Source: Paragorgia papillata (lineage: Eukaryota > Cnidaria > Anthozoa > Scleralcyonacea > Coralliidae). Taken from it: a DNA stretch of 64,000 nt. Of this stretch, positions 1 through 64,000 are shown piece after piece (the stretch's first letter is position 1; every line of letters begins with the position of its first letter). The notes beneath the pieces were generated by a model. The model saw only the letters and a program-made list of their open reading frames with translations, was not told where the DNA came from and did not search any database. The DNA lies in the NCBI GenBank assembly GCA_035771165.1, contig JAWNZC010000179.1:1956501-2020500 (forward strand), written 5' to 3'. The translations under genes were made by a program, and so were the position numbers.

Positions 1-27
1 CATCTTATTAAAGATCGAAAAGATTAA

Positions 28-158
28 GGCTACGTTTACACGGTACCGGACGAATACGAGACCGGTCTCGAATTCGTCCTATTTCGCCGTGTAAACAGGC
101 GGAACCGTACTAATTCGAGACCGGTTCCAAATTCGTCCGGTACCGTGTAAACGTAGCC
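28..158. mobile_element. Harbinger-like MITE, intact
   Basis: The ends are inverted copies of GGCTACGTTTACACGGTACC and are flanked on both sides by TAA (25-27 and 159-161). A 3-bp TAA/TTA duplication is typical of PIF/Harbinger transposons. The 131-bp interior is itself made of palindromic blocks around CGAATTCGAGACCGG. It has no coding capacity. A related copy lies at 47586-47775. Confidence 0.75.
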
Positions 159-844
159 TAAGTGACCTTTTCACAATTGAAGTTGTTCCTAGGATTCTTG
201 ACTTTTGTATCCCATGTATGGTAGCTGCTATCTCATCATCATTACCATCACCATCACCACCATCATTATCGTCATGGTCATAATCATCACCACCATTATC
301 ATTAGGACCATTATCATGCTCGTTATCCCAATCATCGTTTGCTCATTATGATAAAGGGGCAGTAAGATGGAAAATTCTCTCTTCAATTTTCATTTTCTCT
401 AGAAGTACTTTTCGTATAAAGAAGTATGGCGTTCTTATTAAATCAATATCTCATCATGTCTCAGAGATATTTAGGTTTTTGTAACATGCAAATAAGATGT
501 CCTATGATGTCATCTACTCCACACAGATCAAACGAACTTCCCCAATTGAGGAATATATCAAACAATAACTGTGTACATTGCAACGTATCATTCGTATTAG
601 AACAGCTTCAGAGTTTCAGAACGTCATAAGGTATCATATTTGCATTTTTTTAAAACCAAAATATCTTTGGAACAGGATGAGAAATTGAACAAGCGACTGA
701 AGAGGCTATTCTTCTTTATTTTAAAAAAAACTTCCTTTACTGCCCTTTAGGGGAAAAAACAACTTACTTTAGGGCCTTTACTACCCTTTTTAATATTCCG
801 ATTGATAAAAATAAAGTAAATACAATTAATGATATTTTCTGTAG
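159..844. other. Intron or upstream sequence of gene A; CAT-rich microsatellite
   Basis: No coding exon is visible. Positions 229-310 are a degenerate CAT/ATC trinucleotide repeat. The stretch ends in a splice acceptor (TTTTCTGTAG at 835-844), so most of it is probably intron. The signal-peptide and linker exons expected for gene A were not found here and probably lie left of the window. Confidence 0.5.
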
Positions 845-1502
845 CGCCACATCTATAGGGTTCACAGGAGATTGGAAGGAAATTGTCGGAGGAGAATTAG
901 GAGTAGGAAAACATGTCAGGATCATCTACGATGGCTCGCGACTTTCAGGAGGTTCAGACAGGACCATAATTGCCCAATTCAAATTCAGTGACAATGGCGA
1001 AGTCTTCGAACATCTGCTTAAAGGTCCCTCAAAAGCTGACGACCGGGAAATATACACAAAATCCCTGTTCATGCCTTACGACGCGAAGAAACTGGTCATC
1101 TGGTTCAAAAGTTTGGATAATGGAAAGGTCACCTGGGACAGCGACTATGGTAAGAATTATCGTTTCGAAATAACCAAGCCAAGCATTGTATTCGATAAAG
1201 ACTGGGGCGAGACCGTGCACGGAGGTCTCGAGGCTGGTGGAGAGTTCGACATCTTCTACGACTCGAAACGACTGAAGGAAGACGACGAAATCTTTGCCCA
1301 ACTGAAGTTCTCTGACGAAGGGGAAGTTTCAACCGAGGTGCTGCAGGGACTGGGGAGTGACACCACGTACCAGACAGAAATTGTATCTGTGCCTGGTGAT
1401 GCCAAGTCGGTGATCATGTGGTTTTATCACGTGGTAAAACACGAGAAGGAGTACGACAGCGACTACGGCAAGAACTATCACTTTCAGTTGGCCAGCGAAT
1501 AA
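845..1502 (+). CDS. Gene A: two-domain DUF6209-like secreted protein, last coding exon (5' partial)
   Basis: The exon opens after the acceptor at 843-844 in phase 2, as in paralogs B and C, and reads about 218 codons to TAA at 1500-1502. It holds two tandem copies of a domain of about 110 residues. Each copy runs: a DW-KE/GE start, a G-L-x-x-G loop, a strand ending in (I/F)-(I/F)-Y-D-(G/S)-(S/K)-R-L, a FSD-x-G-E-V turn, the strand pair VIWFK or VIMWFY, and a closing DSDYGKNY(R/H)F. This pattern resembles DUF6209 as I remember it; function is unknown. Repeat 1 lacks the longer insert seen after R-L in genes B and C, so A is the most diverged of the three. The start codon and any signal peptide are outside the window. 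An AATAAA overlaps the stop codon (1498-1503) and another lies at 1785. The family name is a recollection, not a search result. Confidence 0.8.
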
Positions 1503-1935
1503 AATCGTTGTACGTTAAACTGTCAGTGTGTTTGCTTTCAAGTAACGCTTAGCCAAACTTTAGTCAAGCATTGTAACCATAGACGATAAAATACATACGT
1601 AGAGAGAAACTGTTTTCTATCGCTTCTTAGACGACTGTAAACGCATTCGCGCGAATCGAATTGTTCTTTTGTCTTATGAGCTCTCGACTGGAACTAGTTA
1701 GAAACCTATTCAATATTTACAATAGATGTGTCGATTCGCGCGAAAAAAATCGCAAGTGGAAAACCGGCTTTAGGTTGCCCAGTGAATAAAATTGTCGTGC
1801 ATTGAACGGTTAGTGGGTTTGCTTTCAAATTATAACGCTTTGCCAAACTTTAGTCGAGCAGTGCAACCATGATATACAGTAAAATGCATACGTAGAGACA
1901 ACCTGTTTTCTATCGCTTCTTGCTGTAAAAGACTC
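1492..1935 (+). repeat. Tandem duplication of the gene A 3' end
   Basis: The stop-codon region and 3' flank at about 1492-1637 recur, diverged, at about 1778-1925. Both copies carry GAATAAAAT, a GTTTGCTTTCAA block, a CCAAACTTTAGTC block and TGTTTTCTATCGCTTCTT in the same order. Between them lie two copies of ATTCGCGCGAA in inverted orientation (about 1645 and 1735), which suggests a small inserted element. Confidence 0.7.
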
Positions 1936-1963
1936 TAGCCTGCAATTTGCAAATAACTTACAC

Positions 1964-2264
1964 CATAGTCAATCGAGATATGGTCTGGAAACTCGGCAAA
2001 CTTCAAAGCGCCTATAATGAGCTGGGATTTTATGTTGAACCGTACCTTACACCGTGCACATCCTTTGTTTTAGGTTTATTAATATTTAAATAACACGGTT
2101 GAGTGATTGAACTGAAACGTTGCTATTGGACAATTCGTTCATTATACTAAAATACAATGTGTTCAGTGACCGTACACCGCCATGCACAAAAATGCATAAA
2201 GGCGAACAAAAAGATAGACCAAAGACTTTGGCTGAGTTTCCAGACCATATTTCGATTGACTATG
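1964..2264. mobile_element. MITE with CATAGT(C/T)AAT termini
   Basis: Inverted ends of about 30 bp start CATAGTCAATCGAGATATGG and are mirrored at 2235-2264. The same family occurs at 54711-55017, 55966-56353 and, decayed, about 46558-46920, with a similar length of roughly 300 bp. No transposase is seen. Confidence 0.65.
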
Positions 2265-2299
2265 CTTACACGCAAACCAAATTAACAGCTAGCTTGAGT

Positions 2300-3230
2300 C
2301 CGGGGTGGCGCCAGGAATTCCCCGACACAGGGGCTAAGGTCCCCATACAGGGGGGCTCAAAATATGAGCGTCTAGAATCGCTTTTTCCATCTTCTCCGCG
2401 TGAGATTATCGCAATAACCGACAAGTTACAGCATCTCTTTTCATGCTATCAATAAAGAGAAAAATGCTGAACAGCTAGTGTGGTCATTAACCTTTGCCAT
2501 TTTCGTTCAATATTGCAGATAGAAAATGGAATTTTGTGTGTTGTAATTATTAATACTGTTGCCCTCTACACAATATATACCGGACCCTGTGTTTCTAAAG
2601 GAGTTTTATCTCACTATTAAAGCATTAATTACTGCATGGCTTAAAGTGTTTATGAAACGAAAATTAAGTTTGTCTTATTTGAAAGAACTTTTGAAATGAC
2701 AAAGTAAGATCTTTTGCTGTTTTTTGTTTCCTTGCTTCGTTTATGAGATATTTCAGTTTGTTTTATATGTGAAACTAACCAGTGACATCACAACGTGCAT
2801 AATGACTTACTGGGAAAGGTTATATATCTTTGCTATTACTAAACGGAATCAGTTGAAAATGTATATTTCTGTTGTTGTAAGGGAAAAACGCACACATAAT
2901 TGCTTTGAAGTGATTCCGTTTGATAACAGAAAAGATATATAACCTTTCCCAGTAAGTCATTATGGCACCTTGTGATGTCACTGGTTAGTTTCACATATAA
3001 AACAAACTGAAATATCTCATAAACGAAGCGAGGAAACAAAAAACAGCAAAAGATCTTACTTTGTCATTTCAAAAGTTCTTTCAAATAAGACAAACTTAAT
3101 TTTCGTTTCATAAACACTTTAAGTTTTAAAAATTGTTAAAAATACTATTTTTCTTCCAGATCATTCCTCGACAAATCTGTAAATTTTCCCCGATTAGGGT
3201 TCCCCGACAGGGGGACTGGCGCCAGCCCTG
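2300..3230. mobile_element. hAT-type non-autonomous element
   Basis: The left end CCGGGGTGGCGCCAG mirrors the right end CTGGCGCCAGCCCTG. The flanks are 8-bp direct repeats GCTTGAGT (2292-2299) and GCTTGACT (3231-3238), a 7/8 match. CAGGG-like ends and 8-bp duplications are hAT hallmarks. A second element (2645-3118) is nested inside. Confidence 0.7.
2645..3118. mobile_element. TTAA-flanked fold-back element, 474 bp
   Basis: The two halves are near-complete inverted copies, with ends AGTGTTTATGAAACGAAAAT and its mirror. It is bounded by TTAA on each side (2641-2644 and 3119-3122), as for piggyBac or Kolobok transposons. Relatives lie at 30591, 33907, 38408 and 42639. No ORF of its own. Confidence 0.7.
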
Positions 3231-3599
3231 GCTTGACTTGGAAAACGAATAGAGCACCATCGTGTATCGTGTTGCAGGTACTTAGGCATTGTAATCATGC
3301 ACAAATAGATACAGACATAGTCTGGAGTTCTATCGACCACTTCTTAACTGGCGTAAACGCGAACGTGACAATAAAAATGGTTTTTGCTAGGTTTACTATA
3401 TTTATTGCATTTTAAAATCGTGCCATCAATTATGGCCAAGGCTCAGTCAAAGAAAACGGTACCATTTGGCTCAATTTATTCAACAATTTAAGTAAAAGAC
3501 AATCCACAAAGTTAGTACAGTCGAACCCATATTAAGCGGTCACCTTTGGGACCCCGCTTAGGTGTCCGCCTATATCATGGTTAGGGGATTTTACAAATT

Positions 3600-3845
3600 T
3601 AAGATATTTGGAACCTTCTGAGAAGATTTGTAATATATCTTCCTTTCCTAAAATTTCATGTTCATGGACTTTTTTGCTGTGAAAGTTGACGAAAGTGACG
3701 TCAAAGGAGGAATCTGTAAAGTGGTTTTTGTATAGACAAATTCCTCTTTTGACGTCACTTCCGTCAACTTTAACGGCAAAACGGTCCATGAAGATGAAAT
3801 TTTAGGGAAGGAAGATATATTACAAATCTTCTCAGAAGGTTCCCC
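3600..3845. repeat. Long hairpin element
   Basis: GGAACCTTCTGAGAAGATTT at about 3610 is mirrored at about 3823-3842, and the arms pair through the interior (for example TTGACG-AAGTGACGTCAAA against its mirror). The ORFs in it are by-products of the palindrome. The outer flank at 3527-3550 carries the ATTAAGCGGTCACC motif of pogo-like ends (compare 56750-57883). Confidence 0.6.
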
Positions 3846-3872
3846 AGCCATGATATAGGCAAAGCTAAGAGG

Positions 3873-4544
3873 CAGTGCTGGAAAATGTCCGGCAGCGCCG
3901 CTGCCAGGAAATGTTTTGTAAAAGTTGTTCGCAGGAAATTTTTTGTATCTTGCAGGAAATATTTGTCAGTTTTTTTTAATCCAAGTCAAAGTTTAAAGAT
4001 AAATTGCCTATTATTCAAAAGATCGAAAAGCGTCACGGTCACACAATTTTGATGGGCATCACTTTTGATCGAATATCAAGTTTCATATTCGATGACTCAT
4101 CTTCCTATATTCTTGCCAAACCCAGCGGCGATTTGTAAACAATTCGAAAGTTTTAGAAAACAATGAAATATTTATAATTTCAGTATAGTGTTGCTGTGGC
4201 AGGCTGCAGCTGTCATTGTGCATTTGCAAGAATGGAAGCTGCTTTAATCTTATTCAACTGTTTCAGCATTTCGATTTTTGACGCTAGTACTTGTATTACA
4301 TACAGTAGTATTCAGGGCGCTTAGCGCCCTGGTAGTATTCAATTGAAAAAGTTCGCTATTTCAAAGTATGTATAGATACCACATTCAGATAAATTATGGT
4401 TTTGAGATGCAAACTTGCAAGTCTGGTGGTATCACAACTTATAAAATTGAAAAATTCTATCAGGGGCAGGAAATCGTTAATTTAGCAGGAAATATTTATT
4501 TTTGGATTTTGCTGCCAGGAAGAAAAATGCTTTATCTAGCACTG
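3873..4544. mobile_element. hAT-type non-autonomous element, decayed
   Basis: The ends are CAGTGCTGGAAAA and TTTATCTAGCACTG. The flanking octamers CTAAGAGG (3865-3872) and TTAAGATG (4545-4552) match at 6 of 8. The interior has CTGCCAGGAA-type repeats but no transposase. Confidence 0.6.
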
Positions 4545-4974
4545 TTAAGATGGGCGCCCGTTTAAAATAGGTTGCACATTAGGGGGTACGCATGTGGTGA
4601 CCAGGTTTTTGTGCCTATATACGTAGTTTGTTTACACTATAATTCTACATTCGTTTAAGTTTTCTTAAAATAACTCTTCATGTCTGTTTTCAATCTACGA
4701 AAGCTTATGAACTTTGCGGTGGTGCCCATCTGCGCTAAATTCGGCCCCATGTCCTATCCAGTTTTATTGAGATCAGTGTCGTGTAGTCATTCCTGTATGT
4801 ATGCGGTATAATAATGTTGCTGTTGTGTTTTACCATGGATTGTAAAAGTCAATCATGTGGCGTGTTTTAAGCCTTTTGATTGGTTAAATTGCATTTACTC
4901 AGTTTGCCGAATGGTTGAATTCTAGTTGAAAATTGTGATATCACTGTAAGCTCGGCCAAAAATTGCGTCATTGC

Positions 4975-5980
4975 AAGATTTATAATAAAATGGCAATAAA
5001 AACTTCGTTCAAAAGATACAACCGTACTGATCATCTGGAGACAACTCGGCCAAACCTCGGTTTCGCAATAATTAAACATGACTGTTCTCTGACGTCCTTC
5101 ACTCCTTCAGTTTAAAGTTTCCGATTATTTTTAATACACCTTGATTCGCGGACAATCCGACTACCCTGACATCTTTGTTTGAGACGACTGCTGGGTAGTG
5201 TGCCAAGAAATGTCGTGGAAATATTAAAAAACATCGATAAAATGGCAAGAAAAGCTTCGTTCAAGAGACAACGCGGCCATGAAATCGCCATCGCGCGGCC
5301 GGGAGACTAATGATCGCGACCCCCAAAAAAACCCAAAAGAGCCGAAACCTAGCCCGAGTAATAATTGCAGGGTTTCGCTTTCAGGCTTTCGCAGAAGCGA
5401 ATTTGTCAATGACTTCGTCAGAGTTAATTCTGCATATATAATTTTGGCAAAAATGTCATCCACTAGCAAACGCCATTCGTCATTCGTTTTAGAGAGTTTA
5501 ACACGAAGCAATTATTTTTATTAATAATTGCAGGATTTCGCTTTCAGGCTTTCGCAAAAGTATAAATTTGTCAACTAGATGACTTCGTCAAATTTAATTC
5601 CGCATATATAATTTTGGCAAAAATGTCGTCCACTAGCAAACGCCATTCGTTTTAGAGAGTTTAACACGAAGCAATTATTTCGATTAATAATTGCTGGCTT
5701 TCGCTTTAGGCTTTCGCAAAATTTGTCAATGACTTCGTCAAAGTAAATTCTGTATATATAATTTTGGCAAAAATGTCGCACGCTAGCAAACGCTACACGC
5801 CGTTCGTCATTTGATTAATAATTGCAGGATTTCGCTTTCAGGCTTTCGCAGAAGCGAATTTGTCAATGACTTCGTCAGAGTTAATTCTGCATATATAATT
5901 TTGGCAAAAATATCGCATGCTAGCAAACGCTACACACCATTCGTCATTTGATTAACAAGAGGCCTGCTCAAGCGTTCACT
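4975..5980. repeat. Duplicated segment, copy 1, with an internal tandem array
   Basis: The sequence from about 4975 (AATGGCAATAAAAACTTCGT) to about 5960 recurs at 6627-6783 plus 9477-10440. From about 5350 it is a tandem array of units of roughly 130-170 bp. Each unit has TAATAATTGCAGG, TTTCGCTTTCAGGCTTTCGC, AATGACTTCGTCA, ATAATTTTGGCAAAAATGTC and CTAGCAAACGC. Four units are present here. The short ORFs come from the repeat. Confidence 0.7.
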
Positions 5981-6626
5981 CGGGCTACTGATTTCTGAAA
6001 GCTTCGCGTAGCCTGTGCGTACTCTAGCAAGACTATATGGCAATGGCAATGCATAATTACATAGATTTTCACAAATAGAATCTATGGTCTTATATGAACT
6101 GCTGGGGTGCAGGAAGCGCCAATAATATATTTAGTAGACAAAACCTATAGTGTCGGATTCGGCAGATTCAAGCGATCATTTTGATATAGAATTTATTTAA
6201 ATTTCGACAAACAGAAAATATTTAAACATGTTTTAAAACACACGTTTCCAAGAGTAATACGACTCGCGATATCTAGACATGCACCGACGGAACATGTTCA
6301 ACATATTGATATCTTACCGATATTTGCTCTATTCGGTGCTTATTATTATACTTGCATTTTGTAGTTGTTGGACTATAAAGCAGCAAGGCCAGGACCAACC
6401 TGTTTTGAAATAGCTCGTCATCTTTTACGTACTAGGTCTACCGCGATCGCCGGTGTGTGCAGTTGTAAACATTGTAAAGCCTTTGTAAGCATGTTTATGA
6501 TGAATTGAAGACATTGTCAGCCGCATTACTGATCAACTATAACTCGGTCACTTGCAAAGCTTCTCAAACAAGTAAACAACTGAGAAACAGTGAAATGTCT
6601 TGTGAATATTCAAAAACATCGATAAA
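5981..6626. other. Spacer between duplicate copies
   Basis: I see no gene, RNA or transposon end in this AT-rich stretch. Confidence 0.4.
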
Positions 6627-6783
6627 ATGGCAATAAAAACTTCGTTCAAAAGATACAACCATACTGATCATCTGGAGACAACTCGGCCAAACCTCGGTTT
6701 CGCAATAATTAAACATGACTGTTCTCTGACGTCCTTCACTCCTTCAGTTTAAAGTTTCCGATTATTTTTAATACACCTTGATT

Positions 6784-8048
6784 CAGGGGCGGATGCAGGA
6801 ATTTTTCAGAGTACGTCAAAACCCGGAAATATTATTTCTAGGGGGGTCCGGGGGCATGCCCCCCCGGAAATTTTTTAAAATTTGGTTCCCTGAAATGGCA
6901 TTTCCTGCATTCTGGCAAGACTATTTAGCAAAATCTTACAGTTTTAACTTGTGTTTTTTATACAACATTTTATGATTTTTTAAGGACTTGTGCTTTTGTA
7001 TTTTTTTTATCATTATTGGAGACAACTTTTTAGGACTGTTTTGCTCCATGTCAGAGCTCATCAGCATGCCTATGAATCACTGTTGTACAGTGAATCCAAC
7101 ATGGACAGCCAAGGCTCCAACATATTTTGTAAGGTCAATTGCAGCCACTTGCTGCAAGTGCAATCCCTTAGCTGCCAAGCTGTCTGGTCTTGGGGCACCA
7201 GATACTAGCCTTAACACATACTAGCCAGACACTGTCTGATTAGAAGAAGCATTATGAATAGACCATATAGGACATTTCATGGACATAGAGGAGTTCACCT
7301 CTCTACATCATCCTAGTCATCTTAACTAATACTTTACCCCTTATTTACTCTGAGTTGTCTGGTTTTGAGGCACCAGATACTTGCCTTAATACCTCTATCC
7401 AGCCAGAGACTGTCTGATTAGAAGTCATTTTAGTATCAAAAGACCACATGGGACATTTCATGGACATATAGAGAAGCTCACCTCTCTACATCATTCCAAG
7501 TCATACTCATACATACTAACTAGTAACTACCAAGTACTTTTTTTTCTCTTCCCCCCCCCAGAAATATATATATACTGTATATATAAATACTTTATTTCAT
7601 TGCAAGATAATATAGATAGTACAAATAGATATGAAAGAAGAAAATAATAATTTACGGTGATGGGGAATCTACAAGAAAGCAAAATTCAAAATTTGCTTGT
7701 TTGGTGTATACATTAATAATTACCAAACTATGGACAATATATACCACCTCGAGCCCACTACACAACATCTAAATTATCGATGTTGCATAATAAGCCCAAG
7801 AAGGTATTTACTGTTATATTAACTTAATATAACATTGTTAGTATAGAGAAGAGATGAATATGCTAGCTCAGATATAGCCTAGAAAATTGTTTTGTTTAAA
7901 GTACATTTTACTATTTCACATATATACTGTATATATATATATAAAACAATAATAACCTGTTGAGTCTTTGAACTTTAACTATAATATGCTCTGGATTCCC
8001 ATCGAGCACTCTGCCAAAAGTTTTTACAACATCTTCTACAGTACCGGT

Positions 8049-8124
<76 letters not shown>

Positions 8125-9476
8125 GATGAAATAATATATAAACCTAATTGCTGCCTTTTTTTAATAAATGAATTTTTACATTTTTTAAAAATTGTATATT
8201 AAAAATGATTTACATTCGTCGCTATTGATCTAAAATTGCTACAAACTTTCGGCTACAGTAAGATTTAATTATAATATTCAGTGATGGATTACTTACTTAT
8301 ATTTGTAACACATCTCATTATCTCAATAATTATTAATTATTCATAAATATACTCGAGCTCTACATATCCCATCTAATTTAAATAATTTACGCTTTTCACG
8401 GTTGCACAAGTCTGAGGAACTAAAGATAAGATAGTATCCACTCACCATACAACGTTTCTTAACTTTCGTTCAACAAACAGCTTTAGCATACTGAGGAATA
8501 TATGCCTCCGCGTCGATATCCCGATGTAATGTCTTGCCAAATATCTGCGCCGAAAACTCTTGACCCACGAGGAAACCACACGATTAGAGTTTCTTTGTCA
8601 AATCGCAACAGATCGCCTTCAACAAATATTCATCGTTTCCACTCTGTAGTGTAGAGCATTCTCTACAAGTTCCGTGACAGTCTCAAGCTGAAGTTTGACT
8701 GCCGGCTCAGATAGCTTAGTTATGCCGTAGTCTTGCACTCTTGCCGTAGTCCGTGTACGTCGAAATATCCTTTGCTAGCCAATCAAAAGCCAAAGAACGT
8801 CAAAATATTTTACTTCCGACGTAGACTATCTACTTCCGACGTACCTCTATTGTCTTTGTCCAATCAGTGCTCGTTATTTCGACGTAGACGGCCATTTTGA
8901 CGTAGTCTAATTATCCACATTTGTAAATGGAGTGAATGACATCCCTCTCTATCCCTACCGTATGAACAGTTTCGTTCAGGCTACATGAAGTAGACCAAGA
9001 CACTAAGTGTCCCCAGCCGAGGAGGGGGGCTGAGTCAGAGAATTATTCAATTTTCCTCGATATAGGAGGTATCATCGGTTACAAAATATGAAGCTTAACC
9101 ATTTTTCCGGAGGGTTGTGGTTAGGTTTAGGGTTTCCGGGGGGCGTGATTACCCGTGGGTGGTATGGGGGTGAGGATTCGTTTTAAAAGGTTGTCCAATC
9201 AGATGGTGGTTTTAATGTTGGTTAAGCTTCATAATTTGAAGGTAATGATACCTCGATATAGCGCTAAATACGTGCGAAAATGAAATTTTTGAAAATTTAA
9301 AAAATTTAAAAATTCATATAATTTTTTTAAAAATTTGAATATTCTTAAAATTTGAAATTTTCAAATTTTAAATAATTTTTTAAAATTTTTTCCAACTAAT
9401 TAATGCATGAATAAATTAGTCTGGGATTTTTGTCTACGTCGCATGACGTGCTTGACGTACCCTAAATCCGCCCCTG
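6784..9476. mobile_element. hAT-type element, 2.7 kb, perfect 8-bp target duplication
   Basis: The left end is CAGGGGCGGATGCAGG and the right end is ATCCGCCCCTG. The flanks are identical octamers CCTTGATT at 6776-6783 and 9477-9484. No hAT transposase ORF is visible, so it is non-autonomous. The interior holds an exon-like segment on the minus strand (7956-8043) also found at 19461-19548, AT microsatellites, and unassigned sequence. Confidence 0.85.
8049..8121. repeat. (TA)n microsatellite
   Basis: About 70 bp of near-pure TA dinucleotides inside the hAT element. Confidence 0.9.
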
Positions 9477-10711
9477 CCTTGATTCGCTGACAGTCCGACT
9501 ACTCTGACATCTTTGTTTGAGACGACTGCTGGGTAGTGTGCCAAGAAATGTAGTGGAAATATTAAAAAACATAGATAAAATGGCAAGAAAAGTTTCGTTC
9601 AACAGACAACGCGGCCATGAAATCGCCATCGCGCGGCCGGGAGACTAATGATCACGACCCCAAAAAAACCCAAAAAGAGCCGAAACCTAATAATTGCAGG
9701 ATTTCGCTTTCAGGCTTTCGCAGAAGCGAAGTTGTCAATGACTTCGTCAGAGTTAATTCTGCATGTATAATTTTGGCAAAAATGTCATCCACTAGCAAAC
9801 GCCATTCGTCATTCGTTTTAGAGAGTTTAACACGAAGCAATTATTTTGATTAATAATTGCAGGATTTCGCTTTCAGGCTTTCGCAAAAGTATAAATTTGT
9901 CAACTAGATGACTTCGTCAAATTTAATTCCGCATATATAATTTTGGCAAAAATGTCGTCCACTAGCAAACGCCATTCGTTTTAGAGAGTTTAACACGAAG
10001 CAATTATTTCGATTAATAATTGCAGGCTTTCGCTTTAGGCTTTCGCAAAATTTGTCAATGACTTCGTCAAAGTAAATTCTGTATATATAATTTTGGCAAA
10101 AATGTCGCACGCTAGCAAACGCTACACGCCATTCGTAATTTGATTAATAATTGCAGGATTTCGCTTTCAGGCTTTCGCAGAAGCGAATTTGTCAATGACT
10201 TCGTCAAAGTTAATTCTGCATATAATTTTGGCAAAAATGTCGCACACTAGCAAATGCTACACGCCATTCGGTGTTTTCGAGGGTTTAATACAAGGCAATT
10301 ATTTTGATTAATAATTGCAGGCTTTCGCTTTCAGGCTTTCGCAGAAACAAATTTGTCAATGACTTCGTCAAAGTTATAATTTAATTATGCATATATAATT
10401 TTGGCGAAAGTATCGCCCAACTAGCAAACGCCATACGGACGCTTCCGAGCATGCGCCACATATTCACTATATACGCTATTGCTGCACTATATCTTCTTGA
10501 CTTTTTCTACTTGTCTTAAATACCTTGAACAACAAACAGTCGTCTTCCCAAAAGGTCCACTAGTTCAACTCCGGTGCTACATTTCATCGATAAACGTCAC
10601 TATATAACGTTGAAGAAATAGTTAGTAATAGTCATTGAACTCTAAATAAACTGGAACGCTAACTCCATAAGTCAGGCACTATGAATGGATGAAGCCAAAA
10701 ATCTTTAAATG

Positions 10712-11037
10712 TTAGTTTTTCTGAGTTTTGAGCTGAAATACTTAACGCTGAACGTTGCGCTGTATATGAAACTGAAGCTATTGAAAAATGCTATTTGGTA
10801 TAGAAACTTCAAGACTTTAGCTAAAAGGGAAATAATTAAAAAATAGAAAAACAACTGCCATTTTCTTTGCCGTAGGTTACAAAATGGCAGTTGTTTTTCT
10901 ATTTTTTAATTATTTCCCTTTTACTGAGTTAAACTCTTGAAGTTTCTATACCAAATAGCATTTTTTAATAGCTTCAGTTTCATATAAAGCCCAACGTTCA
11001 GCGTTAAGTATTTCAGCTCAAAACTCAGAAAAACTAC
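10712..11037. repeat. Long fold-back element
   Basis: GTTTTTCTGAGTTTTGAGCT at the left is mirrored by AGCTCAAAACTCAGAAAAAC at the right. The arms pair along most of their length around a short centre near 10880. A TTTCAAG(A)CTTTAG-type block recurs near 30575, suggesting a dispersed family. Confidence 0.65.
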
Positions 11038-12250
11038 AACAAGTTTCTTAGTGTTATTTCCCAGCGAAATATGGTCGAACATTTACTACATTTTAAAAAG
11101 TTTAAAATAACGAGGAAACTTATACTATACATCAAATTGAAGCCAATGCTATTTCTAAAAACACACGTATAAAATTGTATTTTATTTCAATCCGTTGTTT
11201 TGGAGTAATTTGTTATCGTCCCAAACAAAATATATGGCAGGATGAAAATTAAGTAACTTGAAGCACGGTAGCTACCTGCAAAGGGACTGGCACTGGCTTC
11301 AAAATCCCCCCCTGAGTTATCGTTCCAGTCTTCTTATAGTTCAATGGTTATAGTCCGTTATGGTTGGTTGGTGAGCGAGCGAGCGAGCGAGCGAGCCCCT
11401 AAAACACTTCGGAATATAATAAAACAGTGAAATACTTGACCGCGATTGGCTGAGCGAGCGAAACCAGTCTCTAAAAGGAGGTGTTTATACCGAGACGGCC
11501 AGCCCTCCTAGAAAATCTTGTCTCAGTAAAAAAACAGTAAAATTTCCAAAATATATAGCTATAAGAAACTTGGAAATAATTTATAATCTTCAATCGAAAC
11601 TTTGAACTCAATGTTTGTAAATATCTTAGAAAGAACTTGAATTCAGGTCCGAAACCAACCTCCTACCCAGGGTCTTATCTCCGGGGGAGCGGAGATAAGA
11701 CCCTGGGTACGAAGTTGGTCTGAAACGAGATTGGTGTCAAATCCACATGAAATAATGCCTTCCGGGTGGTCATGAGCTGGAAACGAACCTTGAAGCAACA
11801 AGACTGACTTTAAAACGGCAGCCGACCTCGTGTAATCATAGTTGGTGTAATCATAGTTGGTGTCATGAAAGGAATTGTATAGCTTCTTTTTTTAAAGTTA
11901 GATAGAAGGGGGTAAATAGAGGCACGGCAATTAGCGTAAAACGGGGAAAAAATCTGCTCTGCGTTGCGATGAAAACGGACACCATTTTCATTACCTCGCT
12001 ATAAAGAACGTATCGTTGGCGTTAAATTAGTGAAAATACTCAGGAAATACACTTGCCCGTGGAAAGTTAGATAGTTGAGGATGTCTATTTCACAAAAACA
12101 AGAAATTCCGAATTTTTTTTGTCCAAGACCCCCTTAAGTTTAGACCGACCTCACGGTATATATAAATCCCCACTAGGCCGATTACATGAGGCGAGTTGGC
12201 CCGGTTAACCGAGTGGCCCGCTTCGTATATTTGAAAAACGTCCCGTCCTG
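11038..12250. other. Gene-free; short palindrome at about 11658-11712
   Basis: A GCGA tetranucleotide run lies at 11373-11395. ACCCAGGGTCTTATCTCCG is followed directly by its mirror (about 11668-11708), giving a near-perfect hairpin. A related ACCCAGGGCCATTTGT palindrome lies near 61281. I see no coding exon. Confidence 0.45.
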
Positions 12251-12259
12251 TTTACTTCT

Positions 12260-12880
12260 CCCGTCCCGGTGTGGCGGTCTGAGATTGTCACCGTGCTGAG
12301 ATTGTATATCGATTTGTGTTATCAAATGTTTGACGTTCAAAACATTCAAACTTTTTGCCTTCAAATGGTTTATTGATGAAAACTCCTTATAGTACAAAAT
12401 TCAAAAACTTTGTGAACTTTACTAGTAGTTGTGAATTTGTCACAACATCTGATTACAACAGGGGCTTTTCAAGAAATCTGAACAACGAATGCGATGAACG
12501 GCATCTGAACTGAAATCACGGGATGATCGCGTATATTCTTGCTGTATACATGTATATCAACCAAAATTATTGTTAATCTTCTAAACTCTGGATATATTTA
12601 ATAATTCAATGGAATGATCGATACAAGACATCTTAATCAGTTACTAAAAGTTAACGTCCGAAACTTTCGTCATGCATTCTACTTCACGAGCGGATATAAT
12701 ATTTTTTCATTAAAACTGTGATTATTCATCTCAAGTATTCGATTTTATTCAGGCAGTGTTCATAAATCAGTCATTTCATGGCAAAAAGTTTGATTATTCT
12801 GGTCATAAAACTGATTACAGATATTGATATACAATCTCAGCACAGTGACAATCTCAGACCGCCACACCGGTGTCACAGGA
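12260..12880. mobile_element. Element bounded by inverted repeats of about 100 bp
   Basis: CGGTGTGGCGGTCTGAGATT near 12268 is mirrored at about 12853-12872. Pairing continues inward through the TGAGATTGTATATC block and CAAACTTTTTGCC. No transposase is visible. C-rich GTCCCCCC repeats follow at 12885-12940. Confidence 0.5.
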
Positions 12881-13801
12881 TATATGTCCCCCCAAAAAAT
12901 GTGTCCCCCCCTTCGGAAATTTGTCCCCCCCCCCCCCTCAGAATGATTCCTTACAGGATAATTGATATACGTGTAATGTGGACAAAACTTTTAAAAGTAA
13001 ACGGAAATATATATTTCTGAATGATAAATTATAACAGCTAAATATCTATTTACAAAAACGACGTATCTTAAAACTGACGTTTTACCTGTGCCAGTGTTAC
13101 CCCGCAAATTAGTGTTTAGTTAGCTAAAAGTTACTATTTCTCGACGAAAATTCACCCTAGGCGGACAGCAGCATCACCTATCCCCCAGCTACTACACCAG
13201 TATGACCAATACGGATCGCGCCTACTGCGTTTGCGAATCATGACTACCGTGCATAATAAATACTTCCGTATATACCGTTTTTTGAAAAACGGCAAACTAC
13301 ACTATTATATTAATAACAAAGCAAGAAAATGCTGAGCTGCCAAGAATTTCGACAATGAAATACTGACGTTTCACGCGGAGCCCTTCATTAACCTCGAGCC
13401 AACACGCTCTTTAGAAAGCAAAAAATAGTTTTCACGGCTCCCATGTAAACAGCCCCAGAAGGCGTACGGTCCATTGGTAATTTGGTTGGATTTGAAAACC
13501 GAGTGCTGCGTAGGCAGTGTTGTAAATAGAGCACGCAAAGTTAAAAGATGGTAAACTGTCATGGCCGGTTTTTCGTGGCGAAATACTGACGTTTCGAGCG
13601 GGAGTCCTTTTATCAGAGTAAAATGTGTGATGAAGGGCTCCTATAGAAACGTCAGAGATTTCGTACTGGATTTGAAATCACTATTTTAGAACAGTCATCT
13701 GAGAGAGTTTGGTTCGATTTTAGAAAGCGCAAGTTACTGGCGACAATTGGATAAGCCCGAGGGTGAAGTGGAGAATATAGCGCTTGTAAGTGAAGGAGAA
13801 G
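12881..13801. other. Gene-free repeat debris
   Basis: Poly-C tracts lie near 12895-12945. Related ACTGACGTTTC(A/G)(C/A)GCG blocks at about 13365 and 13588 and a mirrored GAAACGTCAG near 13650 look like fragments of one dispersed repeat. Confidence 0.35.
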
Positions 13802-14235
13802 ATGAAGGAAGAAGTGCCTACCGAAGGAAACGCCGCGGGCGAAGCTGCAGAAGAGTCCACGGTCACTAGCGAAAGGTAAGTAAAAGTAGAAAAGGTAAAG
13901 CAACTTTATTTATCGAGGGTAACATTATGACAGTATTTAGACACTGATAACCTAGTTAGTATAGACCCTTTTAATAAGTATAGAATACGTAATTTTCACC
14001 CTTCGATGTCAATTTATTTTCAATTTTTCTTTTGAATGCTTTTCGATTTCGTTTGTCTTAGTTTTTGTATATTTTATGCAATAGGCGAGTTTCAGCGAAA
14101 TTCAGGGAAAGTACACAAAAGACAATCTGGAAGACTTATCAAAACATTTCGCCTGGCTCCGTAATTTCACTTCAACCAAACAAATATATGAGTCTCAGAA
14201 CAAAAGAACATGCAGCAATACATTTCTCCAGTTAA
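13802..14235 (+). CDS. Possible small two-exon gene, unidentified
   Basis: A candidate first exon (13802-13875) starts at ATG, encodes 24 mostly acidic residues and ends at a strong donor (AAAG|GTAAGT) in phase 2. A phase-compatible exon follows the acceptor TGCAATAG (ends 14084) and stays open to TAA at 14233-14235. It is rich in Lys, Ser and Thr. The product would be about 69 residues with no domain, signal peptide or membrane segment that I recognise. Support is only the matched splice signals and phase; the region is repeat-rich and the model could be chance. Confidence 0.22.
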
Positions 14236-14639
14236 TCTTCACACATGCTTTAAAGATCTATAAATATTCTTTTTTTCGTATCAAACAAAGCTTTTGTTTA
14301 TAGAATAGCGTGAAGAGTTCAAAGTTCTAGCAGGCAACAACTGAGAACTTATTGTCCGAGCAGGCAATAAGTTCTCAATTGTTGCCCGCTCGGTATACAT
14401 TGAAATTTAGCTAACGTAATGTGACCACAAACCAACCAATGACAGTCATCGTTCATGTATCCAGCGAAACTCTAGTTATATAACAAGATAGATTATCCAG
14501 ACCGAGGTCAATGTTATCTGCTGAAGTCGAAGTTTTATTATACAGTTCAAAATAGTCGCACTAAGATGCAAGAAAAGTCTGGCAGTAAAAATTACTCCTG
14601 CGATTAATTTGCAAAATGGACTTTATTGAAGATTTTATA

Positions 14640-15127
14640 ATTCTCGCGCGCTTTATCGTGATGTCACGAATAGCGTGGGTATGCTTGTTTTACTGAGATT
14701 TTTAAGTGAACTTTTCTTCAAATTCTTCATATTCTCACATTCAGATGACTATGTCGACGTTTCAAATTATTTTATCGCCTTACAAACCTGCCTAAGCCAC
14801 AATCGAGTGTTCGAGATAAACGTTGTTGATCTTTGTTTTGATGTGTTCTCGGTGTTGTTTCAAAGAAACTGGCGTCGCAAAATAGTACTTTGTTTTGCTC
14901 GGAATTTGCGATGCATATTTTAACCTAGTAAACCTTGATATTTTCTTTTAAAATGAGTAATAATAGATGGGCATTTTATCGTATTGTGGCTTTGTTGTAT
15001 TAACAGGCAGTTCGATTATCATTTTAAACTTTGAATATAGTAGGAGATTTTTAAGCTTGTCAATTTCAACCAAGGTTGTTATGCTCACGGCATCAAGTTT
15101 CCTATCCAGTCTTTTTACTATCCATGG
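14640..15127 (+). repeat. Dispersed repeat, copy 1 (relative at 38917-39921)
   Basis: It shares long near-identical stretches with 39045-39300, including TTACAAACCTGCCTAAGCCA, and the end TTTCCTATCCAGTCTTTTTA followed by CTATCCATGG. A short ORF (14675-14923) is kept in the same frame as one in the other copy (39057-39266). Confidence 0.65.
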
Positions 15128-15612
15128 TCCAATTTACTGGAATTAATTAACAGGAGTATGTTGACCAATAAGGAACGAGGATGAAGTTTGAATGTATGTT
15201 TGTTCTATAAGTGTATGTTTGGCGTCTGATCCGAAATTTATAAAATTGACTGTGGTTTAGTAAAAGAAACACATGAAAAGAATATCTATATACGGAGATA
15301 TATAAATAAAACTGAGAAACACAGGAAAGGGAGAGGGCCGGGAAAATAACAAGTTCAACAGCTTTCAAAAAACAAATATGATTTTAATTACCCTGTAAAA
15401 GGAAAGCACAGCTGAAAAAACTAATAGAATATCATGCCTTTTTGATTATGTGGTGATTGACATATAATTAATAGGAGTGAAAAATCAGTATTTGCATTTC
15501 AGAAAAGCCGAGCAGATGTGTTTAAATGAGTGAAGAAGTAAATCGATTCGGAATAGCTTGAAGAAATTCTCTAGTCATAGTAACAGAGCCTTGGTATTTC
15601 GCGGGGACCTTG

Positions 15613-15622
15613 TATATATAAG
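15613..15622 (+). promoter_or_regulatory. TATA box of gene B
   Basis: TATATATAAG lies 44 bp before the gene B ATG and is followed by GACTAGT, a motif also found next to the gene C TATA box. The 5' UTR would be very short. Confidence 0.6.
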
Positions 15623-15665
15623 ACTAGTGTGTGTAATTGTGTCATTCTGTTTTTGAAATTACATC

Positions 15666-18600
15666 ATGAAGTTTCTTGTAGTCTTTGCGCTCGTTTGTTT
15701 CCAATTGGGCTTTTGTGTTGGGCTTTTAAAGGAAGTAGGTAAGTCGATAAAATGTGTTAGCTTTAGGTTTACTTATTTAACTGGCGTTAGACGTCTACGA
15801 GTCAGTGTTGCAAGACTCGAGAGTAGAAATTAGACTCGTCAATTAAGACCGAACTCGGCTAAATAAGACTCGGACTTGGAAAGTCAAAACTCGAGTCCAA
15901 GCCAAAACTTTGTCTTTCTATTCGCTTGTTCCATTCCGAAAGATTGGTTACATTCAAGAGTTCGAGTACAGTGAAGTTTTCCCGCGTTTTGGATAGCAAG
16001 TTTCCTTTAATCTGAGTTTAGTTATCTACTCATAATAGTAGGGAGTATCTTTTTTACTTTCACCAGCATTTGCCAATGAACAATTGTTGTTCAAGCAAAA
16101 ATATTGTCCAAAAAGGTAATTACTTTTCAACAATACACTTAAGACTCGGACTTGGACTCGAAATGGCAAGAACTAAAAAAAAAAGGACTCAGAATTGTAC
16201 TGGTACAACACTGGTGCGAGGTACGTAGGTTGATCCACGTTTGGGAACGGGTGGGTCAACACAGCGCAAAGCAAGACATCCCCAAGTATCTACTAAATAG
16301 ATAGCGCGCGCAAACCCAGTCAAGCTCATGCAGACCACGCTGACAAGACTTTGATGAGCGCTGAGATAATCCCAACAAATTATAATGAGTGACCACTGAC
16401 CAAATATGTAATAAATAGATAGCGCGCGCAAACCAGTCAAGCTCAGACCACGCTGACAAGACTTTGATGAGCGCTGAGATAATCCCCACAAATTATAATG
16501 AGTGACCACTGACCAAATATCTAATAAATAGATAGCGCGCGCAAACCAGTCAAGCTCAGACCACGCTGACAAGACTTTGATGAGCGCTGCGATAATCCCA
16601 ACAAATTATAATGAGTGACCGCTGACTAGCATTGTCTCCTTTTTTACCTTGCCTAAATTACATTTAGCCACATTAAAATCTTAATTTCAATGTTTCGACT
16701 CTCTTAAATTATCATCATTTCCTGACATTGACGTGAGTGCAAACGTTGTAATTAGAATCGCAATTTCATTTGGAGTATCTACTGCATTGGTTTTATGTAA
16801 CTATATACCACCAGTTAAATCACTATCAGTTTGGCATGTGCAATGCTACTGAAAGTTGCAAAAAATGTTTTTATTTTCAGTCTGCGGTCCCAGAAAAGAC
16901 CACCAGCGCCGTGCATCCACCTCCTATAGAAGCCCCTTCAGCTCACAGAATGTACTTCTTCCAGGAATTACAAGTCAGAATTAATTACATTAACATTTGG
17001 TAAACGCTCCTTCAATACATTCTTTATTTTTCAGAATACAGCCTAGAGGCCAGCAGCCAACCAACGCCAACAACACTGTAAATTTGGCAGTGTTCAGCCA
17101 ACACTTGATAGGTGTTAAATTACACCAAATTGGTGTAAAATGACAACTTACACTTTTTTAGTGTTAGTTTACACGCATTATGTGTATTTGTACACTTGAC
17201 ACGTGTAGCCACAACACTTGTTTGGTGTAAATCAGGACATAACTCATTTAACACTATGATCGTGTAAATTTACACTATAAAGTGGTAGTCTAACACTAGG
17301 TCAGTGTAAGTTTACACTTGGATAAGTGTAGAAAGACACATGTTTGGTGTAACACAACAGAGTCAATATTTCACACTGTTTTGGTGTAAATCAACACCAG
17401 GAAGCGTTAAGCCGAACTTTCCAGCACGGTTTTGCGTTTAATGGAAAATATTTTTAAGGTCCCATACTATACCTGACATATATGAAAACATCAATTGCAA
17501 TATTTTTGTAATATTTCTTTGCAAATTTAATAGAGGAATAATTAATGGTGGACTAATTGAGGCAGTGAGAGCACTTATGCTTACCTATTATGTTTGTAAT
17601 CTTCAATATCCGAAGGATTGTTTAAACACATTTGTCTTTTTACAAAGAAACATTTTAAATGTCTATGATACACAGAAGGTGCCAACAAGAGTGTTGATGC
17701 TTGTATCAGAATTGGCAAGCGTTTAAGTTAGGAAACCCCGTCAATATTATGTTCATTCTTACTTATTATTTTGTATTCTACAATGTAATTATTTTTAAGT
17801 ATTAAATTATGTATTAAATTCCCTTACGAAAAAATCCTATAGGAATTTGAATAGGAATTCCTATAGGAAAATATGCTTCCTATAGGAATTCCTATAGGAT
17901 CCTATAGGAATAAATTTTCCTATAGGAATTTGATAGGAATTCCTATAGGAAAATACGCTTCCTATAGGAATTAAAATTTGTGTTGGCCAAATTACAAAAT
18001 AAATATTATTAGCAAACATTTTGGTCGTTGGTCTAAAATAATTTTATTTCCATACAAAAAGCAGTTGAGACACACCTGAAATTCCATATCAAGATAAAAA
18101 TTGCCATTAGTTCGGTTCTTCAACCGCATTCCGCAGTATCAGACCATTGCCATAATTCCGAATTAATATGTGAGTGTAATTTTGAAACAGAATAGCATAT
18201 CAGAATTCCGAAAGAAAGGCTACAGGTAATAAAACTTCTGGCTAAACAGCGCAGTCACCAGTGCAGCAACCTGGTGCAGAGGCTCCGTCTGGCCAGTGGG
18301 CCAGTGTCGTACCCAGGCGCATGCAGCCACGAAACCGCGCAGATAGCGAGCGCGCATTGATACTTGGGATAGCGTCATTTCATTTTCGATTCTCATCTCA
18401 GCGCGCCACGTTTGAAATTAATTTGTGATGGTGTTTTGGCTTTTGAGTTCAAGCTATGGAAACTTTTGGTAATAAAAGACTTTTGCGAAGAGATCAGGCA
18501 GACAGTCCTCACCGAAGTAACATGTTCTTACGGAAAGATTTAACTAAAAGCCATGAAAATCCAGTTGAACCAAGAAAGTCCTAGAAGCTTCTCTCGCACG

Positions 18601-19294
18601 AGGCTACGAGCAAGGTAAGAGATTGAGTATTTATCGTTTGTTTTCTATTGTCCTCCTTATTGTAATGTGAAATTTTCTTTGGCTCTCGTCAAATTTCCTG
18701 TTTGATTGATTGTCCAATACAAACCATTTTACTGAAGTTAGTGTAGTTGAAGTCAATGTTTGGTATTATAAGTCATCATCTAGTTTTGAACATGGCGGTT
18801 GGAATCTCTAGTCAATTGTGGTTCCTAACAAACTCTCAAATCATTCTACCTTTTTTGCCATTCTTTAGCCACCGTTGCTTTCATGATAAGGATTATCTTA
18901 TGTAAAACTAAAGCATTCAGATTTTGAGGTAAAAGTTATTTGTGATTAGCGTATTTTGACTGAATCACTGGCAGAATTCATCATCATTATGAAATATCAA
19001 ATTGTTGTTAACAGACTAACAGTATGTTTTGTGTGTGTGTGTGTGTGTTTGTTTGTTTGTTTATTCATTTCATATATTATTTTCTCTTGTTTTCTAGTGC
19101 ATAGGGTAGAGTTACCTTGTTCAGTTGTGTTCAACCATTTAATTCAACTTGCTGTTTATATTGGTAAGTAAAATCCTTAAATAACCTTAATTCATATACT
19201 AGTAGTTTATTTATTGAGTAATGACATAATGATCTATTCCTATGTTGATATCTCAAAGTACTAATTACAGGTCATATATTGGTCTAACTGTATG

Positions 19295-19356
<62 letters not shown>

Positions 19357-22300
19357 TAAAGTTCAAAGACTCAACAGGTTTGATTAGAACCATTTTATCT
19401 GAAGAGTACCACACAATATGTGTGGCACGAAACTAAATAGTAATAAAATGTCTAATCAAACCTGTTCAGTCTTTGAACTTTAACTATAATATGCTCTGGA
19501 TTCCCATCGAGCACTCTGCCAAAGGTTTTTACAACATCTTCTACAGTATATATATATATATATATATATTTAACAATTAAATTATGGGCTCAAAATTTCT
19601 GAGTGAATAGTTGACGAGAGTGGACAGCATTTGCAATAGTACACTAGTAAGTTTCTGTTACATATATATATATATGCATGCATGCTAAAAACACAGATCA
19701 CACATCTGGATATTTTAGAAAGTTGAACAGTTTGATTAATAAGACAAACTGATATAATAATAATAATATTCATTTGGTATAATTTTAGTGATATACAGAT
19801 ACGGCATATTCCTTATACCTTACTGAACATCCCTATATTCTAATTGTCTTCAAAATTATAAGAATTCTGCTAGGAAAGTAGAATTTTCTGTCCAAATTGT
19901 TTGTTCGGTAACTGCAATCTTGTACTTTGGAGGAATGTGACCTTGGGAGGGAATCTTACTCTTGACCCTGGGAAGCTAGTCAGCTAGTTAGTAGGTCATT
20001 ACTGAGAGCCCATTTGTGATACAGTATATGATGGAAGATTAAGTCCTAAATATACTTTGTATATGTTTAATACATGTATTGACATTAATTTACACTCCAC
20101 ATGATTTTACTCTCTAAAGGGGAGGTAGCAATGGTATTGAGTCAAATAATTATTACCCATTCCTGCCTGAGCCAGCCAATAATGTCCCCTTTATTGTTTT
20201 ACTATGTTTATCAGCAGATAATTCCTCAGACACCCTATTGTAGGCATCAATGGGTTAAATGGATTGACTATTTAAACAAAGAAAAATCACAACAAAATCA
20301 AAATTTTAGCTTATAAATTGAAATTTTGAGTTTTGTTGCAAAGTGGTTAATGTATACCTTTAAATATTTGATTTAATTAAAAATTAGTTAACAAATTGTT
20401 GAACTAATTTTCTCATTCTACAGGACTGGACTGGTACACATTGAGTGATGATGCGAAAGCCAACTTCTCAACAAAAGAAAAGGATTGTTGATCTCCAAGA
20501 TGATTACACTGATACTCCCTTGTGTCGTTGCTGATTGGATTGTTAAGTACACTTTGAAAATACCAACATTCTAAATATGTAATGTAGTATCCTATTCCTA
20601 AATGCTGAATGATGTATTTTGGATATAGATGCAGAACCACATACATGTAACATGGTTAGTCTAGGATTTTTAGCTTAGTTAATATTTGGAAATTTGAACT
20701 GCCAAAAATGGTTTGCTTATGACAATCTCCCCATATACCATGTATATAACTAGTATTTATTATAGTACAGTAAGTGTATACTTTAATGTCATCCTGATGT
20801 AAACCCTCACAGTTTTTTATTATGTGTTAAAATATATTGAATATGTTGACATTAATGTTAAATGCTTTTAAAAATGTTTATTTCCTCTTGGTCATTGATG
20901 TGCTGAATGACATGTTTCAGGATGTGTTATTATGCACACCTACATGTGTAAGATAACACACATCAGGGCATGTTGCATAACACACCTTTTTATTAACACA
21001 CCTATATATAACACATCTTAATATTGAAAACTGACCAAGGTGTGTGAAATAACACACCTTTTCACAAAACACAACTTAGTGTGTGTCAAAATTTGGACAG
21101 GCCAAAAAAACAACTTACTAGATGTGTTTTTTAACATACCATAAGGTGTGCCTTTCAACACTTAAGGAGTTAAGGTGTGTTAGAAAACCTAATTAAATAA
21201 GATGTGTTAATATTTGGACAAAAAAGGTGTGTTAATGTAGAATATTGTACTGCGTAACTATTGATAAAATGTTTTGTGGAGTATCTTGTAGAATTCCAAA
21301 GACTGTTCTATTGTATATCTTGTAAGATAGCTTATAGAATATTCTAAAGCATTTTCTATTACATCTTATACCATATCCTATAGAATATTCCATAGAGAAT
21401 CCAATAGAATATTCTATATAATTTTTTTATGGAATATTCTATTGGATATTTTCGTAAGGAGAACTTGCTTTGTTTTTCTCACTGATGAATTTCCATAGGA
21501 TTTGCTCAATAGGAAATCCTATAGGATTTAATGGGAAATCCTATAGGAATTCCTATAGGATTCAATGGAAATTCCTATAGGATTCTATAGGAATTCCTAT
21601 AGGATTCAATAGGAATTCCTATAGGATTCAATAGGAATTCCTATAGGAAATTGGGCTAAAATCTTATAGAAATTCCTATAGGAATTCCTATAGGATTTTT
21701 TCATAAGGGTTATTTCACACTGTCTTACAAAATGTTTACTTTCAGTTCAATTCCAATTCTTTTGGCAACGCAGTCTTGGTGTAGAAAGGAGCACAGTGTT
21801 GATTTACACTAGTTGTTGTGCAAGCTATTTTACACCAATAATGGTGTAAAAAGAACATTTTCAGTGTGATTTTACACTTACAGTGTAAATTTACGCTGAG
21901 TTGATGTCCCCACAGCTGCAAGGAATTTTACACCAATATGGTGTAAAAAGAACACTTTCGGTGTGATTTTACACTTACAGTGTAAATTTACACTGAGTTG
22001 GTGTCCCCACAGCTGCAAGCAATTTTACACTAATGTGGTGTAAATAAACACTTTTTGTGTAATTGTACACTTACAGTGTAAATTTACACTGAGTTGGTGT
22101 CCCCACAGCTGCAAGCAATTTCACACTAATGTGGTGTAAATAAACACTTACAGTGTAAATTTACACTGAGTTGGTGTCCCCACAGCTGCAAGCAATTTTA
22201 CACTAATATGGTGTAAAAAAAACACTTTTGGTGCAATTTTACACTGTTCATGGTGTTACTTTACACCCTTGTTGTGATAGCCTTTACACCATTGTTAGTG

Positions 22301-25077
22301 TAAATATACACTCGTTTGGTGTCTCCACAGCTGCAACGATTTACACCATTTTTGGTGTTGGGTTGACACTCCCAATTTTACAGTGAAGGTAACACCACAG
22401 AATATAAGTAGAAGAAAGTACTTGAAAAAAAAGGAGTTATGGTTGAACGTTCCCGTTTATTTTCTATGCCACTACATAAGTTACACAGAATACGTAAAAA
22501 TCTAGGGCCTGTTTATATGGAGCCGAGTTACCCGGCTAGCCGAGTTACCCGCCATGCATAGAAATTCAATGCTATCCCGGCAGAGTGTTTATATGAGACA
22601 GGCGGGTAACTCGGCTAGCCGAGGGCAAAACAGCCGAGATCTCGGCATGCCGGGATGAAAATATTCCCATATAAACACTCTCTTGCCGGGTAACTCGGCT
22701 AGCCGAGTTGAATTCGTCACAACAGCGCACGCGCCACTTATGAAGACAATCGGAAACTACTCCAGGTTGAAACTACTCATGGAATGTGAAACCATTATAA
22801 TGCGTGGGCGGCTTTGTCGAGTAACTCGTCTCATATAAACACTCATCTTTTTTCAACTCGGCTTGCCGGGTAACTCGCCTAGCCGGGTAACTCGGCTCCA
22901 TATAAACAGGCCCTTAGTTAGCTCAACCTAAAATTTTGGGCTTTGTAAACATGCGTTTGCTTCTAGTGCAACGACACATAAAATCGAGACATTCTTAGTA
23001 GTGGAATATTACAAATACTGCATTCTGATCAGCTAAGCTGCTCACTGTCTATTGGTACAAGACGATTAAGTCATTAAGTATCAAGGTAAAGCCTAGTTTC
23101 CATATAATCGCCGGCGATCGCTGTCGATCGCCAGCGATTCTCAGCGATCGACTTATGGAAACACTTTCCAGCGATCCGGCGATCGCTCACGATCGCTGAG
23201 ATCGCTCATGTTCTATCCCAGCGATCGTAAGCGATCATTTGGAAACACAATCGCGCGATCGAATAGTAGTCCACAATGCACTGCTTTTGTCGTTGTAAGG
23301 TAAGGTAAGGTAAGGTAAGGTAAAGGTCTTTAATTAGAATACATCAAACGTGTATCTTTACAATCAAATTACTCCTAAGGATTTTTCAATGTGGCCGTGT
23401 CGAGGCATATCAAAGGCGCTTTAAGCAGCCGCCATACGACACAGTTCAGACCACGGACCCCAGCTAAGCCCTGGGTGTTGATTTTACGGAGGGAGGAAAA
23501 CCGGAGAACCCGGCGAAAAACCCTCGGAGCACAGGAGAGATCAAATAAACTCTACTCACATGAGTCCCAAGCTCGAGAACGGGGTTGTTCCCAGACGGTC
23601 ACCCATCCAAGTACTAACCCCGTCTAACCGGGCTTAACTATTGGTGAGAGGCAGCGCCCTAACAGCACACGTCATCCGTTGCCATTGCAACGCGTCTATT
23701 TTCTCATTCAGTTGAGCACGAGGTTTGAACATGGCGGATACCGAAATATTTATGGAAGAAATTCACAAATATGAATGCTTAAATAATAAATATTGCAAGG
23801 ATTACAAAGACAACTATATGAAGATGAATGCCTGGAAAACAATCGGCGAAACATTTGGACTGGATCCTCATTCGGCCGAAACTAAATTTAATAGAATATA
23901 AAATAATAGAATAGAATAGAACAACGTCGGCACATCAAAGATAATCGACACGTGAATAAACTAATATAACAATAGAGTTCATGTTCGTGGGTATAAATAC
24001 GTTTTTGGCCCGACTCAGGCTCATTATACTAATTTTATTACTATTAATAGTATTACTATTATAACAAGACGCCTCACTCCGTCACACGGCAAATAAATTA
24101 CCGGAAGTATGAATAGTAAGTAGCGGAAGTAAAATGCGAATGCAAAATCGTAACACCCCCAAAAAAAAAGGGGGGGGGGGTAAATCCAATCCGAAACCTA
24201 GACTCCGCCTACCACAGATAGCCCGAGTAATAATTTTAGTGGGCATTAAGAAGAAAATCAAAGACAGTACACTGAACAGTATCTTGAACAGCGCCGCCTT
24301 CGCGTCGGCGTGTATTTCATTGCCATAAATATTTATATAACTCATAACTTACATACATTAAAACTTGGCAGAAAAACGCAACCATCAAAACAATCTTTGC
24401 TTCAAAGTATTGACAAGAAAAGTATACAATTCCATAAACAACAAACCAATAGTGATTTAGAACTGTTAAAACTGATAGGCTCAAATCGGCGGACTAAAAT
24501 ATATTTTAGCCCGCTAAATTCTCCATTTTAGCCCGCAAAATACACCACAATGCCTGATAAAATTATTATAATGAATACTATATATGAATGATATTATTCC
24601 TATAGACCTTATTCAAAAATGGCCGCCGAATTAAAATTCTTTTATATACATATAAATTAGCCCTTATGAACTCGTTTTCATGTGGGAAATTCAAAATAAT
24701 TTTTACTTTAAAACGAGGTTATAAGGGCTAATTTTTTTGCACATAAAAGAATTGTAATTCGGCGGCCATTTTTGAATAAGGTCTATAGTCTTGTACGCTG
24801 TGCAGAGTATGGAATACTTTACCAGACTCCATCAGGCACAAGTCTCTATCATTAGAATCATTTAAAAATAAACTACTTAACTACTATAATTATGCCCTTA
24901 ATCATTTCTACGTGACTGATAACCCTAGGACATGGAAGTCAGTATGTGTGAAATGTAATGTAGCACGTGGTCTTGACCGCCCTCTGACCTGTTGTTTTTA
25001 GCTAACTAATTGTATTCCGAGCCCACAGTAATTGGTAATAACTGTTGTGGTTACCCCGCCTACTTTCATTATTGTTG

Positions 25078-25130
<53 letters not shown>

Positions 25131-25933
25131 TATTTATTTTATTTTTTTCTCTCTGTAAGTTGTAGGCAAAGTTTAATAAAATAAAAATAAAATTAATTCC
25201 AATCTTTCAATCTTGCAGTCCACCCAAAAACAAAACCAAGATCTTATTCACCAACAACTGGGGCGAGACTCTGCAAGGTAGTCTTATTCCGGGGGAAGAA
25301 GTTCGTATCGTTTACGACTCGGACAGACTACCAGGCCGTGACAAGCGGTACGGGCAAAGAGCCTGGGAAATATTCGCCGAGGTCAAGTACTCGGAGAATG
25401 ATACCGTGCACTCGCTACGACTTGAAGGTCCTGACAGCAACGGCATGATGACCACCGTACTAACCATCCCACCAGAAGCCACCGCCTTCATCATCTGGTT
25501 CAAACACTGGGGCTACTACAGCGGGTACTCCTACGACAGCAATGACGAGAAAAACTACAGATTTCCTTTCAACCAAATAGTGTTTACCGACACATGGGAT
25601 GAATATGTGAAGGGAGGTCTTTATCCCGGGGGGAAATTTCAAGTCGTGTACAACGCGCTGAGATTACCGTGGCGCGATACCGGTTACTTAGGCATGGGTC
25701 GAGCCTGGAATATCTTCGCGCATGCTCAGTTCTCGGATAACGGACCGGTGGTCCAACAGATGTTGAAAGGCCCAGCGCTCGATAACCCCACAATGACAAC
25801 AGTGTACGATATTCCTGAAAACGCCAAGAAGGTCGTTATGTGGTTCTACTTCACGGGCTACCGAAGCGGTACACACTACGATAGCAACCACAATATGAAC
25901 TATCATTTTGCCTTGAGTAAAAATCAAAGTTAA
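15666..25933 (+). CDS. Gene B: two-domain DUF6209-like secreted protein
   Basis: Three coding exons. Exon 1 (15666-15738) encodes a signal peptide (MKFLVVFALVCFQLGFCVG start) and ends at G|GTAAGT in phase 1. Exon 2 (17035-17077) encodes a Ser/Thr/Pro-rich linker of about 14 residues and ends in phase 2. Exon 3 (25219-25933) enters in phase 2 after TCTTGCAG and encodes two repeats of the domain. In each repeat I see W-(G/D)-E, a PG turn, R-(I/F)-(R/Q)-(I/V)-V-Y, R-L-P, an Ala-Trp-(E/N)-IFA strand, FIIWFK or VVMWFY, and YDSN-x-x-x-NYxF. The predicted product is about 276 residues, secreted, with function unknown. AATAAA lies at about 26009. The donor of exon 2 lies inside the first bases of a CACTA-like transposon (17074-22385). 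The upstream acceptor at 16880 could serve an alternative exon, but its phase does not fit. Intron 2 is 8.1 kb and almost wholly transposon. Confidence 0.75.
16260..16640. repeat. Tandem array of about 120-bp units, three copies
   Basis: Units contain AATAGATAGCGCGCGCAAAC, CCACGCTGACAAGACTTTGA, TGAGCGCTG(A/C)GATAATC and AATTATAATGAGTGACC. It lies in intron 1 of gene B. Two overlapping minus-strand ORFs here are products of the array. Confidence 0.85.
17074..22385. mobile_element. CACTA/EnSpm-like transposon, 5.3 kb, in the exon 2 / intron 2 boundary of gene B
   Basis: The termini start CACTGTAAATTTGG and end CCAATTTTACAGTG, with an inverted match of about 31 bp. The flanks are AA on both sides (17072-17073, 22386-22387). 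Subterminal zones (17090-17400 and 21770-22380) are dense arrays of GGTGTAAA/TTTACACT motifs, including TTTACACTGAGTTGGTGTCC repeats of 80-120 bp. CACTG ends with motif-rich subterminal arrays are typical of the EnSpm/CACTA group; the 2-bp duplication is short for it, so the class is tentative. No transposase was recognised; the centre is a second nested element. Confidence 0.7.
17821..21709. mobile_element. Nested element with CCCTTACGAAAA termini
   Basis: The left end CCCTTACGAAAAAATCCTAT mirrors the right end ATAGGATTTTTTCATAAGGG, and TT flanks each side. Behind each end lies an array of ATAGGAATTCCTATAGGA palindromes (17830-17965 and 21480-21700). The interior has exon-like stretches with good splice signals (18456-18614 after an ATG; 19098-19163; from 20424) but no joint open frame. 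It also has a hairpin at 19356-19476 and (TA)n tracts. The same 12-bp terminus bounds 32755-33025. Confidence 0.6.
22505..22913. mobile_element. Harbinger-like MITE, family GGGCCTGTTTATATGG
   Basis: The inverted ends are GGGCCTGTTTATATGGAGCC and its mirror, flanked by CTA (left) and TTA (right). The interior is built from repeated CCGGGTAACTCGGCTAGCCG palindromes. The same family lies at 56869-57641. Confidence 0.75.
23090..23290. mobile_element. Left end of a Harbinger-like element
   Basis: AGCCTAGTTTCCATATAATC follows TAA (23087-23089). The interior repeats the CGATCGC(T/C)GGCGATCGC palindrome and reaches a mirrored TTTGGAAAC near 23240. The rest is interrupted by a SINE, and then comes the MADF ORF at 23731, so this may be one broken autonomous element. 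Confidence 0.5.
23295..23695 (-). mobile_element. 5S-rRNA-derived SINE
   Basis: Read on the minus strand, 23575-23640 carries GTTAGTACTTGGATGGGTGA preceded by TTAAGCCCGG, the box-C region of 5S rRNA. The body follows, and a GGTAA pentamer tail (plus-strand 23297-23325) marks the 3' end. Fragments of the same head lie at 26640-26705, 31240-31275 and 49100-49180. The plus-strand ORF at 23391 is a by-product. Confidence 0.65.
23731..23901 (+). pseudogene. MADF (Myb/SANT-like) domain ORF, probable Harbinger relic
   Basis: A 56-codon ORF starts ATGGCGGATACC and encodes FMEEIHKYECLNNKY, then KDYKDNYMKMNAWKTIGE, then a helix ending SAETKFNRI. This fits the MADF fold: a first helix, the Tyr-Lys-Asp linker, the conserved Trp, and the start of the third helix. 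The frame stops just where MADF proteins continue with an Arg-rich segment, next to a small AATAGAATA duplication, so it looks truncated. MADF proteins are the second product of PIF/Harbinger transposons, and a Harbinger-like end lies 640 bp upstream. A host MADF gene fragment is the alternative. Confidence 0.5.
24602..24786. mobile_element. Small inverted-repeat element in gene B intron 2
   Basis: GACCTTATTCAAAAATGGCC and its mirror lie near the ends, and both arms continue through GCCGAATTA and TAGCCCTTAT. The ends TATAGACC/GGTCTATA suggest a TA target. Confidence 0.65.
25081..25128. repeat. (TA)n microsatellite
   Basis: A pure TA run, about 90 bp before exon 3 of gene B. Confidence 0.9.
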
Positions 25934-26139
25934 CTGTATTGTAATGCAGAATGTTAGGGCAGTGAAAACCCCGACAAAGAGCACAAACAGTTGTTCATTA
26001 AAAGCTTGAATAAACTAACAACGTTTATTTTTGTTTATGCAAGCTGTTATTTTTGCGGCATTTGCTCACGAAATGATCGTCTCTGTACTATACTCACAAA
26101 TTCAAAATCTATATAGACACACTGTTATTTTAAAGTAGT

Positions 26140-26585
26140 TAATTTAACTACAAAAACGTAGTTAAAAAAAAAGATTCAGGATAACTAACATTTTTGTGGT
26201 AATTTTAACTACATTTATTTAACCACACTTTTGTAGTAATTTTAACTACATTTATTTAACCACACTTTTGTAGTAATTTTAACTACATTTATTTAACCAC
26301 ACTTTTGTAGTAATTTTAACTACATTTATTTAACCACACTTTTGTAGTAATTTTAACTACATTTATTTAACCACACTTTTGTAGTAATTTTAACTACATT
26401 TATTTAACCACACTTTTGTAGTAATTTTAACTACATTTATTTAACCACACTTTTGTAGTAAATATAACTACAAAAAATAACTGCACTTTTGTGGTAAATT
26501 TAACCACAATTATTTTACTAGAGTTTAAAATTAAATATAACTACATATATATTTAATTACATTTGGGGGGTTAATTTAACCACTT
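26140..26585. repeat. 37-bp satellite array
   Basis: About seven nearly identical 37-bp units (26225-26460) contain TTTTGTAGTAATTTTAACTA followed by CATTTATTTAACCAC. Degenerate GTAGTTAAATTTAACTAC-like inverted units lie on both sides. It lies just downstream of gene B; no gene is seen. Confidence 0.9.
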
Positions 26586-26639
26586 ATTATTTCAAATATT
26601 ATACAGTCAAAACCCTTGGTGCATGAAATGGGTGGCACA

Positions 26640-26705
26640 AGTTGTTAGTGCGCTGCTTCTCACCACTGACGTTAAGCCCGGTCGAATTGCGCTAGTACTT
26701 GGATA
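26640..26705 (+). mobile_element. 5S-derived SINE head fragment
   Basis: GTTAAGCCCGGTCG and GCTAGTACTTGGATAG resemble the 5S-like head of the SINE at 23295-23695. Confidence 0.5.
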
Positions 26706-26709
26706 GTAG

Positions 26710-28095
26710 TAAGTAGTAAAATTATTTATTTATACACGCTAACCTCATCAACTGTGTTAGTTGGTTTCCACGAGGGGCGTGTGGCAAATTTAACTAACTA
26801 ATTACATTAAAACGTTTTGGGTTCCTAACTAATTACAAACTTTTTAGGTTCTTAACTTAATTATAGTAAAAATGTATAAACAGGCTAAGATATAAACTAA
26901 AATGTATAATATATAATAGGAAGATATTTGATAATAAGACTAAAATTATAATATTATTATTTACACAAGAACTGAGAAAGAGTGAGCAGCAATGTTTCTT
27001 TTGAATTCAGGCAGCGACTCGCATTCTCGTATTTTAGTATAGGTAACGAGTTCCAAATGATTGCTCCATCATAGCTGAAGCTCTTTTTTAGTACGAGGCT
27101 GTGGCAACTGAAGTGAAAAACTAACTTCCCTTAAATTGTAATTAGTTATATCACGTTTATTAGTGAATAGATCTGTAAGAGATTGAGGTCCCAAATTATT
27201 TAATACTTTAAACATTAATTTTGCTTTATTCTTTTTTCGTTGAGCCTCGAGAGTTTCCCAACCTAATGAACTCAGTGCTACGATATGACTGACTTCACTA
27301 CTCATATTCATCAGAACTCTAGCTGATCTGTTGTGTAGTTTTTGTAATCTTTTAGCTTGGCATAAACCAAACACATCCCAAGCCTCACAACAGTAATCAA
27401 AATGTGGCTGAACCAAGGCAAAATAAACTGAAAGTAGCGTACCTTTGTCAACAAAATCCCTCAACCGTCTTATAGCTCCAATTCCTGACGTTATTTTCTT
27501 GCAAATTTTGTCGGTATTTTTATCGGTAATTGCAATCAAGTTACCGCAAACTCCACGAAACGATGTTTATTTCACAAATTGTACATATCGACCCCAAGTA
27601 CCTTACTTTCAAAACCTATTTAATTGGTTCTTGTTCAATAAAAATTTCAGGTTCTCTATCTTGTTTACTCCTCAGTAAAGGCTTTGATCCAATCAACAGA
27701 AATTCGGTTTTAATTTGTTTGTTAGCCTGTAACCATCTTCTGAGGCCCTCCAGATCCAAATTCATAGCTGTCTCAACCTCATTTATTGTCCTACCAGCTG
27801 CAGTTAAATTTGTATCATCTGCAAACAGTCGTGAATCTGTATGATTCAGACATTCTGGCAGATCATTTATATAAAGCAAAAATAGTAAGGGGACTAAAAT
27901 AGACCCTTGAGGAATCCCGCATGTCACTGAAAGTTCCGATGAAACAACTCCATTTACTTGACATTTTTTGATGCGATCAGTTAGATACGATTCTATTAAG
28001 GATAGAGCATCTCCTTTCACACCATAGAGTTCTAATTTTTTCAATAATATTATATGATTGACGGTATCAAAAGCATTTTTTAAGTCAATAAGCAT
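26710..28095 (-). pseudogene. Degenerate non-LTR retrotransposon (LINE) reverse transcriptase
   Basis: On the minus strand, 28095-27616 encodes the reverse transcriptase palm: LIDLKNAFDTVNH (first catalytic Asp), GIPQGSILVPLLFLLYINDL, and LFADDTNL with the paired catalytic Asp. In family members I recall, the second motif reads L-G-P-L-L, so the Gly appears changed to Val. The frame then breaks and resumes at 27539-27069 with YCCEAWDVFG and KRLQKLHNRSARVLMNM, the thumb/C-terminal region of Jockey/CR1/L2-group elements. The 5' part (endonuclease) is absent. The 3' tail at about 26712-26780 shares CGCCCCTCGTGGAAA with the LINE at the right edge of the window. Confidence 0.8.
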
Positions 28096-28380
28096 GCAAT
28101 CAAATGATAAACCGCGGCGGTGTTGCTACAAATTCTCGCTTTGCTTTCTTATCTTTCACATTGTATGACTCACCTTTTAATACTCGTTCTTCTTCCAGTA
28201 AACGTCCAAATATTGGTTTCACTGTTGTACACATGACGACCATGGAAAGCATTGTACTGTAACCCTAACGGAAAACACGCCAAGGTGTGTCCGGTAACTG
28301 TCAAGAAAATAATAAGAGATTATTAATTGAGAACGAGACCTGCACGGAAAAACATCAGACCAAGGTTTGCAGTACCTCGA

Positions 28381-28943
28381 CAGTGGCGTAGCCAGGGTCT
28401 TGGGTTTGGGAGGGCGAGAATCTCGATCTCCTAGGGCCCCCGGAAAATTTTGGATTTCTAGGATCTCTGAAACACTATTTCCTGCATTTTGAGGCAAGTA
28501 TTTAAGAGTAATCTGAAAGCCATAAATTACATAATTTTGTTGTTATAAAACCAGAACATAGAATGATACACGTCAGAAATATCTTTAGATTTATTTATAA
28601 ACAAGTTGTAAATTATAAAACAAGTTGGAGGCATGTAAATCAGGAGGTATCTTTATCACATATAAAGACACGATACGGTCACGATTTTCTTTTGTGTTTT
28701 CCTCATGATGGAGGCATCTTGCATAGACCCTTAGTATTGTAATTTATAGCATATGCATGCCTGCAATATATATAACACATTACTAGTCTACTCATTTGGC
28801 CTTAAAACAAATTGTAACACCCCCCCCCCCCTACAAGTTTCTCCAGGGATTTAAAGTTTTCACGAGAACGATCTTGGAGACCATTGAGGGGGGGGGGGGG
28901 GGGGATCGACCGCCTCCCCTCGCTCCGCTTGGCTACGCCACTG
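28381..28943. mobile_element. hAT-type non-autonomous element, perfect 8-bp duplication
   Basis: The ends are CAGTGGCGTAGCCAGG and TTGGCTACGCCACTG, flanked by TACCTCGA at 28373-28380 and 28944-28951. A poly-C tract and a poly-G tract lie near 28820 and 28890. No transposase. Confidence 0.85.
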
Positions 28944-29244
28944 TACCTCGACCAATGGTCTGGATACGCATTTTTTGCGGACCGCTATTATGATGATTTG
29001 GACACATGTTTGGTATTTCGCTTCTTTTAGGGAAACTAAGCTATTTGGTCGGATAAACTGTACGTATGTTGTAGCAAGGTGAATTATCTTTCTGCCAATA
29101 TATTTTATAACTTCTACAGTGGATTATTTCTTGAGAAAACGTTCGGAGTAGACGGACTAGGCAAACGACTAGGCACTCCTCTTCTCTGTGGAAGCCATTT
29201 TTGTTTTTGCATCACATGACAAATCTTGCAAAGTCAGCATAATA

Positions 29245-29467
29245 TCGTCCCGGCAAAGCGGGACGGAGTGTTTACATGGGAAAAATTGTCTTGGATTTGC
29301 CGGGATCCCGGTTGAGAAAACCGGGATCCCGCTTTGCCGGGACGGGATGAAAAACGTCCCGGCAAACATCTTTCCATATAAACGGAATGGGATAAATAAG
29401 AGAGAGATATACATGCATGGTGAGATCCCGGCAAACGTCCCATCCCGCCTCCCATGTAAACAGCCCC
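29245..29467. mobile_element. Harbinger-like MITE, left end lost
   Basis: The right end CCTCCCATGTAAACAGCCCC is followed by TAA. The interior repeats CCCGGCAAAGCGGGA and GCCGGGATCCCGG palindromes with a TGTTTACATGGGA block. It matches the architecture of 22505-22913 with different words. Confidence 0.55.
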
Positions 29468-29639
29468 TAATTAGAAAACCGGCAAGATGACCGTGCAACG
29501 AAAAACAATGGATACAGCTATAGATTGAGGTTGTTTTGTTAAGATTTAGCTTGCTAAACCTAACCAAAACACTAACTCTAAAGCCGAATCACAACTAAAA
29601 CCCTAAGAGTAGATAAGCAGAACTCTAATCTTGAAGTAA

Positions 29640-30010
29640 TGTTAAATTTGTTTGAGTATTAATTCTACTGCTAACACCGTATTAACATTCAAACCGTAAC
29701 CGTATTATATTCAAATTCGCTGTTCAACAATCAACTTTGCAATGCGATATCAAAGGTGAAGATTCATGACAACATCTAACATTGATGAAAAACAACATCG
29801 AAGTTCGCGATTCAACAATTAACTTTGCTATGCATTATATCGAAGGTCGCCATTCAAAACTCAACTCAGTTGTTGATTCAACATTTGACATTGAACTGAG
29901 ATATTCAAATTAGCGGTTCAACAATTAACTTTAAAATGCGATATCGAATACATCAACGAAGTTCGCGATTTAACAGTCAACTTTCCAAATGTGGGATTGA
30001 TCAAGTTCAC
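29640..30010. repeat. Degenerate tandem repeat
   Basis: Blocks of TTCAACAATTAACTTTGC, ATGCGATATCGAA and GAAGTTCGCGATT recur about every 85-110 bp with heavy divergence. No gene is seen in 28944-30590 apart from these repeats. Confidence 0.5.
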
Positions 30011-30590
30011 GATTCAACATTCAACAATACAAACGTCAAAATTCATCATTGGTTGCATGGTTTGCTTCAATTAAAAAATATATAAAGTCTCTCTCCAATC
30101 ATGCGTTTGCTTTAAGTAAACTGAAATAATATTACTCTCGAACATTAAAGGTTTGCTTCAATTAAGAAATACAGTCTCTCTCCAATACTCCTTTTCGATA
30201 ATTACGTCACGCTTCATGAAATCGAGGCTCCCAGGCCAAGTTTCACAATTTTGATTATCATAGTAATCCCGCCATATTTGTTTATGGAAGAAGATGGCTA
30301 ATAACGTCCAAACTATATATGGTAGAAATACATCGTGTACGTATGTTGTTAGGCATTTCATAAGCTTTCATTTGGTGTATAGTTTAGGTTTCTGTGTTGT
30401 GTGTAACTTTTTAAAATGTCCAAAATGTTCGCACCATTGCTCGTCAAGTAATAATAATGGATTCCCACAACTGTTGTAGAATTTCGGATATTGTTTTTAA
30501 AATACATAACGCACAACTTTGAAACCGTATATCAAACAGAAGATACTGTAAAATGCTATTTGCGGTAGAACTTTCAAGTTTCTAGTTTAA

Positions 30591-31088
30591 AGGGTATTGG
30601 CAATAAAAATTAAGTTTGTCTCTTTTGAAAGAACTCGTCAAATGGTATAAGAAGACCTTTTACAATTTTTCCGTATCTGTTTTGGTTTTGTAAATATTTC
30701 GACCAAAGACAGCGTGCTGTCCACCATCTTGGAATTATTTTCGATATGCATGTGACATCATAAGCAGGGTAAAGTGAAATTTTTATCTTGCCAACCTAAT
30801 GACATTATGAGCTAGAAACTCGATTTTGTTGCCCTATTTCCATTTTAAATTGACCCACAACATTTTGGTCACCCACGGAGTAGTTTCATCAGGTTTACCC
30901 TGCTTGTGACGTCACCAATTTCCTAGTTAATTAGACCCGATGTTACAACAAGATGGCGGACAGCACGCTGTCTTTGGTCGAAATATTTCAGAACACAAGA
31001 AAGATAGAGAAAAATTGTAAACGGGTCTTCTTATACCATTTGACGAGTTCTTTCAAATGAAACAAACTTAATTTTTATTGCCAATACC
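30591..31088. mobile_element. TTAA-flanked fold-back element
   Basis: AGGGTATTGGCAATAAAAAT is mirrored at the right end and both flanks are TTAA. It shares TTAAGTTTGTCTC(T/A)TTTGAAAG with the 474-bp elements, but its interior (for example GACAGCGTGCTGTCC) is different. Confidence 0.65.
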
Positions 31089-31659
31089 TTAAGGGAAAGT
31101 ATATTAAAAATGAGAAAACGTACATTATCTTGGTCTGATGGTTGAATTTGTTAAGTTTGTTTTGTTTTGTTTTGTTTTGTTTACAACTCAGACCAAGATA
31201 ATAGTGCACCAATATGGCCGCCGTGACGTCAGATGAAAACCAAGAATTGGTGAGGGGCAGCGCCCTAACAGCACACGCCACCCTTGCTCCCCTTAATGGA
31301 GGTAGTAAACATTAAACTGACTTGGAATTCAATTTCGGACTTTGAAACTGTCCGCTTAATATACATAAGAAGTCTACTTAATGCATATTTTAAAGTAGAA
31401 TGTATAGACACGGTCTGTTTGTATACCCACCCCGAATACAACAAAGCTTTTTATATACCCAATGAATTTGCATTCTATTGTAATCTTGTTGTTTGTTTTG
31501 CCAATGGCGCATTCACTTGGGTAAGGGAACTGCATGAGAGGGGGGGGGGGCGCAAAGGGGGTATGTTCCACCCCAAATAAATGAACTGGAACTTCTCCTA
31601 CACAATCAGTACATGGAAATACTAAAGTAGCTGCGACAGTGTGTAACCGCACGTAACAT

Positions 31660-32350
31660 AGGTACGATTTTGACAACTGAACAAGTGTTTCAAGTAATTA
31701 GCCATTCGAAAACTATTAGTCTCATTATAAGGATGAGTATTATCATTACAATGCTTTCTCATATCTCCAAAATGAGCTGGAAATAAGTACAGCAAAAAAG
31801 GTGCAGTTTTGACAACTGAACAAGTGTTTCAATGTCAGAGTAATTAGCCATTCGACAATTAGTCTCGCCAAAGATGACTCTATTATCATTTTAGAATACT
31901 TTTCCATATCTCCTGTGTGTTGGAAATAAATACAAATAACATAGGTACGATTTTGACAACTGAACAAGTGTTTCAATGTCAGAGTAATTAGCCATTCGAC
32001 AATTAGTCTCGCCAAAGATGACTCTATTATCATTTTAGAATACTTTTCCATATCTCCTGTGTGTTGGAAATAAATACAAACAGCATAAAAGATACGGTTT
32101 GACAACTCAACAAGTGTCTCGATGTCAATGAGTAATTAACCATTCAAAAACTATTAGTCTCGCTAAAGATGACTCTATTATCATTAAAAAGCTTTTTTGT
32201 ATCTCTCATGCCGTGACAAATATAAGAAACGAATATGACAAATATCACGAAGGGTATACGATTTTAACAACTGAACAAGTGTTTCAATGTCAAAATAATT
32301 AGCCATACGACACTCTAAAGATGACTCCATTAACATAACAAAGCCTTTGA
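31660..32350. repeat. Five-unit tandem array just upstream of the gene C promoter
   Basis: Units of about 140-165 bp start near 31671, 31811, 31955, 32101 and 32265. They share TGACAACTGAACAAGTGTTTC, AATTAGCCATTCGA and AAAGATGACTC(T/C)ATTA. The two central units are nearly identical and the outer ones diverged. The array ends about 30 bp before the gene C TATA box. Confidence 0.85.
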
Positions 32351-32377
32351 ATATCCCCTGTAAAACTATGGGACTAG

Positions 32378-32385
32378 TATAAATA
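32378..32385 (+). promoter_or_regulatory. TATA box of gene C
   Basis: TATAAATA lies 67 bp before the gene C ATG and is preceded by GACTAG, the motif that follows the gene B TATA box. Confidence 0.55.
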
Positions 32386-32754
32386 ATGGAGAGGGAAACG
32401 GTTTCGACCAGTAAGGTCTGTTTAGCAACAGTCGTCACACAGAAAGTGAAGATGAAGTTCATAGTGACTTTCCTGTTAATCAGCATCGGAGACCTCTCGG
32501 TTACTCTTCTGTTAGACGAAGGTAAGAAGAATCGCTATAACTTAATAGATAAGATAGTATATAGGAAGCTTAACTCTTTCACGCGCATTGTTGTTGGAAC
32601 TTTCATTTTTTTACTCCTAACCGAGATTAACGCCGAACGACTCATGGTTAAAGGGAACTGAAACGTTTCGACAAGTCGCATATAGAAGTTTTAAACATAC
32701 TATACATACTAGTCATAATAGACCTCTATTATATGGGTTATCAGTGTTTAAACA

Positions 32755-33310
32755 CCCTTACGAAAATTTCATGTAAGACTTCATATACGATTTCATATAT
32801 GAAATGTCAATTTCATATATTAAATTTGTAATTTCCTGGAATTACACATTTCATATATGAAAATGTTCCCATTCCATATATCGAATTGGAACATTTTCAT
32901 ATATGAAATTTGTAATTCATATATAAATGTCTAATTTCATATATGAAATTACAAACTTAATATATGAAATTGACATTTCATATATGAAATCGTATATGAA
33001 GTCTTATATGAAATTTTCGTAAGGGCACACAGTTAATTAAGTATTAAATATACTCTTTCATATATGAAAATGTTCCCATTCCATATATGAAATTTCTTAT
33101 TCCATATATGAAATTTTTATCTTCATACAAAAATTTCATATATGGAATAAGAAATTTCATATATCGAATTGGAACATTTTCATATATGAAATTTGTAATT
33201 CATATATAAATGTCTAATTTCATATATGAAATTACAAACTTAATACATGAAATTGATATTTCATATATGAAATCGTATATGAAGTCTTATATGAAATTTT
33301 CGTAAGGGCA
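32755..33310. mobile_element. CCCTTACGAAAA MITE with partial duplication
   Basis: The first copy (32755-33025) has ends CCCTTACGAAAATTTCAT and its mirror, flanked by CA on both sides. The interior is a run of ATTTCATATATGAAAT palindromes. A second, right-hand part ends at 33308 and repeats the flank GGGCACACAGTTAATTAAGT, so a piece was duplicated in tandem. It lies in intron 1 of gene C. Confidence 0.7.
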
Positions 33311-33906
33311 CACAGTTAATTAAGTATTAAATATACTCTTCTGAACTCAAATTGGAAACGCTAAGTGTTATTAGCGATCAACGAAGAAAAAAAATTGCGT
33401 TGCATTTCACCTTTCATATATATCTATATATCTATCTATATCTATCTATATATATATATATATATATGGATTCAAATATTAAATTACAAACGATTAAAAT
33501 ATTTTAAATATTAATTTTCAAACCGCTCTGACGATGTTGCGCTGTATAAGCTACGAAACGTTAGCAATTACATTTTTATATTTGCTGGGCACTTATTTTT
33601 ATTTTCAAATTAGGTTAAATGTATACATCCCAAATTTCAAGCAAATTAAGCAACGTACTTTTTGCGACACCAGTTTCTTCACAACCGAACACAGAAAACA
33701 TTAAAACAAAGATGAACAACGTTTACCTTCAACTGTACTGTCTTTTTCAACGATACCTTTGTCTCCATAAATGACACAACCATATTTAATCCATTAGGAA
33801 ATCCTTGCATATTCTTGCCAGACAAAGAATCTCGACTAAAAAAAAGGAAAACATAAGTTTATTGCCAATTTTGCCGACTGACAGATGATAGCATATTACT
33901 TATTAA
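33311..33906. repeat. Dispersed repeat fragment, gene C intron 1
   Basis: The block with GATGTTGCGCTGTA, AACGAAACGTTAGCAATT-like and TTTGCTGGGCACTTATTTTT words (33465-33620) recurs at 35850-35985 (inverted) and 36490-36640. Class unknown. Confidence 0.5.
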
Positions 33907-34379
33907 AGTGTTTATGAAACGAAAATTAAGTTTGTCTTATTTGAAAGTACTTTTAAAATGACAAAGTAACACCTTTTGCAGTTTTTTGTTTCCTTACTTT
34001 GTTTTTAAGATATCACAGTTTGTTTTATAAGCGAAACTAACCAGTGACGTCACGACGTGCATAATGACTTACCGGGAAAGGTTATATATCTTTGCTATTA
34101 TCAGACGGAATCACTTCGAAGCAGTTGTGTGTGTGTTTTTCCCTTACAACAACAAAAGTATACATTCTCAACTGATTCCGTTTAATAATAGCAAAGATAT
34201 ATAACCTTTCCCAGTAAGTCATTATGCACGTTGTGATGTCACTGGTTAGTTTCACATATAAAACAAACTGAAATATCTCAACAACGAAGCAATGAAACAA
34301 AAAACGGCAAAAGATGTTACTTTGTCATTTTAAAAGTACTTTCAAATAAGACAAACTTAATTTTCGTTTCATAAGCACT
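33907..34379. mobile_element. TTAA-flanked fold-back element, 473 bp
   Basis: The ends AGTGTTTATGAAACGAAAAT and mirror are the same family as 2645-3118, with TTAA at 33903-33906 and 34380-34383. It lies in intron 1 of gene C. Confidence 0.7.
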
Positions 34380-34734
34380 TTAAGCGCAGCGCGATATAGA
34401 TGGTTTCAGATGCGGCGCTTATTCGAGGGCGGCGCTCTTTAAAAAAGCACAGCATTAATAAACGATAACAAGCAAATTTGAAAAAGCTAATGGGAGAATA
34501 ATGAAATATACCATGCAAGCACTTCAAACTAAAAAAACACATAATACAGGAGAACTGATAATTGATTTAGGCTGGTTTAGATTGGGTTGTAACGTACTTA
34601 TTTTTTTGTTTGGCTTCATAGTGCTCCGATTAAGCGCAGCATTGTCGTAGCGGCGTTGCAAATATATCGTATTTCCTTGCAACCTTCCAGCAAAAACTAA
34701 TAAGTGCGGACCTCACTATATTCCAGGCTGAGAA

Positions 34735-34928
34735 AAGCCCCATGCATCCACACGAGCAAATTTTCTATGACAAAATTGCTGCGACAATTTTTTTTTGCTC
34801 ATGTATATGGAAATTTTTTTAGCAAATTTTCTTTGACAAATGCGTTTCTCGAAAAACTGGCGTCCTAGCTTTATTATGGCAAAGAAATTTTGTCATAGAA
34901 AATTTGCTCGTGTGGATGCATGGGGCTT
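34735..34928. mobile_element. Small inverted-repeat element
   Basis: AAGCCCCATGCATCCACACG is mirrored exactly at the right end. The arms continue as AGCAAATTTTCTATGACAAA. No clear target duplication. Confidence 0.65.
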
Positions 34929-36009
34929 AATAAAGGGTTAACACAGATAATACAAGGGTTAATACAATTATACAAAACCAACCAACAGCAAACTATGTTT
35001 GTGTCGCCACTTTTACAAAACTATATACGCGGTATGTCAAAATAGGAAACTATAGCTACCACGCACACTTTTGTAGAACAGCTAGTTGAGTTGCAATTAA
35101 AACTATTTTTACATGATTTGATTGAAACTGTAGTTCAACAAAAGTCGCGGCGCAAAGCGAATGCGTTTTCAGAATTTTGTCAAAACAAAACAAGTTTAAA
35201 TACTTTTCAAAATTGTAAATCAACTGTCCAATTCTACAATCATTTTGCTATAAACTGTAAAAATTTGAATTTGATTGCTTTTAAACTCAACGCGCAGTTG
35301 CATTTTTCGCAAAGCACTACTCCAAGGTGTTACGTAACCTTAAGTCGCATCTTGTAATTTCTGAACTCAATGCACGTTTGGAAGGCACAGACTTTACGAG
35401 TTTCGGCTGCGTAGCATCTTTGGCCTGTAAATTAACTCATAATGGTTTCATTGCGTAGCCATGGTTCCTTTTGCGTATTCCAACAAAATGTATTTCAATT
35501 TTTATTTGTCTATTTCAGATGAGCCTGACAGTGGATCGGCTGCGGCTGATAGGTAAACGTCGAACGTAAAAACAATTTTTGTAAAAAGGAAGTTTTAAAT
35601 TCCTTTCCTTATACCATGGATATTAAAAAACTGGATAGGAAACTTGATGGCGTGAGCATGACAATTATAGTTGAAATTTTTCAAAGTTTAGCAATGATAC
35701 AGCTTAAAAGATTACTCGAACTGCCTGTATATACGACAGAGCCACAGTAAGATAAAATGCCCGTTTATTACTAATTTCTCAGTTTAAAAAGAAATATCAA
35801 AGTTTACAAGGGTTAAATGTAATGGATATACCAGGCGGGAAACGTAATTTGAATATAAAAATAAGTGCCCAGCAAATGACTTTAAGACAAGACATGACAA
35901 CTTCAAAGAATATAAAAATTTAATTGCTAACGTTTCGTTGCTTCAGTACAGGGCAACATCATCAGAGCGGTTTGAAATCATTAAGATAAAGTAAGTGTAT
36001 ATTATATAT

Positions 36010-36455
36010 ATGTTCTCAGGATTTTGGGTAGGTCGTGGGTTCAATTCCTGTTGCATTTTTCGCAGCTGGTCCCGGTCTGGTCTTAAAATGTATATATTCT
36101 ACACTCGAATTTTCCGTCACCCAAAATCCTGAGAACATGCTATGTAATCGAGTGAAATGCCCAATATTACTTATAATATACCCAATTCTCTCCTGGCATT
36201 ACCACCTTAATATATATATACAGAACTCGCGATCAAGCTCTCGGCAACGCCCTCCGTGGCTCAGTGGTCAGAGCATTGCACTAGAATCGCAAGGTCGTGG
36301 GTTCAATTCCTGCCGGAAGGCCTGTGTAGTTGCATTTTTCGCAGCTGGTCCCGGTCTGGTCTTAAAATGTATATATTCTACACTCGAATTTTCCTTCACA
36401 CAAAATCCTGAGAACATGCTATGTAATCGAGTGAAATGCCCAATATTACAATATT
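36010..36455 (+). mobile_element. tRNA-derived SINE, one full and one headless copy
   Basis: The full copy starts at about 36249 with a tRNA-like head: acceptor GCCCTCC pairs with GGAAGGC, the A box is TGGCTCAGTGGTCAG, the anticodon loop is CTAGAAT (reads AGA), and the B box is GGTTCAATTCC. The body follows (CAGCTGGTCCCGGTCTGGTC, then CACTCGAATTTTCC, then GAACATGCTATGTAATCGAG). A headless copy precedes it at 36020-36180. Reverse copies lie at 46965-47155 and 57056-57450. It lies in intron 2 of gene C. Confidence 0.75.
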
Positions 36456-37798
36456 ACTTATATTATATATATATATATATACATATACATGGATTCAAAT
36501 ATTAAATTACAAACGATTAAAATATTTTAAATATTAATTTTCAAACCGTCTGATGATGTTGCGCTGTAAGCAACGAAACGTTAGCAATTAAATTTTTATA
36601 TTTGCTGGACACTTATTTTTTATTTTTAAATTAGGTTAAATGTACACATCCATGAAATGTCAACTATATTTATTTGCATGCGAATAACAATTCGAAGAAA
36701 ATTTCATTTAAAACCTCAGTAAAACATGCAAGCATATATATACTCACGCCATTTGTGACATCACAATTTTCAACTAGGTTTCAATTCAATCATTTTACAA
36801 ACTGAGTATAAACTGCAGTCTATAACCAATACTCAAAGCACCCGCGTGACTATTATATTCTAATTCAATCTTTTTACTATATCCATGCTTATAACATGCA
36901 AGTTTTAGACGCAAGAAATATAAACCGAGCTGAAAGTATACCATACTAATTAACGTAGAAATTAAAGTTCTTATCTCTTCTTCAGTTCGCCAGATGCGAC
37001 GGTTATAATGTTCACCAGCAAATGGGACGAGATTGTCCAAGGAAACCTAGCTCCCGGGAAGAAAGTCCGTATCGTCTACGACCCGGATAGGTTTCCGTCC
37101 CATAAGAAATTGAAGTGGCGAAAAGCCTGGGCCATATTCGCCGAGGTGAAATACGCCGAGAATGGCCCCGTGCATTCGACAGAGCTTGAAGGGCACGATA
37201 AAAACACCAATATGACGACCACCACACTAACCATCTCCGCCAAAGCCACGACCTTCATCATCTGGTTCAAATACTGGGACAAGATTACTGGAAACGCTTA
37301 CGACAGCAACTTCGGAAAGAATTATGAATTTTCGTTTAACCAAATAGTGTTTACCAACACATGAGATGAATATGTAAACGGGAAGCTTTATCCCGGTGGG
37401 AGGTTTGATGTTTTGTATGATAAAAGAAGGCTACCTTGGAACGATCGTGGTTACTTAGGAATGGGAAGGGCTTGGAATATATTCGCGTTCGCAAAGTTCT
37501 CAGACCAAGGGCCGGTGGTCAAAAAGAAGCTCGAGGGTCCGGTGGGTGAGGACCTAACCATGAATACACGGTTTAAAGTTCCCGCCGACGCTACGAAAGT
37601 GATCATGTGGTTCTACTACACTGGGTACATCCACACCAGTCGTTACGATAGCAACCAAGGAGCAAACTATTATTTTGCTCTAAAGTAAGCGTTAGGAAGT
37701 CGATGTAAAGAAACTACTACCGACAAGAAATAAAAAGTACATTTCAAAGAAATAGATGTTTTGTTATTTTAAATAATGAGTGAATAAATAAGTACACA

Positions 37799-37917
37799 AA
37801 CGAACGAACGAACGAACGAACGAACGAACGAACGAACGAACGAACGAACGAACGAACGAACGAACGAACGAACGAACGAACGAACGAACGAACGAACGAA
37901 CGAACGAACGAACGAAC
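37799..37917. repeat. (CGAA)n microsatellite
   Basis: About 29 perfect CGAA units directly downstream of gene C. The Arg-Ser-Phe-Val minus-strand ORFs are products of it. Confidence 0.95.
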
Positions 37918-38407
37918 CAAAAATTGAACGAAAGAACGATTGGAACAAACAAAAAAATTAACAAGCGAACGAGGAAACGGACGAACAAAACAAGCCAAAA
38001 AATAGACAAACGAATGAATGAGTGAAACGTGCGTGATATTTTAACTATGTCATGAAACAAAGACCACGCAATTTAAAGTGGGTAAGCAAGGTGAAGCCTT
38101 TCTGATCAGGTTGAGCATATTTCCCGCTTCTTTTTAGCTGACGTCAGCATAAACCGAATTCGAGAAGTTAGTATGTTTTGAGCTCTTTTCTGAAAGTGTA
38201 TGTATATACATAATTACATAGAAAACATTCTTCTTTTAAAATATTTACCTATAATACTTATAAATACTAAAACATCCATTTTTCAAAAAAAGAGGGCATG
38301 GGTTAACTACATATTAATGTACTATTTTCGTGTTGAAACACACTGTCCAATTTCACGACAAGCTTAGCTCTTGGAGAAAATGTAGTGATTATAAATAATA
38401 TGCTTAA

Positions 38408-38881
38408 AGGGCATATGACTCGAAAATTAAGTTTGTCTTATTGAAAAGAACATTTAAAATGATAAAATAACATCTTTTGCAGTTTTTGGTTTCCTTTCTT
38501 CGTTTTTGAGATATTCCAGTTTGTTTGATATGCAAATGACACAACTTTTTGCGTCACACGTGCATAATGAGTATTATGAGTTACCGAGGTTACATATCTT
38601 TGCTATTGTGAAACGAAATCACTTGGAATTCTACATGTTTAGTGTTGTGGGTAGAAACACGCACATGCTTCCTTTGAGTTAAGCCCATGTTTTCTAATAC
38701 CAAAGATATGTAACGTTTTCTGATAACTCATTATGCACATGTGATGTAAAAAGTTGTGTCATTTGCATATCAAACAAGCTGGAATATCTCAAAAACGAAG
38801 CAAGGAAGCCAAAAAACTGTTATTTTATCATTTTAAATGTTCTTTTCAATAAGACAACTTAATTTTCGAGTCATATGCCCT
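38408..38881. mobile_element. TTAA-flanked fold-back element, 474 bp
   Basis: AGGGCATATGACTCGAAAAT and its mirror form the ends; TTAA lies at 38404-38407 and 38882-38885. It has the same length as 2645-3118 but its terminal 15 bp differ. Confidence 0.7.
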
Positions 38882-38916
38882 TTAAATAAACAAAACAGCA
38901 TGGTTCACACGTGGTA

Positions 38917-39921
38917 TACCATGGATTGTAAAAAAGACTGGATAGGAAACTAATAGTCATGTGGGGCGTTTTGAGCCATTTGATTGGTTAAATCGCATTC
39001 ACTCAGTTTGCAGAATGGTTGAAACCTAGTTGCAAATATAAGATGTCACGAATGGCGTGAGTATGCTTGTTTTACTGAGGTTTTTAAGTGAAGTTTTCCT
39101 CAAATTCTTCGTATTCTCACACTCAGATGACAATGTTGAAGTTTCAAATGATTTTATCGCCTTACAAACCTGCCTAAGCCACAATCGAGTGTACGAAGTA
39201 AACGTTGTTGATCTTTGTTTTGATGTTTTCTGTGTTGTTTCAAAGAAACTGGGCGTCGCAAAATAGTACTTTGTTTTACTTGGAATTTGTGATGCATATT
39301 TTAACTACACCTATCGTATTGTGGCTTTGCTGTATTTACAGGCAGTTATTATTATTTTAAGGTGGCTCCACACAGTTTCTTGAAAAATGGAAAATACATG
39401 TTGAGAGTCCAAAACACGTGATTAAACAATTCGGAAAAAGAATAAAACTAAATGTTATGCATAGTTAAACAGTCTGAACGAAAATTTTTAAACATTAGCA
39501 AACATGATTTTTCCGAAAAAAAATTTATTCGTTTTACATAATTTTTTTAAAATCGGCCTATTGATTACTCATACTTCAAGAAAAGTTTTAATGGAAAAAA
39601 AATATTGGGAGTCACCAAAGTTTTTTGCGAATTAAATTAGTTTGAAGTGTAATTGGCAGCCATTTTGAAACGTCATTGTTGCCATAGCAACAACTGTTTG
39701 TATTTATTTAGTAACAGTTTTTTGATTGCCAGACTGTTTAATTATGCGTAACATTTAGTTTTATTCTTTTTCCGAATGGTTTATGTACGTGTTTTAGACT
39801 CTCAAACTTGTATTTTCCATGGAGCTGTATTAATCCTAAACTTTGAATATATGTCATTTTCAACCAGGTTGTCATGCTCACGCCATCAAGTTTCCTATCC
39901 AGTCTTTTTACTATCCATGGT
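38917..39921. mobile_element. Element with ACCATGGATTGTAAAAAAGA termini, 1 kb
   Basis: The left end continues CTGGATAGGAAACT and the right end mirrors it (AGTTTCCTATCCAGTC to CCATGG). A shorter relative is at 14640-15127; end fragments lie near 4793 and 35615. The inside has a further inverted pair near 39470 and 39760 (GAATAAAACTAAATGTTA and its mirror). The ORF at 39057-39266 is shared with the relative. Confidence 0.6.
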
Positions 39922-39935
39922 TATACAGATATTGT

Positions 39936-41631
39936 TTATCGTTGATACGAAAATGTATTTCTTTTTAATTCGGAATACTTTGGAGGTTGTCCAGCATCGA
40001 TGTAACCCAGGATGTCCATCATTGGTGCCAACGAGATCAATTCTTTTGGAGAAATATCCAAAGATGTTTCCAACCATGAATATAAGGAATCGTTATAGAT
40101 CGGTTTGCGAACTTGATTCGTAGATTTCTCGAGCCTGCAAAACAAGACCACAGTTAAAGAGAAGATAATATGTGAATGTTCGGAAAAATATACGATTAAT
40201 TTATTTCAAGAGAACAAAACTAGAAAACAGTTAATAACTATCTCAGATAATATAATATATATATTTCACAATATAATTTTAATCAATTTACTTCATTCTA
40301 TATACGATGTATTTTACACCTTTTCATGCATTAACTATTGCCTATTCGTGGTTTTTATCCGTGGTTATAAAGCCTAATGCAAACACAAGAGTAAGTTGGA
40401 ACGAACGAACAAATGAATCCATAGAATGAATGGATGAATAGAATGAAGAGAATGGATGGAATAAATGGAATGAATAGCCCACAAAAAATCAGCGCCGCGT
40501 TGAGAAAGCCTGCTCGCATGCTAACAAAAAATAGCGTAAACTCCAATGCACGATCGAAAATGGCGGCTGTCGAGGCTCGCGAAATACGGGCCGACCCATA
40601 TTAGCTACGCATGCGTAGAACGAATATCTTGCGTGTAAACGTCGTCAATACACGGCCGACAACTCACTTGAGCCAGCACGCACGTGGACTGCGAACTGCC
40701 CCATGAAAGTGGCCGATTTTCTATGCGATTTCCGATCGTGCGTTTCATGTTACCACACAGCTAAGATTATCATGGTTATTATCGCTTTTATCAGAGGAAA
40801 ATTATTTTATAATTATATGAAACGTAATTTTGAGACAAAAACAACTTTCTGCTGCATTAAACCATTCTGCACGTACCTTGATAACGAAATGCCTCCAGAC
40901 ACGTCCAAAAATTGTGTATGATTTAACACAGAGTCGTTCCATTCAGCGCCAAGAAATCGGAATATCTTCTCGAGCCAAAAACGCGGTTCAAGCACAAGGC
41001 TTTCGTAATGAACTATAATACATCTCTTGGGGCCAGCATTTAAACAATCAGCAAACATATCGCCCACGACCTTGTTCCAACGCCGTAAAGCTTCTCGATC
41101 TGTTTTTGGAAAGTTAGATATTTTGACATTGTTCTTTCGGACAGAGCGTACTACTCCTCGTACGTCGCGAACCATTAGGATAAACTGAGCATTTGGAAAC
41201 ATAAGTAGAAGATAAGGAATATGTCGGAGTGTGAATGGATCTTTACTACATAAACGTAGCGAAGGCGGTCCATGGTTTCTGACGATGTTTAAAATAGAAT
41301 CCGCAATAGTCGTGTTAATTAAATCAAGGTCAAGACCCGCTTCTTGTAAACGATTCCTGCCACGACTGTACTTTCGACGTAGAGTCAATAAGTCCGGGAT
41401 AACGTGCGTTTCTTGTCCGCAGTGAAACGATGGGTGAGCATCAAGAAGCACGCGCATCAAAGTAGTACCACTCCGCGGATAGCCTCCTACAAACAGTATC
41501 GGTGAATTCCTGCTGGAAGCGCCGTTCAGACGAGCGATTCTTACCGAGAATAGGGAATATACAGTGATTCCTGATAAGACACCAGAAAGGTACAGGATAA
41601 ACGATGTAGATCGAGGACGAGGTAGAAACAT
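39936..41631 (-). CDS. TPST: Tyrosylprotein sulfotransferase (TPST), two exons
   Basis: TPSTs move sulfate from PAPS to tyrosines of secreted proteins in the trans-Golgi. Exon 1 runs 41631-40877 and ends TCAAG|GTACGT. Exon 2 runs 40134-39936 after TTTTGCAG. Phase 2 is kept, and the joined product is 317 residues, shorter than the roughly 370 of vertebrate TPSTs. Residues 10-30 form a type II signal anchor. The 5'-phosphosulfate loop is GGYPRSGTTLMR (about 49-60). C71 and C128 match the family disulfide, E74 the catalytic base, K130 (CSKDPF) an active-site Lys. FILMVRDVRGVVRSV is the 3'-phosphate site, and GGISLSR then EKSTNQVRKP spans the splice junction as in animal TPSTs. Two positions that in human TPST2 are, by memory, substrate-binding Arg residues (101, 105) are His76 and Asp80 here. 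The short C-terminus ends soon after the LGY motif. Confidence 0.88.
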
Positions 41632-41649
41632 TTATGAAGAGTTTATAAG

Positions 41650-41952
41650 ACAAATTACTAAGAAATAACAGTCGAAATTGTCGAGGCTTAACATATCGAC
41701 TGTTCCCGAAGTTGAAAAGACAATTTAGAAGTTTCCTTGTATCACGATGCCATTATTTCCGTATTGCATGTTATAGTATGAGTAAAGGCGAATGATCCAA
41801 GGAATATGATATTCAACCTTTGACAAGTAAGTTTGTTTCATGTTGTTATGCTTACGTCACCCGGTGTTCAACTGGTAAGGCCTGATTGTTTATAAAATAT
41901 ATAATATCAACAACGAAGGAAGGTGATTCCTTTATACACATTCATGGCATCG
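41650..41952. other. Upstream region of the sulfotransferase gene
   Basis: Gene-free. No TATA box or repeat that I can place; probably the TPST promoter and 5' UTR. Confidence 0.35.
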
Positions 41953-42505
41953 GGGGTGTTTACACGAGGCCTGCCCAAACTCAGGCCGGACTGACTTTAT
42001 TGAGATTCAGTTCACGCCGGCCTAATCTCAGGTCGCCTGCTACACGCGTAATAATCTCGCAAGTTGTTACAGCATTGTTGCCTGAATAATGCTGTAACAA
42101 CTTGTTGACATATGTGAACAACATTGATAAATGAACAACATTGTTCATCATTGTTTCAACAAGTTGTTACAGCTTGATGAAACAACAACCGTTGTTCACG
42201 CATGTTGTAACAACCGTAGAACGTGTTGATACATCAACCATGTTCACCATTGTTGTAACATTGTTGTTCATCGTTGTTACTTCATCATGCTGTTACAACA
42301 TGTTGTATCATGTGCGAACAACGTTGTTGGCTATAAAAATGTGCTGTTGGAACAACTTGTTCATGACTGTTGATTTATCCGTGAACAAGTTGTTCGAACC
42401 ATAAGTGAACAACTTGTTGACAACTTGTTCACGGCGAGCAGCACAACATTGTTCACGCCTGTTAACAACCGTGAACAAGTTGTGCGTTTTTACGCGTGTA
42501 GGTTA
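41953..42505. mobile_element. Fold-back element rich in GTTGTTCAC/GTGAACAAC
   Basis: The left end reads GGGGGTGTTTACACGAGGCC and the right end GTGCGTTTTTACGCGTGTAG. Between them are dozens of GTGAACAACTTGTT-type palindromic words. A fragment of the right half lies inverted at 57985-58060. The overlapping ORFs are by-products. Confidence 0.5.
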
Positions 42506-42638
42506 CAAGAAAATAAGAATTCAGAAAATACGAAGAAAGCAACAAAGAACGCATCTAGAAGCCTTAAGACGACACTTAGCATCCACAGAATGGAAACAGA
42601 CAATGAAAAGCTGAAAAAATGGAAAGTTAAGCTATTAA

Positions 42639-43141
42639 AGTGCCAAATGCAGCGAAATTTCACCCCAGTTTTTTATGATTGCATTTGAAAGAACACTTAA
42701 AATGACAACGTAACATCTTTCGTAGAATTTCGTTTCCTTGCTTCATTCTTGAGATATTCAGGTTTGTTTGATATGCAAATGTCATACTTATGACATCACA
42801 CTGCATAATGACTTTTTGAAATAGCATCAATTTTAGGATAGTTCAAATATTTTACACCCAGCTACACACTACATGACTGGTCACTAGTCATGGCTACACA
42901 CATGCAAGTGCAAATTTTTATTAAGTACTTTCGATAAGCACTCTCAAAGAAAATTATACTTTTCTAAAAAGTCATTATGCAGTGTGATGTCACAAGTATG
43001 ACATTTGCATATCAAACAAACCTGAATATCTCAAGAATGAAGCAAGGAAATGAAATTCTACGAAAGATGTTACGTTGTCATTTTAAGTGTTCTTCAAATG
43101 CAATCATAAAAAACTGGGGTGAAATTTCGCTGCATTAGCAC
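42639..43141. mobile_element. TTAA-flanked fold-back element, 503 bp
   Basis: AGTGCCAAATGCAGCGAAAT is mirrored at the right end; TTAA flanks both sides. Related to, but longer than, the 474-bp members. It ends 370 bp before the homeobox gene. Confidence 0.65.
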
Positions 43142-43511
43142 TTAACTTTAACAACCATTTACTGGCCACAGTTGCCTTTTGGCAACCTATTAATTTTACT
43201 CTGCCTAACGCCAGACGATTTTACTCGTCAAGGGGAGAGCTCCCGGAAACCTGGCCAATAAAGGGTTAACATGGCACCCTGAACCTTGATACACGAGAAT
43301 TCGCAAACGCGCACGCGCGAGTCAATACACGAATCCGCGTGCGTGACTGGTTTGCTTGCGCGAGCAAACAAGTATGCGTACGTCATCACGGTGAATCTAG
43401 TTAATGACGTAACAAACAGAACGGTGAGTTACGGTGAATTACGAAGTGAAAAACTGTGAATCAGACAAGGTTTCCAATAAGAAAAACTATTACAGCAGCA
43501 ACTAAAGGGAA

Positions 43512-46500
43512 ATGGGCGAGTCTTCAAACGACGAGGAGCGTCGAAAAGAGACATCACGGGCAAATGACTATTTTGTTCCGGCAAATTATCAGCCTGGACT
43601 CATGGTTCCTCCTCATTATTTCACTCAGCCTTTGTACTATCCTTATGTCAACCCTTATTCCCATCTCACAGAGTCCAACGGAAATGTTTCGATCCATGGT
43701 TATGGTAGTGATGGTAGGTGCAAGCGATAGACCAAAATTATAAATGTTATATAAATCATATATAAGTTGTCGGACAACGAGTTAAGTCTGATACTGCAAG
43801 TTATAACTATCCTAAGATAAAATTCCACTTTGCATGCAGTTTTCCAGTATATATCGCACAACTGCCGCGATGATTTCAAGAATCTTTTAAAACCCAGCAT
43901 ATACTCCAGATTCATGCAGCCGACATTAAGAAGTTCATATAAGTTACAACAGTATCAAAATACAGCGAAGAATGTGCATAGTAAATCGTAAACATCGCGC
44001 GAAGGTTGTGTTGTGTGGCGTAAACAAGTTTTAAGAAAAGCGATTATTACCTAATTTAGTCTTTATTAAACTCGTTTAAAAACATTATTACTTACGAGAA
44101 ACAAATCATTGCCTATAAGTGTAAATAATGAAGGCGCACGAACGTTCTGATTTCAAGTTGAGACCCGCAGGCATGCAATGACCTTTACCATGCCTTTTTG
44201 GGAGTAACTCTTCCACGGACGGAGGAGAGTTGATCGAAATGAAAACACACACGCGAGAAGATCTGCATGGTTTCATTATTCAATGTCACATTATTTTTAA
44301 TTTAATTTAATTTTATTTTATTAGCTTTGCCAGATAAAAAATGTTCATGTACAGATAACTACATATAATTTACAAATACAGATACTAACAACAGCAAGAA
44401 ATTGGACGGCTAGGGGGGCTTTCCATTTACACGGTTAGACCGGTCAGTCCGATTAAATGGAACACGATTCGTTTGAGACTTAGGACGGTCAGACTGGAAA
44501 ATGTGATCCTAATCAAAAGCAAGTCCATTCTGGCCGGACTGACCGGTCTAACCTTGTCAATTGGAAAGCGCCCTAAGACTACGGACAGAATTACATTTTA
44601 GACATATAGTTTTAAACGTACAAGGATTTTCACAGTTGTAACTAGTTTCCAATGATGTAAAATAATAATTTAGCATAACTGATTTAAATAAGTTGAGACT
44701 ACAGTAAACACCCACGTGTAAGAACCTAGATTTTTTCAAGTCTGGCAAAATAGGTTCTTATATTTTGGGGTAATTACTGACAATTTAGGCAAAATAGGTT
44801 CTTAAAATTTCTTTAAGGGAAATGCTATTGTTATATGACCAGATATATAAACCACTTTGTTATAGAGAGATGTATGTAATTTATGTAATGATATTTTTAT
44901 GGAAGGGCCAAATATATAGCAAATCTATATTTTATAGTCCCACATTTTGGCTACAGCACTGTTTCATTATTCAAAGTGACTCTTCATATAAGAACCTTGT
45001 GGCTTTGGTTGGCTAAACAGGTTCTTATATTTTGGGGTATTAAAATCCAAAATTTCTGCCTATAGGTTCTTAAATCACTAGGTTCTTACACGCGGGTGTT
45101 TACTGTATCCATACTAAGGTTCAGTTCATCAGAGAGCGGTCCAAATTCGACAAGTTCTGATGAAAAAAGATCTCTGGTAGGTGGTAGTTAACGATTCAAC
45201 GATAAACTAACCTAGTGGAGTAGAGCGTCGGGCTAGTATTTCGAAGTAGTGTTCTGCGTATATGTATAGGCAGTGTTGAAACACAAATCGAAATATAGTA
45301 AAGTTGGATATACTGCCGAAACCGACGGGACTTATTACACGGGGCCGGTCGCAAACCACTACAGCGTATAACATGGAGCACTGTATGCGTGCCTATAAAC
45401 CAGTCATGAGATTGTGTGGGATTATTCAAAAATTATCACCACCAATCTATAGTAATACAAACTAGGCTTCTGGTAATAGACCGCCGTCATTCCGGTTTAG
45501 TGCAGCGTGAGGGCTATTAATATGGCAAGCCTCTAGACAACGTCTTTAATAACCCTTAATATTATATCTCAATTGTCCAGTCAGAGAGCTTGATTTGTAC
45601 CACGTGACCAGTTAATTTATCGTAGAATTACCCTCCACAGCGGGGTATAACCTCGAATACCCCGCTGTGGCGGGGTATTCGAGGTTATACCCCGATCAAT
45701 CATCAGCCGTTGGATTTGTCAGATCCATACCTATTTCACACTTGAACGTATCGCCATTTTTAGAGCGTTCTCCACAACCTACGGGACTTTTCAATGTGTT
45801 ATCTAAGGGGAAATTACTTTTGGAGTAGAGTAGAGTAGAGTAGAGTAGAGTAGAGTAGAGTAGAGTAGAGTAGAGTAGAGTAGAGTAGAGTAGAGTAGAG
45901 TAGAGTAGAGTAGAGTAGAGTAGAGTAGAGTAGAGTAGAGTAGAGTAGAGTAGAGTAGAGTAGAGTAGAGAGTAGAGTAGAGTAGAGTAGAGTAGAGTAG
46001 AGTAGAGTAGAGTAGAGTAGAGTAGAGTAGAGTAGAGTAGAGTAGAGTAGAGTAGAGTAGAGTAGAGTAGAGTAGAGTAGAGTAGAGTAGAGTAGAGTAG
46101 AGTAGAGTGAAATGGAGAGAAGTGGAGTGGTGTGGAGTAGAGTGCCACCCAGTGCGAGTCTGTGTTTAAACAACACTCGCATTTTTTTTTGTCGTCACAG
46201 GAAGACCAAAGTTTCGCCGCAGTCGAACTATCTTTAGCCCGGAACAGCTGGACATTTTAGAAGAACATTTTGAAAAGTACAAATATCCCGATGTCAAACG
46301 TCGTCGAACTATCGCTGAGGATGTGGGTTTGCCAGAGGAAAGGGTTCAAGTTTGGTTTCAAAACAGAAGAGCCAAAGACAAACGACAAACAGATCAGCAA
46401 GTTAAGCTTCAGAAGTTGGTTGATGAAGCTATTGGAACAAACGCAGCAAACGAACATCAACATTTGCAGAAAATTCAAAGAAATTCTGACCAAGCCGGTA

Positions 46501-48890
46501 AGAGAAACTGCATGTTCTTTCGAAAACGCTCTTTACTTTTATCAAAAAGATGCACGTTTCATCATAGACAATTGAGAAATCCCGGCAAGCTTCAAAGCAT
46601 CTATAACGAGCTGAAGCTGACGACCGCCGCCGAGGCCGTCGAAACGTCAGTCACTAACATCAACAGTCTTTCTCAAGACTATATATACACTAACGTGGAC
46701 GATCAGTTTTCACAAACCTGCCGAGAAAATATAATGAATTCTATATAATGAATTCACGATTCGAACGAAGTCCTTCATCAGAGTGATTGCTTCGTTATAC
46801 CAAATCAGGCAAACATATACATTGCCCCTCATGACAAGTTTGCATAAACGTGAACAAAAAGATGGAAAAAGACATTCACCGAGTTTTCAAACCATGTTTT
46901 GATTGACTGTTGCTTTAATCTTCCCAAATGCCCATACTTTTTTGCAATCATACATATTGTATCTATAAGTGATATTGGGCATTTCACTCGATTACATAGC
47001 ATGTTCTAAGGATTTTGGGTGAAGGAAAATTCGAGTGTAGAATATATACATTTTAAGACCAAACCGGGACCAGTTGCGAAAAATGCAACTACACAGGCCT
47101 TCCGGCAGTACACTCGAATTTTCCTTCACCCAAAATCCTTAGAATATTGTATCTATGTTGTGTGTAATCAGGTACAAGCTTGCACACGATAGCTCATTGT
47201 ACGTTTGGTAGCACAGATTAGGGAACATCTTTGAGCTATAATTTTTTTATTGGAGGCCATAAATTTCATACTGATGAGTGACGCATTTTTACGCAGAATA
47301 CAGTACGAGCAAAGAAGGACAAAGGATTTGATTGGTTATTTTGGAATCAGATAAACACATTAAATCATGGATACACACCAGATTGACCAATCATTGCCGT
47401 TTCTCACCAAAAATATGAATTTAAAGCGAAAGCCTAGTCTTTTACCAACAAACAATGAACAATAGTTATTTCTTCTCTAGCGAGTTCGTAGTGCGGTTTC
47501 CAGCCTATTTGTTCACACATTCAAGTAGACGAACGCGTATCGACACGGCACGATCGAATTAAATAGTTCGCTTTACCGTAGACTGAGGCTACCGTACGTT
47601 TACACGGTACCGGACGAATTCGAGACTGGTCTCGAATTCGTCCTATTTCGCCGTGTAAACAGGTGGAACCGTACTAATTCGAGAACGGTTCCGAATTTGT
47701 CTTCCGCGTAAACAGGCGAAACCGTATACTAATTCGAGACCGCTTCCGAATTCGTCCGGTACGGTGTAAACGGGGTCTCGGAGGGGGTGTTTATACGGAG
47801 GAGGGCTGGATTTAACCTCGCGTTGGCTTGTTTACCGACTTGTGCAGCTTTCCCACGAAGCCCGAAATCATGTTTTCGCAAACACGATTTGAATTTATAA
47901 CAAACACATGAACAAACACAACTTGTAAAATAAAAAGTTGACCAAAAAATATTAGTAAAGGCAAACCCTACCGTGTATACTGAGCTAATTCGATTTGCTA
48001 GCCCTCTTAGGAGGGCCAGCCCTCTTGAGTGCGTTTACATGGGAAATTTCCAGCTCTCCTAAGCGAGATCTCGGGTTGTCAATAGCGAGATCTGGCCCTC
48101 TTGTCATGTAAGTTTACACAAACAAATGTTTGCAAGAAGTTACGCTGAGATGCGGGATCCTGGCAAAGAGGGCTAACCCTACCAAGAGGACTGGCCCTAC
48201 TCCATATAAACACCCCCTGAAGCTCGTCTCGCCCTCTCTGTCTCTACCAAAACGTTAGCCAAGGTGTAGACCCCCCCCCCCCTACTGCAGAAACCCGTTT
48301 CTCGTCTTACCAAAATCTTTTCTTTGGTTTCAGGTGGCTCAATTTCTGACCAAAGCCTACAAGAATGTCAACAAAGTCCATTTGGCCGACTACACCTTCA
48401 TGATAAAGAGACTGAAAATGATGATAATCAGACATTTCATAGAGGAAAAACAAAAAGTCCCACACCGAACAATCCTGAAATGGCCAATCAAAAAGACTCA
48501 CTTCCAAACTGTAGTGTAGATAGCAGAGCGGAAATCGTGTTTCCCGACGCCTCAGAGCACCTACCTCTCCCAAAATCAGTTGAATCAACATCTCAGAATA
48601 TGTGGACCCAGCCCTACAATTCAACTTTCGGGACACCTGAAGCTCAGGTTGTGATACAAAATATCGACCAAGATTTGTTATTCAAAGTAGCAAATATTTT
48701 ATCGGCCAGCAACGACGCAACGTCATTGATAAGCGAGTGGTCGCAGGCACCAAATAAGACACACACAAATAACCTTGAGGAACAACTCAGACACTTCGCT
48801 GAACACCATCAGCAAGTTTTGATTGCTAATCAAAATGCTGGAAATACAAACACACCTTCTAATAACACAACACAGGAGGATAGTGGGTAG
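43512..48890 (+). CDS. Paired-like homeobox transcription factor, three exons
   Basis: Exon 1 (43512-43713) starts ATGGGCGAGTC and ends GATG|GTAGGT in phase 1. Exon 2 (46201-46497) follows GTCGTCACAG and ends GCCG|GTAAGA in phase 1. Exon 3 (48334-48890) follows TTGGTTTCAG and ends at TAG. The joined frame is 351 residues. The homeodomain is residues 72-131, starting [13 protein letters not shown]. It keeps L16, F20, W48, F49, N51 and R53, has Q50, and ends [12 protein letters not shown], with YPD at 25-27 as in paired-like (PRD-class) proteins. There is no paired box. The N-terminus is rich in Tyr and Pro, and the C-terminus in Gln, Asn and Ser, as in activation regions. It should act in the nucleus as a sequence-specific DNA-binding regulator. 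I could not place it in a named subfamily. An alternative ATG at 43456 is in another frame. Introns hold MITEs, a SINE and a pentanucleotide array. Confidence 0.88.
44413..44573. mobile_element. Harbinger-like MITE in homeobox intron 1
   Basis: GGGCTTTCCATTTACACGGT is mirrored, with changes, at the right end. The interior palindromes are GACCGGTC and CAGTCCG types. TAA follows on the right and CTA precedes on the left. Confidence 0.55.
45641..45694. repeat. Perfect 24-bp-arm hairpin
   Basis: Arm 45641-45664 (CGGGGTATAACC...CCCCG) and arm 45671-45694 are exact inverted copies around the 6-bp loop CTGTGG. No flanking target duplication was found. It is in homeobox intron 1. Confidence 0.9.
45823..46108. 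repeat. (GTAGA)n pentanucleotide array next to a splice acceptor
   Basis: About 57 nearly perfect GTAGA units with a single phase slip at 45968. It ends about 90 bp before the homeodomain exon. It has no stop codon on the minus strand, which explains the long Leu-Leu-Tyr-Ser-Thr ORFs there. Confidence 0.95.
46558..47155. mobile_element. MITE relic and reverse SINE in homeobox intron 2
   Basis: 46558-46920 matches the CATAGT-MITE family (ATCCCGGCAAGCTTCAAAGC and AGTTTTCAAACCATG words). 46965-47155 is the SINE body in reverse, ending in CTTCCGGCAG. Confidence 0.55.
47586..48218. mobile_element. Two adjacent Harbinger-like MITEs
   Basis: 47586-47775 is a longer relative of 28-158 (GTTTACACGGTACCGGACGA) whose right end is altered. 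47782-48218 has ends AGGGGGTGTTTATACGGAG and CTCCATATAAACACCCCCT and CCCTCTTAGGAGGGC palindromes inside. They abut, so one probably inserted into the edge of the other. Confidence 0.6.
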
Positions 48891-50620
48891 AAAAATGTCA
48901 TTAATAAGCTAGCCAATAAAACTATGGTGAAAAGAAATATGAAGAAATTTGACAGAAATAAAAGTTTCCTTAATGTGTTCATGTAAGGGAATTTTGAATA
49001 AAAAATGTGAACAAGACATAATATTATATAAAATACATTTTAAGCAAAACAAGTTGTTCTGTAGTATAAAATCTTTTTTACATTATGAAGTCAACCAGGG
49101 TGGCACAACATGTTAGCACACTGCCTCTCACCACTAAAGTTAAGCTCAATCAAATGGGGTTAGTACTTCGATGGGAACCTTCTTTGCTTTATTTGAATAG
49201 AGTTCTTTATTTGAACTATTCCCTCATAGAAATTTTGAACTCATAATCTGATTGTTAAGTAGTGAGAAATAGAATAACATTTTTAAGTACAGGTAATAGA
49301 TAAAGCATGAGCAGTGATCTGTATCTGATTTACAAGGTGAGCTGCAAGCAAGCCATATTAATGCACCAGTCAATGTAAACCCCCGCCCACCCCAGGCCGC
49401 AGATAAGCGGGCATAGCAAAGACATTTTCTGGTTTTCGACAAATAAAACGTCACTGACGTGTGGGGCATAAGCCTGTTTTGTCGCTCTCCGTCGGATGGA
49501 CCGGGGCACTCTCAGAAGAAAGAAGACTGGACACTAAAGTCATTGTGCTCTACCAAAATGGCGGTTTCAACTGGTTGTCACTTGTCAGGTTATGTAAATA
49601 TGTAAACACCAACTTCAAGAGAAATTTGTTTCTTTGGTAGAATTAAATATTCACAAAATTGCCTGATTCTCTGAAATCTTAAAACTAAACAAATAGAGCA
49701 TAGAGTTCTGGGAGAACTTCGTAATCGAATGTGGCATAAAACTCTTTTCAACAACATGAGCGGGGGATCTTCCTTGCAGCAAGTCCCCGGGGGGGCGAGG
49801 TCTGCAACGCTTTTTTCTAGTTTCGGAATCCATGTCCCCGCTTATCCGCAGCCTGGGGTGGGTGGGGGTTTACATTGACTGGTTCATAAATCTCAGATAC
49901 AGATCAGCTGCGAATGCAGGCTACATCATACTTATCAAATGGATGCATCTAAATAGCCATGTTTTCAAACTATTTTTCAAGTTGGAGTGATTTTAGCTAA
50001 GTAAATTGAGGAAAACTGTTTATGTAAATCAGGACAAATCTGTATGCGATTTACAGATATTGATTAAATATTCATTTCTTTTGAATTTTCTTCATAAATT
50101 TTTAGTGAATTTAATAAGTACCGTATATAGATTCTACATACTGTTGTAATAACTGTATTATGCATGTATTTCTATATACATATAAAGCAGATAAATTAGT
50201 ATTTCAAAATACATTATTTCATATAGCTTTCATTCCATTTTTAGAATTGTAAAATTACAGCTTTTAGAAACACAGTTAATATATTTCCCATGTAAGTAAA
50301 AATATATTATGACAGGTTGAATCATCTTCAAAGAAATTCAGAAGCATGACAAATTATTTGTCATGCTTCTGAATTTCTTTGATTTAAATTATCAAGTTAT
50401 CAAATTTCAAGTTTCTCCAAAGTACACACAAACAAACGACGCCTGTGTACCAAAATATATTTGCTAAAATTGCTATCTCTGAACGTTTTAGTAAAAAGAA
50501 TTCAGTGTCGTCCAACACGTGTAGATATAGAATTCTATCATGCTTTTAATATTCTGGTGCTTCGACAAAAATGCCGACAAACAAGCGCCCAACACAATTA
50601 TTCAGCCTAAAATTATGAAC
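48891..50620. repeat. Repeat-rich intergenic region with a nested insertion
   Basis: 49100-49180 is a 5S-like SINE fragment (GGGGTTAGTACTTCGATGGG). 49255-50115 is a dispersed repeat matched at 62540-62840 (TTTCAAGTTGGAGTGATTTT), split by an inverted-repeat element at 49365-49883 with ends ACCAGTCAATGTAAACCCCC. 50328-50382 is a perfect hairpin with 27-bp arms (TCAAAGAAATTCAGAAGCAT start). No coding exon is seen. Confidence 0.6.
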
Positions 50621-50624
50621 TAAC

Positions 50625-50715
50625 CTTGAGTAATGCTGACATGTTCTCCTGTCATACGAAGAAGCCTGTCTTTTATCGAATTTTCCCTGTAAATTTGGAC
50701 TAAACTCGACGACAT
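50625..50715 (-). CDS. Possible first exon of a divergent gene
   Basis: Reading minus from 50715, ATG opens 30 codons (MSSSLVQIYRENSIKDRLLR, then MTGEHVSITQ) ending at a good donor CAAG|GTTAGT in phase 1. It lies head-to-head with DCTN3, 109 bp from its ATG, in a locally GC-rich stretch, as expected of a shared bidirectional promoter. I do not recognise the protein and found no matching second exon to the left. It could be a chance ORF. Confidence 0.35.
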
Positions 50716-50824
50716 TTCTTTGGTTCTCTTCCAAAATTTAAATGTCCCGCGAAGCGCGGCAAAACAGAAGTGAAACGAGTCATCGTTCCTTTTGACCCGC
50801 GCTCGCCCTCGGAGATGATCAAAG

Positions 50825-53800
50825 ATGGCGGCCGTAAATGGGTTGGACACTTTGGAAGAACGGATTTCGGCGCTTGAAAAACGCACTTTTTCTACTAGCC
50901 CAGATAAATTAAACACATCGGTCAGTTGCCGCAACTAACTAGCTCAATTATGTGTGATTTTAAATGTGTGTGTCGTTCAATGTTTCGTTGATTTCTTGTT
51001 ATTTAAATATGATGACATAGTGCACAGATGCCTTGGTGAAGATTAGACAAGATATGAATAAAATGGCGACAAAGTACACCAAGTTAGGGGCTCTGTGGAA
51101 GAGATGTGAGTATTGTGAAAAACGTTGTTGAGGTACTTCCAGAGAAAACAGACCTTCAGATTTACGATTAGTAGGTCAGATGGAAGATTAGATACTGAAT
51201 TTTAATATATACTGTATATTAAAGTTGTTGTTGTTGCTCCTGCTACTGATGATGAGACGATGATGATGATGATGATGAGACGACGATGTTGATGATTGTT
51301 TATGTTTTTTATGTTGATGATCATGCTCATGAATCATGATGTTGATCATGATGTTGATGATCATGTTGATGTTAAATGATCATGTTGATGTTAATGAAGA
51401 TCATGTAGATGTTGAACTTAATGATCATGTTGATCATGATCATGATGATGTTAATCGTGATGTTGATATTAATGTTGATCATGATCATGTTGATGATCAA
51501 AATGTTGATGATTGTGATGTTGATCATGTTGATGATGATGATGATGATGTTAATCTTGATGTTAATGTGTTGATGATGATCAAAATGTTGATGATCATGT
51601 TGATGTTGATTGTCACATTGATCATGATGTTGATGATCATGATCATGTTGATGATTGTGTTGATGATAATGGTAATAATGATTATAATAGTGATGATGAT
51701 GCTGTTAATGATCATGTTGATGATGATCATGATGATGATGATGATGATCATTGGTGAGTTCCCAATAATGCACAGTCTTCAGACAAGGAATGTTATCAAG
51801 TTGTGTGTTTCCATTTTTTTGTGCACTGTACTTTTCATGTTTGACTTACACTTACTGACTTTGACTTACATTGACATCATGTTAAATGTTAGAATGTTTT
51901 TCTTGCAGTGAATGAGTTACAGGAGTATTTAACACCAGAGTTTCTTGAGAAAACAGTACTTTCTGATGATTCCAAGGCTGATATAATTTTAGCAGGTACG
52001 TGTATGATAATAAGACTACCTTGTATACCAAAAAAGAATTACAGTCATTTGCAACTCACTTTTCACCCAAATCTTCAGAAGTTCATTCTGAAGTTCATTG
52101 GGAAGTTCAAAGGTTGCTAGGAACCAAGCAACCAACCATTCAAATGCAGAGTTCAAAACAAACTACAAACTTCCCAATGAAGTTGCGAACTTTGGAACGA
52201 ACTTCCAAAGATTTGGGTGAAAAGTGAGTTGCAAATGACTGTATACCCTTATTTATTATCCAATATATATACTGTATTTGCAGATGAGCAGCAACTCAAA
52301 TCTACTGCAGATCAGTTCCAAACCTTAGATAAACTAAAAAATGTTCCAAGTGAGGCAACATTTAAAGGTACTGTAGTATTAATAGTAATTGACTACAGTA
52401 GTTGTACTGTACTAATAATTATGCTGTACAAACACTACAATTATGGTATTGAAACTTTAACAGAGCTTTCCTTGTTGTAATTTTATAGATTTACCAAAAT
52501 GGTCATCTAAACTCGAACCATTAGTTCAAGTAAACATTCAACAAATGGTGAGAACATAATTTAGACAAGCTATAATGAAGTACTGAGAAATAAGCCTCCA
52601 GACAGGGAATGAACTCCCAAAATTGTGAGAACTACAACTGTACATGTACTCATGTACTGTAGTTCAATCCAGGGCTGGATTAGGGTTGTGCAGGGCCCAC
52701 AGCATATTTTCAGCATGGGGGCCCTTGACCCCCCTGAGTCCTGAGCCCCCTTGACCATCCTGAGCCCCCTTGACCGTCCTGAGCCCTGGGTTAGATAGAA
52801 CTAATTTTTATTCAGGATATAACACTTCAGTACAAATGCACTGTTATCAATGTGTGTCCTGAGTGAATAAATACGTAAGTAATAAATATGAATACTATTA
52901 ATATTTAATACAATCTATTAATTGAATACAGTTTCACAGAGTGTAAAAATTTGTTCAAGTTGTCAATCTTGCAAATACCCAACGATTTCTAGAAAGAACA
53001 AAAAATTGTGCAATCAGAAAGCGTGGGCCCCCCCGAAAGTGTGGGGCCCATGGCATAATGCCACTTTTGCCATATGGTTAATCTGACACTGGTTCAATCA
53101 GGTCATTTTTGAGAACTACAGTATCTACAACCTCTGTTTGAGGACTTGGGATTTTTCCTGACCACAGGTACTTACAGCCAGGACAATAGATATCAAAGAT
53201 GTTTAGTTTTTTAAAAGATATTTGGGATTCTATTTATCTACTTCTTAGGAAGAGCTGGAAGTTTTAGATGAAAATGTTTGCCAATTGTTGACAACGTATA
53301 ACAACATTGTATCCTTTCTTCAACACTACTGATATTATTATTATTATTATAATACCATGATCGCCTCGGATTCCTTTGTTCTCCGAGGGAATGTAAACTT
53401 CGTATTTCCCTCATTGCTCATGCAAGAGGGAAATTTATCCTTTGTCTTCTAATTTTCCCGTGCATGTTGATGAGGGAAAATTAGAAGACAAAGAAATCCT
53501 TTGTCTCCTAATTTTCCTGTGCATGTTGATGAGGGAAAATTAGAAGACAAAGAAATCTTTTGTCTTCTTCTAAATTTCCCGCTTGCATATATTTTCCCTC
53601 ATCAACATGCACGGGAAAATTAGATGCAACTTCTCTGATCAACCGTGTAAATTTCCTGTTGGTAAGATTCTCAAAGTTTTCCTCGGCGATCATAATATTA
53701 CAAACTAATAACATGACTTGAGGGAAATTAGCGATTAAATTTCCCCTTTGCCTCGGGAAGATTTGTAAAACTCCTTGGGCCTGCAGCCCTCGGACTTTCA

Positions 53801-54487
53801 CAAACCTTCCCTCGGCGGCGGGGAAATTTAATCGCTAATTTCCCTCAAGTCATGTTATTACTTATAATTATTATTATATTATTATATAAAATAGAGTGTT
53901 TTATTGATTTTTCCACCACTAATAAAAGTGATAATCTCACATGTGCGACTATTTATTATAATCGCACATGTGACGATTATCGCTGAATCAGCATTATAGT
54001 TTAATGCAACTTTTGCAAGGCAATAGGACAATTTTTTTATATAATAAACAGAACAATACATGGATGCTTGGAAATATGAAATTTATTTCTCGTGTTGTAC
54101 AGGATATGTTACTCGTTCGCTTCGCTCACTTGTGAGATATCCTGGTCAACACTTGAAATAAATTTCATATTTCCACACATCCATGTATTATTCTCTATAT
54201 CATCATTATCATTATTATTATTTTAAAACCACCTAGCATTAGAGTAAAATTATTAGTTTATTATCTTACTCTGTCTAATTCTAGATAATCAATTATGTAC
54301 AACTGTAGAAGACTAGAAGTACACGTCAGCCAGTTAGACACCCCTCTACACTTAAATAAAATTTGTTTTAAGATTTCCTTGACTATTTTCTTCAAAAAAG
54401 GTTAATAGCCTCTCAAAGCAATTTCAAGAATGGGAAAAGACCATTTCTCAACTCGAAGAAGCTGTACAGAGCAAGCCCAGTGACTAA
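50825..54487 (+). CDS. DCTN3: Dynactin subunit 3 (p24), seven exons
   Basis: DCTN3 is a coiled-coil subunit of the dynactin shoulder, which links dynein to cargo. Exons: 50825-50920, 51021-51105, 51909-51995, 52284-52367, 52489-52547, 53249-53308 and 54401-54487. Phases agree throughout (0,1,1,1,0,0), and the product is 185 residues, about the size of the human protein. It starts MAAVNGLDTLEERISALEKR, a heptad helix. Later landmarks matching animal DCTN3 are DALVKIRQDM then LGALWKR, NELQEYLTPEFLEK, DDSKADIILADEQQLK, LEPLVQVNIQQ, and a C-terminus NSLSKQFQEWEKTISQLEEA ending SKPSD. It has no signal peptide or membrane segment. The exon 6 donor (ATT|GTATCC) and the exon 2 acceptor (GACATAG) are weak, so those two borders are least certain. 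Most introns hold repeats, including a hAT element in intron 5. Confidence 0.9.
51245..51755. repeat. GATGTT/GATCAT-rich microsatellite in DCTN3 intron 2
   Basis: About 500 bp of imperfect GAT, GTT and CAT triplets. The Met/Leu/Ile/Asp-rich ORFs on both strands are products of it. Confidence 0.9.
52670..53091. mobile_element. hAT-type non-autonomous element in DCTN3 intron 5
   Basis: The ends are CAGGGCTGGATTAGGG and GTTAATCTGACACTG. Perfect octamers GTTCAATC lie at 52662-52669 and 53092-53099. Confidence 0.8.
53345..54200. repeat. Fold-back elements in DCTN3 intron 6
   Basis: 53345-53880 carries mirrored CATGACTTGAGGGAAATTAG and AATTTCCCTCAAGTCATG-type words and GAGGGAAAATTAGAAGACAA repeats. 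54055-54192 is a clear hairpin: ACATGGATG and GAAATATGAAATTTATTT mirrored around TACTCGTTCGCTTCGCTCAC. Confidence 0.6.
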
Positions 54488-54710
54488 ACATGACTTACAT
54501 AAACGTGGAATGGTTGTAGCATTTTAAAATTGATATATAGATTTATGAACTGACAAGGCTGTCTACAGTATATACATGTATTTATGTAGTACAGTAGCTC
54601 TCCTGTATTTATACTGATAACTATTTCTCAATGCATGGATAAAGTTACCAGTAACATCACGTTGTAAAAATAGACTGAACGAAATTACCAAGTAGCTTGT
54701 TGTCTCATAT

Positions 54711-55017
54711 CATAGTTAATAGAAAATAGACATGGTTTGGAAACCCGGAAAACTTCAAAGCGGTTAACAATGAAGCTACGATTCATGTAGAAAGGTACAT
54801 GAAGGTGCCAAATCCTTTGTTTTAGGTTTATTAATATTTAAACAGTACGGTTGAGTGATTGAACCCAAACGTTGCTATTGGATGATTGCTTCATTATACA
54901 GAAAACACAATATGTTCAGTAACCGTGAAAGTGCAAACATTTCCATAAACCTGAACAAAAACATACAACAATGACTTTTGTGAGCTTCCAAACCATATCT
55001 ATTTTCTATTAACTATG
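54711..55017. mobile_element. CATAGT-family MITE downstream of DCTN3
   Basis: CATAGTTAATAGAAAATAGA and its mirror form the ends. Interior words (GTTTTAGGTTTATTAATATT, TTGAGTGATTGAAC) match 1964-2264. Confidence 0.7.
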
Positions 55018-55254
55018 CTCATATCAAGCTCCCAGCTTGATATCACCCCTAATAATAATATTGGCAATTGATGGTTTGCAATCAATCCCTTGAGAGGTAC
55101 GGTGGCCATGTAATTGGAGGAAAACAATAGCTGCTAATGAGATTCTTTTGTGTAAAGTTCCTCCAACATGGCCGCCACGACGTCAAGTGCAAACCAAGGT
55201 TGGCTGGCGTGCCATAGCTCCGAAATATCTGTTTTTTCAATGATCTAACGTAAA

Positions 55255-55697
55255 GGCCTGGCCAAACGCTTTCAACATCGCATTCAACATCATTCAACAT
55301 TGTTGAACGATGTTGAATAATGTTGAAAGCACGAGTGGCCAAATGAATTCAACGTCGTTCAACATTCATGAATGACAATTAATTGAACGCGGGCTACCAT
55401 AAAAGCTGGAATCGACAATATCCCACATGGCGCATGTCTCTGTTCAACAAAGTTGAATGAAATATGGCCAAATGCGTTCAACACCTTTCAACATTTTGAG
55501 AACAATAGAAATGTTGAACGCGTGTTGAACGAAAATTTGAACATGTTCAAATTTCGTTCAACACCATTCAACAACGTTCAACATCATTCAACAACGTTCA
55601 ATATCATTCAACAGGGGTGGCCAAACGCTTTCAACATGTTGAATTCAACAATGTTGAACGATGTTGAATGAAATGTTGAAAGCGTTTGGCCAGGCCT
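55255..55697. mobile_element. Harbinger-like MITE, family AGGCCTGGCCAAACGC
   Basis: The ends AGGCCTGGCCAAACGCTTTC and mirror are flanked by TAA at 55252-55254 and 55698-55700. The interior is an array of GTTCAACATTGTTGAACG-type palindromes. Another left end of this family begins at 63991. Confidence 0.8.
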
Positions 55698-55965
55698 TAA
55701 CGTAACATGTATGGTCGTTGGCACCCAAGTTACATGTTCATTTAAATAAATGTATTAACATAAATGTATTAATAAAAGAAATGTACTAAAAGGAAATTTT
55801 GTAGATATGATTCACTAAATGTTCACTTTGTTAGGATTTTAATATACTATTTGTACGATTGTATACACTATATGTAATGTGCCCGAGTTGCAAGAATAAA
55901 TACTGCAAAAAATGTGGTAAATAGCCGTGGCAACGACAGTGAAGACTAAAGTAATAAGGCTCAAC

Positions 55966-56353
55966 CATAGTTGATACAGGGAGATGGTTAGGAAACTTCA
56001 TAAACTTCATAAAATCCATTGTTCTAGGTCTTGTGCACGGTCACGGTTGAAAATTCTATTGTTTTACTATATTGTTTTACCTTTGCGAACTAAGATAGCA
56101 GTGTAAAAGAGATTGGGCACTACGTGTTTGTTTTGGCTTCTGGTTCGAGGTATGCCAGTACTTGTTACAAATAATGACATATTTCGAGCCGTGCTTCCAA
56201 CAGAAAACGTTTGTGTTCAGTCGTTTGTCCATATCAAATGAGCTTTAAAAAACTTTGTGCACGGTCAAACCCCTTTCAACCTCCAAGTGGGTTCTTTGTT
56301 CAATATATTTGAAGTTTGCCGGGTTTCCTAACCATCTCCCTCTATCAACCATG
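55966..56353. mobile_element. CATAGT-family MITE, diverged
   Basis: The left arm CATAGTTGATACAGGGAGAT, GGTTAGGAAAC is mirrored at 56320-56353. The middle carries a TTAAAACTTTGTGCACGGTC-like block. Confidence 0.6.
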
Positions 56354-56385
56354 GCTCAACTATTCATTTCTGTTTTAGCCTTTTA

Positions 56386-56693
56386 GGGCCTGTTTATACG
56401 ATCGGTTGACCGGGATGAATTTAATCCCGTGTCAAAAAGCGCAGGAATTTTGGGAAATGGAGCAAAAAAGTAAAAACTCACCCTAATTCCACTAATGTTA
56501 GAAGTTATTTCACTTTTATTCAGTGTTTTGTCTCTAGACCTGACCGTTTGGACGAAATTCTGACCGTAATATTCAAAGTTACAAGCATTGCAGTTCAGTA
56601 AACTACCCCGGTCTGCATATAAATTTCGAAAATAACAGTAAATTATCTACAAGCCGAGATCCCGGTACACCGGGATATCATATAAACAGGCCC
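56386..56693. mobile_element. Harbinger-like MITE, perfect TTA duplication
   Basis: The ends GGGCCTGTTTATACGATCGG and TATAAACAGGCCC are flanked by TTA at 56383-56385 and 56694-56696. The outer 13 bp equal those of 22505-22913; the interior differs. Confidence 0.75.
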
Positions 56694-56868
56694 TTAAAAA
56701 AAATAGAGGGAAAATTACGAAAGGGCCATCTAAATATTTATTAAAGATACAGGCAAACCTGTATTAAGCGGCCCTCCATTAAGCGGACACCCTGTATTAA
56801 GCGGACAGTTCCCAAAGTCCCAAATTGAATCCCATATTAACCATACAAATTAAGGTCACCTCTATTAA

Positions 56869-57641
56869 GGGCCTGTTTATATGGAGGCGAGTTACCCAGC
56901 TAGCCGAGTTACTCGGCAAACTGAGTTACCCGCCATGTATAGAAATTCAATGCTATCCCGGCAGAGTGTTTATACGAGACAGGCGGATAACTCGGCTAGC
57001 CGAGATCCCGGCAAAACAGCCGTCTCATATATAAACACTCATCTTTTTTCAACTCGTGTGTAGAATATATACATTTTAAGACCAAACCTGGACCAGTTGC
57101 GAAAAATGCAACTACACAGGCCTTCCGGCAGGAATTGAACCCACCACCTTGCGATTCTATAGTGCAATGCTCTGACCACTGAGCCACGGAGGGCGTTGCC
57201 GAGAGCTTGATCGCGAGTTCTGTATATATAATAAGGTGGTAATGCCAGGAGAGAATTGGGTATATTATAAGTAATATTGGGCATTTCACTCGATTACATA
57301 GCATGTTCTAAGGATTTTGGGTGAAGGAAAATTCGAGTGTAGAATATATACATTTTAAGACCAAACCGGGACCAGTTGCGAAAAAGGCAACTACACAGGC
57401 CTTCCGGCAGGAATTGAACCCACGACCTTGCGATTCTAGTGCAATGCTCTGACCTGTGTAGTTGCATTTTTCGCACCTGGTTTGGTCTTAAAATGTATAT
57501 ATTTTACACTCGAACTTTCCTTCACCCAAAATCCTTAGAACATGCTATGTAATCGAGTGAAATGCCCAATATTACTTTTTTCAACTCGGCTTGCCGGGTA
57601 ACTCGCCCAGCCGGGTAACTCGGCTCCATATAAACAGGCCC
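56869..57641. mobile_element. Harbinger-like MITE split by SINEs
   Basis: The ends GGGCCTGTTTATATGGAGGC and its mirror are flanked by TAA (left) and TAG (right). It is the same family as 22505-22913. The continuity breaks at 57056-57573, where SINE sequence sits. Confidence 0.7.
57056..57573 (-). mobile_element. tRNA-derived SINE cluster
   Basis: Two reverse copies (heads near 57115-57200 and 57395-57450) and one forward fragment (57455-57573) of the SINE at 36249. A direct repeat CTTTTTTCAACTCG flanks the cluster (about 57042-57055 and 57574-57588), which marks the original insertion. Confidence 0.65.
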
Positions 57642-57660
57642 TAGGAGGACACCTCTATAA

Positions 57661-57830
57661 AGCCTGGTTTCATATAGCCGTAAGAGCCGGCGGCATGGCT
57701 GCGGTAAGGGGCGATGGTGCAATCATAGACAGTGTTGAATTAGCCAGCAATAAAAAGCTGTATGCGATTGGACCATTGCCTCTTGCCGCAGCCATGCCGC
57801 CGGCTCTTACGGCTATATGGAAACCAGGCT
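57661..57830. mobile_element. Harbinger-like MITE, near-perfect hairpin
   Basis: AGCCTGGTTTCATATAGCCG is mirrored at the right end, TAA flanks both sides (57658-57660, 57831-57833), and the arms continue as TAAGAGCCGGCGGCATGGCT. Confidence 0.8.
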
Positions 57831-57883
57831 TAAGCGGCACTAACCACTTCCCCGAGGGTGTCCGCTTAATACAGGTTTGACTG

Positions 57884-59342
57884 TACTTAGATATTAATAA
57901 TGCAGCTATGACTTCAAAATTTTAGTAGTTCCCTCAAAATTTGCAAGTAACGTAGATCAGTTCTCGCTCTTTTTTGGCAATTAGTACGCGCGTATAAAAA
58001 CGCACACAACCTGTTGCAAGTTGTCAGCAGGCGTGAACAACAGCTGTGTTCGGAATTACAGACGTGAAGAATGTTGTGGAGATCAGTGTGCCGTACCCTG
58101 TGAACATGCATGCAGTGTTGTGCAATGCTAGTGGTATTCGTGTACACCGGTACAGATACAGTGTAGATCAATTGTGCACTAAATGGGTTTCTTGAAGCCA
58201 ACTGAATGAACTCCGTTGTATTATTTTAAGAACAGTTACTTTAAATAGCATAGGGAACGAAATTAAATTCCCCACTCCATTTTTTGCACCGCTACCTAAA
58301 ATAGCAACATTAAATAGTAATTGTGCAATAACCGAGAAATTATAATTCGAGAAAGCCTCGAAAGGAATGACTCGTTAAGACAAGCAAGATATATACTTAA
58401 TAGAAATACATGTTTGTGAAAGTTGCTCGTCTAGGTTAGTGTAGTCTTGAGAAAGAATGCATGATGGTGGTAGTGACTGATGTTATATATCATACACGAG
58501 GAGGAATGTTTCATCAGGATTTCCAAACACCGAGACTTTTGTTGAAAACCGAGGTGAAGCCGAGGTTTTTGAACAAATTTCGAGGTGTTTGGAATCCTGA
58601 TGAAACACTCTTCCGAGTATATATGATATAGCTTCTCAAACAAATCAGTATTTTAAGAGAAAATCGAGGCGAAAGTTGGCTTAATTTATGTAATTTCTTC
58701 CTCTGATATCAAAACCTCCGTCTCGGTCCTGATTTCCTTTGTTTTCGGTTCATGAATTATTAATGAATTTGAGAAGTTATAAAGTAAATAGTTTGAACCG
58801 AGGAGTATTATTAGTACAGGGCCACATTGAGTTTTCATATTTTAACAATATATACGCAAGGCAGCATCAACGTACCTGGAGTGTAATTATATAATATATA
58901 TATATAATATAATATTAGACGTTCGTCGCACGCTCTGAGCTTGAACAAAAGTATGGCCCTCTGTTTGTCAGTGTTTGACATACAAATGATTGGAATGGGA
59001 GGCTTGACGAAAAAAATATTTAAAATTATCTAAAATCTTCCCCCAAATCGCACGAAATGGTATTTCAGAGATTCCAGATGTCACATCTTATATAGATCAG
59101 TGGTCACATCCTGCAGTGACACTTCCACAAACATCTACTAGAATTCAAAACCTCTACCCCACCCAGTGTAATAATTCAATAACTTGAAAAAATTGTTTGC
59201 ATGGAAATACTTGTAAATATACGAAGGGCATTATTTTTAAGAGCTGCACTTGCATGGTGTACCAAGTTGGATGGCTTTAGATAAATTTGAAGTTCAAAAC
59301 CATAAACTCACCGAGGCCACTTACGGTGCACGTTGTCAGGGG
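57884..59342. other. Gene-free region; hairpin at about 58488-58628
   Basis: The hairpin pairs ATATATCATA and GTGTTT(C)ATCAGGATT-type arms around GAAAACCGAGGTGAAGCCGA. 57985-58060 is an inverted fragment of the element at 41953. AT dinucleotide runs lie near 58885-58915. No coding exon is seen. Confidence 0.5.
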
Positions 59343-59350
59343 TATATAAA
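59343..59350 (+). promoter_or_regulatory. TATA box of the DMRT gene
   Basis: TATATAAA lies 36 bp before the ATG, which implies a very short 5' UTR. Confidence 0.5.
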
Positions 59351-59385
59351 CAACTCGACCCATCGAACGACAAAGTCGAATCAAG

Positions 59386-62024
59386 ATGAATAAGAAAGCT
59401 GTAGTCAAAGACGCATCAAAGTCTCCAAGGTGTGCGCGGTGCAGAAACCACGGCGCTCTACGACAGCTAAGAGGCCATAAACCGTTTTGTCCGTGGAAGG
59501 AGTGCCGTTGTGCTAAATGTATTTTGGTTGAAGAACGAAGACGTGTCATGAGGGAACAGATTGCGCTGCGCCGAAGACAGGACCACGAGACACTCCAACA
59601 ACAATGGGAGTACGACGAGGGTTCTTCTTTGGTGGAAACTGCGAGTAGTAATCAGAAAGGAAGTAAACGGGATTATACATCGGCTCGAAAAGAAAGAACG
59701 AGCAAATCTCAGAAGAAAACTTCGCATCTTCGTAAGTAAATGTATAAGACAATTAAACTGTTATTGGCCGTTGGCATTGTCAGAAATCATTTTGATCTTG
59801 GCAAAAACTTTGATTGCTCGTTGTTGTTGTTTGTTTTCTTTCATTTAGTATCGTAAACAATAACTTTGTTGCCTATTTATGTCATCGTTTGGCTTAGAAT
59901 TAGCACTGTACTGTACATTGTACTGTACACTGTACTGTACACTGTATTGTGCACTGTGCAGTGCTGTACAATGTATATTGTACACTGTTGTGTGTACTTA
60001 CTGTACTGTACTGTACGGTACTGTACTGTACTGTACTGTACTGTATTGTATACTGTATACTGTGTACTGTACTGTACTGTACTGTACTGTACTGTACAGT
60101 TGAAGCGTGGTGGTTGTAAATTTGCGCATTAAGCGCTGGACTATGGGCTATGCGAAGTCGAGCAACCTAGCTAAAAAATACTATGTTGACAAGTTCGATA
60201 TCATCTTTGCGGATGGCCTGTGGCTAGGCTACAAGCAAGATAAATACGGCAGCGACAATCGCTATAACTGATTTTTTGCTATTATCGTTTAACCGTTTCA
60301 TGCGAATTGTTTTCGTGAAACAACTCTATGTTTTTTTACTCTTTCTAACGCCTTTACTCATCAATGGAAGATGTCTTGGAAAGCCATGCATGAAGGGTTG
60401 AACACACTGTTGATTAATCAATGCTTTATCATTTTACTCTGTCTAACGCAATACGATTTTACTTGTCAAGGAGAGACGTCATGGAAAGCCATGTCATAGA
60501 ACAAATGATGACGTTATCCATATAAAAGAGATGCATTTATAGGCTTCCAAAATAGACCACCGTCATCGCGATTTACTGGGGCGAGGCGCTATTTAAGAAA
60601 TAGAAAATGGCCGCCCGTGTTCATATAGCCTGATGCAAACACGAGAGTGAGTTGGGAGAATTCGAAAGTTTATGTGAACCCGAGCCGTAGGCGAGGCGAG
60701 GATTTACATAAGTACTTTCGAATTCTCCCAAACTCACTCGAGTGTTTGCATCAGGTTATATAAACACAGGGCATCCATTTTCTATTTCTTTTATGAAATA
60801 AGACTAAGAAATGTGCCGTGACGCCACAACCATAGCCTGATATAAACACGGTAATTGACCAATCACAGCGTGCGTAAGACGCAACCTATTTTATAAATAC
60901 ATATATGCTATGCCTTTGATGGTACCGTGGATTGGTGGTAATTTCATGGTTGGTTCAACACTCGTGATCCAACAAAGCATAATTTTCTTTTACTTTTTGA
61001 GAAAACAGCCTTTTGGTGCTCTTTGTCTAATATATAAATCCACGGACAATCCATCGCTATCCACGCTGTAAATGTTGTCGACCACGTTAGTTGGTTTCTC
61101 ATTACGAGGGCTTGTCTTACGGTGATAGACATCTAGGGGAGGGACCGAAGGGCCCCTTCCTTTTGGGCAGCTAAAAATGCACTATGGATCTTTTAGAACT
61201 TAATTTAATTCAAAGGAAATCAAATGAGTCATGAAACTCAAGATGTTGGTTATGATACATCGTAGAGACCAACCTCGTACCCAGGGCCATTTGTAGGGAA
61301 CTGAGCCAAGATGGCGGGCACAAATGGCCCTGGTGGAGGCCAGGCTATCTCAGCCTCTGATTGGTCAAGAGCTTATGGCCTATTTTGACCTTGTCGGTTG
61401 TTCCTGCACACGGCACGGGAAATTATATTTTAAACCATGCAATAATTAGGTGTAATTAGGTATAATTACTGTGTAAAGAACTGAGTTCTCGGTTGTGTAT
61501 TACTGTATTTCTGTAGCTGCTGCAGAAAAGTGAGAAAAATCTAGCGATAAAAGTCCTCATTCTTGATCTATATTTGTTTGTTGGTATCGATTTGGGAGAA
61601 ACATTCGTTATATTATGATTAAATTCCATAGAAAGCTAAATTATACTTTTTATTCACATTTTTCGACAAAAAAATTTCCATACGCGCGCTTCACTAGCGA
61701 CTACAGAAATACAGTAATACACAACCAACTACATGCAGAACTAGAAGTGGGAAGGTATTTCCATTTTGACTGTAACAATGTCGATTCTTTTCTGCGTCTT
61801 GTTTAAAGGGAATAGAGAGGCTGGCAAGCTTTCTACAGTTACCATTAAAGAAGGATATCCCTGGAGCAAAGCTGCGAGATCGTACGATCAGTTGGACCTT
61901 TTAACAAGACTTTTCCCAGAGTATCCTGAAACCGTCCTAAGATCTGTCTTAGAGGAATATCAAGATTTCGAGGCTTCAATATACGCCTTATTAAACGAAA
62001 GAGAAACCAGGCAGTCGGTTTTCG
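59386..62024 (+). CDS. DMRT transcription factor with DM and DMA domains (3' end open)
   Basis: DMRT proteins bind DNA in the minor groove and act in sexual and neural development. Exon 1 (59386-59731) encodes the DM zinc module at residues 15-65: CARCRNHG, then RGHKPFCPWKECRCAKC, then REQIALRRRQ. All the Cys and His ligands are present. A Ser/Lys-rich linker follows, and the exon ends CTTC|GTAAGT in phase 1. Exon 2 (61809-62024) enters in phase 1 after TCTTGTTTAAAG. It encodes a CUE-like DMA domain: QLDLLTRLFPEYPETVLRSV then LEEYQDFEASIYALL. A DMA domain points to the DMRT3/4/5 (DMRTA-like) group. Exon 2 can end at TTCG|GTAGGT (62024); otherwise the frame stops at 62078-62080 inside a hairpin repeat. 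The C-terminal exons were not found. Intron 1 (2.1 kb) is full of repeats. Confidence 0.85.
59900..60102. repeat. TGTAC-rich array in DMRT intron 1
   Basis: Pentamer CTGTA/TGTAC repeats, irregular at first (59900-60000) and nearly pure at 60003-60100. It starts about 170 bp after the DM-exon donor. Confidence 0.9.
60620..60780. repeat. Hairpin element in DMRT intron 1
   Basis: TATAGCCTGATGCAAACACG and GAGTGAGTTGGGAGAATTCG on the left are mirrored on the right around GAGCCGTAGGCGAGGCGAGG. Confidence 0.7.
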
Positions 62025-62195
62025 GTAGGTTTATTAACTACTTAATAACCGAGAGTGAGGTCTTTACGGTAAAATATTAAACCGAGGTCTTGCTGTATTG
62101 ACCGAGCGATAGCGAGGTTCATACGCTCAAGACCGAGGTTTAATATTTTACCGTAAAGACCGAACGGTCGAGGTTATTAAGTAGTTTATTATATG
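62025..62195. repeat. Hairpin element directly after DMRT exon 2
   Basis: TTATTAACTACTTAATAACC and GGTCTTTACGGTAAAATATT are mirrored at 62130-62190 around ACCGAGCGATAGCGAGGTTC. It begins at the presumed donor, so either the donor or a read-through stop lies in it. Confidence 0.75.
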
Positions 62196-63115
62196 GCACT
62201 TTTTATTTCAAAATCGATCTTGTATTTCTTGGTCTTCGCTTCCTTTAACTTGGTCAAAACAACGAACTAGCGTTATTTTCTTCTGTTTCTTTCTCGTCTG
62301 GATACTAGAATTTACTTTTATAATGTTCATCGTCTTAATTTCATCTATTTTCGCCGTTTTTTGGCAAAAAACGTTTCTTATTAGGATTTTTTATTTGTTT
62401 CCAATGGTAGGGCATTAACAATTTTCATAATGCCCGTGGGCATTACGGAGAAATCTCGCCCCGTCAGCAACCAATCACAGCGCGTGATTTTACGTGATTT
62501 TTTTTTAAAGATGCTGATTTTAAAGATGTTGAATTTTCGTCATGAATTATTAATGAATTTGATAAGTAATAGATAAAGCATGAAGCAGCGATCTGTATGT
62601 GATTTACACTAATCAGATACAGATCGGCTGCGAATGCTTTATCGTACTTATCAAATGGACGCATCTAAATAGCCATGCATGTTTTCAAACTATTTTTCAA
62701 GTTGGAGTGATTTTAGCTAAGTAAATTGAGGAAAAAGTTTATGTAAATCAGGACGAATCTGTATTCGATTTAGAGATATTGATTAAATATTCATTTCTTT
62801 TGAATTTTCTTGATGAATTTTTAATGAATTTGATAAGACTTGTTATCAGAGTAACATAACGTAACAGGTGGTCTGTCTTGCATAGGATAGGGTTAGAATT
62901 ACAGCCACCCTCTATTGGGCATAGTGCGCTAGCTGTTATAGGATATCTCTTCCAAGTGTGCTGTCTCATTCAGCACTGACCTTTAAGATGCGAGGAAGAA
63001 CCCATGCTCAGATAATGCAGTGCACATATGAATAGTCAAAGACACGATGGAAACGCATAAAGGGCACTTTATGACAAAGTTGGTTGGGGAAAAGGGGGAC
63101 AATGCAACGGGCCTG
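62196..63115. repeat. Downstream region with a dispersed repeat copy
   Basis: 62540-62840 matches the repeat split at 49255-50115 (TGATTTTAGCTAAGTAAATT, ATTCATTTCTTTTGAATTTT). No exon of the DMRT gene was recognised here. Confidence 0.5.
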
Positions 63116-63980
63116 AATGTAGCTAAAAGTGAATTTATGTTAATTGGTTCAAAACCAATGATAAAAAATTTCAAATTCTCCCACAAATGTTGTCACTGAA
63201 AACAAGCCAGTTAAACTAGTTTATGAATGCAAAACTCTTGGAGTGACAATTGACCAGCATTTATCTTGGAAGAGTAACACTGAAAATATTTGCAAGAAAA
63301 TAACAGCAGGAATCTCGGCTCTCCGACGTTTAAAATAATTTCTTGATAAAGATACACTTCTTTCCGTATATAATGCTATCGTTCGCCCATACTTCAATTA
63401 CTGTTGTGAAGTATGGGATGTGTTCGGTGAAACACAATCAAAACGACTCCAAAAACTCCAAAATAGAGCTGCTCGAATTATCATGAATATGCGTAAGGAC
63501 ATAGATCATGTTGTTGCTTTACGCGCATTGGGCTGGGAGCCACTTAAAACGGAAAGGGAAAAGGCTAAAGCAAAAATTATGTATAAACTATTAAATAAAA
63601 TGGGTCCCGAGTCACTCACTAATCTTTTTACTTATAAAAGTGAGATGACAAAATATAAACTTCGGAACATTTCACATTTCAAGTAGTCTTTGTTTACCAC
63701 AACCGCGCACTAATAATATGAAAAAAAGTTTCATGTATGACGGAGCATAGTCAGCATACCTATGGAACTCTATTCCAAAATAAATTAGGGAGAGCAAATC
63801 CCTTTCGTGCTTTCAAAAGAAAATCGCTACCCACATTGATAGTAATAAAATATGAAACCACAAACTCTGTAAATAGATTACCTACTAGTCCATTATGTTA
63901 CTAATTTAATATCTTATATTCTTGTAAATAGCTTTTAATTACTATACTTCTACGCTTTTTTTGTACACGCCCCTCGTGGA
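63116..63980 (+). pseudogene. Degenerate LINE, 3' part of the reverse transcriptase ORF
   Basis: It encodes SEFMLIGSKP, then LGVTIDQHLSWKSNTENICK, then YCCEVWDVFGETQSKRLQKL and NRAARIIMNM, colinear with the C-terminal half of the LINE at 26710-28095. TAA interrupts the frame near 63337, and a frame change follows the opening segment. The catalytic palm is missing. The 3' end has TACACGCCCCTCGTGGAAAT, shared with the other LINE. Confidence 0.8.
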
Positions 63981-63990
63981 AATCAGCTTA

Positions 63991-64000
63991 AGGCCTGGCC
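63991..64000. mobile_element. Left tip of a Harbinger-like MITE (cut by window edge)
   Basis: AGGCCTGGCC after TTA is identical to the start of the element at 55255-55697. Confidence 0.4.

What the first reader, a model, noticed from the sequence alone, without database searches (positions are those of the whole stretch)
17035..25218. A transposon terminus appears to supply the 5' splice site of a host gene, in the right phase
Seen: gene B exon 2 runs into a CACTA-like element that begins CACTG at 17074. Its right end is at 22385, and AA flanks both sides. Removing the element and one AA leaves the exon ending AG|GTAACA in phase 2, exactly as in paralog C (AG|GTAAAC). With the element present, its own first bases give CT|GTAAAT, again in phase 2. 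So a 5.3-kb insertion seems to have destroyed the old donor, created a new one two codon positions later, and kept the frame. Inferred: insertion was tolerated because the new junction only changes one or two linker residues.
Basis: partly seen in the sequence, partly recalled or inferred. Interest (0 to 1): 0.9.

Follow-up and report, generated by a model that had tools for sequence, protein, structure and literature searches.

The report
Young transposon offers replacement splice donor
A recently moved piece of mobile DNA landed one base before the end of a small exon in an animal gene and, by the sequence, offers a substitute splice signal in the same reading frame; similar cases are known in maize, and whether the animal uses this one is untested.

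Summary
A 5,312-bp element (17074-22385; 2-bp AA target duplication) sits one base before the end of exon 2 of a DUF6209 gene. Without it, exon 2 is 40 nt and ends AAG|GTAACA, the phase of paralog C. With it, exon 2 is 43 nt and ends ACT|GTAAAT: one codon more (TS to TTL). Exon 2 holds no GT and reading on meets TAA at once, so the element's first GT is the only GT donor up to 17600 that keeps the gene open with this exon. But 13 of 39 insertion points would keep the frame, and the donor is weak: 2.9 against 6.8 for the old one, which survives 5.3 kb downstream. The left end has 29 copies in the genome; 14 of 20 other copies fetched long show both ends, all 14 with 2-bp duplications. This copy has 0.3% private changes, so the insertion is young and may not be fixed; the assembly shows no empty allele. 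Use of the donor is plausible, not shown; a weak or null allele is the main rival. It works like maize En/Spm ends: a new case of a known kind.

The parts
15666..15738 (+). Gene B exon 1 (signal-peptide-like start, by eye; ends in phase 1; donor TAG|GTAAGT)
17035..17077 (+). Gene B exon 2 as it now reads (43 nt; last 4 nt CACT come from the transposon)
17072..17073 (+). Left copy of the 2-bp target duplication AA
17074..22385 (+). 5,312-bp CACTA-like element without a stop-to-stop open frame of 100 codons (non-autonomous)
17074..17093 (+). Left terminal inverted repeat; carries CACT|GTAAAT
17078..17083 (+). Candidate substitute 5' splice site GTAAAT (score 2.94)
17079..17081 (+). In-frame TAA met at once if exon 2 is read on into the element
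22366..22385 (-). Right terminal inverted repeat; on the + strand it ends TTTTACAG|TG, an acceptor-like site (score 7.39)
22386..22387 (+). Right copy of the 2-bp target duplication AA
22388..22394 (+). Old donor, still intact: last exon base G and GTAACA (AAG|GTAACA, score 6.77)
25219..25933 (+). Gene B exon 3, whole DUF6209 domain (PF19714, E 2.1e-34)
16067..16115 (+). Rival in-frame exon in intron 1 (49 nt, score 16.9), inside an old dispersed repeat, GC 0.31
35519..35552 (+). Paralog C exon 2, donor TAG|GTAAAC, phase 2, no element
36986..37688 (+). Paralog C exon 3 (DUF6209), with an in-frame TGA at 37362-37364

Best explanation
A non-autonomous CACTA-like DNA transposon of a recently active low-copy family inserted at the AA that precedes the last base of exon 2 of a secreted-looking DUF6209 gene (shown from sequence). 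It moved the old donor 5.3 kb away without changing it and put its own end, CACT|GTAAAT, at the exon's edge (shown). Net exon growth is 3 nt, so the phase is unchanged (shown). At least some transcripts probably join 17077 to 25219, adding one linker residue, with lower efficiency than before because the donor is weak (inferred).
For: TIRs and duplication. With acceptor 17035, every GT and GC donor from 17036 to 17599 was tried: the only ones that keep the gene open are the GT at 17077 and a GC at 17065; exon 2 has no other GT, and the donors listed past 17077 all give a stop. Skipping exon 2 shifts the frame. Exon 2's acceptor scores 12.1, against 8.0 for exon 3's; 0.03% of the 3,538 window AGs on this strand score as high. 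Exon 2's host part has GC 0.54, like C's exon 2 (0.59) and exon 3 (0.49), against 0.37 for the window. The inferred ancestral junction AG|T agrees with paralog C. No AG from 22050 to 22387 gives an open route through an element-derived exon ending at the old donor, from exon 1 or from exon 2.
Against: Donor ACT|GTAAAT lacks G at -1 and +5; 12% of the 3,611 window GTs on this strand score as well. By splice scores alone exon 2 with the new donor (15.05) is not special: 38.5% of 200 simulated introns hold an in-frame exon at least as good. An in-frame rival exon at 16067-16115 scores higher in total (16.9). No RNA evidence. Intact coding says little because the insertion is so young.
Confidence: 0.5

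Rival explanations
1. The insertion is a recent loss-of-function or strongly hypomorphic allele, perhaps still segregating. GTAAAT at the element's end is an incidental motif that U1 snRNP seldom uses; exon 2 is mostly skipped or the intron mis-spliced, and the transcript is frameshifted.
For: Only 15 of 5,058 aligned columns are private to this copy; seven of the 10 copies compared are 0.60-0.94% away. Donor is weak. Skipping exon 2 or reading on into the element breaks the frame. Paralog C already carries a TGA in its DUF6209 exon, so broken members may be tolerated.
Against: Exons 1 and 3 of gene B are fully open, though a young insertion would leave them so. Weak donors behind a strong acceptor can be used (recalled).
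Confidence: 0.36
2. Gene B bypasses exon 2 with another in-frame exon, most likely 16067-16115, so the insertion lies in what is now intron.
For: Of 10 other in-frame exons (phase 1 to 2; acceptor at least 4, donor at least 2.9, 15-300 nt) it alone outscores exon 2: acceptor 8.5, donor 8.4, total 16.9.
Against: 15% of 200 simulated introns hold an equally good in-frame exon. It lies in a dispersed repeat found at 6 other places, 69-81% identical, and has GC 0.31; no + strand match to its peptide at gene C is among the ten best listed.
Confidence: 0.11
3. The element is removed on its own as a complete intron (CACT|GTAAAT ... TTTTACAG|TG), leaving 8 extra nt, and the old donor then serves a 5-nt rest of the exon.
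For: Right end is acceptor-like, score 7.39; the old donor is intact and scores 6.77.
Against: The resulting mRNA is out of frame, with the first stop after residue 116, and a 5-nt exon is hard to splice (recalled).
Confidence: 0.02

Closest known systems
Maize En/Spm and dSpm insertions whose termini act as splice sites (Menssen et al. 1990, EMBO J 9:3051; seen only as a reference entry and one citing sentence in PMC4219821)
   Same: CACT-type element whose own end is read as a splice site of the host gene
   Different: By its title the maize paper reports a novel intron made from a dSpm element; here only the donor would be taken, the acceptor stays the host's own, and no transcript is known. 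The host here is an animal.
Introners (Gozashti et al. 2022, PMC9860276, passages read)
   Same: Cut-and-paste-like element carries a 5' splice site; insertion may add codons
   Different: Introners make new introns in many genes and are short (median length 30-654 nt across families); this element is 5.3 kb, lies at an existing junction, and no recurrence in host genes was recognised
Soybean TgmR CACTA element in intron 2 of the R gene (PMC4219821, passages read)
   Same: Large CACTA element carried in a host intron and spliced out with it
   Different: TgmR lies 110 bp inside the intron and does not replace the donor; it has a 3-bp target duplication

Membership tests
CACTA/EnSpm (CMC group) DNA transposon | TIRs beginning CACTA or CACTG | tested here: met
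   Both ends begin CACTGTAAAWTTGGSAGTGT, a pattern written from them; the left 31-mer has 29 copies in the genome, this one included, 27 exact. The rule itself is recalled.
CACTA/EnSpm (CMC group) DNA transposon | Target duplication of 2-3 bp | tested here: met
   2 bp in 14 of 14 other copies with both ends found: TA 5, CA 3, TG 3, AA 2, GG 1. 6 of the 20 long loci showed no right end within 8.9 kb. Rule recalled.
CACTA/EnSpm (CMC group) DNA transposon | Subterminal repeat arrays | tested here: met
   Four copies of a 112-nt repeat at 21864-22245 and TTACAC..GTGTAA motifs at both ends. Rule recalled.
CACTA/EnSpm (CMC group) DNA transposon | Transposase of the TNP2 / Transposase_21 type in an autonomous partner | tested here: inconclusive
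   L011 shares the left end (461 nt, 98.7%) and holds pieces that look transposase-like by eye. 7 L011 pieces and 1 of L021 gave no transposase match in Pfam; one piece has 30 relatives, none named as a transposase.
Introner | Family members recur as introns in many host genes | tested here: inconclusive
   Crude look, by open frames and eye, at the flanks of the 31 other places (both flanks for 14, left flank only for 17): none recognised as a host exon edge; some lie in open frames that look like other mobile elements. No gene annotation was available.
Transposon end used as host splice donor (En/Spm kind) | Transcript joins host exon to host exon through the element's donor | not testable with these tools
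   No RNA data available
DUF6209 (PF19714) protein | Profile match over the curated cut-off | tested here: met
   119.8 bits against cut-off 27.5

The most novel reading that the evidence does not exclude
The terminal repeat is a mirror pair of splice signals (CT|GTAAAW at one end, WTTTACAG|TG at the other) in either orientation, so this active animal CACTA-like family is partly shielded from selection in exons and repeatedly donates splice sites, as introners do in protists. Against it: the right end read the other way gives a still weaker donor (ACT|GTAAAA, 1.29), and no other copy was recognised at a host exon edge.
Probability: 0.06. Interest if true: 0.65.

Novelty: new member of a known kind. 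Interest (0 to 1): 0.36.

Why it matters
If used, it is a clean, datable snapshot of a splice site being replaced by a mobile element in an animal: exact target duplication, old donor still present, one codon gained, and a very young insertion that may still be polymorphic, so both alleles could be compared in one individual. Outside that, it follows precedents from maize and introners.

Tried and rejected
Nested-insertion idea: the inner inverted repeats at 17821 and 21709 first suggested a later insertion inside the element. In one search, 7 of the 14 copies with both ends align along nearly the whole element, 6 lack or differ in part of it (notably element bases 462-1033) but share most of the rest, and L027 lacks most of the middle. 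So the inner part moves with the family; an ancient nested origin is not excluded. Element-derived exon ending at the old donor: every AG from 22050 to 22387 tested from exon 1 and from exon 2; 6 acceptors score above 3; no route is open; AGs further upstream were not tested. Alternative acceptors from 25100 to 25329 joined straight to exon 1: open only at 25278, 25299 and 25302, all with negative scores. Empty allele in the assembly: the joined-flank query found only the two halves, and the genome shows 5 DUF6209 matches, all in one cluster. Orthologs: 14 relatives in the protein collection; I read the 14 and, by eye, none shows a match to exon 1 or exon 2. TIR pattern in viral contigs: 0 matches. 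DUF6209 in the paper library: 0 papers. Paper searches on splice donors from transposons were used only as listings, apart from the two papers named; I make no claim that an animal case is unpublished.
Full report
What is there. Gene B is a three-exon gene for a secreted-looking protein (by eye) with a DUF6209 domain (PF19714, 119.8 bits). Exon 1 is 15666-15738, exon 2 is 17035-17077 and exon 3 is 25219-25933; together they give 276 residues without a stop. The whole genome (617.9 Mb, 473 contigs) shows 5 DUF6209 matches, all within about 68 kb of one contig: A, B and C in this window and two more upstream on the other strand. The window also holds a homeodomain and a sulfotransferase open frame, so the organism is taken to be an animal (inference).

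The element. 17074-22385 begins CACTGTAAATTTGGCAGTGT and ends with the reverse complement of CACTGTAAAATTGGGAGTGT. A pattern written from both ends, with up to 3 mismatches allowed, matches only these two places in the window, against a mean of 0.03 in 100 shuffles. It holds no stop-to-stop open frame of 100 codons. AA lies on each side. A 216-base query of the two flanks joined with one AA matches the assembly only as bases 1-109 and 108-216, at the two sides of the element. The 2-bp overlap is the target duplication, and no empty site was found in the assembly.

The family. A 101-base probe found 32 places, this one included. The left 31-mer with up to 2 mismatches has 29 copies, again with this one, 27 of them exact, and 0 for the reversed control; 3 of the 32 places (L042-L044) are a related variant outside that pattern. 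I fetched 20 of the 31 other places with 8.9 kb of what follows. 14 of the 20 had a right end (13 exact, one with one mismatch), and all 14 had an exact 2-bp duplication: TA 5, CA 3, TG 3, AA 2, GG 1. The other 6 showed none; one of them (L014) holds masked bases, and L011 and L021 carry transposase-like open frames (by eye) and may be longer relatives; Pfam did not confirm a transposase. I aligned 10 of the 14 with the window copy, leaving out L010, L018, L025 and L027 for large length differences. Seven are 0.60-0.94% from the window copy and three are 6.3-8.4% away. Counting a change as private if one copy alone has it and all the others agree, in columns with at most one gap, the window copy has 15 in 5,058 columns, 0.30%. 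The insertion is therefore young. With heterozygosity of about 1%, common in marine invertebrates (recalled; the species is not known to me), it could still be polymorphic.

Before and after. Without the element, exon 2 is 40 nt and ends AAG|GTAACA, giving ...PTPTS|PPKN; with it, exon 2 is 43 nt and ends ACT|GTAAAT, giving ...PTPTTL|PPKN. The old donor was not destroyed; it sits unchanged at 22388|22389.

How strong is the case that the new donor is used? For: exon 2 contains no other GT; among donors from 17036 to 17599, the only ones that leave the gene open are the GT at 17077 and one GC site at 17065, AAC|GCCAAC. Reading past CT meets TAA at once (residue 39 is the last). Skipping exon 2 shifts the frame. 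No AG from 22050 to 22387 gives an open route through an element-derived exon ending at the old donor. Exon 2 has a stronger acceptor (12.1) than exon 3 (8.0) and coding-like GC (0.54). Against: with a human-like weight matrix (frequencies recalled), the new donor scores 2.9, the old 6.8, and C's 5.75; 12% of the 3,611 GTs on this strand of the window score as high as the new one. It lacks G at both -1 and +5. In simulated introns of the same composition, 38.5% of 200 hold an in-frame exon that totals at least the 15.05 of exon 2 with its new donor, so the scores alone do not single it out. Of 10 other in-frame exons found in the real introns, one, 16067-16115, totals more (16.9); 15% of the 200 simulated introns hold one as good as that, it lies in a dispersed repeat (6 other places, 69-81%), and its GC is 0.31.

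Is the phase match remarkable? No. Of 39 insertion points in exon 2 tested, 13 keep the frame, and all 13 leave the gene open. One in three is the chance level, and one family among many could land at a donor somewhere in 618 Mb (inference).

Is the gene alive? Exon 3 of B against C gives dN/dS of about 0.20 over 229 codons (Nei-Gojobori), so the lineage was constrained; dS is 1.42, so nearly all of that history predates the insertion. C has a TGA in its DUF6209 exon. Open exons in B therefore cannot show that the gene still works after a young insertion. This is why the loss-of-function rival stays at 0.36.

Comparison. [quoted passage not shown] 1990, which I could not open. [quoted passage not shown] The present case works like these on paper. 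It is not filed as an introner because recurrence in host genes was not found: the flanks of the 31 other places were looked at only by open frames and by eye, both flanks for 14 and the left flank alone for 17, and none was recognised as a host exon edge. In principle the terminal repeat gives a donor-like CT|GTAAAW at one end and an acceptor-like TTTTACAG|TG at the other; removal of the element alone would leave 8 nt and break the frame here, and the right end used as a donor scores only 1.29.

Verdict. The sequence observation is right but for the codon count and the fate of the old donor. The replacement donor is the best single reading of what the gene now does, at about even odds, and needs RNA or a second allele to settle.

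Noticed in passing
window 37362-37364: Gene C has an in-frame TGA inside its DUF6209 exon where gene B has a tryptophan codon; pseudogene, allele or assembly error not told apart.
   Followed up: partly
L011, 3153-7253, and L021, 5384-5779: Long copies share the element's left end but carry multi-piece open frames on the opposite strand (C2H2-like zinc finger, PF17017 just over its cut-off; in L011 a piece with GLPSDIMHDMLEGV); likely autonomous partners, with no transposase match in Pfam.
   Followed up: partly
window 15803-16213: 411-bp stretch bounded by CAGTGTTG inverted repeats in intron 1 of gene B, partly repeated elsewhere in the genome; hAT-like by recall.
   Followed up: partly
window 16249-16688: Dispersed repeat in intron 1: a query over 15660-17073 gave 76 matches from 40 scored candidates of 790; all 75 besides the window itself lie in this stretch.
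   Followed up: no
window 21882-22346: Five copies of a 50-nt subterminal repeat at the element's right end; 4 of 5 hold GTCCCCACAG and one GTCTCCACAG, acceptor-like strings.
   Followed up: partly
L025 and L034: Two copies on contigs C467 and C40 have the same 40-base left flank, so one is probably a segmental or assembly duplicate.
   Followed up: no
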